A stretch of 64,000 nucleotides of DNA, taken from contig NZ_JAPQFJ010000013.1 in the NCBI RefSeq assembly GCF_026738875.1, forward strand, positions 62,001-126,000, given 5' to 3'. Positions 1 through 64,000 of the stretch are shown here, in pieces. This stretch comes from Clostridium brassicae (GTDB lineage Bacteria; Bacillota; Clostridia; Clostridiales; Clostridiaceae). Under the pieces are notes generated by a model. It worked only from the letters and a program-made list of their open reading frames with translations. It was not told the origin of the DNA and did not search any database. A program made the translations under genes and the position numbers. How positions within the stretch are numbered: position 1 is the first letter of the stretch; each line of letters starts with the position of its first letter.

Positions 1-244
1 AGTATTAAATGAAGTCATAGGTAAAGCTGTGATGATGCAAGAACCTCCAATTGTAGGACTAAGTAGATTAAAAATTTATTATGTAACTCAAGTTGGAGTT
101 AAGCCACCAACTTTTGTATTCTTTGTTAATGACCCATCTCTTTTACATTTTTCATACAAGAGATATCTTGAAAATCAATTAAGAAACAGTTTTGATTTTA
201 ATGGAACTGGAATAAAATTTGAATTTAGAGAAAGGAAGGAATAG
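1..244 (+). CDS. der: GTPase Der (EngA), C-terminal end, partial
   Basis: Der is a double-domain GTPase needed for 50S ribosome assembly. Only about 81 C-terminal residues are present, and the gene runs off the left edge. The visible part matches the KH-like third domain of the family: residues reading [20 protein letters not shown], then a VNDP element and [10 protein letters not shown], ending in a basic tail. Both GTPase domains lie outside the window. The stop codon is one base away from the gpsA start, so the two genes are almost certainly cotranscribed and possibly translationally coupled. No plsY gene separates them. Confidence 0.95.
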
Positions 245-245
245 C

Positions 246-1241
246 ATGGCAGACGTTACGTTTATAGGTGGGGGAAGTTTTGGTACAGCCTTAAGTGTTA
301 TGCTAGCTAAGAAAGGATACGATGTTAGTATTTGGGATAGAAATCCGTTAGTGATAAAAGACATTAATGAAAAAAGAGAAAATATAAAATATATGCATAA
401 TGTAGTAATACCATCTAATGTTACAGCTTTCACTAATTTAGATGATGCTTTGGAAGATAGTAGAGCAGTAGTTTTAGCTGTACCATCTCATGCAATTAGA
501 GAAGTAAGTTCTCAAATAAAAAATAAAATTGATAAAAATGCTATAATCATTAATATATCTAAGGGGATTGAAGAGTCAACATCTAAAAGACTCTCAGTTG
601 TTATAGAAGAAGAAATAAAAAACAATCCTATAGTTGTTCTTACGGGGCCTAGTCATGCTGAAGAAGTAGCAGTGGATATTCCAACTACGGTGGTAGTTTC
701 ATCTAAGAATATGGAGGCTGCAAGAAAAGTTCAAGATATTTTTATGACTAGCAAATTCAGAGTATATACAAATGATGATTTAATTGGTGTAGAAATTGGA
801 GGAGCAGTTAAGAACATAATAGCTTTAGCAGCTGGAATATCAGATGGAGCAGGATATGGAGACAATACAAAAGCTGCTCTTATGACAAGAGGAATGAGCG
901 AAATAACACGAATAGGAGTAAAATTAGGTGCAAAACAGGATACATTTTTTGGATTGACTGGCATGGGAGACTTAATTGTTACTTGTACTAGTATGCATAG
1001 TAGAAATAGAAGAGCAGGTATATTAATAGGAAAAGGATATTCTCTAGAAGAATCTTGTAAGGAAGTTGGTATGGTAGTTGAAGGTGTAAAAGCATGTAGA
1101 GCTTTTTATAAATTAAAAGAAGAGTTAAATATTGCTATGCCGATTACAGATATATTATATAAGGTTCTATTTGAAGGGATGGATCCTAAGTATGGGGTTT
1201 ACGAATTGATGTCAAGAGATAAAAAACATGAAATTTATTAA
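246..1241 (+). CDS. gpsA: NAD(P)H-dependent glycerol-3-phosphate dehydrogenase GpsA
   Basis: Reduces dihydroxyacetone phosphate to sn-glycerol-3-phosphate, the backbone for phospholipid synthesis in the cytoplasm. The 331-residue protein begins with a Rossmann fold whose glycine-rich loop GGGSFG sits at residues 8-13. The family substrate segment [17 protein letters not shown], with its catalytic lysine, and the [10 protein letters not shown] stretch lie near residues 190-220. The ATG at 246 is preferred to an in-frame upstream ATG at 219 because it gives the standard N-terminus and is preceded by an AGGAAGGA ribosome binding site inside the end of der. A strong hairpin terminator follows. 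Confidence 0.97.
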
Positions 1242-1263
1242 TATTTATGATAAATATTAATAC

Positions 1264-1313
1264 AAATAAGCTAAGTAAAGTTTTATTATGAAACTTACTT
1301 AGCTTATTTTTTT
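1264..1313 (+). terminator. Intrinsic terminator after gpsA
   Basis: A long stem, AATAAGCTAAGTAAAGTTT with AAACTTACTTAGCTTATT, surrounds a short loop and runs into a T tract. It separates the der-gpsA transcript from spoIVA. The remaining 225 bases up to spoIVA contain no gene, and I could not identify a clear sigma-E promoter there. Confidence 0.85.
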
Positions 1314-1539
1314 ATATCTTTTTTCATATAAGTATAAGTTATATGCTTGCTAAAATATATGATATGCACGTTTTATTAAAAGAAACTTTTATTTTTTAAA
1401 ATTAAAAATAAAATGAATGTAGAAGTAGGCTAATATTGCCTTGACTAATTTGGAGACTGGTATATTTTTGTAATATTTTTTATATTTATTAATATATATA
1501 TAATGTTAAAAAATAAGTATGTGCTAGGAGGGTAAAACT

Positions 1540-3018
1540 TTGGAGGACTTTAACATATACAAAGATATTGCGGATAGAACTCAAGGGGACATATATGTAG
1601 GAGTGGTGGGACCTGTACGAACTGGGAAATCTACTTTCATAAAAAGATTTATGGAACTTATGGTTATACCAAATATTGAAAATACTTATAAAAAACAGAG
1701 AGCCCAGGATGAGCTTCCACAAAGTGCTTCTGGTAAGTCTATTCATACAACAGAGCCAAAATTTGTTCCAAATGAAGCAGTAGAAATAGGCTTAAATGGA
1801 GAAACAAAGTTTAAAGTTAGAATGGTAGATTGTGTGGGCTATATAGTTAAATCTGCCCTTGGTTACGTAGAAGGAGAACAACCTAAAATGGTTAATACTC
1901 CATGGTATGATTATGAGATACCTTTTGAAGAAGCTGCTGAAATAGGAACAAAAAAAGTTATTAATGAGCATTCAACTATCGGACTAGTTATTACTACAGA
2001 TGGATCCATTACTGGTCTTAATAGGAAAGATTATATTGAAGCAGAGCAAAGAGTAGTTAACGAATTGAAATCCATAAATAAGCCATTTATAATGGTTTTA
2101 AATTCAAAGGATCCTAATTCTGACGAGACACTAGAATTGAAAAGAGGATTAGAAGAGGAATATGACATTCCTGTGCAAGAAATGGATGTACTTAATATGA
2201 AAAAAGAGGATATCACTAATGTATTTGAAAGGGTACTAAAGGAGTTCCCTATTAAAGAAATTAACATAGATATGCCTGAATGGATTGAAAAATTGAATGT
2301 GAATCATTGGCTGAAAAAGGATTTTATAGCATTAATTAAAGATATGTGTGATAGTGTATATAAAGTAAGAGATATAAAAGGATTTGCAGAAAAATTTGGT
2401 GAAGTGGATTTCTTAGAACATTCAAAAATAAGTGAAATAAGTATGGGAGAAGGTACAGCTAGAGTAATTTTAAATCCTAAAAAAGAGTTATTTTATAAAG
2501 TATTAAGTGAAGTATGTGATAGAAGCATAAATACGGAAAATGAGCTTTTAGATATTATTAAGATTTTAAGTGAGGCGAAAACAGAGTATGATAAGGTAGC
2601 AGATGCTTTGAAGGATGTTAGAGAAAGAGGATATGGTCTTGTATCTCCTCAGTTGAGTGAAATGAGGCTTGAAGAACCTGAAATAGTTAAACAGGGAAGC
2701 AGGTATGGAGTTAAATTAAAAGCAAGTGCACCTTCATTACATTTAATAAGAGCTGATATAGAAACTGAGATATCCCCTATAATGGGAACAGAAAGAGAAA
2801 GTGAAGAATTAGTTAAATCTCTGTTAGAACAATTTGAAAGTGATCCAGGTAAAATATGGGAAAGCAATATGTTTGGTAAATCATTAGAGGTTTTAGTTAA
2901 AGATGGTTTGCGTAATAAGCTGTATAAAATGCCAGAAGATGTTCAAGTTAAAATACAAAAAACTTTAGAGAAGATTATCAATGAAGGTAACGGAGGACTG
3001 ATTTGTATTATCTTATAA
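1540..3018 (+). CDS. spoIVA: Stage IV sporulation protein A (spore coat basement ATPase)
   Basis: SpoIVA is an ATPase that polymerises on the forespore outer membrane to form the base layer of the spore coat. The 492-residue length equals the usual family size. A Walker A motif GPVRTGKST lies at residues 24-32, and the family ending GGLICIIL is present. The start is TTG, chosen because AGGAGG lies eight bases upstream and no ATG fits. Its membrane anchor partner SpoVM is encoded about 20 kb downstream (23319). In Bacillus it is made in the mother cell under sigma-E; I could not confirm a sigma-E promoter here. Confidence 0.97.
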   Translation: MEDFNIYKDIADRTQGDIYVGVVGPVRTGKSTFIKRFMELMVIPNIENTYKKQRAQDELPQSASGKSIHTTEPKFVPNEAVEIGLNGETKFKVRMVDCVGYIVKSALGYVEGEQPKMVNTPWYDYEIPFEEAAEIGTKKVINEHSTIGLVITTDGSITGLNRKDYIEAEQRVVNELKSINKPFIMVLNSKDPNSDETLELKRGLEEEYDIPVQEMDVLNMKKEDITNVFERVLKEFPIKEINIDMPEWIEKLNVNHWLKKDFIALIKDMCDSVYKVRDIKGFAEKFGEVDFLEHSKISEISMGEGTARVILNPKKELFYKVLSEVCDRSINTENELLDIIKILSEAKTEYDKVADALKDVRERGYGLVSPQLSEMRLEEPEIVKQGSRYGVKLKASAPSLHLIRADIETEISPIMGTERESEELVKSLLEQFESDPGKIWESNMFGKSLEVLVKDGLRNKLYKMPEDVQVKIQKTLEKIINEGNGGLICIIL

Positions 3019-3021
3019 CAT

Positions 3022-3080
3022 AAAAATGAGGCTGTATCAAAATGTGGTTTGTTAATCATTTTTGATATAGCCTCATTTTT
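3022..3080 (+). terminator. Palindromic terminator after spoIVA, possibly MITE-derived
   Basis: The arms AAAAATGAGGCTGTATCAAAA and TTTTTGATATAGCCTCATTTT are nearly perfect complements around an 18-base loop. The flanking A and T tracts would let it terminate in both directions. The GAGGCTGTATCAAAA arm also resembles inverted-repeat ends of some insertion sequences, so it may be a domesticated remnant; that part is inference. Confidence 0.75.
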
Positions 3081-3275
3081 ATATTATATCATAAAATAAA
3101 TATAAAGTTGTTCTATACTTAGGGTTGAGTTTTCGAACTTAAAAATATTTTTAATTAAGGAACCTATTGATGTATATTTAAAATGTATTGTAAAATATTA
3201 AAGTAGTGAGTAGTTGAAAAAACTTAAAAAATTTTTCATATAAATTAATTTATATTTATATAGGATACGATAGTG

Positions 3276-3324
3276 GATTCTAAGCTTTTGGATGGAATTT
3301 AAAATCCTCTTAAAGCTTAGAATT
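3276..3324 (+). promoter_or_regulatory. Leader hairpin upstream of the asparaginase gene
   Basis: A perfect 12-bp stem (ATTCTAAGCTTT at 3277-3288, AAAGCTTAGAAT at 3312-3323) encloses a loop that itself contains GGATGGAATTT/AAAATCC complementarity. It ends about 20 bases before the ribosome binding site and has no T tract, so it is not a terminator. It may be an operator or an mRNA structure. No T-box consensus was seen. The rest of the 3081-3356 gap shows nothing recognisable. Confidence 0.45.
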
Positions 3325-3356
3325 CTATTTGTGAAAAATAGGGAGGAAATAAAGTA

Positions 3357-4331
3357 ATGAAGAAAGTTGCAGTTATTTTTAATGGGGGAACCATATCAAT
3401 GAAAGTAGATCATAGAATAAAAGCAGCAGTACCAAAACTAACTGGAGAAGAAATAATGTCTATGGTAACTGGTATTGAAAAACATGCAGAAATTGAATGT
3501 TTTACATTTTCAAATTTACCTGGTCCTCATATAACACCAAAAAAGATGATGGAGTTGTCAAAATATATTCAGAATATCTTGAAGAGAGAGGATATTGCTG
3601 GTGTAGTAGTAACACATGGTACTGATACTCTAGAAGAAACAGCATATTTGTTAGATTTAACAATTGAAAGTGATAAACCAGTAATTGTAACGGGATCTAT
3701 GAGAAATAGTTCAGAATTAGGATATGATGGACCAGCAAATTTAGCAGCTTCCATATGTACTGCTATTTCTGAAAAATCTAAAAATAAGGGAGTTATGGTC
3801 TGTTTAAATGATGAGTTAAATTGTGCTAGTGAGGTTACAAAAGTTCATTCTATGAAATTAAATACTTTCCAAAGTCCAGAATTTGGACCTATTGGAATAA
3901 TAGATAATAACGAAGTTATTTTTCATAGAAGCTCTTTACCAAAGGTTAAAATCTGTACTGATAAAATAGAGGAAAATGTTTATTTAATAAAATGTGTTAC
4001 TGGTATGGACTCTAGCTTTATTGACTTCTGTATAAATAAAGAAGCTAAGGGGATAGTAATAGAAGGTTTTGGAAGAGGAAATATACCACCTGAAATGATT
4101 GAAGGAGTAAAAAGGGCTATAGATAAAAATATTGTGGTTGTTATTGTTTCTAGGTGTTTCCAAGGAAGAGTGTTAGATACCTATGGGTATGCAGGAGGGG
4201 GAAGACAACTTAGAAATATGGGTGTAATATTTGGTGATACACTGCCAGGACAAAAAGCTAGAATAAAGCTTATGCTTGCTTTAGGAAAATGTAGAGATTT
4301 GAGTATGATAAAAAATTTATTTGAGGCGTAA
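3357..4331 (+). CDS. Asparaginase (type I-like, cytoplasmic)
   Basis: Hydrolyses L-asparagine to aspartate and ammonia. The 324-residue protein has the first catalytic threonine in NGGTIS (Thr12) and the second triad segment HGTDT (residues 87-91, with Thr89 and Asp90). The later KVHSMKLNTFQSPEFGP segment is also typical of the family. There is no signal peptide, which suggests a cytoplasmic enzyme. The gene stands alone between the spoIVA terminator and the guanine riboswitch; a 12-bp leader hairpin sits upstream. Substrate preference for asparagine over glutamine cannot be read from sequence. Confidence 0.93.
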   Translation: MKKVAVIFNGGTISMKVDHRIKAAVPKLTGEEIMSMVTGIEKHAEIECFTFSNLPGPHITPKKMMELSKYIQNILKREDIAGVVVTHGTDTLEETAYLLDLTIESDKPVIVTGSMRNSSELGYDGPANLAASICTAISEKSKNKGVMVCLNDELNCASEVTKVHSMKLNTFQSPEFGPIGIIDNNEVIFHRSSLPKVKICTDKIEENVYLIKCVTGMDSSFIDFCINKEAKGIVIEGFGRGNIPPEMIEGVKRAIDKNIVVVIVSRCFQGRVLDTYGYAGGGRQLRNMGVIFGDTLPGQKARIKLMLALGKCRDLSMIKNLFEA

Positions 4332-4382
4332 AAAATATTACGAATTATAAAACGTAAATTTACTTAAAATATTCGATACGGG

Positions 4383-4411
4383 TTGACAAATAAAAATATA
4401 TTTGATATTAT
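4383..4411 (+). promoter_or_regulatory. Sigma-A promoter of the riboswitch-permease transcript
   Basis: TTGACA at 4383-4388 and TATTAT at 4406-4411 are separated by exactly 17 bases. The expected start is about 20 bases before the riboswitch aptamer, so the whole aptamer would be transcribed. Confidence 0.85.
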
Positions 4412-4435
4412 AGTTTTGTAAATTTGATAAAAAAT

Positions 4436-4507
4436 AAACTCATATAATCCTAGTAATACGGTCTAGGAGTTTCTACCTGATACCTTAAATTGAAGACTAT
4501 GAGTGTT
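4436..4507 (+). ncRNA. Purine riboswitch, guanine class
   Basis: The conserved purine aptamer core is present: TATAATCC, GGTCTAGGAGTTTCTACC and the J3/1 segment GACTATG. P1 pairs ACTCATA (4438-4444) with TATGAGT (4498-4504). The specificity position corresponding to residue 74 is C (4497), which is known to pair with guanine rather than adenine. The 3' strand of P1 (TGAGTGTTC, 4500-4508) can instead pair with GAATACTCA (4573-4581) in the 5' half of the downstream terminator, giving a standard antiterminator switch that shuts the permease off when guanine is plentiful. Confidence 0.93.
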
Positions 4508-4561
4508 CAAAGTGATATTTTATATAAATTTGAAATCAATAAGCTTATTTATATGAGATTT

Positions 4562-4605
4562 ACAGCCACTTAGAATACTCAATTATTCTAGGTGGCTGTT
4601 TTTTT
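4562..4605 (+). terminator. Riboswitch-controlled terminator
   Basis: The stem ACAGCCACTTAGAAT with ATTCTAGGTGGCTGT is followed by seven T. It is the expression platform of the guanine riboswitch. A GTG inside the 3' arm opens the permease frame, but it is not the real start. Confidence 0.9.
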
Positions 4606-4642
4606 AGGACAAACAACAAATATAGCATTTGGAGGTTATACG

Positions 4643-6007
4643 ATGGAAAACTTTTTCAAATTAAGAGAAAATGGAACAGATGTAAAAAAAGAAATCATAG
4701 CTGGAATTACAACCTTTTTAGCTATGGCTTATATCATTGCTGTAAATCCTGATTTTTTAGGAGTAGCAGGAATGCCAAAAGGAGCTGTTTTAACAGTTAC
4801 ATGTCTTACTGCAGGATTAACAACTATATTTATGGGGCTTTATGCTAATTTACCTTTTGCATTAGCTTCAGGTATGGGATTAAATGCTTTCTTTGCATTT
4901 AGTGTGTGTAAAGGTATGGGAGTGGATTACAGAATAGCTTTAACTGCAGTATTTGTAGAAGGAATTATATTTATAATATTATCTTTAACAAATGTAAGAG
5001 AAGCTGTTGTTAATTCTATACCAACAACTTTAAAATTAGCTGTAACTGCTGGTATTGGGTTATTTATAGCATTTATAGGATTTGTTAATTCAGGAATTGT
5101 AATAAAAGATGAAGCTACATTAGTTAAAATGGGTAATTTCACTAGGCCGCCTGTTATAATAGCAGTTATAGGAATTATTGTTATAGTTATTCTTTCAAAG
5201 AAGAATATTAAAGGGGCTCTTTTGTGGGGTATTGTAGCTAGTACAGCTTTAGCTTGGATATATGCGGCTTTAAATCCTAAGATGGCTGCTGAGGTTTATC
5301 ACATATATTTACCTGATGGTATTTTTAGATATGAGTCTATTAAACCAATTGCTTTTAAGTTAGATTTCTCATATATAAGAGATACTCAGAAAATATGGTC
5401 TTTTTTAACTATAGTAATGACATTCCTTTTTGTTGATTTCTTTGATACTATAGGAACTTTAGTTGGCGTTGCTTCCAAGGTTGGTATGATAGATGAAGAA
5501 GGAAGAGTTAAGAATGCAGGGAAAGCGCTTCTTGTTGATGCTATAGGAACAACATGTGGAGCTGTTTTAGGTACTTCTACGGTTACAACATATGTTGAAA
5601 GTTCAGCTGGAGTTGCTGAAGGAGGAAGAACTGGATTAACATCTGTTGTTACAGGAATATTATTTTTAATTGCTATGTTTTTTTCACCTTTATTTATTGC
5701 TATTCCAGGTTGTGCTACAGCACCGGCTCTTATAGTGGTAGGGTTTTTCATGATGGAAAACATAGTTAAAGTAGATTTTACTGATTTTACAGAAGGTATA
5801 CCAGCTTTTTTAACTATAGCATTAATGCCTCTAACTTATAGTATAGGTGATGGATTAACTATGGGTGTACTATCTTATGCAGTTCTTAATTTTTTAAATA
5901 ATTTATTTACTAAAAAAGAGGATGAAAAGAAGAAAATTTCTCCTATAATATATGTATTAGCAATATTATTTATAATTAAGTTGATTGCTACAGGAATTAA
6001 AATGTAG
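4643..6007 (+). CDS. pbuG: NCS2-family guanine/hypoxanthine permease
   Basis: A proton-coupled purine importer in the cytoplasmic membrane. The 454-residue protein carries the AzgA/PbuG-type start, LRENGTDVKKEIIAGITTF, then AMAYIIAVNP, multiple hydrophobic spans, FVDFFDTIGTLVGVA and an SSAGVAEGGRTGLTS signature. The ATG at 4643 is chosen because GGAGG lies eight bases upstream; an in-frame GTG at 4592 falls inside the terminator stem. Control by the guanine riboswitch just upstream fits a guanine/hypoxanthine carrier. A terminator follows. Confidence 0.93.
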   Translation: MENFFKLRENGTDVKKEIIAGITTFLAMAYIIAVNPDFLGVAGMPKGAVLTVTCLTAGLTTIFMGLYANLPFALASGMGLNAFFAFSVCKGMGVDYRIALTAVFVEGIIFIILSLTNVREAVVNSIPTTLKLAVTAGIGLFIAFIGFVNSGIVIKDEATLVKMGNFTRPPVIIAVIGIIVIVILSKKNIKGALLWGIVASTALAWIYAALNPKMAAEVYHIYLPDGIFRYESIKPIAFKLDFSYIRDTQKIWSFLTIVMTFLFVDFFDTIGTLVGVASKVGMIDEEGRVKNAGKALLVDAIGTTCGAVLGTSTVTTYVESSAGVAEGGRTGLTSVVTGILFLIAMFFSPLFIAIPGCATAPALIVVGFFMMENIVKVDFTDFTEGIPAFLTIALMPLTYSIGDGLTMGVLSYAVLNFLNNLFTKKEDEKKKISPIIYVLAILFIIKLIATGIKM

Positions 6008-6020
6008 ATATTATATTTAT

Positions 6021-6055
6021 AAAGTTCAGACTTTGGTTCTGGGCTTTATTTTTAT
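6021..6055 (+). terminator. Terminator after the purine permease
   Basis: AAAGTTCAGA pairs with TCTGGGCTTT (two G-U pairs), then an ATTTTTA tract. Confidence 0.7.
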
Positions 6056-6190
6056 GTTTAGTTTCAAAAGAGAGTTATTTTTAAAAACTTCATTTATGTT
6101 TCTAAGTTTATTTTTATACTACAAAGTAACAAGAAAATTTGTATGTGAATAAAATAAATTAGTAAACTATTTTTAAATGGAGGAAGTTTT

Positions 6191-7345
6191 ATGCAAATTA
6201 ATAATGATAGACTTATAAAAATAAATGAATATCATTTTAAGCAAATTGATGATATAAAGCTTAAATTAATAAATGAAGGAAAAAATATTATTGATTTAGG
6301 GATAGGTGACCCAGATATAAAAACAAATTGTAAGATAATAAACGCTTTAATTGCAGGCTTAGAATACAAAGATTTTAATAAATATCCCTCTTATGAAGGA
6401 ATAAAAGAATTAAAAACAAAAATAGCTAAATACTATTATGATGTGTATTCTGTAAAGTTGGATTTAGATGAGATTTTAATACTTATTGGTTCAAAAGAGG
6501 GGCTGAGTAATATAATACCTGCTGTTTGCAATTTTGGAGATTATGTTATAGTTCCTAATCCAGCTTATCCTGTTTATGAAAAATGCTCATATTTATGGGG
6601 AGCTAAACCATACAGTGTACCTTTAAAAGAAGAAAATAAATATCTTTTAAATGTAAAAGATATACCAGATCACATATCCGAAAAAAGCAAGCTTATGATA
6701 ATAAATTATCCAAATAATCCTACAGGAGCTGTTGCTAATAAAAAATTTTATTTAGAGTTAATACAATATTGTAAAGAAAAAAACATAGTTTTATGTAACG
6801 ATGGTGCCTATAATGAAATAATTGGAGCTGATGAAAAAAATATTAGCATTTTGCAATATGATAAGAATATTTGTATTGAATTTGGGACATTATCAAAAAC
6901 ATATAATATGACTGGTTTTAGAATAGGATATGCTGTAGGAAATAAAAAAATCCTAAATAATCTATTAAAAGTAAAATCTAATATAGATTCAGGTCAATTT
7001 AAGCCTATTCAATATGCAGCTATAGAAGCTTTGAGTTTACCACGAGAGTATGTAATTGATATAAGAAAAATATATGATGAAAGAAGAAGCTTAGCTAAAA
7101 AAATTTTAAAAAAGAAAAACATACAATTTTATGATTCAAAAGGTACTTTTTATATATGGTGTAAGACTCCAAAAAATTATATTACTGAGGAGTTTTGTAA
7201 AGACATATTATTTAAATGTGGTATAATTGTTACGCCAGGAGATACTTTTGGAGTTTGTGGTAAAGGATATTTTAGAATAGCTTTAACTGTTAATAAAAGT
7301 AATTTAATAGGAGCTTTAAATAGTTTTAAAGTGTATGATAAGTAG
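6191..7345 (+). CDS. PLP-dependent class I aminotransferase (LL-DAP aminotransferase-like)
   Basis: A 384-residue fold-type I aminotransferase. The segments DLGIGDPD and NYPNNPTGA match the family, and the PLP-binding lysine is Lys236 in LSKTYNMTGFRIGYAVG. The overall pattern resembles the LL-diaminopimelate aminotransferase/aspartate aminotransferase subgroup, but the exact substrate cannot be fixed. It stands alone, not in a lysine biosynthesis cluster. The start ATG is preceded by GGAGG. Many consecutive A-ending codons make it slightly more AT-rich than its neighbours. Confidence 0.8.
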   Translation: MQINNDRLIKINEYHFKQIDDIKLKLINEGKNIIDLGIGDPDIKTNCKIINALIAGLEYKDFNKYPSYEGIKELKTKIAKYYYDVYSVKLDLDEILILIGSKEGLSNIIPAVCNFGDYVIVPNPAYPVYEKCSYLWGAKPYSVPLKEENKYLLNVKDIPDHISEKSKLMIINYPNNPTGAVANKKFYLELIQYCKEKNIVLCNDGAYNEIIGADEKNISILQYDKNICIEFGTLSKTYNMTGFRIGYAVGNKKILNNLLKVKSNIDSGQFKPIQYAAIEALSLPREYVIDIRKIYDERRSLAKKILKKKNIQFYDSKGTFYIWCKTPKNYITEEFCKDILFKCGIIVTPGDTFGVCGKGYFRIALTVNKSNLIGALNSFKVYDK

Positions 7346-7476
7346 TCTATTTTAATATTGGTTAAAATATGATATTATAATTAATGTGCAGCTAAAACAA
7401 AATGTTCTTGAATTTTCAAGTAGTATTTATGTATAATTAAAATAAATTCACAATGTACTGCGAAAGGATGATAATA

Positions 7477-8358
7477 ATGGTAAAGAGCATGACAGGCTTT
7501 GGCAGGGCTATCTCAGAAGAAGGTACCAGTCGCAGTTTTACTATTGAAATTAAAACGGTCAATCATAGATACTTTGATTTAAATGTGAGGATGCCTAGAA
7601 CGTTAGTATCCTTAGAAAATAAAGTTAGAGAGACGATTAATAGTAAAATTAGTAGAGGAAAAGTAGATGTATTTATTTCTCAAAATTCATATGATGAACA
7701 GGACAGAGAAATCTGTTTTAATGAAGAAATAAGTGATAATTATTTTAGATGTCTAGAAAAAATTAAAGGTAAATATGATATTATTAACGATATATCTATT
7801 TCTTTGATTGCTAAGTTCCCAGAAGTTATTACTATGGAAAAAAAGGAAGAAGATTTGGAACAAGTATGGGAATCTCTAAGAACTCCTCTTATTGAGGCTT
7901 TAGATGGTCTTGTTGATATGAGAAAAAAAGAAGGGGAAAAGTTGCATGAGGATATATTAGTAAAGTGCAATAACATTAAACAATTAGTAGATGAAATTGA
8001 AGAAAAGTCTCCAATTGTTGTAAAAGAGTATAAATTAAAACTTGAAGGTAGATTAAGTGAACTTTTAGAGAGTACAGTCATTGATGAAAATAGAATAGCG
8101 ACAGAAGTTGCCATATTTGCAGATAAAGCCTCAATAGATGAAGAAATTGTAAGGCTTAATAGTCATGTAGTCCAATTGAAGGAAAATTTATTAAAAGAAG
8201 AATCAGTTGGAAGAAAGCTTGATTTCATTGTTCAAGAAATGAATAGAGAAGCAAATACAATTGCTTCTAAAGCTAATGATTTGGAAATTGTTAATTCAGT
8301 TATAAATATTAAAAATTATATAGAAAAAATAAGAGAACAAGTACAAAATATTGAATAG
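7477..8358 (+). CDS. yicC: YicC/YloC family endoribonuclease
   Basis: A 293-residue member of the YicC family, RNA-cleaving proteins first seen in E. coli and Bacillus (YloC). The hallmark N-terminus [11 protein letters not shown] and the C-terminal [18 protein letters not shown] and [17 protein letters not shown] segments are intact. The ATG at 7477 gives this canonical start and follows AAAGGATG; an in-frame upstream ATG at 7453 would add eight unconserved residues. It leads the conserved yicC-remA-gmk-rpoZ-coaBC operon. The 130 bases before it hold only AT-rich promoter-like DNA. Confidence 0.94.
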
Positions 8359-8374
8359 TAGTAGGAGGGCCATC

Positions 8375-8647
8375 ATGGGCATAAAATTAATAAACATTGG
8401 ATTTGGAAATATTGTTTCAGCAAATAGATTGGTAGCGATTGTAAGTCCTGAATCTGCGCCAATTAAAAGAATAATTCAAGAGGCTAGAGATAGAGGAATG
8501 CTTATTGATGCTACTTATGGTAGAAGAACGAGAGCAGTAATTATTACTGATAGTGACCATGTAATATTATCAGCTGTTCAACCAGAAACAGTGGCTCATA
8601 GGTTATCATCAAAAGGCGAAGTGAGCATTGATGAGGCTGATGAATAA
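8375..8647 (+). CDS. remA: RemA-family DNA-binding regulator (DUF370)
   Basis: A 90-residue protein matching RemA, which in Bacillus is a non-canonical DNA-binding activator of biofilm matrix and osmoprotection genes. The start [12 protein letters not shown], the [20 protein letters not shown] core and [20 protein letters not shown] are all conserved. The ATG at 8375 is preceded by AGGAGGG. Its last base overlaps the first base of gmk (TAATG), so the two are translationally coupled. What it regulates in clostridia is not known from this sequence. Confidence 0.93.
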
Positions 8648-9279
8648 TGGAGTTAAATAAAAAAGGATTATTAATTGTAATATCAGGGCCATCTGGTGCA
8701 GGCAAAGGTACTATTTGCAAAGAGATTCTTAAAAAAAATGATTTGTGGATTTCAGTTTCAGCAACTACAAGATCTCCGAGGGATGGAGAAGTTGAAGGTG
8801 AAAACTACTATTTTCTTACTAAAGATGAATTTATAAAAAAAATTAATGAGGATGACTTCCTTGAATATGCAGAAGTTTATGGAAATTATTATGGAACTCC
8901 TAAATCTAAGGTTATAGAAAAACTCAATGATGGGAAAGATGTAATATTAGAAATAGATATTCAAGGTGCTCTAAAAGTAAAAGAAAATTATGCTGAAGGG
9001 TTATTTATTTTTATTTTACCTCCAAGCATGGAGGAATTAAAAAATAGAATAATTAAAAGAGGCAGTGAAACGCAAGAATCTTTAATGACAAGATTCAAAT
9101 CTGCATATAAAGAGATAAATTATGTATCTAAGTATAATTATGCAGTAGTTAATGATGATTTAAATACAGCTGTTGAAAAGATTAAAAGTATAATAACAGC
9201 AGAAAAATGTAGTGTTGAAAGAATAAAAAATAATATTTTTTCTAAGGAGAGACTAATCCATGAACAACTCAATGATTAA
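8647..9279 (+). CDS. gmk: Guanylate kinase
   Basis: Phosphorylates GMP to GDP with ATP. The 210-residue protein has its P-loop at residues 14-21 (GPSGAGKG), followed by TTRSPRDGEVEGENYYF for GMP binding and a conserved EYAEVYGNYYGTP segment. The start overlaps the remA stop by one base, and its 3' end overlaps rpoZ by 20 bases. It sits in the usual remA-gmk-rpoZ order of Firmicutes. Confidence 0.97.
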   Translation: MELNKKGLLIVISGPSGAGKGTICKEILKKNDLWISVSATTRSPRDGEVEGENYYFLTKDEFIKKINEDDFLEYAEVYGNYYGTPKSKVIEKLNDGKDVILEIDIQGALKVKENYAEGLFIFILPPSMEELKNRIIKRGSETQESLMTRFKSAYKEINYVSKYNYAVVNDDLNTAVEKIKSIITAEKCSVERIKNNIFSKERLIHEQLND

Positions 9280-9481
9280 TCCATCAATTGTTGATCTACT
9301 AAATAAAGTTGATAACAGATATTCTTTAGTAACTGTAACTTCTAAAAGAGCAAGGCAGTTAATTGATGGAGATTCAGTATTAGTAAATATTGATGAAAAT
9401 GTAAAGCCGCTTACTATGGCAATAAATGAAGTTAATGAAGGAAAGGTTTTATATAAATCTTTAGTGGAAGGAATAAAGTAA
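9260..9481 (+). CDS. rpoZ: RNA polymerase omega subunit
   Basis: A 73-residue protein that helps assemble and stabilise RNA polymerase. It shows the omega signature SLVTVTSKRARQL followed by a variable acidic end. It starts inside the end of gmk and ends one base before the coaBC start, a tightly packed operon arrangement. A second in-frame ATG at 9272 is an alternative start. Confidence 0.93.
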   Translation: MNNSMINPSIVDLLNKVDNRYSLVTVTSKRARQLIDGDSVLVNIDENVKPLTMAINEVNEGKVLYKSLVEGIK

Positions 9482-9482
9482 A

Positions 9483-10673
9483 ATGGACAGTAAGAAAACA
9501 GTAGTGCTAGGGGTAACTGGAGGAATAGCAGTTTATAAAGCCCTAGATGTTGTTAGTAGGTTAAAAAAAGAAGATATAGATGTACATGTTATAATGACTG
9601 AACATGCAGCAAAGTTTGTTAACCCTATATCGTTTCAATCTCTAAGCCAAAATATGGTCATAGTTGATATGTTTGCCGAACCTAAAGCTTGGGAGATACA
9701 ACATATATCATTAGCTAAAAAAGCAGATTTGATGGTTATTGTTCCTGCTACAGCAAATATATTAGGTAAGGTTGCTTGTGGGATCGCAGATGATATGCTT
9801 TCTACTACAATAATGGCAACTAAGGCGCCTGTAGTTTTTGCACCAGCAGCCAATACTAACATGTTTTTAAATCCTATAGTTCAAGATAATATTACAAAAT
9901 TAAAACAATATGGATATAAATTTATCGAACCAGAAAGTGGAAGACTTGCCTGTGGAGATGTTGGTGCTGGTAAACTTGCAGATACTAAACTGATTTCAGA
10001 TACTATAATAAGTATGTTATATGATATAAAAGACTTAAGAGGTAAGAAGGTATTAGTAACAGCGGGACCTACTATTGCGCCATTAGATCCTGTAAGATAT
10101 ATAACTAATAGGTCTAGTGGTAAGATGGGATATGCTATTGCAGAAGAAGCAAGAGATAGAGGTGCTGAAGTAATACTAATTTCAGGCCCTAGTAGTATTG
10201 AAAAACCTTTTGGAATGAAGAATATAAATATCTCAACTAATGAGGAAATGTTAAAAGTTGTTGAGGATAACTTTGATTGGGCAGATATTGTAATAAAAGC
10301 TGCAGCTGTAGCTGATTATAAACCTAAAGAGTATTCTGATAGAAAAATCAAGAAGAATGAAGATGAGTTTAATCTTTTATTAGAAAAAGATACAGACATA
10401 CTAAAAAGACTTGGTTCAAAGAAAAAGGATCAAATTTTAGTTGGTTTTGCAGCAGAAAGCCATGATTTGCTTGAAAATGCAAAAGGCAAACTTCAGAAAA
10501 AGAATTTGGATTACATAGTTGCTAATGATATTACTTGTAGTGACACAGGTTTTGCATCTAATGATAATAGAGTTAATGTGCTGTGTAGGGATGGCAAAAT
10601 CATACCATTAGAAAAAATGAGTAAGAAAAAAATAGCACGTGAGTTATTTAATATAATTAATGAAAAGCGCTAA
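9483..10673 (+). CDS. coaBC: Bifunctional phosphopantothenoylcysteine decarboxylase/synthase
   Basis: Catalyses two steps of coenzyme A synthesis, joining cysteine to 4'-phosphopantothenate and decarboxylating the product. The 396-residue fusion has an N-terminal flavoprotein domain (GVTGGIAVYKALDVVSRL; PAANTNM near residue 120) and a C-terminal synthase domain from about residue 185 (VTAGPTIAPLDPVRYITNRS; KIKKNED). Coenzyme A synthesis is completed by coaD at 30547. The stop codon lies within the downstream terminator hairpin. Confidence 0.96.
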   Translation: MDSKKTVVLGVTGGIAVYKALDVVSRLKKEDIDVHVIMTEHAAKFVNPISFQSLSQNMVIVDMFAEPKAWEIQHISLAKKADLMVIVPATANILGKVACGIADDMLSTTIMATKAPVVFAPAANTNMFLNPIVQDNITKLKQYGYKFIEPESGRLACGDVGAGKLADTKLISDTIISMLYDIKDLRGKKVLVTAGPTIAPLDPVRYITNRSSGKMGYAIAEEARDRGAEVILISGPSSIEKPFGMKNINISTNEEMLKVVEDNFDWADIVIKAAAVADYKPKEYSDRKIKKNEDEFNLLLEKDTDILKRLGSKKKDQILVGFAAESHDLLENAKGKLQKKNLDYIVANDITCSDTGFASNDNRVNVLCRDGKIIPLEKMSKKKIARELFNIINEKR

Positions 10674-10684
10674 CGCGCTTTTTT
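10663..10684 (+). terminator. Terminator overlapping the coaBC stop codon
   Basis: AAAAGCGC, loop TAAC, GCGCTTTTTT. The loop contains the stop codon of coaBC. It ends the yicC-coaBC operon. Confidence 0.9.
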
Positions 10685-10714
10685 CTTGTAGTTGTAAGGG
10701 TTTAATTTTCATAT

Positions 10715-10779
10715 GATGTTTAACAATTCTAATGCCCCTATCTTCTTTAAAATAGAAGTGAAGAATGGTTAGATTTTGG
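10715..10779 (-). repeat. Degenerate copy of the 106-bp repeat core
   Basis: The segment starting GATGTTTAACAATTCTAAT resembles the reverse complement of the repeat core (compare GATGTCTAACCATTCTAAT at 41713) and is itself palindromic, ending in GAATGGTTAGA. It is more diverged than the other copies, so membership is tentative. The rest of the gap up to priA (about 335 bases in all) holds a copy of a second small repeat and no gene. Confidence 0.45.
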
Positions 10780-10833
10780 AAAATGGTTTCTAAGATTCAG
10801 TATGAGGCTTAGAAAACTATTTATTGAATAATG

Positions 10834-10873
10834 CTATGTTTTAATAAATTGTTGATTATATAATTTTAAAAAC
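10834..10873 (+). repeat. Small repeat family 2, copy 1
   Basis: The segment CTATGTTTTAATAAATTGTT followed by GATTATATAATTTTAAAAACA matches two other copies in the window (14674 and 53950). TGTTTTAA and TTTAAAACA form a short inverted repeat, and TATAAT sits in the middle, so it may act as a promoter. It lies about 135 bases upstream of priA. Confidence 0.55.
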
Positions 10874-11008
10874 AATTCTAAACTTTTATTAATAATAAAC
10901 TCAACAATTTAAAACATATCCGTAGGAATACTAAAGGTGGTTTTAAAAAGTGTAAAAAACAATACTGTTTTAAAACAGAACCTTAGATTTAGATAAAGGG
11001 TGAAGTAA

Positions 11009-13207
11009 ATGTATCTATATGCGGGAGTAGTAGTTAATAATGAGTCATTTCAAGTAGATAAGATTTTTACATACAAGATACCAGAAAATTTATTACCAAA
11101 AATAAAAATAGGACATAGAGTTAAGGTTCCATTTGGAAAAGGAAATAGAAGAATAGATGGCTTTGTATTAGAATTTTATGAGGAATGTTCTAATTCCGTA
11201 TCGCTAAAGTATATAAGTGATATTTGTGATGATTTTACTGTAATTAGGGAAAATGATATTAAGCTTATAAAAGAAATGAGAAGAAGATATTTATGCACTT
11301 ACCTAGATTGTATAAAGGTATTTTTGCCCACAGGCATAATTAAAGGAGTTAAAAACAAGGTAAAAGAAACAATACTTTTAGGAAAAAATCTAGAAGGAAA
11401 ATTTCTTAAAGATTCTTATAAGGCAATATATAAAATCGTAGAAGAGAATAATGGAGTTTATTCAAAAACTGAAATAAGTAAAAAATTTCAAGTTTCATTA
11501 TCATCTATAAATACGTTAATAAAACATAATTTTTTATTAACTAATAAAACTATTGTTAATAGATATAATTCAAGGGAATACTCTGATTATAATGAAAAAA
11601 TTCTGAATTTAGAACAGCAAAATGCTGTGAATACAATAATGGGATCTGATGATAAAGTATTTTTTATCTACGGAGTAACGGGTAGTGGTAAAACTGAGAT
11701 CTATATGAATTTAGTAAAAAATATGATAGAAGAAAACAAAGAGTGTGTAATGTTAGTACCAGAGATTTCTTTAACGCCACAGATGGTAGAAAGGTTTAAA
11801 GGTAGATTTGGAAAGGACATTGCAGTATTTCATAGTAGATTATCTGATGGAGAAAGATATGATGAATGGCTTAGAGTTAAGAATAAACAAGTTAAAGTTG
11901 CTATAGGAGCAAGATCAGCTATATTTTTACCTTTTGACAATTTGGGAATGATTATAATAGATGAAGAGCATGAAGGAAGTTATAAATCTGATAGTAATCC
12001 TAAATATAATGCAAAAGAAATAGCTGAGCTTAAATCTAATATAGAAGGATGTAAAGTAATCTTAGGGTCTGCAACTCCATCAATAGAAACTTACTATAGG
12101 TGTTTGAATAAAGAGATACAACTTATAAAACTAACCCAAAGAGCAGATGGAGCTTTGATGCCTGATATTAGTATTGTTGATATGAGAGAAGAATTAATGA
12201 AAAATAACAAGTCTATTTTTAGTGAGGAATTATATAATGGTATAAACAACTCTTTGGTAAACAAAGAACAAATAATTTTATTTTTAAATAGACGGGGGTT
12301 TTCCACATTTGTTTCTTGTAGAAAGTGTGGATATGTATTCAAGTGTGAAAACTGTGACATCTCTTTAACTTATCATCATAATAATTATTTAAGCTGTCAT
12401 TATTGTGGAAAAAGTTATCCAGTGAGTAAAATATGTCCTAAGTGTGGAAGTAAGTATGTTAAATATTTTGGAGTAGGAACAGAAAAAATTGAAAAAGAAG
12501 TAAAGAAAAAATTTCCTCAAGCTAGAGTTTTAAGAATGGATTTTGATACTACAAGAAAGAAAAATTCTTATGAAGATATTTATAATGCCTTTAAAAATGA
12601 AGAGGCAGATATATTAATAGGAACTCAAATGGTGACAAAAGGATTAGATTTTAAAAATGTAACTTTAGTAGGTATTATTGCAGCGGATATATCTCTTAAT
12701 TTACCTGATTTTAGGTCTGGTGAGAGAACATTCCAATTAATAACTCAGGTTGCTGGAAGAGCAGGAAGAGGAAAGAAAGAGGGTAAAGTAGTTCTTCAAA
12801 CCTATACTCCAGATAGCCATAGTATAAAGTGTGCTTCAAAAAATGATTTTGATAGTTTTTATGAAGAAGATATAAGAATAAGATATAGTATGAATTATCC
12901 ACCGTTCACTAAAATTTTACTTATAAATTTTAGTAGCAAAAATGAAGATTTGTTAATAAAAAATATACAAAATATTGGTATAATATTAAAAAATATATTA
13001 AAAAATAATGATAAAATAGAAATATTAGGACCTTGTCCTTGTGTTTTGTCTAAAATAAAGGAACACTATAGATGGCAAATATTGATTAAAGGAAGTTTTG
13101 ATACTGAACTAGCTCTTAATATAAAAGATGTAGTGTATAAAAATTTAAAAGATGTTTATAGAGATGTAAAAGTAAGTATTGATATAAACCCAGGCAATTT
13201 ATTATAA
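11009..13207 (+). CDS. priA: Primosomal protein N' (replication restart helicase)
   Basis: A superfamily 2 DNA helicase that reloads the replisome at stalled forks. The 732-residue protein has an N-terminal fork-binding domain, Walker A GVTGSGKT at residues 222-229, a DEEH box in IIIDEEHEGSYK, and a zinc-binding cluster of four CxxC pairs near residues 438-475. The Q/VAGRAGR motif (TQVAGRAGRGKKEG) closes the helicase core. It keeps its usual place between coaBC and def, but here a terminator and two repeat copies separate it from coaBC, so it probably has its own promoter. Confidence 0.96.
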   Translation: MYLYAGVVVNNESFQVDKIFTYKIPENLLPKIKIGHRVKVPFGKGNRRIDGFVLEFYEECSNSVSLKYISDICDDFTVIRENDIKLIKEMRRRYLCTYLDCIKVFLPTGIIKGVKNKVKETILLGKNLEGKFLKDSYKAIYKIVEENNGVYSKTEISKKFQVSLSSINTLIKHNFLLTNKTIVNRYNSREYSDYNEKILNLEQQNAVNTIMGSDDKVFFIYGVTGSGKTEIYMNLVKNMIEENKECVMLVPEISLTPQMVERFKGRFGKDIAVFHSRLSDGERYDEWLRVKNKQVKVAIGARSAIFLPFDNLGMIIIDEEHEGSYKSDSNPKYNAKEIAELKSNIEGCKVILGSATPSIETYYRCLNKEIQLIKLTQRADGALMPDISIVDMREELMKNNKSIFSEELYNGINNSLVNKEQIILFLNRRGFSTFVSCRKCGYVFKCENCDISLTYHHNNYLSCHYCGKSYPVSKICPKCGSKYVKYFGVGTEKIEKEVKKKFPQARVLRMDFDTTRKKNSYEDIYNAFKNEEADILIGTQMVTKGLDFKNVTLVGIIAADISLNLPDFRSGERTFQLITQVAGRAGRGKKEGKVVLQTYTPDSHSIKCASKNDFDSFYEEDIRIRYSMNYPPFTKILLINFSSKNEDLLIKNIQNIGIILKNILKNNDKIEILGPCPCVLSKIKEHYRWQILIKGSFDTELALNIKDVVYKNLKDVYRDVKVSIDINPGNLL

Positions 13208-13284
13208 ATGTGTTTAATCCTTATAAATTGTAAATTAATTTATAGTAAAAATAAAAGTAGAATTAATATATTGGAGGTTTTAAT

Positions 13285-13740
13285 ATGGCAATAAGAAATA
13301 TAAGAACTGAAGGTGACGAAATACTAAGAAAGAAATCAAGAGAAGTCAAAGAACTTGATGATAGAACCTTAGTTTTAATAAATGATATGATAGAGACTAT
13401 GTATGCTGCGGATGGAGTAGGTTTAGCAGCTCCACAAGTAGGTATACTTAAGAGAGTAGTAGTGATAGATGTTGGAAATGGTCCTATAGTTTTAATAAAT
13501 CCAGAAATAGTGAAGTGTGAAGGAAGTCAAATCGATTTTGAGGGATGTTTAAGTGTTCCTGGAGAACAAGGAAAAGTAGAGAGACCATTTAAAGTTACTG
13601 TAAAAGCATTAAATGAAAAAGGTGAAAAGATTGAAATGGAAGGGGAGGAACTTCTTGCGAGAGCATTTTGTCATGAAATAGATCATTTAAATGGAGTTCT
13701 TTTCATTGATAAGGTGTTACAAGAAAGTGAGGAGAATTAA
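13285..13740 (+). CDS. def: Peptide deformylase
   Basis: Removes the formyl group from the N-terminal methionine of new proteins. The 151-residue metalloenzyme shows all three motifs: [18 protein letters not shown] (metal-binding Cys) and HEIDHLNG (two metal-binding His and catalytic Glu). The stop is one base from the fmt start, so the formylating and deformylating enzymes are coexpressed. Confidence 0.97.
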
Positions 13741-13741
13741 A

Positions 13742-14671
13742 ATGAATATTGTATTTATGGGTACTCCTGAATTTGCAGTCCCTTCTCTCCAAGCTTTAAT
13801 TGATGAGTTTGGAGTTAAAGCTGTTTTTACTCAACCAGATAAACCTAAAGGAAGAGGGAAAAAACTAGGAATGTCTTCTATAAAAGAACTTGCATTGAAA
13901 TACGATATTCCTGTGTATCAGCCAGTTAGATTAAGAAAAGATACTGAATTTATACAAAAACTTAAAGATATGGAACCAGATTTTATAATTGTTGTTGCAT
14001 ATGGTCAGATATTATCTAAGGAAGTTTTAGATATTCCTAAATACGGATGTATAAATTTGCATGCTTCATTACTTCCTAAATATAGAGGGGCGGCACCGAT
14101 AAACTGGGCTATCATTAAGGGCGAAATGAAAAGTGGAAACACTACTATGATGATGGATGAAGGCTTAGATACTGGTGATATGCTTTTAAGGCAGGAAGTT
14201 GAAATTACAAAAGATATGACAGCAGGAGATTTACATGATATTTTGATGGAAGAGGGAGGAAAACTTCTTGTTGATACTGTAAAAGGTATCTTAGAAGGCA
14301 ATGTTTCCAGAATAAAGCAAGGAGATACAACTACAGATTATGCTTCTATGCTAGATAAAAAAACAGGATTAATAAATTGGAATTTAAGTTCCAAAGAAGT
14401 TAATAACCTTATAAGGGGTTTAAATCCGTGGCCAGTAGCTTATACCCACTATAATGAAAATGCTATGAAAATATATAAAGCAGAAGTTTTAGATGAGGAA
14501 TGCAAAAATGAGCCTGGAACTATACTAGATGTTTCAAAGCAAGGAATAAAAATAGCTTGTGGAAAAGGGTGCTTACTTGTAAAAGAAATCCAATTTCCAG
14601 GTAAAAAGGTTTTAAAAGTGGAAGAGTATATTCGTGGTAATAGTATAGAAGAAGGATTTATTTTAAACTAA
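13742..14671 (+). CDS. fmt: Methionyl-tRNA formyltransferase
   Basis: Formylates initiator Met-tRNA with 10-formyltetrahydrofolate. The 309-residue protein begins [17 protein letters not shown] and contains the catalytic region [20 protein letters not shown], then a C-terminal tRNA-binding OB domain (LNPWPVAYT onward). The ATG at 13742 is chosen over an upstream in-frame ATG inside def because it gives the canonical start and sits behind the GTGAGGAG at the end of def. Confidence 0.97.
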
Positions 14672-14673
14672 GG

Positions 14674-14713
14674 ATATGTTTTAATAAATCATTGATTTGA
14701 TATAATTTAAAAC
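14674..14713 (+). repeat. Small repeat family 2, copy 2
   Basis: ATATGTTTTAATAAATCATT followed by GATTTGATATAATTTAAAACA, nearly the same as the copies at 10834 and 53950. It begins just after the fmt stop and carries a TATAAT 55-60 bases before the next gene, so it may supply its promoter. Confidence 0.55.
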
Positions 14714-14767
14714 AATTCCATACAAAATTATAAATTTAAGTGATCTTTAATTAAAGGAGGAAGACAT

Positions 14768-15448
14768 ATGCCAATATTTGATTCAACTTTTATTATTTTA
14801 ATACCTGCTATGTTAATCTCTTTATGGGCACAAATGAAAGTTAAATCTGCTTTCTATAAATATTCAAAAGTTAGAAGTATCAATGGCTATACAGGAGCTC
14901 AAGTTGCCAGGATGATTTTAGATGCAGAGGGCTTATATGATGTTCCTGTACAGCATATAGGTGGAAATTTAACGGATCATTATGATCCTAGAGCAAGAGT
15001 TATGAGATTGTCAGAAGATGTCTATGGAAGTACGTCTATTGCCGCTATTGGAGTTGCAGCTCATGAAACTGGTCACGCTATTCAACATCAAAAGGAATAT
15101 GCTCCACTTCAGATAAGAGGGGCTATTGTACCTTTAGTTAATTTTAGTTCTAATGCTTCATGGGTTATTTTTTTCTTAGGTTTTATATTAGGAATACCGT
15201 CTTTGGTTAATATAGGGGTATATCTATTTAGTGCAGTGGTTATATTTCAATTAATTACTCTTCCTGTAGAGTTTGATGCTTCTAATAGAGCTCTTAAAAT
15301 ATTATCTCAAAGAGGTATATTATATGGTGATGAAATAAAAGGAGCTAAATCAGTTCTTACTGCTGCTGCAATGACTTATGTCGCTGCTGCTTTAATGGCT
15401 ATATCACAACTCATAAGACTTTTAGCGTTAAGTAGTAGAGATGAATAA
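14768..15448 (+). CDS. Membrane zinc metallopeptidase, YugP family
   Basis: A 226-residue membrane protein of the YugP family of neutral zinc metallopeptidases. It has an N-terminal hydrophobic segment, the zinc site HETGH near residue 99 (VAAHETGHAIQHQKEY), two central membrane spans (residues 125-170) and a conserved LPVEFDASNRAL segment in which the glutamate is the likely third zinc ligand. A strong AAAGGAGG lies before the ATG. It is common between fmt and rsmB in clostridia. Its substrate is unknown. Confidence 0.88.
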   Translation: MPIFDSTFIILIPAMLISLWAQMKVKSAFYKYSKVRSINGYTGAQVARMILDAEGLYDVPVQHIGGNLTDHYDPRARVMRLSEDVYGSTSIAAIGVAAHETGHAIQHQKEYAPLQIRGAIVPLVNFSSNASWVIFFLGFILGIPSLVNIGVYLFSAVVIFQLITLPVEFDASNRALKILSQRGILYGDEIKGAKSVLTAAAMTYVAAALMAISQLIRLLALSSRDE

Positions 15449-15632
15449 ACAGGATTCTTGGTTTCAGGTGGAGTTTTTACTTCATCTGAAAGTTATTAAC
15501 AGAATTCTTAGGGGGCCTACTCCTTAGAAGCTGTTATCCTTTAGGGGAAACCGTTATCCAGGGTCTCGTACAATTATTTACTCCCACTTAAAAAAATGAG
15601 AGTATTAGAATAGTTAGATATCGGATAAATAA
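15445..15632 (+). repeat. 106-bp repeat family, copy upstream of rsmB
   Basis: Starts at the yugP stop codon with ATAAACAGGATTCTTGG and ends in ATCGGATAAAT. It contains three successive hairpins: CAGGTGGAGT/ACTTCATCTG, TTCTTAGGGGG/CTCCTTAGAA, and the core GTTATCCAGGGTC...TTACTCCCAC with its imperfect complement GAGAGTATTAGAATAG. It fills the whole gap between yugP and rsmB, ending about 20 bases before the rsmB start. Confidence 0.85.
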
Positions 15633-15652
15633 TATAAGATTGGAGAATTTTA

Positions 15653-16984
15653 ATGAAAAACAGTAGAGAAATATGTGCTGACATACTCTATAAAGTGTTT
15701 AACCAAAATTCATATTCAAACATTGTATTGAAAAATGAGTTAAACAAGTGTGATTTAAATAGTAATGATAAAGGGTTAATTACAGAAATCGTATATGGCA
15801 CTATAAAATATAAATATACAATTGATATAATATTGAATAGCTTTATTAAGAACGGAATAAATAAAATTGATGAATATATTTTAAATATTTTAAGAATGTC
15901 TGTATATCAAATCAAATATTTAGATAAAATTCCTAATTTTGCTGTCGTAAATGAAGCTGTTGAACTAACTAAAAAGAAAAAATCTATTGGGGCCTCTAAG
16001 TTAGTTAATGGAGTTTTGAGGAATTATTTGAGAAATTTAGATAAAAAATATTATAATGATAAGAATTTAGTTGAAGCTTTATGCTTCAACTATTCATTTG
16101 ATAAATGGCTTGTAAAATTATTTATAAATCAATATGGACAGGAGATTGCTGAGAGGATTTTATCTGGATTAAATAAAAGGCCTGCTGTAACTGTAAGAGT
16201 AAATGCTCTTAAGGTTAGTTATGACGAAGCTTATAATAAGTTAGTTGAAGATGGATACAATGTAGAAGAAGGATATGTTTGTCCTGAAGCTATTGTTATA
16301 AATAAAGGAAAGAGTATTGAATTAAATCCATTATTTAAGGAAGGGCTAGTAACTGTTCAAGATGAAAGCGCTATGCTAGTTGCTCCTTCCATGGATTTAA
16401 AAGATAATATGAATGTTTTAGATTTATGTAGCGCCCCTGGTGGAAAAACTACTCATATTTCAGAAGTTATGAATAATACAGGAAAAGTTAGAGCTTTTGA
16501 TATATATGATAATAAACTTAAGTTAGTGAAGTCTAATGCTAGAAGGTTAGGAATAAAAAATTTAGCGTGTGAGAAAATGGATGCAAGTATATTAAATGAA
16601 AACTTAAAAGAATCAGCAGATGCTGTTCTTATAGATGTTCCATGTTCAGGTATAGGAATTATAAGAAAAAAACCTGAAATAAAATATACTAAAAATTTAA
16701 AAGGGTTAAATGAATTGGTAGAAATACAAAGAAAGATACTTATCAATGCATCTACTTATGTTAAGCCCAATGGAACACTTCTTTATTCTACATGCACATT
16801 AAATAAAAAAGAAAATGAAGATAATATAAGATGGTTTTTAAAGAATAACCCTCAATATTCTATAGAACCGTTGTACTATGGTAAATTAGATAATTTTATA
16901 TATACAGAAGAAGGATGTGTTACTATTTTACCAAATGAATATATGGATGGATTTTTTATAACAAAACTAAAGAGGCAATGGTAG
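15653..16984 (+). CDS. rsmB: 16S rRNA (cytosine-967-C5) methyltransferase
   Basis: A 443-residue S-adenosylmethionine enzyme that methylates C967 of 16S rRNA. An N-terminal NusB-like RNA-binding domain (residues 1-140) precedes the methyltransferase domain. SAM-binding LDLCSAPGGKTTH and the two cysteine motifs DVPCSGIG and STCTLNKKENED are intact. The repeat copy upstream occupies the region where a promoter would be expected. The next gene, rlmN, starts nine bases after it. Confidence 0.96.
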   Translation: MKNSREICADILYKVFNQNSYSNIVLKNELNKCDLNSNDKGLITEIVYGTIKYKYTIDIILNSFIKNGINKIDEYILNILRMSVYQIKYLDKIPNFAVVNEAVELTKKKKSIGASKLVNGVLRNYLRNLDKKYYNDKNLVEALCFNYSFDKWLVKLFINQYGQEIAERILSGLNKRPAVTVRVNALKVSYDEAYNKLVEDGYNVEEGYVCPEAIVINKGKSIELNPLFKEGLVTVQDESAMLVAPSMDLKDNMNVLDLCSAPGGKTTHISEVMNNTGKVRAFDIYDNKLKLVKSNARRLGIKNLACEKMDASILNENLKESADAVLIDVPCSGIGIIRKKPEIKYTKNLKGLNELVEIQRKILINASTYVKPNGTLLYSTCTLNKKENEDNIRWFLKNNPQYSIEPLYYGKLDNFIYTEEGCVTILPNEYMDGFFITKLKRQW

Positions 16985-16992
16985 GTGTTTAG

Positions 16993-18021
16993 ATGATAAA
17001 TATTTTAGATTTGGATTTAAAAGAACTAAAAAAGTGGATGGAAGACAATGGAGAAAGTAAGTTTAGAGCTAAGCAAATTTTTGATTGGATATATAAAAAG
17101 GAAGTTTTTCAATTTGAAAAAATGACTAATATATCAAAACAAACTATAGAAAGATTGAAAGAGGCTTTTTATATAGGTATACCTGAAGTATTAGAGGTAT
17201 TTACTTCTAATATAGATAATACTAAAAAATTTCTTTTTAAATATGAAGATGGTAACATAATAGAATCTGTTGTTATGAGATATAGTTATGGAAATTCTAT
17301 ATGTGTATCAACGCAAGTTGGATGTAGAATGGGATGTAAATTTTGTGCTTCAACTATAGAAGGAATGGTAAGAAATTTAACTTCAGGTGAAATAATAGCA
17401 CAAATTTTAAAGGCTCAATCAGAAATAGGAGAAAGAATTTCTAATATTGTTTTAATGGGGAGCGGAGAACCTTTAGACAACTATGAAAATGTTTTAAAAT
17501 TTATTAACTTAGTTAATTCAGAAGATACTGTAAATATTGGTCAAAGACATATTACTTTATCAACTTGTGGTATAGTTCCTAAAATTAAAGAGCTTGCTGA
17601 TGAAAATTTTCAAATAACATTAGCTATTTCTTTACATGCTCCTAATGATAAGATAAGAAGAAACACTATGCCTATAGCTAATAGATATACAATTGAAGAA
17701 ATAATGGAAGCTTGTAAATACTATTTTAATAAAACTAAAAGAAGAATTACTTTTGAATATGCTTTAATAAAGGGATTTAATGATAAAGAAGAAAACGCTA
17801 GAGAATTAAGTTTTATATTAAAAAAAATCAACTGCCATGTGAATTTAATACCTATAAATGAAATAAAAGAGAATAGGTATAAAAAATCAGAAGCTCATGA
17901 GATAAATAAATTCAAAAGTATTTTGACAAATGAAGGAATAGAAACTACAATAAGGAGGGAAATGGGTTCAGACATCAATGCAGCTTGTGGTCAACTTAGA
18001 AGGAAATACATGAAACAGTAA
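16993..18021 (+). CDS. rlmN: Dual-specificity 23S rRNA/tRNA adenine-C2 methyltransferase
   Basis: A radical SAM enzyme that methylates A2503 of 23S rRNA and A37 of tRNAs. The 342-residue protein has the 4Fe-4S motif Cys111, Cys115 and Cys118 (CRMGCKFC), the [14 protein letters not shown] segment, and the C-terminal catalytic cysteine in [10 protein letters not shown]. In this family the usual LMGMGEP reads MGSGEP here, a minor change. It belongs to the rsmB-rlmN-prpC-prkC operon. Confidence 0.97.
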
Positions 18022-18069
18022 ACTTTATTTAATATAATAATTGGAAGGTATTATGGAGGTAAATTTTTT

Positions 18070-18819
18070 ATGAATATTTACAGGCAAAATAATGGGAAAG
18101 GCACTGTGGGTTATTTGTCGGATAAAGGTAATGTAAGGGAGATAAATGAAGATTACCTTGATTTTTATGGCAATGAGGCTTTTCAATTATGTGTTGTTGC
18201 AGATGGAATGGGTGGACATAATGCTGGAGAAATCGCAAGTAAGATGGCAGTAGAGTCTTGTATAAATTACATAAAAGGCTTATATGAGATTGATGATGCT
18301 GTTGAAACTTTGAGAAACTCAATTATATATGCTAATGAAGTTGTTTATAGTGAATCGAAGAAAAATGATAAACTGAATGGTATGGGAACAACTATTACAG
18401 CTTGTTTATTGAAAGGTGATCATATTGTAATTGCTAATGTAGGAGATAGTAGTTGCTTTATAGTTGATGAAAGAGGTGTTGAAAAAATAACAAAAGACCA
18501 TTCTTTAGTGCAACAACTAATTGATGATGGAAGTATTACTGAAGAAGAAGCTAATAATCATCCAAATAAGAATATAATCACAAGAGCTCTAGGTACAAAG
18601 AAAAGTGTAGAAATTGATATTTTTATTAGAAAAAGGGACGAAATTACAAAGGTTATTTTATGTACAGATGGACTTACAAATGAAGTTAATAAAGATGAAA
18701 TGTATGATATAATATTAAAGAATAAAAATAGAGAAGCTTGTGAATTACTGGTAGAATTAGCCAAAAACAAAGGTGGACGAGACAATATCTCAGTTTTGAT
18801 ATTTGGAGGAGAGTGCTAA
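18070..18819 (+). CDS. prpC: PP2C-type serine/threonine phosphatase
   Basis: A 249-residue metal-dependent phosphatase that reverses PrkC phosphorylation. PP2C metal-binding motifs are visible: SDKGNVREINED, VVADGMGGHNAGE, ANVGDSSCFIV and GGRDNISVLIF. It ends one base before prkC, forming the usual phosphatase-kinase pair. The ATG at 18070 follows GGAGGTAAA. Confidence 0.95.
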   Translation: MNIYRQNNGKGTVGYLSDKGNVREINEDYLDFYGNEAFQLCVVADGMGGHNAGEIASKMAVESCINYIKGLYEIDDAVETLRNSIIYANEVVYSESKKNDKLNGMGTTITACLLKGDHIVIANVGDSSCFIVDERGVEKITKDHSLVQQLIDDGSITEEEANNHPNKNIITRALGTKKSVEIDIFIRKRDEITKVILCTDGLTNEVNKDEMYDIILKNKNREACELLVELAKNKGGRDNISVLIFGGEC

Positions 18820-18820
18820 G

Positions 18821-20749
18821 ATGATAGGAGCTAGGCTAGGAAATAGGTATGAATTACTAGAAAAAATTGGAGAAGGTGGTATGGCTGAAGTATATAAAGC
18901 TAAGTGCCACCTGTTAAACAGATTTGTTGCAGTTAAAATTCTAAAAAACCAATATTCCGATAATGAAGAATTTGTAAAAAAATTTAAATATGAAGCATCA
19001 GCTGCAGCAAGCTTGTCTCATAATAATATTGTGGGTATATATGATATAGGCTCTGAAAATGGAATTAATTATATAGTAATGGAATATGTAGATGGGAAAA
19101 CTTTAAAGCAAATTATAAATGAAAAGAAAGTGTTAAAAACTGATGAAGCTATTGTTATTGCTATGCAGATAGCAAAAGCATTAGAGTGTGCCCACAATAA
19201 TAATATAATACATAGGGATGTAAAGCCACATAACATACTAGTTACTAAAGATGGTATAATTAAGGTTACTGATTTTGGTATAGCTAAAGCTACTTCTTCT
19301 GTAACAATAACCAATTCTGATAGAGTTATAGGGTCTGCCCATTATTTTTCTCCAGAGCAAGCAAAAGGAAGTTTTGTAGATTGCAAAACTGATATATATT
19401 CTTTAGGAATAGTAATGTATGAAATGGTTACAGGAAAGGTTCCGTATGATGCAGAAAGTCCTGTTTCAGTAGCATTAAAACATATACAAGAACCAGTTGT
19501 ACCACCTAAGGAGATAAATCCGGATATCCCAGATAGTTTAAATAATGTTATATTGAAAGCTATTGAGAAAGAGCCATACAAAAGATATCATACGTCTAAT
19601 GAATTATTTGTAGATCTTCAAAAAATTAAAAATAACCCAGATTCTAAGATAACTCTTGAAAATAAAGAAAATGAATATACAAGAGTTATGAAACCTATAA
19701 CAGATGCTACAACTGTTATAGATAAAGCTACTTATGGTAAAAATGTGAATGATGAAGATGAAGAATACGAAGAAGATGAAGACAATAACTATAAACATAA
19801 GTCACTAAAAAACAAACCGAAAATAAGCGGTAAGACAAAAAAGATTATAATTAGTAGTTTGGCTATATTTTCCATATTCATAATAGGTATGACAGCTTAT
19901 TTTTATTCACAAAGCAAATTAGGTAGTAAAAAAGGTAAAAACGTTACGGTACCTAAAATAATCGGAATTAGTCAAGATGAGGCTAGAAAGAAAGTAGAGG
20001 ATTTAGGACTTAAATTTACTCCATCTACAGAAAGTAGTGATAAACCTAAAGGTGTAGTTATTAAATGTTTTCCAGAGGAAGGAAAAGAAATTAATACAGG
20101 AGAAGTGGAAGAAATAAGAGTAATTGTTAGTTCTGGGCCTAGAGTAGCTGCCATACCAAATCTAATGGATGTAGAAATTGAAGCAGCTAAAGAATATCTT
20201 AGGACATACAACTTGAAATTAGGTAAGACAACTTATGAATATAGTAATATAGAAAAAAATCGTGTGTGTGATCAATCACCTGAACCTGGAACAGAAATCG
20301 GAGAAAATACAACTGTAGATTTAGTAGTTAGTAGAGGATTAGAAGTGAAAACTGTTAAAGTACCAAATGTAGTAAATAAAATATTTGACGAAGCTATGGA
20401 AATATTAGAATCATCAAAGTTAAAGCTTGGGACAATTACTAAAATACCAACATCCGATGAAAGTTTAGATGGTAAAGTTTCTGTGCAAAGCATTGAAGCA
20501 AATTCACAAGTAAAGGAAGGTACAGTAATTAACTTAAGTTATTATGCTTATGGGAATAAAGATTTAGTTGATGTACCTAAATTTACAGATAAAACGGTAA
20601 GTGAGGCTAAAAGTATAGCCGCACAGAATAACTTGAATATACAAGTAAGTGGTAAAGGAGATTTTATAATAACAGCTCAAAGTGTATCTCCAGGTAAAAA
20701 AGTTCCACAAGGAACTACCATAAGATTGAGGAGTGAACCAAATCCTTAA
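18821..20749 (+). CDS. prkC: PASTA-domain serine/threonine protein kinase
   Basis: A membrane eukaryotic-like kinase that senses muropeptides or lipid II and acts in growth, cell wall control and spore germination. In its 642 residues: kinase domain 10-275 (glycine loop GEGGMAEV at 17-24, Lys39, HRDVKPHN from 131, DFG), an acidic/basic linker, one membrane span near 341-362, then four extracellular PASTA-like repeats, the last one short. The ATG at 18821 is taken because it follows GGAGGAG and gives the standard [17 protein letters not shown] start. Confidence 0.96.
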
Positions 20750-20768
20750 AATACATTTAGGAGGATAT

Positions 20769-21638
20769 ATGGAAGGAATAATAGTAAAAGGAATTGGGGG
20801 ATTTTATTATGTTAAAATTAATAATGAAATCTTTGAATGTAAGGCTAGAGGGAAATTTAGAAAGGATGGTCTGTCCCCAATTGTTGGGGACAGAGTAAAA
20901 ATAACTCTGGATAAAGGTAAAGGCGCTATTGAAAAAATCTATGAAAGAAAGAACGAATTAGTAAGACCGTTAGTGTCTAATATTACTCAAGCATTTGTTG
21001 TTTTTGCAATGAAAAATCCAGATATAAATTTAGACCTTTTAAATAAATTTTTGCTTCAATGTGAAATTAAAGATATAAAAGCAGTTGTTTGTTTTAATAA
21101 AATTGATTTGATTGATAGTTATGAAGAGCATGAAGCAGTAAAAATGATTAAAAAGGCTGGATATGAGTATATTTTCTTAAATGCTAAAAATAGTATAGGC
21201 TTAGAAGAGGTAAGAGGAAAATTAAAAGGAAATATAACGGTTTTTTGTGGACCATCAGGTGTAGGAAAATCAACTATATTAAACAATATAGTTGGAAAAG
21301 ATGTAATGCAAACTGGAGAGATAAGTGAAAAACTAAAAAGAGGAAAGCATACTACAAGACATAGTGAATTAGTAGAAGTATGTGAAGGATTTGTAGTTGA
21401 TACACCAGGTTTTTCAAGTATTAATTTAACTATTGAATCAAAAGAAGATTTAAAAGATTATTTTCCTGAATTTTGGGATTATGAACATCAATGTAAATTT
21501 AATGGATGTTTACATTATAAAGAACCAGGATGTATTGTAAAGAGAGCAGTAGAAGAAGAAAAAATTGATGAAAATAGATATAAATTTTATACTAGAACAT
21601 TAGAGGAAGTTATAAACGGAGGTAAGAACAAATGGTAA
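20769..21638 (+). CDS. rsgA: Ribosome small subunit-dependent GTPase RsgA
   Basis: A circularly permuted GTPase that helps 30S maturation. The 289-residue protein has an N-terminal OB fold, permuted G motifs (NKIDL before the P-loop GPSGVGKST, then DTPGFSS) and a C-terminal zinc knuckle, [14 protein letters not shown]. The ATG at 20769 follows TTAGGAGG; an in-frame upstream ATG would overlap prkC. Its end overlaps rpe by seven bases. Confidence 0.96.
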
Positions 21639-22282
21639 AATTATCACCATCTATATTATCAGCAAATTTTGCAAAACTTGGAGAAGACACAATAAAATTA
21701 GAAAAATACGGTGCAGATTTAATTCACATAGATGTAATGGATGGAATGTTTGTTCCTAATATTTCATTTGGAATTCCAGTTATGAAAAGTTTGAGACCTA
21801 TCACTAAATTACCTTTTGATGTACATTTAATGATAGAAGAGCCGTCAAGATATGTTGAGGATTTTGTTAAAGCAGGAGCTGATATAATAACTATTCATTA
21901 TGAAGCAGAAAAGCATTTAGATAGAACTATAAATTACATAAAAAGTTTTGGAATAAAAGCAGGTATTTCATTAAATCCAGCTACTCCTGTAGAAGCAATA
22001 AAACATCTAATAGGAATTGTAGATATGGTCTTAATTATGTCTGTTAACCCTGGATTTGGAGGACAAAAATATATAAAATACTGTTCAGATAAAATAAGAG
22101 AAGTAAAGAAAATGGCAGAAAAATGTAACAAAGATTTATTAATAGAAGTAGATGGTGGGGTTGGAGTAGATAATATAAAAGAAGTTGTTGAGTGTGGAGC
22201 AAATGTCATTGTAGCTGGTTCTGCAGTATTTAAAAATGGAGAAATTGAAGAAAATATAAAAAATTTAAAAGAAGGATTCTAA
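21632..22282 (+). CDS. rpe: Ribulose-phosphate 3-epimerase
   Basis: Interconverts ribulose-5-phosphate and xylulose-5-phosphate in the pentose phosphate pathway. The 216-residue TIM barrel shows [50 protein letters not shown] and EVDGGV, all family hallmarks. It overlaps rsgA and is one base from thiN, an arrangement shared with Bacillus. Confidence 0.97.
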
Positions 22283-22283
22283 T

Positions 22284-22919
22284 ATGAAAGGTATAATAGT
22301 ATCAGGGGGAAATCCACCTTCTTATGAGTTAATTGAAGAAGAGTTAAAGGAAGCTTCATATTTGATTTGTGCAGATAGTGGTGCTAATTGTTTGTATGAA
22401 TATAACATAAAGCCTGATATATTAATGGGAGATTTTGATTCTATTGATAAAGAGGTTCTTAGTTATTTTACTGATAGAGGATGTGAAATAATTAAGTATA
22501 ATCCAGAAAAAGATTACACGGATACTGAGATTGCTGTAAATAAAGCTATTGAACTTGGATGTGATGAAATAATTTTCTTAGGATGTACTGGAACAAGAGT
22601 GGATCATCTTTTGGGAAATTTAGGTATGCTTTTAAAATGTTTACGGAAAAATATTACTTCATACATAAAAGATGATAATAATGTTATTACTATAATAGAC
22701 AAACCGATAACTATATATGGAGAAAAAGGAAAAACATTTTCTTTAGCTGCCTATTATAATAATGTAAAGAATTTAACTATAATTGGAGCAAAATATCCTT
22801 TAAACAAATTTTATTTAGAAGTAGGAAATCCAGTTACTATTTCTAATGAGTTTTTAGAGGAAGAAGTGAAAATAAGTTTTGATAAAGGAGTTTTACTTGT
22901 TATTGACTCCATAGACTAA
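22284..22919 (+). CDS. thiN: Thiamine pyrophosphokinase
   Basis: Transfers pyrophosphate from ATP to thiamine to give thiamine pyrophosphate. The 211-residue protein has CADSGANCLYEYNIKPD, MGDFDSID, PEKDYTDTEIA and GCTGTRVDHLLGN, matching the family in full. It is the last gene of the prpC-prkC-rsgA-rpe-thiN run and is followed by a terminator and by spoVM. Confidence 0.95.
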   Translation: MKGIIVSGGNPPSYELIEEELKEASYLICADSGANCLYEYNIKPDILMGDFDSIDKEVLSYFTDRGCEIIKYNPEKDYTDTEIAVNKAIELGCDEIIFLGCTGTRVDHLLGNLGMLLKCLRKNITSYIKDDNNVITIIDKPITIYGEKGKTFSLAAYYNNVKNLTIIGAKYPLNKFYLEVGNPVTISNEFLEEEVKISFDKGVLLVIDSID

Positions 22920-23017
22920 AATAATAAAGGACTTAATGGATTAATTAGTAACTTATTAGTTTTTAACTAAAGATTAAAAATATAGTGTTTATTTTCGCTA
23001 AAATAGTAATTGGAAAA

Positions 23018-23066
23018 TTAGTGAAGGTATGGACCTTAATTAAGATTCATCCTTTCACTAGTTTTT
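23018..23066 (+). terminator. Terminator after thiN
   Basis: TTAGTGAAGG pairs with CCTTTCACTAG around a roughly 23-base loop, followed by six T. The remaining sequence up to 23150 is AT-rich and featureless. Confidence 0.75.
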
Positions 23067-23149
23067 TATAATTGGCTACAAATAAAATAATGATATTAAA
23101 AAATATTTGTAACCTAAATAATAATTATACATATAATGAATAGAAGAGT

Positions 23150-23284
23150 ATAAACAGGGCTCTTGGTTTCGGGTGAAGTTTTTGCTTCATTCTAAACAAA
23201 GAACCGGTTATCCATTATCGTGCCATTCTAATACTCCCACTTAAAAAAAGATGGGAGTATTAGAATGGTTAGGTATGGGATAAA
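23150..23284 (+). repeat. 106-bp repeat family, copy upstream of spoVM
   Basis: Begins ATAAACAGGGCTCTTGG and ends GGTATGGGATAAAT. It contains the hairpin GGTGAAGT/GCTTCATT and a long core palindrome, GCCATTCTAATACTCCCA paired with TGGGAGTATTAGAATGG around an A-rich loop. That core is a perfect 17-bp match, the best palindrome among the single copies. It ends 35 bases before spoVM. Confidence 0.85.
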
Positions 23285-23318
23285 TCTAAGTTGTAGTAAT
23301 GGGAGGTTGGAGGTTATT

Positions 23319-23387
23319 ATGAAAATTATAGCAATTAAACTTCCTAAGTTTTTATCTAAAATAATAAAAATTTTTACCAAAAAGTAA
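23319..23387 (+). CDS. spoVM: Stage V sporulation protein M (tiny membrane-curvature sensor)
   Basis: A 22-residue peptide beginning MKIIAIKLPKFLSK and ending in a basic tail. The IKLPKFL core is the signature of SpoVM, the amphipathic helix that recognises the convex forespore membrane and anchors SpoIVA. The position between thiN and rpmB is exactly that of spoVM in Bacillus. Two overlapping GGAGG sites (GGGAGGTTGGAGG) precede the ATG, a strong ribosome binding signal. The start lies 35 bases after a 106-bp repeat copy. It is shorter than the 26-residue Bacillus form. Confidence 0.88.
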   Translation: MKIIAIKLPKFLSKIIKIFTKK

Positions 23388-23471
23388 GGATTAAGAGGTG
23401 AGTGTTCAGATTCAATTCAATGCTTTGATTAGTATTAAAAGACAATTTTTGTTTAGAACATATCAAAAAAT

Positions 23472-23510
23472 AAAAAAATGCAATTGCTTTTGTCAATTGC
23501 ATTTTTTTTT
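23472..23510. terminator. Bidirectional terminator between spoVM and rpmB
   Basis: AAAAAAATGCAATTG pairs with CAATTGCATTTTTTTTT. A and T tracts on both sides serve the plus-strand spoVM and the minus-strand rpmB transcripts. Confidence 0.88.
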
Positions 23511-23512
23511 GC

Positions 23513-23704
23513 TTATATAGCACGTTGTACTTTTCCTGAACGTAGGCATCTAGTACATACCTTTATTCTTTTAGGTGTTCCGTTAACTATAGCTTTAACA
23601 CTTTTTATATTTGGAGCCCATCTTCTTTTTGATTGACGATGAGAGTGGCTGTATTGTACACCTGCTATAACGCCTTTTCCGCATACTTCGCATACTTTTG
23701 ACAT
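23513..23704 (-). CDS. rpmB: Ribosomal protein bL28
   Basis: A 63-residue ribosomal protein with the family start MSKVCEVCGKGVIAG, NIKSVKAIVNGTPKRIKVCT and a CxxC pair (VCEVC plus VCTRC) suggesting the zinc-binding version. It is on the strand opposite all its neighbours, as in Bacillus. GGAGGTGTTT precedes the ATG on the minus strand. About 200 bases to the next gene hold the divergent promoters. Confidence 0.97.
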   Translation of the reverse strand: MSKVCEVCGKGVIAGVQYSHSHRQSKRRWAPNIKSVKAIVNGTPKRIKVCTRCLRSGKVQRAI

Positions 23705-23901
23705 CTAAAAACACCTCCTATACTGAAGTTAAAAATTCCATACCATAGAACGTATTTTATTGTAGCACAGTTATTATGTTTTTGGCAAGTAAAATATAAA
23801 ATAAATAGTAAGAATAAGTATTAATGTGATTAATTTTCTTGATAAAATTATGTATATAATATAAAATAAGTATTATGTACGCAGATTAAGGAGGAATAGA
23901 T

Positions 23902-24249
23902 ATGTTAGGTTTAACTAACGAAATGGGTTCTGTAAATTATACCCATGAAGTTTTGGCTAATATTGTTGGACTGTCAACTATGGAATGTTATGGAGTAGTT
24001 GGTATGGCTTCAAAGAATGCTAAGGATGGTCTTTGGGAGATATTAAAGAAAGAAAGTTTAAGTAAAGGTGTAAAAATTAATAGCAGAGATGATAAATTAT
24101 CTATAGAACTATACATTATAGTAGAATATGGAACAAAGATATCTGTTATTGCTAATAATATAATACAAAAAATAAAATACAATGTTGAAAAATATACGGG
24201 TTTAAAGGTTTCAAGTATAACGGTCAATGTTCAAGGTGTAAGGGTCTAA
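23902..24249 (+). CDS. Asp23/Gls24 family envelope stress protein
   Basis: A 115-residue Asp23/Gls24 (YloU-like) protein. The features MGSVNYTHEVLANIVGLS and CYGVVGMASKNAKDG match the family, as does the C-terminal KVSSITVNVQGVRV. In Staphylococcus, Asp23 is membrane-associated and linked to cell wall stress. It is always found before the DAK2-domain fatty acid kinase gene, which follows here after 13 bases with the ribosome binding site spanning its stop codon. Confidence 0.92.
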   Translation: MLGLTNEMGSVNYTHEVLANIVGLSTMECYGVVGMASKNAKDGLWEILKKESLSKGVKINSRDDKLSIELYIIVEYGTKISVIANNIIQKIKYNVEKYTGLKVSSITVNVQGVRV

Positions 24250-24262
24250 GGAGGTACTAAAA

Positions 24263-25906
24263 TTGGAACGTTTTAAGATAGATGGACATGATTTGCGTAA
24301 TATGATAATAAATGCTTCAAACAACTTGGAAGAAAAGAAAGAGTTTGTAAACTCTTTGAATGTATTCCCAGTTCCGGATGGAGATACAGGAACAAATATG
24401 TCTATGACTTTTAGAAGTGCGGTAGAGGAAATAGAAGATGTAAATAGTGCCTCTATATCAGAAATAGCTAAAAAGGTTGCTAGAGGAGCATTAATGGGTG
24501 CCAGAGGTAATTCAGGAGTTATTCTTTCTCAAATATTTAGAGGAATAGCTAAGGGATTTGAGGGTAAAGATAGTGCTGATGCTATAGACTTTGCTAATAG
24601 TTTAGAAGAGGGAGCAAATCATGCATATAAGGCAGTTATGCGTCCAACAGAAGGGACCATTTTAACTATAGTAAGAGCAGCTGGAGAAAGTGCTGTTAGT
24701 TCAAATGAAACTGATATAGTAGAACTTTTAAATAAAGTATGCAAACACAGTGAAATTGTATTAAATAAAACACCTGAAATGCTTCCTGCATTAAAAGAAG
24801 CTAAAGTTGTAGATGCAGGAGGAATGGGATTATTAATTATCTTAAAAGGCATGTATAATGCATTAAAAGAAAACATTCAGGCTGAAAGAATCGAATATAC
24901 TCAGTCTTTGGGTGAAACTAATAAACCAGCCCAAGCAACCATAAAATCAGAAGATATAAAATATGGTTATTGTACAGAATTCTTTATAAATACGCAAAGT
25001 GCAATGGAAAAATCTTTAGATTTTAAAAATTTCCTTGAACCTATAGGAGATTCTATAATTGTAGTTGGTGTAGATGATATAATAAAGGTTCATGTTCATA
25101 CAAATAATCCTGGGGATGTACTTTCACAAGCATTAAAGTTAGGAGAATTATCAAAGATTAAAATTGATAATATGAGAGAAGAACATAGAAAGATTCTTGA
25201 ATTAGAATATGCTACTACTAAAGAAGAAACAAGTAGTGAGAAAGATGTTCAAGAATGTGCTTTTATAGCTGTTACTATGGGAGAAGGACTTAGAAATATA
25301 TTTAAAGATCTTGGTGTTGACTTTGTTATTGAAGGCGGTCAAACAATGAATCCTAGTACTCAGGACATATTAGAAGCTGTAAATAATATAAATGCAAAAA
25401 ATATATTTATACTTCCTAATAATAAAAATATTATTATGGCAGCACAACAAGCAGCTGAAATTGCTGAAAAAAATGTGGTTGTAATTCCAACAAAGACAAT
25501 ACCACAAGGTATAACTGCAGTAACAGTATTCAATATTGATGGTACTATAGAAGATAACACCAATGCAATGAATTCAGCTATAAGTACTGTTAGTACAGGA
25601 TCTGTAACTTATGCTGTAAGAGATACGGAAATGGATGGCAAGGTTATTAAAGAAGGTAATGTTTTAGGATTGGTTGAAGGAAAGATTAATGAAGTAGGAA
25701 AAGACATATACAATGTTTGTGAGAATATTATATCTAATATGGTAAGTGAAGATAGTGAACTTATCACAATTTTTTATGGAAAAGATTGTGATGAAGAAAA
25801 AGTTGAAGAATTTGCACAAGAATTAGAAGAAAAATATTCAGACATTGATATTCAATGTTATAGTGGAAAGCAACCTTTATATTATTTCATAGTATCTGTT
25901 GAATAA
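24263..25906 (+). CDS. fakA: Fatty acid kinase subunit FakA (DAK2 domain)
   Basis: ATP-binding subunit of the kinase that phosphorylates fatty acids held by FakB proteins. The 547-residue protein has the DhaL/DAK2 metal motif PVPDGDTGTNMSMT near residue 35, GARGNSGVILSQI, a linker, and the C-terminal DegV-like region (NVLGLVEGKI). The start is TTG at 24263, with AAGGAGG nine bases upstream. Here its product links to the acetate and phospholipid genes further on (plsX, acpP). Confidence 0.93.
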   Translation: MERFKIDGHDLRNMIINASNNLEEKKEFVNSLNVFPVPDGDTGTNMSMTFRSAVEEIEDVNSASISEIAKKVARGALMGARGNSGVILSQIFRGIAKGFEGKDSADAIDFANSLEEGANHAYKAVMRPTEGTILTIVRAAGESAVSSNETDIVELLNKVCKHSEIVLNKTPEMLPALKEAKVVDAGGMGLLIILKGMYNALKENIQAERIEYTQSLGETNKPAQATIKSEDIKYGYCTEFFINTQSAMEKSLDFKNFLEPIGDSIIVVGVDDIIKVHVHTNNPGDVLSQALKLGELSKIKIDNMREEHRKILELEYATTKEETSSEKDVQECAFIAVTMGEGLRNIFKDLGVDFVIEGGQTMNPSTQDILEAVNNINAKNIFILPNNKNIIMAAQQAAEIAEKNVVVIPTKTIPQGITAVTVFNIDGTIEDNTNAMNSAISTVSTGSVTYAVRDTEMDGKVIKEGNVLGLVEGKINEVGKDIYNVCENIISNMVSEDSELITIFYGKDCDEEKVEEFAQELEEKYSDIDIQCYSGKQPLYYFIVSVE

Positions 25907-25928
25907 AAAGCCTAAGGGCTTTTTTTTC
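25905..25928 (+). terminator. Terminator after fakA
   Basis: AAAAGCC, loop TAAG, GGCTTTTTTTTT. The next 240 bases hold no gene; they contain only AT-rich sequence and a weak stem near 26025-26075. Confidence 0.9.
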
Positions 25929-26173
25929 TTATTTTGATTATGATATATTTAAGGTCAGACTACTAATGAAAATAAATTAAGAATATATGATTTTTAAGAT
26001 CTAAATTAGTTAAAAATTTTATTCATTAAGGTAGCTGAAGGTTGGCGTGATTGCTTCTCATAGCCTTTATTAGTATAATATATTAAACAGTAAGAAAATT
26101 TTTGCATAATCTAAATTATTTGATATAACAGGACTTATTTACATTATTCTTTAGGTTTATAGGAGGCGAATAT

Positions 26174-27790
26174 TTGTCAATTTATCTTTTAATTACATCT
26201 ATTATCATTGTTATATGTGTACTGTTCAATAAAATTTCAAGTAAACTTGGCGTTCCTACGCTCTTAGCATTTATTGTGCTCGGAATGATTTTTGGCTCTG
26301 ATGGACTTTTTAAAATTTCTTTTGAAAACTATAGATTTGCGGAACAAATTTGTTCTGTGGCTCTGATTTTTATTATGTTTTATGGTGGGTTTGGAACGAG
26401 GTGGAGTGAAGCTAGACCTGTTGCTGTAAAATCTATTTTACTTTCTACGGTAGGAGTAGTTCTTACTGCAGGACTTACTGGGGTGTTCTGTTATTTTGTG
26501 TTAAAGATGAAATTTATGGAGAGTTTATTGATGGGGTCTGTAATTAGTTCAACCGATGCCGCTTCAGTATTCTCTATATTACGATCTAAAAAATTGAATC
26601 TCAAAGACAATACTGCCTCCATATTGGAATTGGAAAGTGGTAGTAATGATCCTTGTTCATATATGTTGACTACAATTATGTTGTCAATTATGAGTGGTAA
26701 AGCTAATCTAGGATTTGTGGCATATACGGTTTTTGCACAAATGGCATATGGTTCAGTTATTGGTATTATAGTAGCCTTGGGTGGAGTTTTTGTATTGAGG
26801 CATTTCAAATTTGCAACCGAGGGATTTAATGCTGCATTTGTTTTGGCAGTTGCTATTTTAGCTTATGCTATTCCAGATTTAATTGGAGGAAATGGATACC
26901 TGAGTGCTTATATCGTTGGAATTGTTTTGGGCAATGCTAATATAAAAAACAAGCAATCCCTAGTTCACTTTTTTGATGGAGTAACAGGACTTATGCAAAT
27001 GTTGATATTTTTCCTACTTGGTCTTTTAGCATTTCCATCTCAATTTTCATCTGTTCTGCTGATATCTGTTGCAATAACATTGTTCTTGACATTTGTAGCG
27101 AGGCCAGTTGCTGTCTTTTTACTACTTACACCTACAAAATGCACAATACGTCAACAGATTTTAGTATCATTTGCAGGGCTTAGGGGCGCTGCTTCTATTG
27201 TATTTGCAATTATGGTTACAGTAAGTGAAGCATATACAAAGAATGACGTGTTTCATATTGTATTTTTTATTGTTCTTCTATCAATCTCGTTCCAGGGGAC
27301 ATTGATACCAATTATGGCAAATAAACTCAAAATGATTGATAATAATGTCAATGTTTTAAAAACTTTTAATGACTATACCGAGGAAACAGATGTACAATTT
27401 ATAAAGTTAGCTATTACGGCATGCCATCCATGGAAAAATAAGGCGTTACGACAAATTACATTTCCACCAGATACATTAATTGTAATGCTTATAAGAAATA
27501 AAGAAATTATTATTCCAAGTGGTAGGACGACTTTACTGGAAAATGATATTGCTGTTTTAAGCGCTCCTGCATTTCAAGATGAGACTGCAGTACATCTTGT
27601 TGAATTAAAAATTACCTCAGACAGCAAATGGCGAGAAAAGAAAATTTCTGAGTTTTCACCTAATCCAGATCAAATTGTTGTTATGATAAAGCGTAATGAA
27701 AAAATTATTATACCTAGGGGAAAAACAGTAATAAAAGAAAATGATATTTTAGTAATGAATTCTTTAAATGTGAAAAAACAAACTATTTAA
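26174..27790 (+). CDS. CPA1-type cation/proton antiporter with two RCK_C domains
   Basis: A 538-residue membrane antiporter of the NhaP2/CvrA type, probably exchanging K+ or Na+ for H+. About 12 membrane spans fill residues 1-380, including STDAASVFSILRSK, LESGSNDPCSYMLT and GLRGAASIVFAIM, which are CPA1 signatures. Two TrkA-C-like (RCK_C) domains follow, near residues 395-465 and 470-535; each ends in a similar IIIPxGxTxLxENDI pattern, suggesting duplication. Start is TTG, with AGGAGG seven bases upstream. It is interposed between fakA and recG and uses slightly more G/C-ending codons than its neighbours. RCK_C domains are known c-di-AMP or ligand sensors. Confidence 0.87.
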   Translation: MSIYLLITSIIIVICVLFNKISSKLGVPTLLAFIVLGMIFGSDGLFKISFENYRFAEQICSVALIFIMFYGGFGTRWSEARPVAVKSILLSTVGVVLTAGLTGVFCYFVLKMKFMESLLMGSVISSTDAASVFSILRSKKLNLKDNTASILELESGSNDPCSYMLTTIMLSIMSGKANLGFVAYTVFAQMAYGSVIGIIVALGGVFVLRHFKFATEGFNAAFVLAVAILAYAIPDLIGGNGYLSAYIVGIVLGNANIKNKQSLVHFFDGVTGLMQMLIFFLLGLLAFPSQFSSVLLISVAITLFLTFVARPVAVFLLLTPTKCTIRQQILVSFAGLRGAASIVFAIMVTVSEAYTKNDVFHIVFFIVLLSISFQGTLIPIMANKLKMIDNNVNVLKTFNDYTEETDVQFIKLAITACHPWKNKALRQITFPPDTLIVMLIRNKEIIIPSGRTTLLENDIAVLSAPAFQDETAVHLVELKITSDSKWREKKISEFSPNPDQIVVMIKRNEKIIIPRGKTVIKENDILVMNSLNVKKQTI

Positions 27791-27822
27791 AAAAGTTTTT
27801 AATAAATTAGTGAGGGATAATT

Positions 27823-29847
27823 GTGAATATTTATGATGATATAAGTACTTTAAAGGGGATTGGACCTAAAACAAAAGAGGTATTAAATCAATGTGGTATT
27901 TTTAATATACTAGATTTTTTATTATATTTTCCAAGAGACTATGAACATAACGAATATTATAGCCAAATTGATGAGATAAGAGAATCTAAAAAAATTATTA
28001 TAAAAGCAAAAGCTAAATTTATTAAAAGAGATATTTATGTAAGAAAAAATATGACTATTAGTACTATGGTGTTTAGTGATGGAAGAACAAATTTTGAGGC
28101 TAAATGGTTTAATCAGCCTTATATAAAAAAGAGTTTTAAAATAGGAGAGGATTATAATTTACAAGGTAAATTAGAAATACAGAGAGGCAAAAAAATATTA
28201 TTAAATCCTAAAATTATAGATAAGAACAATGTAAAGGGCATTTCACCTAAATATTTATTAAAAAATAATTTGAATAATAATTTTTTTATTAAAACAAATA
28301 CATGGATTTTTAATAATATAGAAATCAAAGAAAACTTGCCTTTGAAAATCATAGAAAAGTATAATTTATGTTCTCTAGATGAAGCTATAAAAAATATACA
28401 TAATCCTCGTAATAAAGAAGAGTTAGAAATGGCTAAAAAAAGATTGAAATTTCAAGAGTTTTTTACTTATTCACTAAAATTATTTATGATGAAAAGTTTA
28501 AGAAACAATCAAGGAAATGCTTTTGCTATTGCAAAAGAATTAAAGAATTTGAAAGAAATGCTACCATTTAATTTAACTAATGCACAAAATAGGGTCATAA
28601 GAGAAATATTAAGAGATTCCAAAAAAGATATTTCTATGAATAGACTTGTACAAGGAGATGTAGGAAGTGGAAAAACAATAGTTTCTCTTATTGCTTTATT
28701 TAATGTGGTAAAGAATGGATATCAAACAGCATTAATGGCTCCTACAGAAATACTAGCTATACAACACTATGAAGAAGCAAAAAAACTTTTAAAAGAATTT
28801 GATGTAAATATAGAATTACTTTGTGGAAGTACTACCTTAAAAAATAAGAGAAGATTAAAAGAAGAATTAGAAAATGGAGAAATAGATATAATAATTGGAA
28901 CTCATGCTTTGTTAGAAGAGGATGTTAAATTTAAAAAATTAGGAATGATTGTAACAGATGAACAACATAGATTTGGTGTGAATCAAAGAAGTAGGTTGTT
29001 TAATAAGGATAAAAATGTAGATGTTTTAGTTATGAGTGCGACGCCTATACCTAGAACTTTGGCTCTAACTTTATATGGGGATTTAGATGTATCTTCTATA
29101 GATGAACTCCCACCAGGAAGGAAAAAAATAGATACTTATTATGTAGAAAAAAATATGAGAAGAAGGGTATATAAGTTTGCACTAAATGAAATAAATAATG
29201 GAAGGCAAGTATACATCGTATGTCCTTTGGTAGAAGAAAATGACAATATGGACATAACTTCTGTAGATAAACTGTATCACGAGTTAAAAGAAGGAGTCTT
29301 TAGTAATGTAAATTTAGAGATTCTTCACGGAAAAATGGTACCTAAAGATAAAGAAAATATTATGAAAAAATTTAAAGATGGATATATACAAGTATTAATA
29401 GCTACTACAGTAATAGAAGTAGGTGTCAATGTTCCAAATGCTACTTTAATGATAATTGAAAATGCGGAAAGATTTGGACTTTCTCAATTGCATCAATTAA
29501 GAGGAAGGGTCGGAAGAGGACATAAAAAGTCCTATTGCATTTTAATTGCGGAAGCCAATAATAATGTTACTAAAAAAAGAATGGAAATAATGGCTAAAAG
29601 CAATGATGGATTTTATATTGCAGAAGAAGATTTAAAACTTAGGGGAAGTGGAGAAATATTTGGATTAAATCAGCATGGAGAAAATGAATTTGTTTTAGGA
29701 AACATAGTGGAAGATATAAACGTATTTAAAGCAGCTAGCAACGAAGCTAAATACATGATTAATAGTGATTCAATAGAAGATTCTCATATAAAAAATGAAA
29801 TACTAAATAAATTAGATAAAACTTCTAAATACATTTGTTTTAATTAA
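27823..29847 (+). CDS. recG: ATP-dependent DNA helicase RecG
   Basis: Branch-migrating helicase that remodels stalled replication forks and recombination junctions. The 674-residue protein has an N-terminal wedge (OB) domain, Walker A GDVGSGKT at residues 278-285, DEQH in VTDEQHRFGVNQR, SATPIPRTLAL and the C-terminal QLRGRVGRG motif. Start is GTG at 27823, preceded by GTGAGGGA. The protein is at the usual length. Confidence 0.96.
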   Translation: MNIYDDISTLKGIGPKTKEVLNQCGIFNILDFLLYFPRDYEHNEYYSQIDEIRESKKIIIKAKAKFIKRDIYVRKNMTISTMVFSDGRTNFEAKWFNQPYIKKSFKIGEDYNLQGKLEIQRGKKILLNPKIIDKNNVKGISPKYLLKNNLNNNFFIKTNTWIFNNIEIKENLPLKIIEKYNLCSLDEAIKNIHNPRNKEELEMAKKRLKFQEFFTYSLKLFMMKSLRNNQGNAFAIAKELKNLKEMLPFNLTNAQNRVIREILRDSKKDISMNRLVQGDVGSGKTIVSLIALFNVVKNGYQTALMAPTEILAIQHYEEAKKLLKEFDVNIELLCGSTTLKNKRRLKEELENGEIDIIIGTHALLEEDVKFKKLGMIVTDEQHRFGVNQRSRLFNKDKNVDVLVMSATPIPRTLALTLYGDLDVSSIDELPPGRKKIDTYYVEKNMRRRVYKFALNEINNGRQVYIVCPLVEENDNMDITSVDKLYHELKEGVFSNVNLEILHGKMVPKDKENIMKKFKDGYIQVLIATTVIEVGVNVPNATLMIIENAERFGLSQLHQLRGRVGRGHKKSYCILIAEANNNVTKKRMEIMAKSNDGFYIAEEDLKLRGSGEIFGLNQHGENEFVLGNIVEDINVFKAASNEAKYMINSDSIEDSHIKNEILNKLDKTSKYICFN

Positions 29848-29849
29848 AA

Positions 29850-29897
29850 GCTCTGTTTTAAAGTAGTGTTGTTTTTTACACTATTTAAAAATAGAGC
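29850..29897. repeat. Palindrome after recG
   Basis: GCTCTGTTTTAAAGTAGTGT pairs with ACACTATTTAAAAATAGAGC (about 17 of 20 positions) around a T-rich loop. There is no T tract after it, so it is a weak terminator at best; it could be an mRNA 3' stabiliser or a small palindromic element. Confidence 0.5.
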
Positions 29898-29981
29898 AAA
29901 TTATAATTGATTTTGTATAATGAAATAATATGTGTTAAAATATGAACTAAGTAAAGTAAGTTATAACAAAGGAGGATAAAT

Positions 29982-30539
29982 ATGAGGATAATAGCAGGAA
30001 AGGCAAAAGGGAGAACAATATTGCCACCTGATGGAATGCAAACTAGACCTACATTAGATAGAGTTAAGGAAAATATTTTTAATATAATTCAAAATAGGAC
30101 TTTAGATGCTGTTATTATAGACGTATTTGCAGGTACAGGAAGCTTAGGTTTAGAAGCTGCTAGTAGAGGAGCTAAAGAATGCTATTTAGTTGATAAACAT
30201 CCTACTACATTTCAGAGATTAAAAAAGAATGTTGAAAGTTTAAAATTTGAAGATTTTTGTTCATGTTTAAATATGGATTCTTATGATGCGTTAAGAGAGG
30301 TATCAAGAAGAGGAAAAGTATTTGATTTAATATTTATTGATCCGCCTTATGCTAAAGAGATGATTCCACCAGCTATGGAGATAGTCTTTGAAAAGAAATT
30401 ATTAAGAAAAGATGGTCTTATAGTTACAAAAATTGACTCTTCTGAAAATATATATGAAGGATATAAAGATATAGTTCTTATAAACAAAAGGAAGTATGGC
30501 AATACAACAGTATGTTTATATGCTTATGAGGAGGAATAA
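29982..30539 (+). CDS. rsmD: 16S rRNA (guanine-966-N2) methyltransferase
   Basis: A 185-residue SAM-dependent methyltransferase. It shows MRIIAGKAKGR, TRPTLDRVKENIFNI, the SAM site DVFAGTGSLGLEAASRGA and the catalytic DPPY near residue 122. It ends seven bases before coaD, the usual rsmD-coaD pair. A strong AAAGGAGG lies upstream. Confidence 0.96.
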   Translation: MRIIAGKAKGRTILPPDGMQTRPTLDRVKENIFNIIQNRTLDAVIIDVFAGTGSLGLEAASRGAKECYLVDKHPTTFQRLKKNVESLKFEDFCSCLNMDSYDALREVSRRGKVFDLIFIDPPYAKEMIPPAMEIVFEKKLLRKDGLIVTKIDSSENIYEGYKDIVLINKRKYGNTTVCLYAYEEE

Positions 30540-30546
30540 GGATTAG

Positions 30547-31032
30547 ATGAAAAGATCAGCAGTTTATCCAGGGAGCTTTGACCCTATTACTAAAGGACAT
30601 TTAGATATAATTAAAAGAGCTTCACAAATATTTGATGAAGTAATTGTAGCTGTTTTAATAAATCCTGATAAGAAAGGTCTTTTTAACATAGAAGAAAGAG
30701 TGGAATTAATAAAGAGAGTCACAAGAGATATTGAAAATGTAAAAACAGAAAGCTTTCATGGGCTTTTAGTTGATTATATGAATGAAAAAGGTTCAAATGT
30801 AATTATAAAAGGGTTAAGAGCGGTTTCTGATTTTGAATATGAACTTCAGATGTCTCATATGAATAAAAAATTAGATGCAACAATAGAAACAGTTTTTCTT
30901 ATGACAAGTGCTAAATATTCTTATTTAAGCTCATCTTCAATTAAACAAGTTGTTATGTTTGGAGGATGTATTGATGATTTAGTTCCAAATGAAATAATAC
31001 CAGATATAATGCTTAAAATTGATAAGAAATAG
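30547..31032 (+). CDS. coaD: Phosphopantetheine adenylyltransferase
   Basis: Adenylates 4'-phosphopantetheine in the fourth step of coenzyme A synthesis. The 161-residue nucleotidyltransferase shows [15 protein letters not shown], with the T/HxGH nucleotide-binding motif, [15 protein letters not shown], and the SSSSIK loop. It complements coaBC earlier in the window. Confidence 0.97.
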
Positions 31033-31044
31033 GGTGATAGATAG

Positions 31045-31572
31045 ATGGAAGTTATGAAATTACTTGAATATCTTCAAGAAATAGTGGAGACATCTCATAA
31101 AGTACCTCTTTTAGGTAAAACAATGGTAAAGAAAAAAGAATTAATAGATGTAATAGAACAAATAATAAATTATCTTCCAGATGAATTCAAAAAGGCTCAA
31201 TGGATATGTGATGAAAAAGAAAGAATTTTAAGAGACGCCCATAAACAAGCAGATGAGATAAAAAAAGAGAGTTATGTAATGTTAAAAAAACAAATAGAAA
31301 ATCATGATATTACAAGAGAAGCAAAAGTAAAAGCTGAAGAAATTGTTACTTCAGCTAAGAGGGATGCAAAAGTGATTAGGGTTGGAGCACGGGAATATGC
31401 AGATGAAATTTTATGTGGTGTAGAAAAAGAAATTTCTGATTTAAGTAATAAAATGATTTTAGATGTTAAAAATAAAACAGAGGAGCATCTAAAATCTATT
31501 GAGGAAAGTATTAGTGGAACAAGCAATATTATTAAACAAAATATTGATGAATTAAGAAACACTATTAAATAG
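31045..31572 (+). CDS. Conserved coiled-coil protein of unknown function
   Basis: A 175-residue soluble protein predicted to be mostly helical. After a short N-terminal segment (LLEYLQEIVETSHKVPLLGKT) there is a long charged region of Lys/Glu/Ala heptads from about residue 60 to the end (for example REAKVKAEEIVTSAKRDAK), resembling DivIVA-like or ATP-synthase-b-like coiled coils. It starts 12 bases after coaD and its end overlaps the convergent ylbJ by 21 bases. The position between coaD and ylbJ is typical for clostridia. Its function is unknown; a division or sporulation role is only a guess. Confidence 0.8.
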   Translation: MEVMKLLEYLQEIVETSHKVPLLGKTMVKKKELIDVIEQIINYLPDEFKKAQWICDEKERILRDAHKQADEIKKESYVMLKKQIENHDITREAKVKAEEIVTSAKRDAKVIRVGAREYADEILCGVEKEISDLSNKMILDVKNKTEEHLKSIEESISGTSNIIKQNIDELRNTIK

Positions 31573-32748
31573 TTTACTTAATTTTGCCAAGACAAATGGT
31601 ATTATTAGAATTATAATAGAAATAATACATATACCATTTGAGGTAAAGGAGTAAGCATTTGTAATATTAACTTTAAATACGGAATTTGTTATATGAGGTA
31701 AATTTATCTTATAAAGAATTAATGATAATATACTACACAATATTCCTTGAACAAATTTAATGTTTATATATTTTTTTATAGAAAAATTATATTTAAATAT
31801 AATTGAGTATACTTGGCTTATTATAGATAGTCCACTAAATCCTAAAAAAAAGCTTATAAATATAATTTTATATACCATGTTTATGTTATTCAAGGATATT
31901 AAATTACATCCATTTGTCATTTCTAAAAATCCTAATATTAAATTTTTTAATAAGTTTGAAGGTAAATCTAAATATATAGACAAATTTCCTAAAACAATAT
32001 CAAATAAGATATTGTTTTTTATTATTGAAGAAATAACTGAAAAGAATACAATAAAGCCCCCAATGGATATAGAAGTTTTTAGTGCATTATCAATACTTTC
32101 TTTTAGTACATCTCCAAGATTTCTTTCTGAAACATTATTATTTAAATCTCTATATTTATTAAGTCTAGGATGAATTTCAGGGGGAATAATTAATCCTATG
32201 ATAAAGCAAGATAGATAACAAGATATTAACAAAATAAAACCAATATAATTATTATGTAGCATTGAATTCCCTACAGAACCTATTATAAATAAAGGGCTTG
32301 GATTAGAAGCTATACTTATAAGACGCTCACAGGTTTCAAAATCTATAAAATTATCATTGTATAAATCACAAGCATATTTTGCTCCCAAAGGATAACCACA
32401 CAATATGCTTACAATCAAAACAATAGAACAGTTTTTAGGGAGTTTTAAAGGTTTACATAATATATTGCCTAAAAATTTTGAGTAAATATGTACACCATTA
32501 AAAGATATCATTATATTAATTAATACAAGAAAAGGAAATAAGTATACAAATACCGAGTTTACAAATAATTTTAAACCTATTAATGAAGAATTAAGACATA
32601 TGTTAGGGTTGAAAATTATATGAGTAATTATAATAGTGGATATAACAGTAAAAAATATGCTTTTTTTTATTTTAGGTATTAAGAGTTTAAATAATATAAA
32701 AGTCAATAAAGATATTATTATAATTAATATAAAAATTATAAATTTCAT
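31552..32748 (-). CDS. ylbJ: Sporulation integral membrane protein YlbJ (SpoVV-like)
   Basis: A 398-residue polytopic membrane protein of the YlbJ family. In Bacillus the protein (SpoVV) moves dipicolinic acid across the outer forespore membrane. The segments GNILCKPLKLPKNCS, GYPLGAKYACDLY, SNPSPLFIIGSVG and FLEMTNGCNLIS match the nucleoside-transporter-like gate fold. Eight or more membrane spans are visible. It is transcribed toward coaD and overlaps the preceding convergent gene by 21 bases. The GGGGAT before the ATG on this strand is a moderate ribosome binding site. Confidence 0.9.
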   Translation of the reverse strand: MKFIIFILIIIISLLTFILFKLLIPKIKKSIFFTVISTIIITHIIFNPNICLNSSLIGLKLFVNSVFVYLFPFLVLINIMISFNGVHIYSKFLGNILCKPLKLPKNCSIVLIVSILCGYPLGAKYACDLYNDNFIDFETCERLISIASNPSPLFIIGSVGNSMLHNNYIGFILLISCYLSCFIIGLIIPPEIHPRLNKYRDLNNNVSERNLGDVLKESIDNALKTSISIGGFIVFFSVISSIIKNNILFDIVLGNLSIYLDLPSNLLKNLILGFLEMTNGCNLISLNNINMVYKIIFISFFLGFSGLSIISQVYSIIFKYNFSIKKYINIKFVQGILCSILSLILYKINLPHITNSVFKVNITNAYSFTSNGICIISIIILIIPFVLAKLSKLFNSVS

Positions 32749-32874
32749 AAAAAAATCCCCTTAAAGTATATTTTTATAGCAAATGATTTTGAAATTTATA
32801 CTTAATAAGAAATTTCCGAAATCATAGCTTATAATAAATATATTTTAAGAGGGACAAATAATATTACCAGTAAA

Positions 32875-34077
32875 TCAAAATAACATTACTGGATTTAACA
32901 AGTAGTCTGAAAAAGGTGAAATATTATTATTTATTAAGCTATAAGCTTTAGTTGCCTGAATATCTAGTGATAAGTATGGATTTAAGATTTTAGGCAGTTT
33001 AGTATATATGGGTATAGAAGATGTAGTTTTTAATATCTTTAATATTTGCTTTCCTTTTTCGTTGAAACCTAATACTCTTGCATGAGTACCATTAGATTTC
33101 CTTAAGGTTTTTGTATCGTAGTTTTCGAAACCTATAAAATATTGGCATAATATCCTATTTATTCTGGTTTCTGTATATCTTTTACTTTTTATATTATTTA
33201 TAAGTTCTTTATATGAATTTGATTTATAAATAGATTTTATAATTTTATTGTGAAGTCCTTCTGATACATCAGGCAAATTTTCTATATTATAAGGACATGT
33301 GAAAATTTTGAATTTGAGAAAATTAAACATTTCTTCAGCAAAGCTTAAAGAGTTTTTATTTATAAGGTTTTTTAGTATCTCAGATGAACAAGAAGGAATA
33401 TTGTCTTCTATGGAAGAAACTGAATTATTTTCTTTTAATGCTTTTCTTATAGCTGTTGCACTAGAAAAATTGTTTTCTAATGAAGTGCTATTATAGGTAC
33501 CACCTTGTCTTTGTATGGTGTATGGAGTAATTGAACTTTTTAAGTTTAATAAGCTTTTACAGTATTCTATACCTAAAATATTATTTGATGAAGACAGTAC
33601 TTCTGATGTTAAAGAAGTATTGTTAAAAAAATATTTAAGAGCTTTACTTCTTGCAGAAGGAAAGGACAAACCTTTATTTAAAAATTCTTTTAATTTAAGT
33701 TTAAATTCTAAAGGTTCCTCTGATAATATATGTGCTATTCTTTTTAGAATATCTACATCTCCACTTTCGCTTCCGAAACATAGATTTTTTACGATTCCTA
33801 AATTATTTAAGATACTAACAGCACCTTGAGCAAAAAATTCAGCAGAAGATAGACTGTAAATTACCGGGAGTTCTATCACTAAATCTACCCCGCTTTTTAG
33901 GGCCATTTCTGTTCTACTCCATTTATCTACTATGGCGGGTACACCCCTTTGAACAAAATTTCCGCTCATTATACATAAAACTCCGTCGCAATTAGTTAAT
34001 TTTTTGCTTTCGTTTATATGATAAATATGACCTTTGTGTAGAGGGTTATATTCAGCGATTATAGCAGTAATATTCAT
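32875..34077 (-). CDS. tmcAL: tRNA(Met) cytidine acetate ligase (TmcAL)
   Basis: Makes N4-acetylcytidine at the wobble base of elongator tRNA-Met from acetate and ATP. The 400-residue protein begins MNITAIIAEYNPLHKGH, with the nucleotidyltransferase HxGH motif at residues 13-18, then CIMSGNFVQRG and KSGVDLVIELPVIYSL. The start at 34077 is chosen for this motif and for the AGGTGGTG upstream; an in-frame upstream ATG adds an unconserved hydrophobic stretch. It uses acetate, the product of the neighbouring pta-ackA genes. Confidence 0.94.
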   Translation of the reverse strand: MNITAIIAEYNPLHKGHIYHINESKKLTNCDGVLCIMSGNFVQRGVPAIVDKWSRTEMALKSGVDLVIELPVIYSLSSAEFFAQGAVSILNNLGIVKNLCFGSESGDVDILKRIAHILSEEPLEFKLKLKEFLNKGLSFPSARSKALKYFFNNTSLTSEVLSSSNNILGIEYCKSLLNLKSSITPYTIQRQGGTYNSTSLENNFSSATAIRKALKENNSVSSIEDNIPSCSSEILKNLINKNSLSFAEEMFNFLKFKIFTCPYNIENLPDVSEGLHNKIIKSIYKSNSYKELINNIKSKRYTETRINRILCQYFIGFENYDTKTLRKSNGTHARVLGFNEKGKQILKILKTTSSIPIYTKLPKILNPYLSLDIQATKAYSLINNNISPFSDYLLNPVMLF

Positions 34078-34215
34078 ATAAGCACCACCTAACAGAAATA
34101 TGTAAATTTTAAATACAACAAAATAGTATATGAAAACAAGGTAAAAAATATACAATATAAATGTAATACAGAAAAAAAAAAAATATAATACAGTTAAAAA
34201 ATCTTATTTTTGTTA

Positions 34216-34245
34216 TTGAAAAATACCTAAGAAAAGGTGTATAGT
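34216..34245 (+). promoter_or_regulatory. Probable promoter of pta-ackA
   Basis: TTGAAA (34216-34221), 18-base spacer, TATAGT (34240-34245), about 68 bases before the pta start. Several TATAAT-like boxes overlap in the AT-rich region, so the exact site is uncertain. Confidence 0.5.
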
Positions 34246-34312
34246 ATAATATGTAATGTGTTATACAGTATAATATATATTATTGTAGGATAAATTGAAA
34301 GGAGAAATTAAC

Positions 34313-35314
34313 ATGGGATTTATGGAAAAAATTTGGGAGATAGCTAAATCAGATGTAAAAACAATAGTTCTTCCAGAGGGTGAAGAAGAAAGAACTCTTA
34401 TTGCTTCAGGGGAAATTTTAAAAAATTCATTAGCTAAGTTAGTTTTACTTGGTGATGAAGCTGTTATAAAGAGTAAAGCAAAGCAATTAGGATCAGATAT
34501 TACAGGGGTAGAAATAATTAATCCTGAAACTTCTGATAAACTTGAAGTTTATGCGGATGAATTGTATAGAATAAGAAAAAATAAAGGTATGACTTTTGAA
34601 AAAGCTTTAAAAGTAGTGAGAGACCCTCTTTACTTTGGAACAATAATGCTTCAAAGAGAAGAAGTTGATGGATTAGTTTCAGGAGCAATACATACAACAG
34701 GTGACTTATTTAGACCAGGTTTACAAATAGTAAAAACAGCTCCAGGGGCATCAATGGTTTCTGGGTTCTTTGTAATGCAAGTTCCAGATTGTGAATATGG
34801 TGAAGATGGAACATTAGTTTTTGCTGACTGTGCAGTTAATCCTTGTCCTACAGCTGAACAATTAGCTTCAATTGCTGTAACAACAGGTGAAAGTGCTAAA
34901 AAATTATGTGGAATAGATGCAAAAGTTGCAATGTTATCATTCTCAACTATGGGTAGTGCTGATCATGAACTTGTTCAAAAGGTTAGAAAAGCTACAGAAA
35001 TAGCTAAAAAGTTCAGACCAGACCTAAAAATTGATGGTGAGATGCAATTAGATGCTGCTATAGATCCAACTGTTGCTAAATTAAAAGCACCTAATAGTAC
35101 TGTTGCAGGAAATGCAAATGTATTAGTTTTCCCAGACTTGCAAACAGGTAATATAGGATATAAATTAGTACAAAGATTTGCAAAAGCTGAAGCTATAGGA
35201 CCTATATCTCAAGGATTTGCTAAACCTATAAATGACTTATCAAGAGGATGTAGCTCTACTGATATAGTAAATGTTGTAGCTATAACTGCAGTTCAAGCTC
35301 AAAGAGGAATATAA
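34313..35314 (+). CDS. pta: Phosphate acetyltransferase
   Basis: Converts acetyl-CoA and phosphate to acetyl phosphate, the first step of acetate formation. The 333-residue short form lacks the N-terminal regulatory domain of the E. coli enzyme. Recognisable segments include IVLPEGEEERTL, VDGLVSGAIHTTGD, SMVSGFFVM, CPTAEQLASIA and GPISQGFAKPINDLSRGCS. The ATG at 34313 is chosen because AAAGGAG lies nine bases upstream; an in-frame upstream ATG lacks a site. ackA follows after 49 bases. Confidence 0.97.
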   Translation: MGFMEKIWEIAKSDVKTIVLPEGEEERTLIASGEILKNSLAKLVLLGDEAVIKSKAKQLGSDITGVEIINPETSDKLEVYADELYRIRKNKGMTFEKALKVVRDPLYFGTIMLQREEVDGLVSGAIHTTGDLFRPGLQIVKTAPGASMVSGFFVMQVPDCEYGEDGTLVFADCAVNPCPTAEQLASIAVTTGESAKKLCGIDAKVAMLSFSTMGSADHELVQKVRKATEIAKKFRPDLKIDGEMQLDAAIDPTVAKLKAPNSTVAGNANVLVFPDLQTGNIGYKLVQRFAKAEAIGPISQGFAKPINDLSRGCSSTDIVNVVAITAVQAQRGI

Positions 35315-35363
35315 TATTATAATTGTTGCAAACTAAAATATATTTAATTTAGGAGGATAACTC

Positions 35364-36557
35364 ATGAAAATATTAGTAATAAACTGTGGGAGTTCATCTT
35401 TAAAATATCAACTTATTGATATGACAGATGAAAGTGTTTTAGCTAAAGGGTTAGTTGAAAGAATAGGAATAGAAGGTTCTATTTTAACACAAAAGGCTAA
35501 TGGAAGAAAATATGTTATAGAAGAGCCTATGAATGATCATAGAAAGGCTATTGAACTTGTTTTAGGAGCTTTAGTTGATGAAAAAGAAGGCGTTATAAAA
35601 GATATGTCTGAAATTTCTGCTGTTGGTCATAGAGTAGCTCATGGTGGAGAAAAATATGCTACTTCTGTTTTAATAGATGATGTAGTTATGAAAGAATTAG
35701 AAGAATGTGCTAAGTTAGCACCACTTCATAACCCACCTAACATGATAGGTATTAATGCATGTAAAGAATTAATGCCAAAAACTCCTATGGTAAGTGTGTT
35801 TGATACTGCTTTCCATCAAACAATGCCAGAAAAAGCTTACTTATACTCTCTTCCATATGAGTTATATGAAAATCATGCAATAAGAAGATACGGATTCCAC
35901 GGAACATCTCATAGATTTGTATCTGCAGCTGCAGCTGAAATGCTAGGAAAAAATATTGAAGATTTAAGAATAATTACTTGCCACTTAGGAAATGGAGCAA
36001 GTTTAGCAGCTATTAAAGGCGGAAAATGTGTTGACACAAGCATGGGATTCACTCCTCTTGCTGGATTAACTATGGGAACTAGATGTGGAGATATAGATCC
36101 TGCTATAGTTACATTCTTAATCAAGGAATTAAATTTATCAGAATCAGAAGTTAATGACATAATGAATAAAAAATCAGGAGTTTTAGGGGTTTCAGGAGTA
36201 AGTAGTGACTTTAGAGATATAGAAGATGCTGCTGCAAAAGGAAACAAAAGAGCTCAATTAGCTTTAGAAATATTCAAATATAAAGTAATTCAATACATAG
36301 GTTCTTATACTGCTGTAATGGGTGGAGTAGATTGCATTGTATTCACAGCAGGATTAGGTGAAAATGGAATTGATATTAGAGAAGAAATAGTTAATGAATT
36401 AGGCTTTATAGGAGCTAGAATAGATAAAGAAAGAAACAATGTAAGAGGCGAAGAAAGAGTAATAAGTGCTGATGATTCTAAAGTTAAAGTAGTTGTTATA
36501 CCTACAAACGAAGAATTAATGATAGCAAGAGAAACTAGAGAAATTGTTGAGAAATAA
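35364..36557 (+). CDS. ackA: Acetate kinase
   Basis: Transfers phosphate from acetyl phosphate to ADP, making ATP and acetate. The 397-residue ASKHA-fold kinase shows [57 protein letters not shown] and [10 protein letters not shown]. With pta it makes the main substrate-level phosphorylation route of clostridial fermentation. GGAGG lies nine bases upstream of the start codon. Confidence 0.98.
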
Positions 36558-36587
36558 AGTAGAATATAACAAACAGTATAAAAATAC

Positions 36588-36616
36588 TTGACTTTTTCTA
36601 GGCATATTTATATAAT
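36588..36616 (+). promoter_or_regulatory. Promoter of the DUF177 gene and rpmF
   Basis: TTGACT (36588-36593), exactly 17 bases, TATAAT (36611-36616). The predicted start (about 36623) coincides with the first base of a perfect hairpin. Confidence 0.8.
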
Positions 36617-36623
36617 AGGTTGT

Positions 36624-36662
36624 GGCTAATAAATTCTATGTTTAACATAGAATTTATTAGCC
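36624..36662 (+). promoter_or_regulatory. Perfect 17-bp hairpin at the 5' end of the rpmF transcript
   Basis: GGCTAATAAATTCTATG, loop TTTAA, CATAGAATTTATTAGCC. Its place at the predicted transcript start suggests a 5' stabilising or regulatory stem. Alternatively it terminates ackA transcription, though only ATTTAT follows. Confidence 0.65.
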
Positions 36663-36687
36663 CATTTATAATAATAGAGGTGTAATT

Positions 36688-37185
36688 ATGTTAGTCAATA
36701 TTTCTGATTTAACAGGGAAAAAAGTCAATCAAAAAGAAATAAATATGTTTTTTGAAGGCGAAAATATTATATTTGACCAAGAAGAAATTGAGTTTGCTGA
36801 GCCGATTAACATAAAAGGCATTTTTTCCATGATAGGGGATATAATTAGTTTTGATGGTGTTATGGTTACAACATTAAAACTTGTATGTTCTAGGTGTCTT
36901 GAAGAATTTAATTACCCTGTAGAAATTGAGATTCATGAAAAATTTTCAAAAATCGGAAATGATGAAGAGAACGACATTATCACTATGAAGAGTGATGAGA
37001 TAGATTTTTCACCAATTATTGAAAATAATGTGATTTTGTCGCTACCGATTAAAAAACTTTGTAGTGAAGAATGTTTAGGGTTATGTCCGGTATGCGGCAC
37101 AAATTTAAATCATTCTAAGTGTAATTGCGAAAAGAATGATGTAGATCCAAGGCTCGCAAAGTTAAAAGATTTTTTTTCTAATTAG
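36688..37185 (+). CDS. DUF177 (YceD-family) protein
   Basis: A 165-residue YceD/DUF177 protein, always found before rpmF and thought to help rRNA maturation or 50S assembly. The core CSRCLEEFNYPVEIEIHEKF is typical. The C-terminal end holds six cysteines (from CSEECLGLCPVCG to CNC), the metal-binding pattern of the family. It ends 18 bases before rpmF. Confidence 0.9.
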   Translation: MLVNISDLTGKKVNQKEINMFFEGENIIFDQEEIEFAEPINIKGIFSMIGDIISFDGVMVTTLKLVCSRCLEEFNYPVEIEIHEKFSKIGNDEENDIITMKSDEIDFSPIIENNVILSLPIKKLCSEECLGLCPVCGTNLNHSKCNCEKNDVDPRLAKLKDFFSN

Positions 37186-37203
37186 CTAAGGAGGTGAAAA
37201 AGA

Positions 37204-37386
37204 ATGGCACATCCAAAGAGTAAAACATCAAAAGCTAGAAGAGACTCAAGAAGAGCTCAAGCATTTAAATTAAGTGCACCAGGAATAGTTGAATGCCCAC
37301 AATGTCATGAAATGAAACTTGCTCACAGAGTATGTAAAAATTGTGGACATTACAATGGAAAAGAAATAATAGCTAAAGAAGCTTAG
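37204..37386 (+). CDS. rpmF: Ribosomal protein bL32
   Basis: A 60-residue ribosomal protein. [19 protein letters not shown] is the canonical start, and the zinc ribbon [21 protein letters not shown] is intact, so this is the zinc-binding form. A strong AAGGAGGTG lies just upstream. Confidence 0.98.
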
Positions 37387-37391
37387 AAAAG

Positions 37392-37417
37392 AGAAAGTCG
37401 TATGACTTTCTTTTTTT
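37392..37417 (+). terminator. Terminator after rpmF
   Basis: GAAAGTC, loop GTAT, GACTTTC, then seven T. It isolates rpmF from the repeat array and plsX. Confidence 0.9.
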
Positions 37418-37471
37418 AAATTATACTAATTTATATTTTAGTAAAGTTATATTATAATTTATATAAAAAGG

Positions 37472-38019
37472 TTTTTTGATTTTAGGTGGAGTTTTTTATT
37501 ACATCTGAAGGGTAGAAACGGTTATCCAGAATCGTGACAATCTTTACTCTCATTAAAAAAATGGGGGCATTAGAATGACTAGACATCGGATAAACAGGAT
37601 TCTCAGGAGTTTACTCCCTAGAAGCTGTTATCCAGGGTCGTGACAATCTTTACTCCCATTAAAAAAAGGGGAGTATTAGAATGACTAGACATCGGATAAA
37701 CAGGATTCTCAGGAGTTTACTCCCTAGAAGCTGTTATCCAGGGTCGTGACAATCTTTACCCCATTAAAAAAAAGGGGAGTATTAGAATGACTAGACATCG
37801 GATAAACAGGATTCTCAGGAGTTTACTCCCTAGAAACCGTTATCCAGGGTCGTGACAATCTTTACTCCCATTAAAAAAAGGGGAGTATTAGAATGACTAG
37901 ACATCGGATAAACAGGATTCTCAGGAGTTTACTCCCTAGAAACCGTTATCCAGGGTCGTGACAATCTTTACTCCCATTAAAAAAAAGGGGAGTATTAGAA
38001 TGACTAGACATCGGATAAA
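37472..38019 (+). repeat. Tandem array of the 106-bp palindromic repeat upstream of plsX
   Basis: Four nearly identical units follow a diverged first copy. The GGATAAA that closes each unit recurs at 37588, 37694, 37800, 37906 and 38013, a period of 106, 106, 106 and 107 bases. Each unit carries a short hairpin (CAGGAGTTTACTCCCTAG) and a long imperfect palindrome running from CTGTTATCC through TTTACTCCCATTAAAAAAAG to GGGGAGTATTAGAATGACTAGACATC and GGATAAACAG. The units differ by a handful of substitutions and one- or two-base length changes in the A run. The array ends 18 bases before the plsX start codon, right at its ribosome binding site. Confidence 0.95.
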
Positions 38020-38037
38020 TAAAAGGAGGGATGGGTT

Positions 38038-39036
38038 ATGAAGATAGTAATTGATGGAATGGGTGGCGATTATGCTCCTTCTGTGGTAGTAGAGGGTTGT
38101 ATTGAAGCTATAAGAGAACTTAGCAATATTGAGATGATAATTACAGGACCAGAGGACATAATAAGTAAAGAATTAAATAAGCATGAATATAATACTGATA
38201 AAATATCTATACTAAATGCAAATGAAGTAATTACTAATAATGAGCATCCTGTAATGGCGGTTCGTAGAAAAAAGGATTCCAGTATTAGCAAAGCACTTAA
38301 TCTTGTGAAAAATGGGAAAGCAGATGCTGTTATATCAGCAGGAAGTACTGGTGCTTTTTTAGCAGGAGCTACATTAATTATTGGAAGAATAAAAGGGGTT
38401 AATAGACCTGCACTTGCTCCAATTATGCCAGGTAAAGATGGACCTTTTATGATAATTGATTGTGGTGCTAATGCAGAATGTAAACCCATTAATTTAGTCC
38501 AATTTGCACAAATGGGAGAGGTTTATTTTGAAAACATTTTAAAAGTAAAAACACCTTCTGTAGGACTTATAAATATAGGTGCTGAAGAAGAAAAAGGAAA
38601 TGAATTAACTAAGGAAGCACATAAGCTTTTACAAGAGTGTAATTTGAATTTTGTTGGCAATGTAGAACCTAGAGATATACCACAAGGTAAAGTAAATGTA
38701 CTTGTATGTGATGGATTTATAGGTAATACGGTATTAAAAATGTATGAAGGTGTAGCACAAAGCATATTTTCTACACTAAAAAAAGAAATTATGTCTTCTT
38801 TTACAACAAAAATGGGAGGAGTTCTTTTAAAGCCTGTTTTTGAAAAATTTAAAAAAGATTATGATTATAGTGAATATGGTGGAGCAGCTTTTTTAGGTGT
38901 TAATGGGATATGTATAAAAGCTCATGGTAGTTCAGATAGTAAGGCTATTAAAAATGCAATAAGGCAAGCAATTAATTTTTATGAAAATGATGTGATTACT
39001 AAAATAAAAGTACATATTGAAGACAAAATGGTATAA
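38038..39036 (+). CDS. plsX: Phosphate acyltransferase PlsX
   Basis: Makes acyl-phosphate from acyl-ACP, feeding phospholipid synthesis through PlsY. The 332-residue protein has [43 protein letters not shown] and [14 protein letters not shown]. The ribosome binding site AAAAGGAGG is directly after the 106-bp repeat array, so transcription must start within or upstream of the repeats. acpP follows directly; the fabD and fabG genes that lie between them in Bacillus are absent here. Confidence 0.97.
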
Positions 39037-39126
39037 AATATACTGTAAAAGATGTATTATATTATTGACGATGTATAAGTTATGTAATATTATCATATTG
39101 TAGAATTTTTATTGGAGGTGAATTAA

Positions 39127-39360
39127 ATGATTTTTGATAAAGTAAAAAAAATAATAGCAGACCAACTTGGTCTTGATGAGGATACAATTACAATGGATTC
39201 ATTGTTTGTAGACGACTTAGGTGCAGACTCGCTTGATGTAGTAGAACTAATAATGGCTTTAGAAGAAGAATTTGATGTTGAAATACCAGATGAGGATGCT
39301 GAAAAAGCAACAAAAGTTGGAGATGTTGTGGAATATATAAATTCACATGTTGAAGAGTAA
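39127..39360 (+). CDS. acpP: Acyl carrier protein
   Basis: A 77-residue acidic carrier protein. The phosphopantetheine attachment serine is Ser35 in [14 protein letters not shown]. Carries growing acyl chains for fatty acid and phospholipid synthesis; partner of PlsX. GGAGGTG precedes the ATG. Confidence 0.97.
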
Positions 39361-39399
39361 GAAATTTAAAGTCCCGTATTTAACGGGACTTTAAATTTC
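39361..39399 (+). promoter_or_regulatory. Perfect 16-bp stem between acpP and rnc
   Basis: GAAATTTAAAGTCCCG, loop TATTTAA, CGGGACTTTAAATTTC. It begins at the base after the acpP stop and ends 24 bases before the RNase III gene. A true T tract is lacking, so it may be a weak terminator or an RNase III processing site. Confidence 0.75.
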
Positions 39400-39423
39400 T
39401 ATTAGAATAGGGGAGCTGTTTTT

Positions 39424-40131
39424 ATGAATTCAAATAGAAAGTGTGTTCTCAATAAGTTAGAAAATAAACTTAACGTGAAATTTGAGAATATTAATTTATT
39501 AGATACTGCGTTAACACATAGTTCTTGTGTAAATGAAAATAAGTTTACTGACTATAATGAAAGATTAGAATTTCTAGGAGATTCTATACTCCAACTATGT
39601 ATTTCTGAATATCTATTTAATAAATATGAAAGTATGCCAGAAGGATTTTTAACTAAAAAGAGGGCTCTTATAGTATGTGGAAATTCCCTTTATAATGTTG
39701 CACAAAAATGGGATATAGGGGAATATATAAACATGAGTAAAGGTGAAGAAATGACGGGAGGAAGATCAAGAGTATCAATATTAGCTGATTGTGTAGAAGC
39801 TATAATAGCTGCTATATATTTAGACCAGGGTTATGATAAATCAAAAGACTTTATTATATATAATTTCCAAGATATTATTGAAAAAGCAGATAATGATGAG
39901 ATAATAATAGATTACAAAACAAGACTACAGGAAATTATTCAAAAGTATGGAGAATATACTATCAGTTATAACTTGATAAGATACGAAGGTCCCCCACACA
40001 GAAGAAAATTCTTCACAGAGTTAATTATAAACTCTGAGGTAAAAGGTATTGGGGAAGGATACAGCAAGAAAGAATCTGAACAAAATGCAGCTAAAGAGGC
40101 CCTTGGAAACTTGGAGGAAAAATATGAGTAA
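39424..40131 (+). CDS. rnc: Ribonuclease III
   Basis: Double-strand-specific endoribonuclease for rRNA processing and mRNA decay. The 235-residue protein has the catalytic signature NERLEFLGDSILQL near residue 40, a second acidic cluster (DCVEAIIAAIYLD) and a C-terminal dsRNA-binding domain ending KKESEQNAAKEAL. Its end overlaps the next gene by eight bases. Confidence 0.97.
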   Translation: MNSNRKCVLNKLENKLNVKFENINLLDTALTHSSCVNENKFTDYNERLEFLGDSILQLCISEYLFNKYESMPEGFLTKKRALIVCGNSLYNVAQKWDIGEYINMSKGEEMTGGRSRVSILADCVEAIIAAIYLDQGYDKSKDFIIYNFQDIIEKADNDEIIIDYKTRLQEIIQKYGEYTISYNLIRYEGPPHRRKFFTELIINSEVKGIGEGYSKKESEQNAAKEALGNLEEKYE

Positions 40132-41197
40132 GTCTCATTACATAATACCCATATTTGTACCACATGAAGGCTGTCCGCACAATTGCGTATTTTGTAATCA
40201 AAATAGTATTACAGGAGAAGTGAATAAGGTAAATTCAAGGTTCGTTAAAGATACTATTGAAGAATATCTAAAAACTATTAATAAAGAGAATGCTACTATA
40301 GAAGTTTCATTTTTTGGAGGAACTTTTACGGCTATTGATATTAATAAACAAAAAGAATTGCTGGCAGTTGCTAAAATGTACAAGGATCAGGGGAAAATTG
40401 ATTATATACACTTATCTACTAGACCAGATTATATTAATCAGGATATATTAGAAAACTTAAAAGCATATTCTACAGATATAATAGAACTTGGGATTCAATC
40501 GCTAGATGATGAAGTTCTTTTAAAATCAGGGAGAGGTCACACTGTAGAGGATGTTATAAGAGCATCTCATATGATAAAGGAGTACGGGTTTATATTAGGC
40601 CATCAAATAATGCTGGGGCTTCCAGGCGATGATTTTAAAAAGGATATAGAGACCACAAAAAATATTATAAAATTAAACCCTGACATAGCGAGAATTTATC
40701 CTAGCTTGGTAATAAAAGACACTCCTATGGAAAAAATGTACAATTACGGGACTTATTGTCCTTATACTTTAGAAGAAGCAGTAGAAATTAGTAAAGAAGT
40801 GTATTCTATGTTTGTAGCTAATGATGTTAATGTCATAAGAATAGGACTTCAACCTACAGAGGAAATAAACTGGGGAAAAGACCTTATTGCAGGCCCTTTC
40901 CATCCAGCTTTTAGAGAATTGGTTGAAGGAAGTATATATAATGATATAATTCTTGAAGAAATTCAAAATGAAAATTGTGATGATTTTATAATTTACATAA
41001 ATAATAAGGATCTATCTAAGGTATATGCTTACAAGAAAAAAATTTTTAAAGACATGGAATCTAAAATATCACCAAAAAAAGCTATTGTTCAACAAAAATC
41101 AGATATTGAACGAGGAGAAATGTTGTTATTTTATAACAATATGTGTAAAAATATATCAGTTAAAGATTATTTGAAAAATAAATACAAAGAAGGATAA
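40124..41197 (+). CDS. Radical SAM protein, Elp3-like
   Basis: A 357-residue radical SAM protein with the 4Fe-4S motif at Cys17, Cys21 and Cys24 (GCPHNCVFCNQ), then FFGGTFTAID, STRPDYI and ELGIQSLDDEVL, which resemble the radical SAM half of Elp3. The Elp3 acetyltransferase domain is absent; the C-terminal part is a short unassigned region. The ATG at 40124 overlaps the rnc stop and follows TTGGAGG. It is found next to rnc and smc in clostridia. Its substrate is unknown; an RNA modification is plausible. Confidence 0.85.
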   Translation: MSKSHYIIPIFVPHEGCPHNCVFCNQNSITGEVNKVNSRFVKDTIEEYLKTINKENATIEVSFFGGTFTAIDINKQKELLAVAKMYKDQGKIDYIHLSTRPDYINQDILENLKAYSTDIIELGIQSLDDEVLLKSGRGHTVEDVIRASHMIKEYGFILGHQIMLGLPGDDFKKDIETTKNIIKLNPDIARIYPSLVIKDTPMEKMYNYGTYCPYTLEEAVEISKEVYSMFVANDVNVIRIGLQPTEEINWGKDLIAGPFHPAFRELVEGSIYNDIILEEIQNENCDDFIIYINNKDLSKVYAYKKKIFKDMESKISPKKAIVQQKSDIERGEMLLFYNNMCKNISVKDYLKNKYKEG

Positions 41198-41274
41198 TTT
41201 AAATATATATAGAATATATTCCCTATAAGACATGCAAAAATATGTAATAACAAATTTTGTAGGGAGGATTTAAA

Positions 41275-41535
41275 ATGGAAGTATTAAAGGTATCAGCTCA
41301 ATCTCAACCAAAATCAGTAGCAGGGGCACTTGCAGCCGTATTAAGAGAATGTGGAATTGTTGAAGTTCAGGCAGTAGGAGCAGGCGCAGTAAATCAAGCA
41401 GTTAAAGCTTTAGCTATTACAAGAGGATTTGTAGCACCAAATGGAATAGACTTAGTTGTTATCCCGGCATTTTCTCAAATATCTATAGATGGAGAAGAAA
41501 GAACAGCCATAAAATTTATAGTGGAACCTAGATAA
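41275..41535 (+). CDS. spoVS: Stage V sporulation protein S
   Basis: An 86-residue Alba-like protein. Nearly invariant segments are VLKVSAQSQPKSVAGALAAV, VQAVGAGAVNQAVKALAI and AIKFIVEPR. SpoVS in Bacillus is needed to pass stage V and influences septation. It is monocistronic here, with GGGAGG upstream and a terminator just downstream. Confidence 0.96.
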   Translation: MEVLKVSAQSQPKSVAGALAAVLRECGIVEVQAVGAGAVNQAVKALAITRGFVAPNGIDLVVIPAFSQISIDGEERTAIKFIVEPR

Positions 41536-41541
41536 ACAAGG

Positions 41542-41562
41542 CCGTGCTACGCACGGTTTTTT
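41542..41562 (+). terminator. Terminator after spoVS
   Basis: CCGTGC, loop TAC, GCACGG, then TTTTTT. Confidence 0.92.
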
Positions 41563-41711
41563 ATTTTTATAAAAGAAAAGATTTTTAATGATTAAATTTT
41601 AGTATAGTAAATGAGTTGTTCTTTTAGTTATAATTGATATTTATCTATATATACTATAAAATTATATAAGTGTATATCTAAAATGCATTAAATTATTTAA
41701 TTAAATTGATG

Positions 41712-41824
41712 CGATGTCTAACCATTCTAATACTTCTATTTTTAAGAGGTGATATTAGAATGGCACGACCCCGGATAATGTTTTCTACGCCTCAGGTAGA
41801 GTTTAAAACTCCATCTGAAGTCAA
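41712..41824 (-). repeat. 106-bp repeat family, inverted copy upstream of smc
   Basis: Reads as the reverse complement of the other copies: GATGTCTAACCATTCTAATA, a loop, GATATTAGAATGGCACGACC then CCGGATAAT, followed by GTAGAGTTTAAAACTCCATC. It ends about 45 bases before smc. The preceding 150 bases are AT-rich with no gene. Confidence 0.8.
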
Positions 41825-41868
41825 GAAATCTATTTATACTAAATATTATTATAATAGGAGAGATAAAT

Positions 41869-44800
41869 ATGTTTTTGAAGTCACTTGAAATAAGAGGCTT
41901 TAAATCCTTTGCAGATAAAACAGAGCTTTCTTTTAAGAAAGGAATTACTGCAGTAGTAGGGCCTAATGGCAGTGGCAAAAGTAATATTTCAGATGCTGTT
42001 AAGTGGGTTCTAGGGGAACAGAGCGTTAAAAATCTAAGAGGAGGTAAAATGCAAGATGTTATTTTTGCAGGTACTCAGTATAGAAAGCCAGTTGGACTTG
42101 CTCAAGTAACATTAGTATTAGATAATAGTGAGGGTGATCTTCCTATAGACTATAATGACGTGACTATAACTAGAAGGATTTTTAGGTCTGGAGAAAGTGA
42201 GTATTATTTAAATAATACTCGGTGTAGATTAAAAGATATTCAAGAACTCTTCATGGATACGGGTATTGGTAAAGAAGGATATTCTATTATAGGACAAGGT
42301 AAGATAGAAGCTGTTCTCAGTGGAAAGCCAGAAGAAAGAAGAAGTCTTTTAGAGGAAGCGGCAGGTATTGTAAAGTTTAAAACTAGAAAGGAAGAAGCGG
42401 AGAAGAAGCTTTCAAATACAGAACAAAATATTCAAAGGATAACGGATATTTTTAGTACTTATGAGGATAGATTAGAGCCTTTAAGGATAGAAAATAAAAA
42501 AGCAGAAAAATTTCTAGAACTATCAAATAGCTTAAAAGATAAGGAAGCAACATTAATTTTATACAATATAGATAATGTTGAAGAAAAAATAAATTCTTTA
42601 AAGAATGATATAGAAAAAAATGACATTACAATAAGAGATTTATGCAATGAAAAAGATAGGATTAAGCAGAAGTTATCTTCAACAAATGAAGAATTAGAGA
42701 AGTTTGAAATAGAAAATAGTGATGAACGTAAAAAATATTATGATAGTAAAGCGGAAAGTCAAAATCTGCTTTCTGAGATTGAACTTTTTAAAGAGAGAAT
42801 TAAAAATATTGAAGAGTCTGTAAAGAAAACCTCTAAATCAATAGAACAATTACAAGTAAAACAGAAATTACTAAAAGACCAAAAGGAAAATGAAGAACTA
42901 TCTTTAGAGGATTTAAAAAGTCAACATCTTGATATAAAAGAAAAGATAACTAGTTTAGAAAAAGAAATAAGTGAATACAATAAAACTATTGAGGAAGAGG
43001 ATATCTTACTAAGAAAATCCAAAGATTATCAAGTGCAATTGATAAGTGATATAACAAGAAATAAGAATGAATTGGTAATTTTACAAAATGACATTAATTC
43101 TTTAAATAATAAATTAACAGAATGTAAAGATACAAGTAGTACATATGTAAATTCAATTAAGATAAATTATACAACGAAAGATATTTTAGAAAAAGAAATT
43201 TTTAATATTCAAAATAAAATAAATGAGTATGAAGAAACTATTAAGGAATATAAAAAAGCTATTGTACTTGAAAATAGGAGTTTGAATAGTAGTGAAGTTA
43301 AACGTAAGGAAGCTATAAACCAGTATAATAAATTAGAGGCTAATTGTAATGCATTAATAAACTTGGAAAAGCAGTATGAAGGATATAATAAAGCTGTTAA
43401 GAATTTAATGCAGCACATAGACAAAAATCAAATTCCTAAAGTTAAAGATAAAACATGTGTTCTTGGAGAAATTATAAAAGTTGAAAAAAGATTTGAAACT
43501 GCTATTGAGATAGCTTTAGGAGGAGCTATTTCAAATATTATTACTGATAATGAAGATATTGCCAAAGAACTTATTTTATACTTAAAGAAAAATCACTTAG
43601 GTAGGGCAACATTTCTACCATTAAACATAGTAAAAGGCAAGAAAAATTCCATATCAGAAAAGATAAAATCACTAAAAGGGTATATTGGTGTGGCTAGTGA
43701 GCTTATTCAATATGATTTTAAATACAAAAATGCTATAGAATATGCTCTAGGGAAAACTGTCATTGTAGAGAATATGGACAGTGCTCTAAAGATTGCTAAA
43801 GAAAGTGGATATAGTATTAGAATTGTTACATTAGAAGGGGAAGTTCTAAATGTAGGAGGAGCTCTGACTGGAGGAAGTATATATCATAAAGGTGCAAGTA
43901 TAATAAGTAGAAAAAGAGAAATAGAAGAAAATTCTTTTAAGATAAAGGAAATTGATAAATTAATAAAAGAATTGACTATTAATATTAATGATAGAAGAGA
44001 AAACATAAAAAATATGGATGATACTTGCCTAAATTTAAAAGATGAGATACATTATGAAAATATCGAAAAAACTAAAATTAATGAAAAAATTAATGCTATT
44101 AATAATGAAACAGAAAAATTAAAGAGAGATTTAGAAGTAGCTAATAATGAAATAATATTAATTAAAGAAACAATTAATCAAAGCAATATAGATTTAGAAA
44201 GTAAGAATAAAAATTTTCAAGACTTAACAAAGAAAGAGGAAGACAATAACAAGAAAATAGTAGTTTTAGAAAAAAAATTAGAAAGTCAAAAAGAAAATAT
44301 TAAAGATAAGGGCGAAGTTATAACTTCACTAAGAATAAAAAATGCGAAGTTTGATGAGAATATTTTAAATATAGATAATAATATTAAAAGGATAGAAGAA
44401 GAGATTGAAGGAATAATTGAAGAAATTAGTATTTTAAATAAAGAAAAAAGTGATTGGAATCAAACTTTAAATGATACAGAATCAAAAATTAAAAATAATA
44501 ATACAAAAGTAGAAGAAATTAATGGCTTGATATATAATTTAGAAGAAAAGTTTAAAGAAAGTGAAATAATACTCATAAAAATAAAAGAAAGCATAAAAAA
44601 GCTTACAGAAGAATTAGAAGAAATTAGTGCAAAATATGATAAAAATGAGCGTATAAAAAATAATAGCCAAGTATTATTGGCTAGACATGAAGTTGAAAAA
44701 GAGAATTTGTATACTAAACTAAATGATGAAATGAAGTTAACTTATGCAGAAGCTTTAGAATTTAAAATACATGATATTAGTATTGATGAATGTAAGAGAG

Positions 44801-45426
44801 ATATAGGATTTTATAAAGATGAGATTTCAAAATTAGGAGTAGTCAACTTAGGAGCAATTGAGGAATATAAGGATCTAGCTCAGAAATATGACTTTATGAA
44901 AACTCAAAAAGAAGATCTTATTAAGGCGAAAGAAGAACTTGAAAGTGTTGTTAGTGAAATGACTGACAAAATGAAAGAGGTATTCAGAGAAAATTTTGCA
45001 AAGCTTAGAAAGAATTTTAATGAAACATTTATAGAATTATTCAAAGGAGGAAATGCAGACTTAATACTAGGAGAAGGAGATGAATTAAGTGCAAATATAG
45101 ATATAAATGTACAGCCTCCAGGTAAAAAACTTCAGAATATAAATTTAATGTCTGGAGGAGAAAAAGGATTGTCTGCTATTGCATTATTATTTGCTATATT
45201 AAAAATGAAACCAACACCTTTTTGTATACTTGATGAGATAGAAGCAGCCTTAGATGATTCTAATGTAACTAGGTATGCTGAATTTCTTAAAAAGTTCTCA
45301 GATAATACTCAGTTTATAACAATAACTCATAGAAAAGGAAGCATGGAAGCTAGTGATATTCTGTATGGAGTTACAATGGAGGAAAAAGGGGTATCTAAAA
45401 TAGTTTCAGTAGATCTGAATAAATAG
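41869..45426 (+). CDS. smc: Chromosome segregation ATPase SMC
   Basis: The core of the bacterial condensin that organises and segregates chromosomes with ScpA and ScpB. In 1185 residues: N-terminal ATPase head with Walker A GPNGSGKS at 31-38, first coiled coil about 170-505, hinge about 515-680 (CVLGEIIKVEKRFETAIEIA; GGALTGG), second coiled coil, and C-terminal head with the signature LMSGGEKG near 1094 and Walker B CILDEIEAALDDSN. Full length. It lies between two repeat copies. Confidence 0.97.
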   Translation: MFLKSLEIRGFKSFADKTELSFKKGITAVVGPNGSGKSNISDAVKWVLGEQSVKNLRGGKMQDVIFAGTQYRKPVGLAQVTLVLDNSEGDLPIDYNDVTITRRIFRSGESEYYLNNTRCRLKDIQELFMDTGIGKEGYSIIGQGKIEAVLSGKPEERRSLLEEAAGIVKFKTRKEEAEKKLSNTEQNIQRITDIFSTYEDRLEPLRIENKKAEKFLELSNSLKDKEATLILYNIDNVEEKINSLKNDIEKNDITIRDLCNEKDRIKQKLSSTNEELEKFEIENSDERKKYYDSKAESQNLLSEIELFKERIKNIEESVKKTSKSIEQLQVKQKLLKDQKENEELSLEDLKSQHLDIKEKITSLEKEISEYNKTIEEEDILLRKSKDYQVQLISDITRNKNELVILQNDINSLNNKLTECKDTSSTYVNSIKINYTTKDILEKEIFNIQNKINEYEETIKEYKKAIVLENRSLNSSEVKRKEAINQYNKLEANCNALINLEKQYEGYNKAVKNLMQHIDKNQIPKVKDKTCVLGEIIKVEKRFETAIEIALGGAISNIITDNEDIAKELILYLKKNHLGRATFLPLNIVKGKKNSISEKIKSLKGYIGVASELIQYDFKYKNAIEYALGKTVIVENMDSALKIAKESGYSIRIVTLEGEVLNVGGALTGGSIYHKGASIISRKREIEENSFKIKEIDKLIKELTININDRRENIKNMDDTCLNLKDEIHYENIEKTKINEKINAINNETEKLKRDLEVANNEIILIKETINQSNIDLESKNKNFQDLTKKEEDNNKKIVVLEKKLESQKENIKDKGEVITSLRIKNAKFDENILNIDNNIKRIEEEIEGIIEEISILNKEKSDWNQTLNDTESKIKNNNTKVEEINGLIYNLEEKFKESEIILIKIKESIKKLTEELEEISAKYDKNERIKNNSQVLLARHEVEKENLYTKLNDEMKLTYAEALEFKIHDISIDECKRDIGFYKDEISKLGVVNLGAIEEYKDLAQKYDFMKTQKEDLIKAKEELESVVSEMTDKMKEVFRENFAKLRKNFNETFIELFKGGNADLILGEGDELSANIDINVQPPGKKLQNINLMSGGEKGLSAIALLFAILKMKPTPFCILDEIEAALDDSNVTRYAEFLKKFSDNTQFITITHRKGSMEASDILYGVTMEEKGVSKIVSVDLNK

Positions 45427-45429
45427 GGG

Positions 45430-45648
45430 TATTAGCTTCAGTGGAATTTTAAACTTCACTGAAGGTATTAATAGAATTCTTAGGAATTTTCTCCTTAGAA
45501 GTCGTTATCTTTTAGGAGAAACAATTATCCAGGGTCATAGCTCTACTTATCTTCAAAGCAGATAACCCAAATATTTGATTTGGCGTGAATTGCTTTTGCA
45601 GAGTGTCATTGAGGCATTGGTGGAGGTAGACTAGACATCGGATAAATA
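45430..45648 (+). repeat. 106-bp repeat family, long variant upstream of ftsY
   Basis: Starts after the smc stop. It has the hairpins CTTCAGTGGAA/TTCACTGAAG and TTCTTAGGA/TCTCCTTAGAA and ends AGACTAGACATCGGATAAAT like the other copies. The core palindrome is replaced by a roughly 90-base stretch (about 45540-45625) not found in the other copies. Confidence 0.8.
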
Positions 45649-45688
45649 AGGTTAAAAATATACGTATTTTTATTAAGGAGATGAATGT

Positions 45689-46606
45689 ATGTTAGGAAAC
45701 TTATTTGAAAAATTAAAAAATGGTCTTTCGAAAACTAAAGACAATTTAACAGACAGAGTATCAGAAGTACTTAATTTGGCAGTTAAAATTGATGATGAAC
45801 TTTATGAAGAATTAGAAGAGATTTTGATAACTGCAGATGTGGGAGTAGAGACTTCAATAGAAATTATTGATAGAGTAAAAGATAAGGTAAAGGAAAAAAA
45901 GATTCGAGATCCTAAGGAGGTATATTCTTGCTTAAAAGAAGTACTAGTAGAAGTTTTAAGTGAGGGAGTGGAAAAGGAGGGCATAAAGCCTGAAAATACT
46001 CCACATGTAATGTTAGTTATAGGGGTTAATGGAGCCGGTAAAACTACATCTATAGGTAAAATATCATCAAAATTAAAGCAAGATGGATACAAAGTTATAA
46101 TGGCAGCAGCAGATACTTTTAGAGCGGCAGCTATAGAACAGCTAGAGGTTTGGAGTAATAGGGCAGCAGTAGATATAATAAGACATCAAGAAGGTTCAGA
46201 TCCAGGGGCAGTAGTTTTTGATGCTATTCAGGCTTCAAAAGCAAGAAAAGCAGATGTTTTAATATGTGATACAGCAGGGAGACTTCATAACAAAAAAAAT
46301 CTAATGAATGAGCTTGAAAAAATAAATAGGATAATAGACAGAGAGTATAGTGAAGCTAGTAAAGAAATTCTACTAGTCCTTGATGGCACTACAGGTCAAA
46401 ATGCTCTTCAACAAGCTAAACAATTTACAGAAGTTTGTCCTATAGATGGTATTGTTTTGACTAAGTTAGATGGTACAGCTAAAGGTGGAGTAGTTATAGC
46501 AATAAAGCATCAGCTAGATATTCCAGTTAAACTTATAGGTGTAGGAGAAGGTATAGAAGATTTACAAGAATTTAAGGCAGAAGATTTTGTTGAAGCTCTT
46601 TTCTAA
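45689..46606 (+). CDS. ftsY: Signal recognition particle receptor FtsY
   Basis: GTPase receptor that docks SRP-ribosome complexes at the membrane. The 305-residue protein has a helical N domain (residues 1-95) and the G domain with GVNGAGKTTSIGK, DTFRAAAIEQLEVW, DTAGRLHNKKNLM, TKLDGTAKGG and GVGEGIEDLQEF. There is no acidic A domain, as is usual in Firmicutes. It works with ffh, encoded 440 bases downstream. Confidence 0.97.
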   Translation: MLGNLFEKLKNGLSKTKDNLTDRVSEVLNLAVKIDDELYEELEEILITADVGVETSIEIIDRVKDKVKEKKIRDPKEVYSCLKEVLVEVLSEGVEKEGIKPENTPHVMLVIGVNGAGKTTSIGKISSKLKQDGYKVIMAAADTFRAAAIEQLEVWSNRAAVDIIRHQEGSDPGAVVFDAIQASKARKADVLICDTAGRLHNKKNLMNELEKINRIIDREYSEASKEILLVLDGTTGQNALQQAKQFTEVCPIDGIVLTKLDGTAKGGVVIAIKHQLDIPVKLIGVGEGIEDLQEFKAEDFVEALF

Positions 46607-46618
46607 AAAAAAAAAATT

Positions 46619-46650
46619 AGGTGTTAAGTAAAAATACTTGACACCTTTTT
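46619..46650 (+). terminator. Terminator after ftsY
   Basis: AGGTGTTAAGTA pairs with TACTTGACACCT around AAAA (one G-U), then five T. Confidence 0.85.
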
Positions 46651-46689
46651 AAAATTTTGTTATTATCATATTTGTGAGTTGGTGATTAC

Positions 46690-47037
46690 ATGGAAGATAG
46701 AATAAAATTATCTATTTTATTAGATTATTACAAAGAATTATTAACACAAAAGCAAAGAGATATTATGGAGCTTTATTTTAATGAAGATTTGTCTTTGGCT
46801 GAAATTTCAGAGCTTACGAAAACTAGTAGACAGGCGATATACGATATTATAAAGAGATGTACTAAAATACTTTTTGATTACGAAAATAAGCTGAAATTAG
46901 TGGAAAGAATTAATAATATAATAAAAGTAAAAAAACATGTAATGAAAGAAATAGATGTAATTAAAGATAAGGTTGAAGACAAAGATATAGAGGTAGCTTT
47001 AGAAAATTTAAGTAATTATATTAGTGATTCTATTTAG
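46690..47037 (+). CDS. ylxM: YlxM-family helix-turn-helix protein
   Basis: A 115-residue YlxM (p13) protein, a putative SRP accessory factor. It resembles region 4 of sigma factors: KQRDIMELYFNEDLSLAEIS then ELTKTSRQAIYDIIKRC. It starts just before ffh, as in other Firmicutes, and stops 10 bases before the ffh start codon. A promoter must lie just upstream, after the ftsY terminator. Confidence 0.93.
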   Translation: MEDRIKLSILLDYYKELLTQKQRDIMELYFNEDLSLAEISELTKTSRQAIYDIIKRCTKILFDYENKLKLVERINNIIKVKKHVMKEIDVIKDKVEDKDIEVALENLSNYISDSI

Positions 47038-47047
47038 GAGGTTTAAG

Positions 47048-48400
47048 ATGGCGTTTGAAGGATTAGCATCAAAGCTTCAGGAAACATTAAAAAAGTTAAA
47101 AGGTAAAGGAAAGCTATCTGAAAAAGACATAAAAGCTGCTATGAGAGAAGTAAAGTTAGCTTTACTTGAGGCAGATGTTAACTATAAAATAGTAAAAGAC
47201 TTTGTTAAAAGTGCAGGAGAAAAGTGCCTTGGAAAAGAGGTTATGGAGAGTTTAACTCCTGGACAACAAGTTATAAAGATAGTTAATGAAGAGTTGAAAG
47301 AACTTATGGGAAATGAAGAAAGTAAGGTTGAATTTTCTCAGAAAGGAACTACTGTAATAATGTTAGCAGGTCTTCAAGGTGCTGGTAAAACTACTTTAGC
47401 TGGTAAATTAGCTCTTCACTTAAAAAAGAGGAATAAAAAACCTTTGCTGGTTGCTTGTGATGTTTATAGACCGGCAGCGATAAAACAACTTCAGGTTGTA
47501 GGAAAGCAAATAGATATACCTGTATTTTCTATGGGTGATAAGGTAAATCCTGTTGATATTGCTAAAGCAGCTATAGAACATGCTCAAAGCAATGACTTAA
47601 ATGTAGTTATAATAGATACAGCAGGTAGACTTCATATAGATGAAAACTTAATGGATGAACTTCATGACATTAAAGAAAGTGTAGAACCAAATGAAATATT
47701 ACTGGTTGTTGACTCGATGACAGGTCAAGATGCAGTAAATGTTGCTCAAAGCTTTAATGATAAATTAGATATAACAGGTGTTGTACTTACTAAATTAGAT
47801 GGTGACACTAGAGGTGGTGCTGCCTTATCTATTAAAGCTGTAACTGGCAAGCCAATCAAGTTTGTTGGTCTTGGAGAGAAAATGAATGATCTTGAGGTTT
47901 TTTATCCAGATAGAATGGCTTCTAGAATATTAGGAATGGGCGATGTATTGTCATTAATAGAAAAAGCACAAGAAGCTATTGATGAGAAAAAAGCGCAAGA
48001 GCTTGGAAGCAAAATGATGAGTATGGAATTTAATTTAGAAGACTTTAAAGAGTCAATGGCTCAAATGAAAAAATTAGGGCCTATGTCTAAATTAGTTGAA
48101 ATGATACCTGGTGTTAATACAAAGCAACTTGATAGAGTGGATCTTAGTCAGGGAGAAAAAGAAATGAAAAGAATAGAAGCTATTATTGACTCCATGACAG
48201 CAAAAGAAAGAAAAAATCCAGATTTAGTGAGTAGTTCTCCATCAAGGAAAAGAAGGATTGCTAAAGGATCAGGTACTAATGTCCAACAAGTTAATAAACT
48301 TCTAAAAGATTTTCAGATGATGAAAAAGATGATGAAGCAAATGAAAGGACAGCAGAAATCTCTCAAAAAGGGTATGTTTGGAAAATTTCCATTCATGTAA
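47048..48400 (+). CDS. ffh: Signal recognition particle protein Ffh
   Basis: The SRP GTPase that binds signal peptides and 4.5S RNA. 450 residues: N domain 1-90, G domain with AGLQGAGKTTLAGK, DVYRPAAIKQL, DTAGRLHIDENLM, TKLDGDTRGGAA and GLGEKMNDLEVFYPDR, then the methionine-rich M domain from about 300, ending MKQMKGQQKSLKKGM. The ATG at 47048 follows TAGGAGGTTTAAG; an in-frame upstream ATG lies inside ylxM. Confidence 0.98.
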   Translation: MAFEGLASKLQETLKKLKGKGKLSEKDIKAAMREVKLALLEADVNYKIVKDFVKSAGEKCLGKEVMESLTPGQQVIKIVNEELKELMGNEESKVEFSQKGTTVIMLAGLQGAGKTTLAGKLALHLKKRNKKPLLVACDVYRPAAIKQLQVVGKQIDIPVFSMGDKVNPVDIAKAAIEHAQSNDLNVVIIDTAGRLHIDENLMDELHDIKESVEPNEILLVVDSMTGQDAVNVAQSFNDKLDITGVVLTKLDGDTRGGAALSIKAVTGKPIKFVGLGEKMNDLEVFYPDRMASRILGMGDVLSLIEKAQEAIDEKKAQELGSKMMSMEFNLEDFKESMAQMKKLGPMSKLVEMIPGVNTKQLDRVDLSQGEKEMKRIEAIIDSMTAKERKNPDLVSSSPSRKRRIAKGSGTNVQQVNKLLKDFQMMKKMMKQMKGQQKSLKKGMFGKFPFM

Positions 48401-48430
48401 TAGATATTTGGATTTAAGGAGGTGAAATAC

Positions 48431-48688
48431 ATGGCAGTAAAAATAAGATTAAGAAGAATGGGTGCTAAAAAAGCTCCATTTTACAGAGTTGTTGTTGCGG
48501 ATTCAAGATCTCCAAGAGACGGAAGATTCATTGAAGAAATAGGTTACTATAATCCAGTTTCTGAACCAAAAACTATAAAAATAGATGAAGAAAAGGCTGT
48601 TAAATGGGTACAAAATGGTGCGCAACCAACAGATGTAGTTAAGAAGCTTTTTGATAAAGCAGGAATAAGCGAAAAACTTTCTAAATAG
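48431..48688 (+). CDS. rpsP: Ribosomal protein bS16
   Basis: An 85-residue ribosomal protein. The start [39 protein letters not shown] and the [20 protein letters not shown] segment are typical. The ATG at 48431 follows AAGGAGGTG. In the ffh-rpsP-khpA-rimM-trmD-rplS order. Confidence 0.97.
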
Positions 48689-48707
48689 TAGGCTGGGGGT
48701 GTAGTAG

Positions 48708-48935
48708 ATGAAAGATTTGCTAGAAGTAATAGCTAAGTCATTAGTTGATGACCCAGACATGGTTAGTGTTAATGAGATTGTTGGGGAACAGTCCATAATA
48801 CTTGAATTAAAAGTATCCCCAGAAGACATGGGCAAAGTAATTGGAAAACAGGGAAGAATAGCAAAAGCTATAAGAACTGTTGTTAAAGCAGCAGCTGTAA
48901 AAGAAAATAAAAGAGTTGTTGTAGAAATAATTTAG
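48708..48935 (+). CDS. khpA: KH-domain RNA-binding protein KhpA
   Basis: A 75-residue single KH domain. The RNA-contacting GxxG loop is GKQG in MGKVIGKQGRIAKAIRTVV. In pneumococcus KhpA acts with KhpB in cell division and RNA regulation. It starts 19 bases after rpsP with a GGGGGT site and is followed by a terminator. Confidence 0.94.
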   Translation: MKDLLEVIAKSLVDDPDMVSVNEIVGEQSIILELKVSPEDMGKVIGKQGRIAKAIRTVVKAAAVKENKRVVVEII

Positions 48936-48960
48936 TCCATTATATTTTAAACTATAAGAA

Positions 48961-48985
48961 GAGTTAGGGATTCCTAACTCTTTTA
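48961..48985 (+). terminator. Terminator after khpA
   Basis: AGAGTTAGG, loop GATT, CCTAACTCT, then TTT. The T tract is short, so some read-through into rimM is likely. Confidence 0.7.
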
Positions 48986-49013
48986 AATATATAATAAAAG
49001 GAGTATAGAATTT

Positions 49014-49502
49014 ATGGAACAGTTTTTAACTGTAGGTAAAATAATAAATACTCATGGTGTTAGAGGAGAAGTTAAAGTAAAATCAACTACCGATGATGTT
49101 AAAAGATTTAAAAAACTTAAAGAAGCTTATATAGATGGGGAAGAAATAAAAGTAATTGGATGCAAATTTCAACCAGATAAGGTTATACTAAAAATTGAAG
49201 GCATAGATTCTATGGACGATGCGGAAAGATTAAAAAACAAACTTATTCAAGTGAAAAGGGAAAACGCAATAAAACTTCCTAAGGATACTTATTTTGCTGT
49301 AGATATTATTGACTGTGAAGTGTATGAAGAAACAGGAAAAAAATTAGGAAAAGTAGATGAGATTATATATACAGGAAGTAACGATGTGTATTGGGTAAAA
49401 GGAGAGAATGAAGTTTTAATTCCAGCACTTAAGGATATAATACTTAATATAGATATAAATAACAAAAAAATAATAATAAAACCTGTGGATGTATGGCAAT
49501 GA
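49014..49502 (+). CDS. rimM: Ribosome maturation factor RimM
   Basis: A 162-residue protein that assists assembly of the 30S head. N-terminal RimM domain ([19 protein letters not shown]) and a C-terminal PRC-barrel ([20 protein letters not shown]) are both present. The TGA stop overlaps the trmD start (ATGA). Confidence 0.96.
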
Positions 49503-50206
49503 AGATAGATATTTTAACGCTATTTCCTGAGATGTTTGAGATTTTTAATCACAGTATAATAGGAAAAGCAATAAACAATGATATTATAAAAATAACAGCC
49601 CATAATATAAGAGATTATTCATTGAATAAACACAAAAAAGTTGATGATTATCCTTATGGTGGGGGAGCTGGTATGGTTATGACACCTCAGCCCATAGTAG
49701 ATTCTATAAAGAATTTGAAACAATATAATAAAGGTAAGGTTATTTTTTTAGGACCTAGAGGTAAAAAATTTAACCAGGATATAGCTAAAAAACTAGCTCA
49801 AGAGAATGAACTGATATTTTTATGTGGACATTATGAAGGCATTGATGAGAGGGTATATAAGTATATAGATATGGAAATATCTCTTGGGGATTTTGTATTA
49901 ACTGGTGGAGAAATGGCATGTATACCTATTGTAGATAGTATTTGTAGATTAATTCCTGGAGTGCTATCTTCTGAAGAGAGCTATATGGAAGAATCTTTTT
50001 ATAATGGGGTATTAGAATATCCTCAATATACAAGGCCTGAATCTTTTGAAGGAGAAAAAGTGCCAGAAATTTTGCTTTCAGGCCATCATGAGAATATAAG
50101 AAAATGGAGAAGAACACAATCTCTTTTAATTACAAAAAATAGAAGACCAGATTTATTTAACAAATTAAAGTTATCTAAGGAAGATAAAAAACTTTTACAA
50201 AAATAA
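49499..50206 (+). CDS. trmD: tRNA (guanine-37-N1) methyltransferase
   Basis: Methylates G37 of tRNAs to prevent frameshifting. The 235-residue SPOUT enzyme has [28 protein letters not shown], the SAM knot [12 protein letters not shown] and [11 protein letters not shown]. The ATG at 49499 gives the four-base overlap with rimM; an ATG six bases earlier is also possible. Confidence 0.97.
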
Positions 50207-50363
50207 AAATCATATAAATTTTAATATAGAATATAGTGATTGTTAGATTAAATCCATTGGGGATTGGGGTATTAGTGTTCGAGTGCAAGAGAAAGATAAT
50301 AAGAGAATATAAATTAATTTTAGATTACTTTAGGTGTTTAAAATTAAATAATATAAAATATTA

Positions 50364-50392
50364 TTGAAATACATATGTATTTATGGTAAAAT
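50364..50392 (+). promoter_or_regulatory. Promoter of rplS
   Basis: TTGAAA (50364-50369), 17 bases, TAAAAT (50387-50392). Predicted transcription start just before the structured leader. Confidence 0.7.
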
Positions 50393-50397
50393 AAGCT

Positions 50398-50470
50398 TCG
50401 TGCTAGTACGGGCGGTCCTCTATCTGTCGAATACATATTAGATACGAACGTCAAAAAAAATTATAAGGAG
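50398..50470 (+). ncRNA. Structured leader of rplS (L19 leader-like)
   Basis: Between the promoter and the ribosome binding site of rplS lies a compact structured RNA: an outer stem TTCGT/ACGAA, an inner TATCT/AGATA hairpin, and the segment GTACGGGCGGTCCTC between. It has the position and multi-stem design of the L19 autoregulatory leader of Firmicutes. I could not match it to the Rfam consensus base by base. Upstream, 50207-50360 shows nothing recognisable. Confidence 0.6.
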
Positions 50471-50479
50471 GGAAAGCAC

Positions 50480-50827
50480 ATGTTAGATATAATAAAAGAA
50501 ATTGAAGCAGAACAAATTAAAAAAGATATGGTAGATTTTAAAGTTGGAGACACTGTAAGAGTGGATGTAAGAATTACTGAAGGAAACAAAGAAAGAATTC
50601 AAGCTTTCGAAGGAACAGTAATAAAAAGACAAAATGGTGGATCAAGAGAAACATTTACTGTAAGAAGAGTAGCTTATGGTACTGGTGTTGAAAGAACATT
50701 CCCTGTAAACTCTCCAATGCTTGATAAAATCACAGTAGTTAGAAGAGGTAAAGTAAGAAGAGCTAAATTATTCTACTTAAGAGATAGAGTAGGTAAGGCA
50801 GCAAAAGTAAAAGAATTAATCAAATAA
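50480..50827 (+). CDS. rplS: Ribosomal protein bL19
   Basis: A 115-residue ribosomal protein at the subunit interface. The segments [40 protein letters not shown] and [14 protein letters not shown] are typical. A strong AAGGAGGGAAA lies upstream, and a separate promoter and structured leader suggest self-regulation. Confidence 0.98.
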
Positions 50828-50832
50828 AAAAT

Positions 50833-50857
50833 AGGGACTTGAGAGTCCCTTTTTTTA
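50833..50857 (+). terminator. Terminator after rplS
   Basis: AGGGACT, loop TGAG, AGTCCCT, then seven T. Confidence 0.93.
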
Positions 50858-50981
50858 TTTATATACATTAAATATAATTAATTGGAATTAGAAGTATAAT
50901 TAGTTTTAATTTCAATAAAAACTAATTATATATTATTTTATATGGAAATAATAATTATATATTTAGGAGGTTTTGTAGAAT

Positions 50982-51824
50982 ATGGCAATCAATTGGTTCC
51001 CAGGTCATATGGCGAAAACAAGAAGAGAGATTAAAGAAAACCTTAAATTTGTGGATGCAGTGATTGAAATTAGAGATTCAAGAATAGTTAAGTCAAGTAG
51101 TAATCCTGATATAGATGAAATATGTGCAGGTAAGCCAAGGATAATATTATTAAATAAAAGTGATTTAGCTGAGGAAGGCGTTACAAAACAGTGGATAAAA
51201 AATTTATCAAGAGATTCAGTGAAAGTTACAACTGTTAATAGTTTAACTGGTAAAGGCTTAAATAGTATAAAACCTTTATTAGAAGAGCTTTTAAAAGAAA
51301 AGCATGATAAATTAAAGAATAAAGGTATTGCTAATATAGTTACGAGAGTAATGGTTGTTGGTATACCTAATGTAGGAAAGTCCTCGTTTATTAATAGAAT
51401 GGCTAAAAATAGTAGAGCAAAAGTTGGCGATAAACCAGGGGTTACAAGAAGCAAACAATGGATAAAAACAAGTATAGGTATAGAGCTTTTGGATACTCCA
51501 GGAGTTTTATGGCCTAAATTTGAAGATGATATAGTAGGATTGAATTTAGCTTTTACAGGAGCTATAAAAGATGAAATAATGGATATTGAAACTTTAGCTT
51601 TAAGATTAATTGAGAGGTTACAAGAACGTTATCCAGAAAGATTAATTGAAAGATATAAATTAAGTTCTATAAGCAGTGAAGCTTTAGAAAATATGGAAAA
51701 CATAGCTAGAAAAAGAGGAGCGGTAGTATCTAAAGGAAATATTGACTACAATAGAGTTGCTGTTTTAATTTTAGATGAATTTAGGGGTGGTAAACTTGGA
51801 GCAATATCACTTGAAAGACCTTAA
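50982..51824 (+). CDS. rbgA: Ribosome biogenesis GTPase RbgA (YlqF)
   Basis: Circularly permuted GTPase needed for late 50S assembly. The 280-residue protein starts MAINWFPGHMAKTRREI, with G4 (LLNKSDLA) before the P-loop GIPNVGKSSFINR and G3 DTPGVLWPKF. It overlaps the start of rnhB, as in many Firmicutes. Confidence 0.96.
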   Translation: MAINWFPGHMAKTRREIKENLKFVDAVIEIRDSRIVKSSSNPDIDEICAGKPRIILLNKSDLAEEGVTKQWIKNLSRDSVKVTTVNSLTGKGLNSIKPLLEELLKEKHDKLKNKGIANIVTRVMVVGIPNVGKSSFINRMAKNSRAKVGDKPGVTRSKQWIKTSIGIELLDTPGVLWPKFEDDIVGLNLAFTGAIKDEIMDIETLALRLIERLQERYPERLIERYKLSSISSEALENMENIARKRGAVVSKGNIDYNRVAVLILDEFRGGKLGAISLERP

Positions 51825-52629
51825 CAATATTAACTTTAAAGATATGAAAGCAGGAGAAGTAAAGAAGTACGTATCTTTGTTGTTAAAGAAAAAAAATTGT
51901 GATTATAATCTAATTATGAATTTACTTAATAAGGATAGTAGAAAGACAGTTCAAAAGTTGAGTGAAAGCGTAGAAAAGACTATAAAGGCAAGAGAAAAAG
52001 AGATTAATAGAGTGAAGGGTATGTATGAAAAAGATAGAAATTTTCTTAAAGATGGCTACATTATAGGAGTAGATGAAGTAGGAAGAGGGCCTCTAGCAGG
52101 ACCTATAGTAGCTGCTGCTGTTGTATTGGACTTAAATTACAAGAGTAGCGAAGAGTTAATCTTGCACATAAATGATTCTAAAAAAATATCTGCTCAGTTG
52201 AGAGAAGAACTTGATACCTTAATTAAAGAAAGAGCAATATCTTATTCTATTATTGAAATTGATAATAATAAAATAGATACTAAAGGAATAGCTTGGTGTA
52301 ACAATGAAGTACTAAAAAGAGCCTGCGAAGGGAGTTCAGTAAAGCCTGATTTGGTACTATCAGATGGATATGCAATAAAGAATTGTATATACCCTAATGA
52401 ATATATAATAAAGGGAGATGCCAAAAGTGCAAGCATTGCTTGTGCATCTATAATAGCAAAAGTCTATAGGGATAATATTATGAAAAAGTATGCTGAATTA
52501 TATCCTAAGTATGCGTTTGAAAAAAATGTAGGGTATGGAACTAAAGAACATATAGAGGCAATTAAGAAGTATGGATGTACCCCAATACACAGAAAAAGTT
52601 TCTTGAAAAATATATTGAATATAATATGA
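51796..52629 (+). CDS. rnhB: Ribonuclease HII
   Basis: Removes ribonucleotides and RNA primers from DNA. The catalytic motif GVDEVGRGPLAGPIVAAAVV is followed by NDSKKIS, VLSDGYAIK and KGDAKSASIACASIIAKVYRD, retaining the DEDD active-site residues. A start at TTG 51796, just after GGGGTGG, gives 277 residues; an in-frame ATG at 51775 would give 284, and an ATG at 51844 gives 261. It overlaps the end of rbgA. Confidence 0.9.
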   Translation: MEQYHLKDLNNINFKDMKAGEVKKYVSLLLKKKNCDYNLIMNLLNKDSRKTVQKLSESVEKTIKAREKEINRVKGMYEKDRNFLKDGYIIGVDEVGRGPLAGPIVAAAVVLDLNYKSSEELILHINDSKKISAQLREELDTLIKERAISYSIIEIDNNKIDTKGIAWCNNEVLKRACEGSSVKPDLVLSDGYAIKNCIYPNEYIIKGDAKSASIACASIIAKVYRDNIMKKYAELYPKYAFEKNVGYGTKEHIEAIKKYGCTPIHRKSFLKNILNII

Positions 52630-52673
52630 GCTAATTTTGGTATGAAAAATATATTTTCATATAGCACATTATA

Positions 52674-52718
52674 AAAAATGCTTTTTAGTATAATTTATAC
52701 TTAAAAAGCATTTTTTAT
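52674..52718. terminator. Bidirectional terminator between rnhB and yraN
   Basis: AAAAAATGCTTTTTAAGTAT-like arms (AAAAAATGCTTTTTAGTATA and TATACTTAAAAAGCATTTTT) form a long stem. Its 3' arm contains the last codons of the minus-strand yraN gene. Confidence 0.85.
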
Positions 52719-53069
52719 ATGTTGAAGATTATAGTTAGTGTCTATATTGTTAAACATAATTTCTATTATATCAAATCTAAAGTTATATTTCTCTAGCTTA
52801 TTTTTAGAGATATAGAATTTAGCTGCACTGTTTAAATTAATAATTTTTTTGTATGTAACAGCTTCAGAGGGGGTTCCGTACTTATTTGAAAATCTACTTT
52901 TTACTTCAATAAAACAAATACAATTATTTTTAGGAAGATAAGCTATAATATCTATTTCCTTATGGTAACACATGAAATTTTTTTCTAATATTTGATATCC
53001 CATGTTTTTTAGATAAGATTCAGCTAGAGATTCTCCATATGATCCTATTTTTTTATTATAATGGCCCAA
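52701..53069 (-). CDS. yraN: UPF0102 (YraN-family) endonuclease-like protein
   Basis: A 122-residue protein of the YraN family, which has a restriction-endonuclease-like fold. GSYGESLAESYLKNMGYQIL, then EKNFMCYHKEIDIIA and CFIEVKSRFSNKYG give the E...D...ExK nuclease motif. It normally sits next to rnhB. Here it is inverted relative to rnhB and its last codons lie inside the shared terminator. Function remains unproven in the family. Confidence 0.9.
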   Translation of the reverse strand: MGHYNKKIGSYGESLAESYLKNMGYQILEKNFMCYHKEIDIIAYLPKNNCICFIEVKSRFSNKYGTPSEAVTYKKIINLNSAAKFYISKNKLEKYNFRFDIIEIMFNNIDTNYNLQHIKNAF

Positions 53070-53323
53070 TAAATTTCAACTCCTAAATCTCAATATATCT
53101 TAGATTATTGTCAATCAGATCTCCTTATATTCAAAAGAAGCGCAAAATCATATGAAAATATATAAATTAAATCATAATTCAAAGTTTAAAATATAAATAA
53201 AGTCATAGTTTAGTTTCAATTTTAATATATAAATCATAATATTATTATAGAAGACTATTATGTTAAATTAAGTAGTCATTTAGAGCAAAAAATTAAGTTT
53301 TGATTTTGAATGGAGTGACAGTT

Positions 53324-53797
53324 TTGCACAAAGTAGAATCAGACATAAGATTGGATAATATATATGTTGAATTTAGAAAAGGAATTAGGGCTAGTGAACC
53401 TACTATACCTAGGTATTATGTGTTGAGTAACAATGCTGAAGGGAAACCTTTCTTAACTATTGGACGGAAATATGCATCTGATAGGTTTACTTCAAGCAGA
53501 AATGAGATTTTATGTAAATGGAGATTTTTAAAAAAGAAGTATATTTTTTATGTGTATGTCCATGTAGACGGAAAAGGTGGACTAGCTATTTCAGAAGAAA
53601 GAAATAAAAATTTTATTGAAAAGCTTCCTATAGCATTAAGAACTATTATATATGAAGAAAAAATTTTTTTTAGAATCCATCGGGAATTAGATAATGCACC
53701 TGTTTTTGTATGCTTTAATTCTAAACATTCTCAATTAAGAAGGATTGAATATTGGGGAACTATAAAAGACTATAAGTGTTTGGAGCTGTCGCACTAA
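53324..53797 (+). CDS. Staygreen-family protein (Mg-dechelatase homologue)
   Basis: A 157-residue protein that aligns with plant Staygreen (SGR), the enzyme that removes Mg from chlorophyll a. Matching blocks in order: IPRYYVLSN (28-36; plant LPRTYTLTH), RNEILCKW (59-66; RDEVVAEW), VYVHVDGKGG (77-86; VHCHISGG), KLPIALRTII (100-109; ELPVVLKAFV), ELDNAPVFVCFNS (121-133; ELQ-VWVYFHS) and RIEYWG (140-145; KVECWG). Bacterial homologues are known. The start is taken as TTG 53324, after GGAGTGA; in-frame TTG and GTG codons up to 53300 are alternatives. No photosynthesis gene is nearby, so the substrate is unknown. The 254-base gap before it holds no feature I recognise. Confidence 0.85.
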   Translation: MHKVESDIRLDNIYVEFRKGIRASEPTIPRYYVLSNNAEGKPFLTIGRKYASDRFTSSRNEILCKWRFLKKKYIFYVYVHVDGKGGLAISEERNKNFIEKLPIALRTIIYEEKIFFRIHRELDNAPVFVCFNSKHSQLRRIEYWGTIKDYKCLELSH

Positions 53798-53876
53798 TAA
53801 TAAATTCTACAATATATTGTGTTCAATTTAAACTTTTAAAACAGTATATTGTATGTAAATTTCTTAATGCGACAGC
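53785..53876. repeat. 92-bp palindromic element overlapping the Staygreen 3' end
   Basis: Two arms of about 36 bases, GCTGTCGCACTAATAATAAA... and ...TTTCTTAATGCGACAGC, are imperfect complements around a roughly 20-base loop. The last four codons and the stop of the preceding gene lie inside the left arm. There is no T tract. GGCTGTCGCA-type ends are common on insertion sequences, so this may be a MITE; that identity is inference. Confidence 0.75.
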
Positions 53877-53949
53877 CACACTATAACAAAATAAGTACAA
53901 AATAGTTTCGTATTTAAAATTAAGTTTTTAAGGACCTATTTATTTTAGA

Positions 53950-53992
53950 CTATGTTTTAGTGAATTGTTGATTTTGTATAATTTAAAACATA
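53950..53992 (+). repeat. Small repeat family 2, copy 3
   Basis: CTATGTTTTAGTGAATTGTT then GATTTTGTATAATTTAAAACA, matching the copies at 10834 and 14674. The surrounding 53877-54121 region has no gene and is rich in short AT repeats (TTAAATAGATT). Confidence 0.55.
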
Positions 53993-54121
53993 GTTAAATA
54001 AATTAAATAGATTAAATAGATTTATATTAAGGTAACAAAAGAAATAGTAAAATAATAATAGATATCATATAGGTTAAATAGTTATTAAATCATAGTTATA
54101 AATCAGAGAAAATAGCTAGAT

Positions 54122-54193
54122 GAGGAAATTGCATAATTAAAAATTTGAAATACGTAATGCAAGTTTTATTTTATGGAATTATGCAATTTTCTC
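54122..54193 (+). promoter_or_regulatory. 17-bp leader stem before the small membrane protein gene
   Basis: GAGGAAATTGCATAATT (54122-54138) pairs with AATTATGCAATTTTCTC (54177-54193) at all 17 positions with one G-U pair, enclosing a 38-base loop. It ends about 23 bases before the start codon and lacks a T tract, so it is likely a leader RNA structure or operator. Confidence 0.6.
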
Positions 54194-54216
54194 AGATATT
54201 AAAATAGGAGGATTGT

Positions 54217-54576
54217 ATGATATTCGAAAATTTCTTAACAATAGAGTATGTATCTACTTTTTTAGGAACGATAATTGTTACTATGCTTATAGTACAATTT
54301 TTTAAAGGTACACCTATAATAAAGAAAATTCCTACTAAATATTTTACCTTTATAGTAGCATTGGTAAATATGATAATATGTGGCTTATTAACTCATACTT
54401 TTTCTTTTAGTAATCTATATTTGATGATTATAAATGCCATGTTAATTACATTTACAGCAACTGGTGGATATGATTTTGCTATAAGAAATGTAAGAGTAGA
54501 TAAAAAGGATATAGAAGAATATAGTGAAGAGATAGTACAAAAGGTAGAGAAAAAAGATGAATCATTTAAAAAATAA
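54217..54576 (+). CDS. Small membrane protein of unknown function
   Basis: A 119-residue protein I do not recognise. Three hydrophobic segments lie near residues 12-28, 43-61 and 66-84, followed by a charged tail with many Lys and Glu (from VRVDKKDIEEYSEE on). Size and layout resemble some phage holins, but no phage genes are nearby. GGAGG lies eight bases before the ATG, and the upstream stem-loop suggests controlled expression. Confidence 0.65.
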   Translation: MIFENFLTIEYVSTFLGTIIVTMLIVQFFKGTPIIKKIPTKYFTFIVALVNMIICGLLTHTFSFSNLYLMIINAMLITFTATGGYDFAIRNVRVDKKDIEEYSEEIVQKVEKKDESFKK

Positions 54577-54862
54577 TCCTTTTTAAAACAAATATAAATT
54601 TGATAATGTAAATAGTTTAAAAGTAAAAAATATAAATTAAGCTGTGTTTAAATAGGAGGTTGGTAATATAAGATTGAATAATTAATTTAGCAATTTTTAT
54701 AGTATGTTAAGTGAAGTGTATCGGAAGTGAACAGGATAATAAGTGCTGTAATCTGAAATATCCAAACTATATAGAATTAAGGTAATTAGAGTATTTTAAT
54801 TCTAATAATATAGAAGAAGTCATTTTTAGTTAATAGGATTAATAAAAGAGCTTTAATATAAA

Positions 54863-54896
54863 CCCTGGGAGAAATCCTAGGGATATTTTTTATTTT
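54863..54896 (+). terminator. Terminator-like hairpin upstream of the deacetylase gene
   Basis: CCCTGGGA, loop GAAA, TCCTAGGG, then ATATTTTTTATTTTT. It lies in the 480-base gap 54577-55057, which has no other recognisable feature, and could end a short untranslated transcript or act as an attenuator. Confidence 0.6.
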
Positions 54897-55057
54897 TGTA
54901 AAATTTGTAAAATTTATAAAAATAATATAAAATATATTAAAAGATAGTCGCAATGCAAAACTAAGTAAGGTCTAAGGTATATTTTAGGTTAAGAAGGTAT
55001 TATAAATAAACCAAATTTATAAGAATATTAAATATTATTACTTATTGGGGTGATACG

Positions 55058-56008
55058 ATGAATAATTTAAAAACAAAAAAAATACTATCTGTGTTTGCTG
55101 CATTGATTTCCGCCGTTCTGCTAATCTCCTATTTTAGAGCTAATGATACTTATAAGCTAAATTCTCCAGCGGAGAATAAGCAGTCAACAGCTGATAAAAA
55201 TTCTAATATTAAATATGAAAACTACAAACCTGTAAAAGAAGTAGAAAAAATAGAACAGAAATCAGAATTTCTTGAGGAGGATAATAGCAATGTCTCTAAT
55301 GTTGATAAAAATATAAAAAAACAGGAGACATTATCAAAACGAGATTTGAATGCAGCAACAGTTAAAATACCTGTATTAATGTACCATTCAATAAATGTTA
55401 AAAGTAGAAATAATTTAATAATTACACCACAAGAGTTTGATAAGCAGATTAAATGGTTAAAGGATAATGGATTTACTCCTTTATTTTTAGATGAAATATA
55501 TTCAATGATTACTACAGGTAAAAATATACCTTTTAAGTCTGTTGCATTAACTTTCGATGATGGTTACGTTGATAATTATACTGAGGCCTATCCGATATTA
55601 AAGAAATATAAATTTAAAGCTACTATATTTTTGATATCTGATACAATTGGTCAACCTTATGCCCTTAAGGAAAATCAAATTAGAGAGATGTATGATAATA
55701 ATATAGACTTCCAGAGCCATACGGCTTCACATTACGAATTAAGTGGTCTTTCATATCAAAAGCAATTGAATGAATTAATACGGTCTAAAGAGGCTATAAG
55801 CAAATTATTGAATAAAAACGTAGATTTCATATGTTATCCTTCAGGAAAGTATAATGCGGATACTATAAAAGCATGTAAATCTGCAGGATATAAAATGGGT
55901 TTTACCACTAAACCTGGGTATGCTAAACAATCGGATGGATTATATACACTAACTAGAGTGAGGATGTTCCCTGGCATGTCAATGCAGGGATTAAATATTA
56001 GAAAGTAG
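55058..56008 (+). CDS. Polysaccharide deacetylase (NodB domain), membrane-anchored
   Basis: A 316-residue extracytoplasmic deacetylase, probably acting on peptidoglycan or another surface glycan. An N-terminal signal anchor lies at residues 8-25, then a disordered charged linker to about residue 95. The NodB domain follows: IPVLMYHSI, the metal-binding LTFDDGYVDN, FQSHTASH with the metal histidines and CYPSGKYN. The C-terminal LTRVRMFPGMSM is typical of clostridial members. The start is ATG, preceded by GGGGTGATA. It stands alone, with a 233-base empty AT-rich gap before the next gene. Confidence 0.9.
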   Translation: MNNLKTKKILSVFAALISAVLLISYFRANDTYKLNSPAENKQSTADKNSNIKYENYKPVKEVEKIEQKSEFLEEDNSNVSNVDKNIKKQETLSKRDLNAATVKIPVLMYHSINVKSRNNLIITPQEFDKQIKWLKDNGFTPLFLDEIYSMITTGKNIPFKSVALTFDDGYVDNYTEAYPILKKYKFKATIFLISDTIGQPYALKENQIREMYDNNIDFQSHTASHYELSGLSYQKQLNELIRSKEAISKLLNKNVDFICYPSGKYNADTIKACKSAGYKMGFTTKPGYAKQSDGLYTLTRVRMFPGMSMQGLNIRK

Positions 56009-56241
56009 GTTTGCCGAGCATAATCATCATAAAATTAGGATATTTTTGTAAATTTAAATCATTAAATTAAAATATATTCTAAAATTAGGAAAAAATTAAT
56101 AAAAAATTTATGAATACAGAAAAAAACATCAAAAAATGAAGGAATTTTAATATTTTTATTGAATATTAACTAAGCAATTCATTTATTACTATAATCTTAC
56201 ATAATATTACATATTAAAACAAGAAATATGGAGGGGCAAAT

Positions 56242-58535
56242 ATGAAAAACATCAAAAAATTTAAATTAAATCTTATGGGAAAATTAACTGGTTATTTTCT
56301 TGCTTTAATCATTATACCCGTAATAGTTTTAGGTTATTTCTCTTACGATGGTGCAAAAAAATCTTTACAAACAGAAGCGGAAAGTAAAATAAAAATCACT
56401 TTAGATTCTGCTGTAAACGATTTGAATATGAAAACATCACAAATAAAAGAACAAGTAAATTTAATAGCCAATTTGTCACAAATAGAATCATTTTTAGAGA
56501 GTTACAATATTGGCAAAGTAGAGGCTACTGTAGAAGGAAATGTTAAAAAGTTAATATTAGATTATCAGAAATCCGCTTCAGATATGACTTCGGGAATTTT
56601 TCTTGCGGATAATAAAGGGAATATTATACTAGATTCAAATAATAGTAAGGGAATAAATATATTAGATAGAGATTATTTTAAAGAAAGTATTTCTGGCAAT
56701 CCAACTTGGAGTGGAGTTCTCACATCTAAGGTGTCTAATAAACCAGAAATAAATTATAGTTGTCCTATAAAAAGTCAAGATGGCAAAGTAAAAGGGGTTA
56801 TTGTTGCAAGTATAAAATTTGAGTCTATAACTAATTTATTGGCACAAGTAAAATCAGGCGAATCAGGGTATGCTTTTATGGTGGATGAAAACGGTTTAGT
56901 TTTATATCATCCTGATAAAGATAAGATATTAAAAGAAAATATGGTAGAGACTTATAAAGATAATTCAGGATTAACTAATATATTAAAATCAATGTTGGCA
57001 GATAAAGAGGGAGATGGAGTTTATGAGTATTCTGGAGTAGAAAAATATGTGGCATATAAGCCTTTCGAAAGTTGGTCTGTGGCTATAAATATTCCAGTTA
57101 AAGAATATATGGTAGGGGCCATAAATATTAGAAATAAAACTATAGCTATTTCAATAATTGCAATCATAATCGGTGCATTAGTTGCAATTGTAGTATCTAA
57201 AAAAATCACTAATCCAATTAAAAGTCTTATGGTATTAATGGGCAAAGCAAAAGAAGGAGACCTAACTGTTAGAAGTGAAATTAAATTAGATGATGAAATA
57301 GGACAGTTATCAAATAGTTTTAATGCTATGTTAGCAGGTCAACAAAATGCAGTAATAGAGGTGTTAAGTACTGCAAAAGATGTTGAGGCATCTTCAAAAA
57401 TTGTTGGAGAATCAGCTTCAGAAATGGCAGCAGCAGCAGAAAATCAAAGCTCCTCATCAGAGGAATTAACTGCTACTATTAATGAGATGAGTACATCTAT
57501 TGTTGAGGCTTCAGAAAGTATTTCTAGTATTTCTGAAAATGTTAATAATATTTCATGTTCTACTGGTGAAATGAGTAAAAGTTCTACTGAAATGTCTAAG
57601 AAGGTAGAAGAAACGGCGGCAATGATGATTGAAGTTACAAAGTCTTTACAGGAGATGGATGCTTCTATAGAGATGGTAGCAAGTAACTCTAGCAAAGCAA
57701 ATGATGAAGCGTTAAAAACTGAGGACTTAGCTAAAGAAGGAAGAGTTAAGTTATTGTAAACAGTACTATTAAAGAAATGGATAATGTAATTTATGTAGTA
57801 GATAATTTGACAGAAGTGATAAAAGGCTTGGGAAATGTAGCAGTTCAAATTGGAGATATTATTGAAGTTATTGATGATATAGCTGAACAAACAAACCTTT
57901 TGGCGCTAAATGCATCTATTGAAGCTGCTAGAGCTGGAGAGCATGGGAAAGGATTTGCAGTGGTGGCTGGAGCTGTTGGTAGTTTGGCTGAAAAATCCGG
58001 AGAAGCTACAAAGGATATTACAAAATTGATTAAACAAATTCAGCAGGAAGTAAAATATGCTATTGCTACTACTGAAAATGGGGCTAATCAAGTAGGAAAG
58101 GGAGTTAATTTAGTAAAAGATACAGGTAATTCCTTGGATAACATATTTGAAGCTATTAAAAAGACTACTGAATCAATAAATGAAATTGCTAAAATTACAT
58201 TGGAACAATCTAAATTTAGCAAATCTATAATGAATTCCATTGAAAAAGTAAATGAATTAAGCATACAAGCTTCAGCATTGGTGGAAGAACAATCTGCATC
58301 AGCAGGTGAGATGGCGTTAGAAGTTGAAAGAGTTAATGGTTTAATTCAACAATTAGCAAGTGTGTCAGAAGAACAATCATCAAGTAGTGAGGAAATATTA
58401 GCAACATCAGAAAATGTAAGCGATTCAGCAAGTGAAGTTGCTACAGGTGCGGAGGAATTGTCAACTACAGCAGATAATATGGCTAATAGAGCGAATAAAT
58501 TAATTGAGACAGTATCTATCTTTAAGATTGAATAA
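56242..58535 (+). pseudogene. Methyl-accepting chemotaxis protein broken by a single-base frameshift
   Basis: The first part (56242-57759) encodes an N-terminal membrane span, a double-Cache-type sensor (about 35-285), a second span (about 295-318), a HAMP domain and the first methylation helix, then hits TAA at 57757. The second part continues one frame away from about 57750 to 58535 with the signalling hairpin (AEQTNLLALNASIEAARAGE) and second methylation helix. Adding one A in TTAAGTT (57746-57752) would restore an open frame reading GRVKVIVNSTIKEM across the join. So the gene is a recent pseudogene, or the sequence has one missing base. It precedes cheW and cheA. Confidence 0.9.
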
Positions 58536-58552
58536 TTATGGAGGAAGTATTG

Positions 58553-58978
58553 ATGGATGAAAAACAATATGTAGTTTTTAGTCTTAAGGATGAGGAATAT
58601 GCTATAGATATAATGCAAATATATGAAGTTGATAGGTTAAAGGAAATAAAAATAACAGCTATTCCAAGAGTACCAAATTACATAGAAGGCATAATAAATT
58701 TGAGAGGGGAAGTTGTACCTATAATAAATTTAAGAAAACGATTAGGATTAGAGGAAAAGGCGATAGATAAGCAATCTAGGATAATTATTATAAGAATTGA
58801 GGGGAAGGCAATTGGTATTTTAGTGGATAGTATAGATAATGTTATATCTTTTGTAGAAGAGGAATTATATGATCCACCAGAAGAAGTTAAAAATAATTGT
58901 GAATACATAAAAAAGGTTGGAGACAAAGGTAATAGGTTAATATTTATTTTGGACGTGTACAGTATATTAACAAGTTAA
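58553..58978 (+). CDS. cheW: Chemotaxis coupling protein CheW
   Basis: A 141-residue coupling protein linking chemoreceptors to CheA. It has the CheW fold with YVVFSLKDEEYAIDIMQIYE, NYIEGIINLRGEVVPIINLR and VDSIDNVI. The ATG at 58553 is chosen because GGAGG lies seven bases upstream; an ATG at 58538 lies before that site. It follows the broken MCP by 17 bases and precedes cheA. Confidence 0.95.
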   Translation: MDEKQYVVFSLKDEEYAIDIMQIYEVDRLKEIKITAIPRVPNYIEGIINLRGEVVPIINLRKRLGLEEKAIDKQSRIIIIRIEGKAIGILVDSIDNVISFVEEELYDPPEEVKNNCEYIKKVGDKGNRLIFILDVYSILTS

Positions 58979-59031
58979 ATACCTTAAAGGTCATAAATTA
59001 TTTTGACTAATAGGGAGGTAATTTTAATAAT

Positions 59032-61086
59032 ATGAATAATTTTGACGTAGATGACATTTGTATGAATATGTTTTTACAGGAAACAAAAGAGCAAATAGAA
59101 AAAATGGAAGAGGATTGCATTTACTTGGAGGGTTCTGATTATAGTGATGAAATTATTAATAGAATTTTCAGAATGGCACATTCTCTGAAAGGTTCCTCGG
59201 CTACTATAGGATTTGTAGAAATATCTAATTTAGCTCACAATGTTGAAAGTCTGTTAGACAAAATAAGATCAAAGGATGTATTGATAGATGATAGTGTAAC
59301 TGATGTATTACTTCAGAGTATTGATGTTTTAAAAAATATGCATTGGTGTATAAGTCAGGGACAATCATGTGATGTAGATACAAAATCTTTGATAGATAAC
59401 ATGAAGAAAATTATAGACAACAATGTCCATAAGAATACTAATTCAACTAATGCTGAAGATGTGGTAAAAGAAGATGGAGGTTTTGAAGTTGATAATGAAA
59501 AGCTTCCTGTAAGCGAAGAAGAATACGTTTTATGCGATAAGGTGGATTCTAAGTTTGATGTATATAAAGTGAAGATAGCAATGGATAAAAATATTAAAAT
59601 GAAATCTGTAAAAGGTTTTATGATAGAGAGTGCTTTATGCCGTATTAGTGACATTGTAAAGATTGAACCAGCAGATTTTGAAGAGGTCTCAGAAGAAACT
59701 TATGATGGAATACTAAGTGCAATTATTGCTACAACAAAGAGTTATGAGGAAATACATAAAAATATTATTGCTGTTTCTGAAATAGATAATGTTTATATTA
59801 AGAATATTAGATCAAAAGTGTGTAGTAATAGTGAGGTAAATGTTAAGAAAAATTCCCAGGTAGAGAATAAACATAAAAAGCATGAAGCTTCCACTATAAG
59901 AATGGATGTAAATAAAATAGATAAGTTGCTGAATTTAGTTGGAGAATTTATTATAGACAAGGAAGCATTAAGTCAGATAGCACAAGAATTAAAAAGAAAA
60001 TATAAAAAAGAACCTTTAGCGGGCAAGTTGTGGAATTTAATTTCTCATATAAATTATATAAGTGAGGATTTGCAAGAAACAGTTATGTCCACTAGGATGC
60101 TTCCTTTAGAGAATATATTTAGTAGATTTCCAAGGATGGTTAGGGATTTGTCTAAAAAATGTAATAAAAAAATAGAGTTTATAGTTGAAGGGCAACATAC
60201 GGAGATTGATAGAGGAATTATAGAAGAGCTCATTGATCCCATAACACATATAATAAGAAATGCTATAGATCATGGAATTGAATCTCCTGATGAAAGGAAG
60301 GAAAAAGGAAAAAAAGAATTGGCCACATTGAAATTGAGTGCAAGGCATTTAGAAAATAATGTGGTAATTGAAATTGAGGATGATGGTAGGGGAATTTCTG
60401 TAGATAAAATAAGAAAAAAAGTGATTCAGAAAAAATTAGCCACTGAAGAGGAGTTAAATACTTTACAAGACAAGGATGTAATAAAATATATATTTGAAGC
60501 AGGGTTTTCTACTGTAGATAATGTAAGCGATATTTCAGGTAGAGGTGTAGGACTTGATGTGGTAAAATCAAATATTGGAAATTTGAATGGGCTAATTGAT
60601 ATAAATACAAAAGAAGGTATAGGAACAAAATTTATTATTAAGCTTCCATTAACATTAGCAATAATACAAGCATTGCTTATTGAAGAGGATAAGTATATAT
60701 TCGCAATACCAATTACATCGATAATAGAGACTGTTAGATTGAAAGGCAAGGAAATTGAAGAAAAGATACATAAAGTAAATAATATTGAGGTGTATAAGTG
60801 GAGAGATGAAATTATTCCAGTAATTAGAATTGGAAGGTATTTCAAGGTGTACAAAGACGAAATAGAGGATAAGATGTTTCTTGTTATAGTAGGGTATGCT
60901 GAAAAAAGGGTTGCTTTTGTGGTTAATAAATTATTAGGGGAGAGAGAGATTGTTATAAAATCTATAGGAGAATTTAGTGGAGAAAATAAATTGATGGGTT
61001 CCTTAAAAGGGATTTCAGGGGTAAGTATATTGGGTGATGGGAGTTTTGCTCAAGTAATTGATGTTTCTTCAATAATAAAAGGATGA
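59032..61086 (+). CDS. cheA: Chemotaxis histidine kinase CheA
   Basis: A 684-residue histidine kinase that phosphorylates CheY. N-terminal HPt domain with the phosphoacceptor His50 in RMAHSLKGSSATIGF, a P2-like region (about 165-260), dimerisation domain near 300 (RMDVNKIDKLLNLVGEF), the ATPase domain with RNAIDHGIESP, DDGRGIS and SGRGVGLDVVKSN, and a C-terminal CheW-like domain. Its GGGAGG site is 13 bases from the ATG, a long spacing. Confidence 0.96.
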   Translation: MNNFDVDDICMNMFLQETKEQIEKMEEDCIYLEGSDYSDEIINRIFRMAHSLKGSSATIGFVEISNLAHNVESLLDKIRSKDVLIDDSVTDVLLQSIDVLKNMHWCISQGQSCDVDTKSLIDNMKKIIDNNVHKNTNSTNAEDVVKEDGGFEVDNEKLPVSEEEYVLCDKVDSKFDVYKVKIAMDKNIKMKSVKGFMIESALCRISDIVKIEPADFEEVSEETYDGILSAIIATTKSYEEIHKNIIAVSEIDNVYIKNIRSKVCSNSEVNVKKNSQVENKHKKHEASTIRMDVNKIDKLLNLVGEFIIDKEALSQIAQELKRKYKKEPLAGKLWNLISHINYISEDLQETVMSTRMLPLENIFSRFPRMVRDLSKKCNKKIEFIVEGQHTEIDRGIIEELIDPITHIIRNAIDHGIESPDERKEKGKKELATLKLSARHLENNVVIEIEDDGRGISVDKIRKKVIQKKLATEEELNTLQDKDVIKYIFEAGFSTVDNVSDISGRGVGLDVVKSNIGNLNGLIDINTKEGIGTKFIIKLPLTLAIIQALLIEEDKYIFAIPITSIIETVRLKGKEIEEKIHKVNNIEVYKWRDEIIPVIRIGRYFKVYKDEIEDKMFLVIVGYAEKRVAFVVNKLLGEREIVIKSIGEFSGENKLMGSLKGISGVSILGDGSFAQVIDVSSIIKG

Positions 61087-61194
61087 AAAAGGTGTGCTTT
61101 TAAATAGGAAATGCTTTGTAGTGCAATTATGTCTTTGTGATAATATTTAATATTATTTAAAATAAAAAATGTAACACGAAAGGAGAACTTATTT

Positions 61195-61560
61195 ATGCGT
61201 GTATTAATAGTAGATGATTCTGAATTTATGAGGCTTTCAATTAAAAAGGTATTAGATGAGAATAATATAGAGGTTATTGGAGAAGCTAAAGATGGTGTTG
61301 AAGCTGTTAATAAGTACAAGTTATTAAAGCCGTCTTTAGTGACAATGGATTTAACTATGCCCAAAATGGAAGGAGAAAATGCTATAAAAGAGATAATAAG
61401 CTATGATCCAGATGCAAAAATTATTGTGTGTTCAGCTATGGGTCAAGAAACAAGAGTTATGCGTGCAATTAAATCTGGTGCTAAGACATTTATAGTTAAA
61501 CCATTAAATGCAGAAAGATTATTAGATGAAATACAGAGAATAAAAAGTGGAGAACTTTAA
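61195..61560 (+). CDS. cheY: CheY-type response regulator
   Basis: A 121-residue single receiver domain. The acidic pocket is Asp7 and Asp8 (IVDDSE), the phosphorylated Asp52 is in TMDLTMPKMEGE, and the conserved lysine is in FIVKPL near residue 101. It is the output of the adjacent CheA. No cheR, cheB, cheC or cheD gene is in this cluster. GGAGAAC precedes the ATG. Confidence 0.95.
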   Translation: MRVLIVDDSEFMRLSIKKVLDENNIEVIGEAKDGVEAVNKYKLLKPSLVTMDLTMPKMEGENAIKEIISYDPDAKIIVCSAMGQETRVMRAIKSGAKTFIVKPLNAERLLDEIQRIKSGEL

Positions 61561-61632
61561 ATTGGATTAAAATAGAAGGATAAGTTAAAACTCTCTGTAA
61601 AAATTTAAAGAAATTAAATGAATTTTTTATTA

Positions 61633-61673
61633 AAGGGTAGACAAACCTTATAAAATGAGATTTGTCTACCCTT
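61633..61673. terminator. Terminator after cheY
   Basis: AAGGGTAGACAAA pairs with TTTGTCTACCCTT perfectly (13 bp) and separates cheY from the convergent gene at 61708. Confidence 0.8.
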
Positions 61674-61707
61674 GTTTATTTTTTAGATAATAAGAGTTAA
61701 ACTATTT

Positions 61708-62148
61708 TTATTCTACAAGATTTAAACCATCTATGGATTTTAGTCTGTTAATTAAAATAGGATCTTCAGTAAGAAGATAACCCTCATATTCATGGGCAGT
61801 ATTTATAAGCCAAGCTTCTCCATTTTTAATAAAAGATAAATCTTCTGGAAAATTAGGTTGAGTCCATTCATAAAGGGAATTTGATATAGATTTAATAATT
61901 TTTTTTGCATTATCATTAGTTTTATAATAGTATACATAGGCTGTTTGTCCCAATAGTTCAGTTCCTACCCATTCAGATTCTTCCTTCATTTCAATTAACG
62001 AATCTTGTAACATATTTATAATATTGAATACACTTTGATTACAATCCATGTCTTTACGTATAACTAGTATAAAAGTATCACAAACATCAAATGCTATGTC
62101 TAATAAATTATAATATGCTTTATTTTTAGGATTTGTTTGTATAAACAT
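61708..62148 (-). CDS. Hypothetical protein
   Basis: A 146-residue acidic soluble protein I do not recognise. No membrane span or signal peptide. It contains an aromatic-rich middle (GQTAYVYYYKTND) and a C-terminal EAWLINTAHEYEGYL segment. It is on the opposite strand to the chemotaxis genes. AGAGGAATAAA precedes the ATG on the minus strand. Codon use is like its neighbours, so it is probably a real gene. Confidence 0.65.
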   Translation of the reverse strand: MFIQTNPKNKAYYNLLDIAFDVCDTFILVIRKDMDCNQSVFNIINMLQDSLIEMKEESEWVGTELLGQTAYVYYYKTNDNAKKIIKSISNSLYEWTQPNFPEDLSFIKNGEAWLINTAHEYEGYLLTEDPILINRLKSIDGLNLVE

Positions 62149-62394
62149 TAGTTTTATTCCTCTCTTCTTTGGGATAATCTTTTATATTAACTTCCAAGAA
62201 ATTTTTGTGAATTATTTTTAATAAATCAGTTACGTTATTATTATCAAATCTTCTTACACATAAAATGCTCCATATCTTTATAGTTTCATTCAATTATATA
62301 GATATTATTGCATATTTTAAGTATTTATACAAAATTATATCTATTTATCATTTTTTTATAAATATTTAATTATTATTATTTTAATAATTAGGTT

Positions 62395-62423
62395 TTGACT
62401 TAGAGTAATATAATTGCTATAAT
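62395..62423 (+). promoter_or_regulatory. Promoter of the hydrogenase-like/ABC operon
   Basis: TTGACT (62395-62400), exactly 17 bases, TATAAT (62418-62423). The region 62149-62390 before it is AT-rich and empty. The leader to the first gene is about 145 bases. Confidence 0.85.
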
Positions 62424-62441
62424 GTAAAACACGGGCGTAAA

Positions 62442-62460
62442 TGATATTGATTCTCAATTA
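62442..62460 (+). promoter_or_regulatory. Possible Fur box
   Basis: TGATATTGATTCTCAATTA lies about 12-30 bases after the predicted start, a repressing position. It resembles the iron-regulator Fur site (13 of 19 positions to the classical GATAATGATAATCATTATC by eye, in the best register). The match is suggestive only. Confidence 0.45.
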
Positions 62461-62575
62461 TTACCTGGCTGTTATAAACATAGTATGAACAGTTTTATAT
62501 GTTGAATAAGATAACCTACAAAATATTTTATAAAAGAATTAATAAACATTACAAATAAAAGATTGGAAAGTTGGA

Positions 62576-63214
62576 ATGAGCATGAATTATATTTGGATAA
62601 ACCCAGTAGTTAAAGCTATGTATTTTGATAAATTAGAGGATTTGGTAAGAGAACTAGAAAATAAGGGATATAAAGTTGTAGAACCTCCAAGTCAAGTAGA
62701 AATAGTAAAAGATAAATTTAAACACACATGTATAAAAGAAGGAAAGATAGTACTTGATACAAGATGTCCAGCTGCTATTGAATATATAAAAGAAAATCTA
62801 AAAAACGATGATTTTTATATACCTAATATAGAACCTATATTAATTCACAGTGCCAGAGTGCTGTATAATATATACATAAGGGATAATAAAGAGAATGCAC
62901 TTATTATAACTACTCCATGCAGTTCACTAAGAAACATGGGAAACTACATATTCAAAGAGGAGAAAAAATGTGGAGTTGCTTTTAAAACTTGGAATGATAT
63001 ATGCAAAAAATTAGATATAAAAAAAGAAGAGAAGTGCAGTATATCTCCTATACCTCTTGGGTTTTTTAGAGATTTAAATTTGAATGTTTTAGAAGTAAGT
63101 GGACAACAAAAAGTATTAAAAGCAGTAAAAAACGCAGTAGAGAGTAATGAGGATATCAATCTTGTAGAAATACTACTGTGTGAAGGAGGATGCAATGCGG
63201 GAGATGGCGTATAA
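62576..63214 (+). CDS. Stand-alone [FeFe]-hydrogenase H-cluster-like domain protein
   Basis: A 212-residue protein resembling a shrunken [FeFe]-hydrogenase catalytic domain. The four cysteines that hold the H-cluster 4Fe-4S unit have counterparts in order: Cys64 (DTRCPAAIEYI, hydrogenase TSCCPxW), Cys115 (TTPCSSLRN, MPCxxKxxE), Cys202 and Cys206 (LLCEGGCNAGDG, MACPGGCxNGGG). The proton-shuttle cysteine beside Cys64 is Arg63, and the PCxxK lysine is replaced, so hydrogenase activity is unlikely. No ferredoxin domain or membrane span. It overlaps the ABC permease by 20 bases, the permease ribosome binding site lying in the CEGGC codons. A role as an iron-sulfur sensor or carrier is inference. 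Confidence 0.75.
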   Translation: MSMNYIWINPVVKAMYFDKLEDLVRELENKGYKVVEPPSQVEIVKDKFKHTCIKEGKIVLDTRCPAAIEYIKENLKNDDFYIPNIEPILIHSARVLYNIYIRDNKENALIITTPCSSLRNMGNYIFKEEKKCGVAFKTWNDICKKLDIKKEEKCSISPIPLGFFRDLNLNVLEVSGQQKVLKAVKNAVESNEDINLVEILLCEGGCNAGDGV

Positions 63215-63971
63215 GTTAAAAGGATATATAGTTGTTGTATTAATAATTATTATATGGTGTATTGGTAGTGTGAATAATTATTGGAGTGGATACATATTAC
63301 CTTCACCAGAAACTGTTTTAGGGACTTTTATTAGTCTTGTAAGTTCAGGAACTTTATTTAAGCATATAGGACAAAGTTTAATAAGAATTTTATTAGGGTT
63401 CTTTATAACATTGATTTTAGGAATACCTTTGGGAATACTATTTGGAGTAAATAAAAAAATATATGTTTATTTTAAGCCAATATTAGAATTTATAAGACAT
63501 ACTCCTCCTTTAGCTTTAGTGCCAATGCTCATTTTATGGTTTGGTATAGGAGAAAAATCCAAAATAATAATAATAGTTTTAGCTTCATTCTTTCCTGTAT
63601 TTTTAAATACCATAAAAGGGGTTGAAGGTTGTGATAAGAAGTTAATAGAAGTAGGAAAAGTTTTTAATTTAACTAAAAGACAGATATTTTTTAAGATAGT
63701 AATACCATCAGCTTTACCCAATATATTAGTTGGAATGAAGCTGGGTATAGGATATAGTTGGAGAGCTATAATAGGAGCAGAAATGGTAGCAGCATCTTCT
63801 GGATTGGGATATCTTATTTTAGATGGACAACAACTTTCTAGATCCGATGTTGTAGTTGTAGGTATTTTATCAATAGGGATATTAGGAAGCTTAATGGATT
63901 ATATATTTTCAATTTTAGTGAAAAAGATTAATGTTTGGAGACTAGAGGTAGATGCTAATGAAGGGGTATAG
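63195..63971 (+). CDS. NitT/TauT-type ABC transporter permease
   Basis: A 258-residue membrane protein with about six spans, of the SsuC/TauC/NrtB group. The start is ATG 63195 after GGAGGATGCA; an upstream in-frame ATG lies within that site. YILPSPETVLGTF is the typical periplasmic-face start, GIPLGILFG and the EAA-like loop GCDKKLIEVGKVFNLTKRQI are followed by GAEMVAASSGLGYLI. Usual substrates of the family are sulfonates, nitrate or thiamine precursors; the substrate here is unknown. It overlaps the ATPase gene by 14 bases. Confidence 0.93.
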   Translation: MREMAYKLKGYIVVVLIIIIWCIGSVNNYWSGYILPSPETVLGTFISLVSSGTLFKHIGQSLIRILLGFFITLILGIPLGILFGVNKKIYVYFKPILEFIRHTPPLALVPMLILWFGIGEKSKIIIIVLASFFPVFLNTIKGVEGCDKKLIEVGKVFNLTKRQIFFKIVIPSALPNILVGMKLGIGYSWRAIIGAEMVAASSGLGYLILDGQQLSRSDVVVVGILSIGILGSLMDYIFSILVKKINVWRLEVDANEGV

Positions 63972-64000
63972 AATAAATAACTTAAACAAAGCATATACGG
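63958..64000 (+). CDS. ABC transporter ATP-binding protein, N-terminus only
   Basis: The ATG at 63958 opens a frame that runs off the right edge, giving MKGYRINNLNKAYT. The pattern (short beta strand, then NLNKAY) fits the start of an SsuB/TauB-type ABC ATPase, and the 14-base overlap with the permease supports it. The Walker motifs lie outside the window, so the call rests on position and this short start. The substrate-binding protein is probably further downstream. Confidence 0.75.
   Translation, partial: MKGYRINNLNKAYT

Follow-up and report, generated by a model that had tools for sequence, protein, structure and literature searches.

A shortened hydrogenase-like protein encoded with a NitT/TauT-type importer in clostridial cassettes that appear to be under iron control

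Nar1/NARF is a CIA factor that has a hydrogenase-like fold and is not a hydrogenase, and the FhuF-type siderophore-iron reductase is an Fe-S protein of the cytosol that works alongside an ABC importer of iron chelates. Low iron as a rule represses Fe-S enzymes and does not induce them. The nearest described relative of the locus reported here is an operon of Clostridioides difficile, CD630_29890-29920, which is tabulated as ssuA2, ssuB2, ssuC2 and an "Uncharacterized protein, iron hydrogenase-like" (PMC6311696). According to that table, CD630_29920 rises at low relative to high iron by log2 2.93 in RNA and 1.07 in protein, and in a fur mutant relative to the wild type by log2 4.38 in RNA and 5.83 in protein. 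The same paper found no Fur site for the operon, called its control indirect, and interpreted the genes as sulfonate transport, with sulfur and iron metabolism co-regulated; the hydrogenase-like protein appears not to be discussed there. Beyond this table entry the transporter genes are mentioned in PMC5767170 and in PMC7438776, where a SigH promoter is assigned to CD2989 (ssuA2) and taken to serve an alternative sulfur supply. In the open-access literature we found no paper that treats the hydrogenase-like protein, here called HYD, or its cassette as a system. Neither the fold nor the type of importer is new in itself; what we believe to be new is that the two are joined under apparent iron control.

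We analyzed a window of 64,000 nucleotides from Clostridium brassicae, part of a genome of 4.1 Mb in 71 contigs. A cassette of this kind lies at its end and runs past it, and comprises the following features.

62395..62423, plus strand: promoter-like pair TTGACT-17-TATAAT with TG ahead of the second hexamer, a match to the sigma-70-type consensus only
62442..62456, no strand assigned: Fur-box-like site TGATATTGATTCTCA, 12/14 to TGATAATNATTATCA, 18 nt 3' of the -10 hexamer
62576-63214, plus strand: HYD open reading frame, 212 aa, a minimal H-domain protein with four cysteines
62762..62767, plus strand: Arg63-Cys64 codons, L1-type motif DTRCP
62918..62920, plus strand: Cys115 codon, L2-type motif TTPC, with Leu118 replacing Lys
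63179..63193, plus strand: Cys202-xxx-Cys206 codons, L3-type motif E.LLCEGGCNAGDG
63180..63971, plus strand: ABC permease (BPD_transp_1, SsuC/TauC/SaoP-like), start at GTG 63180 or ATG 63195
63952..64000, plus strand: start of the ABC ATPase, inside the permease gene; it continues to L008 8683
L008 8729-9694, beyond the window end: SsuA-like lipoprotein, the binding protein, which closes the operon

The C. difficile operon is apparently the same cassette: it has the same gene set, including the iron hydrogenase-like product, and is iron- and Fur-dependent, and we take its orthology with loci L038-L042 of our own survey from gene order, annotation and organism. Alignment of homologues places the conserved start of HYD probably at ATG 62582. 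The predicted promoter has 11 matches of 12 and is the top of 10 in its region, where 5.6 are expected. Upstream, at 56242-61560, lies a chemotaxis-type cluster that by reading encodes a methyl-accepting protein with CheW-, CheA- and CheY-like proteins; the methyl-accepting gene is two open reading frames in the window (505 and 252 aa) and a single one (762 aa) in L018.

HYD is confidently modeled as having the hydrogenase fold. PF02906 matches it with 25.4 bits against a cut-off of 22.1, over residues 166-209 only, and nothing else in Pfam matches at E<=10; in superposition, the H-domain takes up the whole of the 210-residue model, a comparison in which nothing should be read into the VIA list showing no further fold family. 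A search of the PDB with the single protein sequence gave no convincing match, and a profile search gave weak ones (best E 0.23), the majority of them hydrogenases aligned over the C-terminal motif. Among 39 aligned HYD sequences there are 24 invariant columns, in which the sole cysteines are Cys64, Cys115, Cys202 and Cys206. Each pairs with an H-cluster cysteine in the profile alignment; this pairing and the superposition are the basis on which we place the four together in the modeled protein. Compared with the [FeFe]-hydrogenases (CpI, A. woodii HydA, CbA5H), HYD shares the fold across its whole model and the same four cluster cysteines in the same order, with the motif ExxxC..GC..G.G, but has about 57 fewer residues between the L2 and L3 cysteines and no accessory clusters. 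In 39/39 sequences the proton-relay cysteine, second of the L1 pair, is Arg and the lysine of the L2 MPCxxK motif is Leu; Arg63, SPIP and Asn9-Pro10 (numbering of the 212-residue form) are also conserved. Whereas hydA of C. difficile goes down at low iron (PMC6311696), HYD is tied to an importer and is apparently induced. The original prediction had described just such a 212-residue product, with four H-cluster cysteine equivalents, Arg63 in the relay position, no MPCxxK lysine and no ferredoxin domain, and the present analysis bears it out on these points, as it does on the hydrogenase fold.

The remaining genes are predicted to encode a complete NitT/TauT ABC importer, with binding protein, permease and ATPase all present. 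The permease exceeds the PF00528 cut-off (109.2 against 26.4 bits), its 5' end overlaps the 3' end of HYD, and the ATPase begins within it, so the translational overlaps that were predicted for this operon are there at either permease start. All of the NCBIfam equivalogs listed for the permease fall below their cut-offs, as do the NCBIfam matches by which the ATPase is identified. The binding protein passes SsuA_fam (184.5 bits, cut-off 163.5), and the lipobox cysteine is its only invariant one; since it is an SsuA_fam protein with no other invariant cysteine, nothing in it speaks directly of iron. The cassette thus resembles SsuABC/TauABC in its binding protein and in the type of its permease and ATPase, but it stays under the equivalog cut-offs, has no recurring sulfonate enzyme, and carries sites of iron-repressor type. 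In NCBIfam the permease scores best against SaoP and the ATPase against SaoA, both of the Sec-assisted organometallic (SAO) system (PMC13188914). We reject membership in that system, the scores being far under the cut-offs (176.9 against 295 and 193.5 against 360); no selenoprotein-type family of SAO recurs beside the cassette in our survey of neighbors.

In a first survey of 98 genomes, nine matched HYD at E<=0.001; seven of these matches are full-length, including the window's own, and the other two are partial, to long open reading frames. A survey of the family found HYD in 12 of 206 genomes, again counting its own, and an alignment search using two short patterns found it in 40 loci of named records, some of them near-copies; a scan of genome contigs with the single protein gave no match. 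Among these loci, L034 of Clostridium tetanomorphum DSM 4474 encodes an orthologue 73% identical to the HYD of the window. The importer accompanies HYD in 38 of the 40 loci. Chance or strain-specific linkage, the latter an outcome on which the original prediction would have failed, is rejected on these loci and on the neighbor survey, in which no other gene family stands beside the cassette in at least 4 of 36 loci except one of FmdE fold. The gene of that family lies 3' of the binding protein in 10/40 loci (for example L023 10952-11497 and L081 926-1459, minus strand); its product keeps a His-Gly pair and lacks the Cys motif of FmdE. We do not claim a second phylum for HYD from L056, a record titled "Calditrichales", where the HYD position is that of G374:C15, of the window's own class.

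That the cassette is under iron control is fairly well supported. When the 300 bases upstream in the window are shuffled, its Fur-box-like site has p 0.027, but across the whole AT-rich window 12/14 matches turn up about as often as chance predicts (2 matches, 2.37 expected); the site gains its weight because relatives carry sites at the same place. A match of at least 12/14 to TGATAATNATTATCA lies within 150 bases upstream of HYD in 19 of the 40 loci scored (the window, L018 and L034-L071) and in 1 of 159 control regions, drawn from the same loci and lying ahead of genes other than HYD. The exact Fur consensus of C. difficile, TGATAATVAWHWTCA (PMC6311696), lies 46 bases upstream in L038, L040, L041 and L042, and the closed genome G512, whose HYD gene is 88.5-90.7% identical to theirs, is one base off; these are near-copies and not independent. 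The loci surveyed here suggest a direct site upstream of HYD.

A second set of loci, with no overlap with the Fur-box set, carries the palindrome GTTAG-N6-CTAAC at 9/10 or better (12/40 HYD loci against 1/159 controls). These loci belong mainly to Lachnospiraceae and Anaerotignum, with the addition of an Erysipelotrichaceae bin and of L046. Eight genomes of this group contain 75 exact copies of the palindrome and 16 of the reversed control pattern; two of the eight show no excess over the control (G983, 5 against 8; G985, 5 against 5). Among 18 regions fetched, palindrome sites lie upstream of DtxR-family genes in L105, L111, L113, L114 and L116, by Pfam, and in L119, by reading; of feoA (L114) and feoB (L117); of FecCD permeases (L103, L105); and of a ZIP gene (L106). 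For other sites the gene that follows has no obvious connection with iron; in L112, for example, these are reading frames that by reading resemble peroxiredoxin and enolase. Given the different boxes in different lineages, the cassette appears to be under whichever iron repressor its lineage uses, and the predicted sites suggest that iron control was kept while the regulator changed.

The same transporter is found without HYD. Relatives of the window permease up to 73% identical occur in genomes without a HYD match, in a comparison with 200 genomes of the family, and the permease of the HYD-less locus L136 is 80% identical to that of the HYD cassette L023; HYD is therefore not needed for transport as such. 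In a tree of 67 permeases, built by a quick method from 43 HYD cassettes and 24 HYD-less ones and leaving out the truncated L149, the HYD label needs 6 changes against 19.9 in shuffles, none of 500 being as low, and the HYD-less rows are nested at several places. Two of the 25 HYD-less cassettes sampled from 24 genomes, L129 and L136, keep a relic of the HYD 3' end directly before the permease, where about 0.1 would be expected from the rate of the motif, so that at least some HYD-less cassettes are losses. Iron boxes, meaning a Fur score of at least 12/14 or a palindrome of at least 9/10 in the 250 bases ahead of whichever gene opens the cassette (L072 skipped), precede 34 of the 42 HYD cassettes and none of the 24 that lack HYD (Fisher 1.7e-11, relatedness ignored). 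Among the eight HYD cassettes under threshold, L036, L049, L055, L060, L063 and L078 have a Fur score of 11/14, and L050 and L070 have neither that nor a box. In the 25 HYD-less loci scored over 150 bases, no Fur score exceeds the 11/14 of L136. Over five independent pairs, 3.4 go the same way, 0 the opposite way and 1.6 show no difference; with p 0.25, the link between HYD and box is suggestive only, and it may be that loss of HYD simply takes the promoter away.

Upstream of the permease in some HYD-less loci is a leader with the core TRACAGARARGA-n-TCTRATCTG (for example L135, minus strand, 6163-6305). Of 149 loci searched, 13 have the core, all HYD-less (L133-L135, L137-L140, L142-L144, L146, L147 and L149); it was not found in L127. 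The leader is a hairpin whose internal loops are rich in A, and in most cases, by reading, a terminator-like hairpin comes after it; just 1 of its 10 predicted pairs has a two-sided change. Rfam gave no match at the leader in L133, L134 or L135. At gathering score it gave no known riboswitch in L008, L125, L127, L135, L136, L049 or L068, where its single match is a T-box of L127 away from the cassette, and at E<=1 (L127 and L133-L135) only that T-box and a chance miRNA match. The leader is a candidate attenuator or riboswitch, whose ligand could reveal what the transporter carries.

The signs of iron control point to iron acquisition. We speculate, with real but somewhat less than even expectation, that in anaerobic Bacillota this cassette serves import during iron starvation, with HYD freeing iron from an imported compound. 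When iron is sufficient, the promoter would be shut by the lineage's own repressor, whether Fur or DtxR-type. When iron is short, the SsuA-like lipoprotein, permease and ATPase would import a small, probably anionic, iron-bearing compound, to be met in the cytosol by HYD. The latter would be an H-domain cut to about 200 residues that has kept its four-cysteine site, probably for a [4Fe-4S] cluster, and has given up the residues for the [2Fe] site and for proton transfer. The vacated [2Fe] pocket, with invariant Arg63 and Asn9-Pro10, would bind the imported complex beside the cluster, which would pass it an electron and so release the iron. HYD would then stand in for an FhuF-type ferric-chelate reductase, which it resembles in this proposed role; it is not of that family, and we saw no sequence kinship, PF02906 being its only Pfam match. 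We read HYD as the cytosolic step that frees the iron because this four-cysteine protein is apparently up in starvation, nearly always accompanies one importer, and has altered but conserved [2Fe]-pocket residues; the iron-bearing substrate, and its reduction or release by HYD, are inferred. The cassette holds no evident electron donor.

Of the roles first proposed for HYD, namely a sensor, a chaperone or a redox step on the imported substrate, all are left standing, narrowed by the signs of iron control that the original prediction had missed. A rival reading, in which HYD is an Fe-S carrier or scaffold serving essential Fe-S proteins at low iron and the importer brings in sulfur or a thiol, is unlikely but merits first mention. 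A hydrogenase-like fold minus its catalytic residues is what one might look for in such a protein; low-iron induction (PMC6311696) and the SsuA-type binding protein would suit it, and Nar1 has been proposed to hold and hand on an Fe-S cluster (PMC12991071). HYD differs from Nar1/NARF in being bacterial, in having a single four-cysteine site and no N-terminal Fe-S domain, and in its importer operon; because the H-domain fills the model and no further cysteine is invariant, there is no second Fe-S site of the Nar1 type. A carrier would have no need, moreover, of strict linkage to one importer, and only the FmdE-fold family recurs beside HYD.

Iron control could instead serve sulfur supply. HYD might cleave or reduce an imported organosulfur compound, the iron response reflecting sulfur-iron coupling; we rate this slightly lower again. 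The SsuA_fam score of the binding protein argues for it, as does the published interpretation of sulfonate transport with co-regulation (PMC6311696), but a sulfur-source enzyme sits poorly with CD2989-2991 being up, not down, with cysteine (unpublished data cited in PMC5767170), with the presence of two iron-repressor-type sites by lineage, which favors iron itself, and with the lack of any enzyme family except the FmdE-fold one in at least 4 of 36 loci. A shade less probable still, HYD might sense iron or redox state and either gate the transporter or signal the presence of its substrate: it is a small four-cysteine protein in one overlapping unit with the permease, and the transporter is able to do without it, but Arg63, SPIP and Asn9-Pro10 resemble a binding or catalytic site, the H-domain leaves the model no space for a signaling domain, and transcription is apparently iron-controlled already.

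A further reading takes its lead from two HYD-less genomes, G001 and G053 (2 of 24), in which hydG has a single match at E<=1e-80 and this match falls within the transporter cassette, at two different positions.

L127 2273-3697: sole strong hydG match, inside a HYD-less cassette
L135 3076-4503, minus strand: sole strong hydG match, inside a HYD-less cassette

We consider it quite improbable that in anaerobic Bacillota an iron complex tied to H-cluster chemistry (such as an Fe-thiolate or Fe-carbonyl/cyanide) is imported by the iron-repressed NitT/TauT system and dismantled by an H-domain reduced to its [4Fe-4S] shell, its [2Fe] pocket turned substrate pocket, and that after HYD loss the importer left iron control and, in G001 and G053, came to sit with the sole hydG, where it would supply H-cluster assembly with that compound. 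The handling of an H-cluster ligand or precursor, imported and bound by HYD in its old [2Fe] pocket so that iron is recovered, we doubt marginally more; it would accord with HYD being an H-domain, but there are two such cases only, hydG lies elsewhere in 19 other HYD-less genomes and is missing at E<=1e-80 from G012, G183 and G185, and the closed HYD genome G529 (L079) has neither HydF nor HydG over cut-off. That genome has four PF02906 matches besides HYD, at 346.9, 334.6, 114.2 and 95.3 bits. A minimal active [FeFe]-hydrogenase, for which the H-domain fold, the four cysteines and HydF over cut-off in 30 of 35 HYD genomes might speak, is very improbable and is rejected on the Arg and Leu substitutions in 39/39 sequences; HYD also has no ferredoxin-type domain.

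To return to the iron-freeing cassette, these observations suggest a route of iron acquisition, not previously described, in various clostridia. If so, a hydrogenase fold would have been put to use in obtaining iron, and the importer, a sulfonate transporter by its database label, would belong to the clostridial response to iron starvation, Clostridioides included. The iron-induced and unexplained operon of C. difficile would gain a testable function, and HYD, being small and soluble, would lend itself to work on how an H-domain functions without its [2Fe] site.
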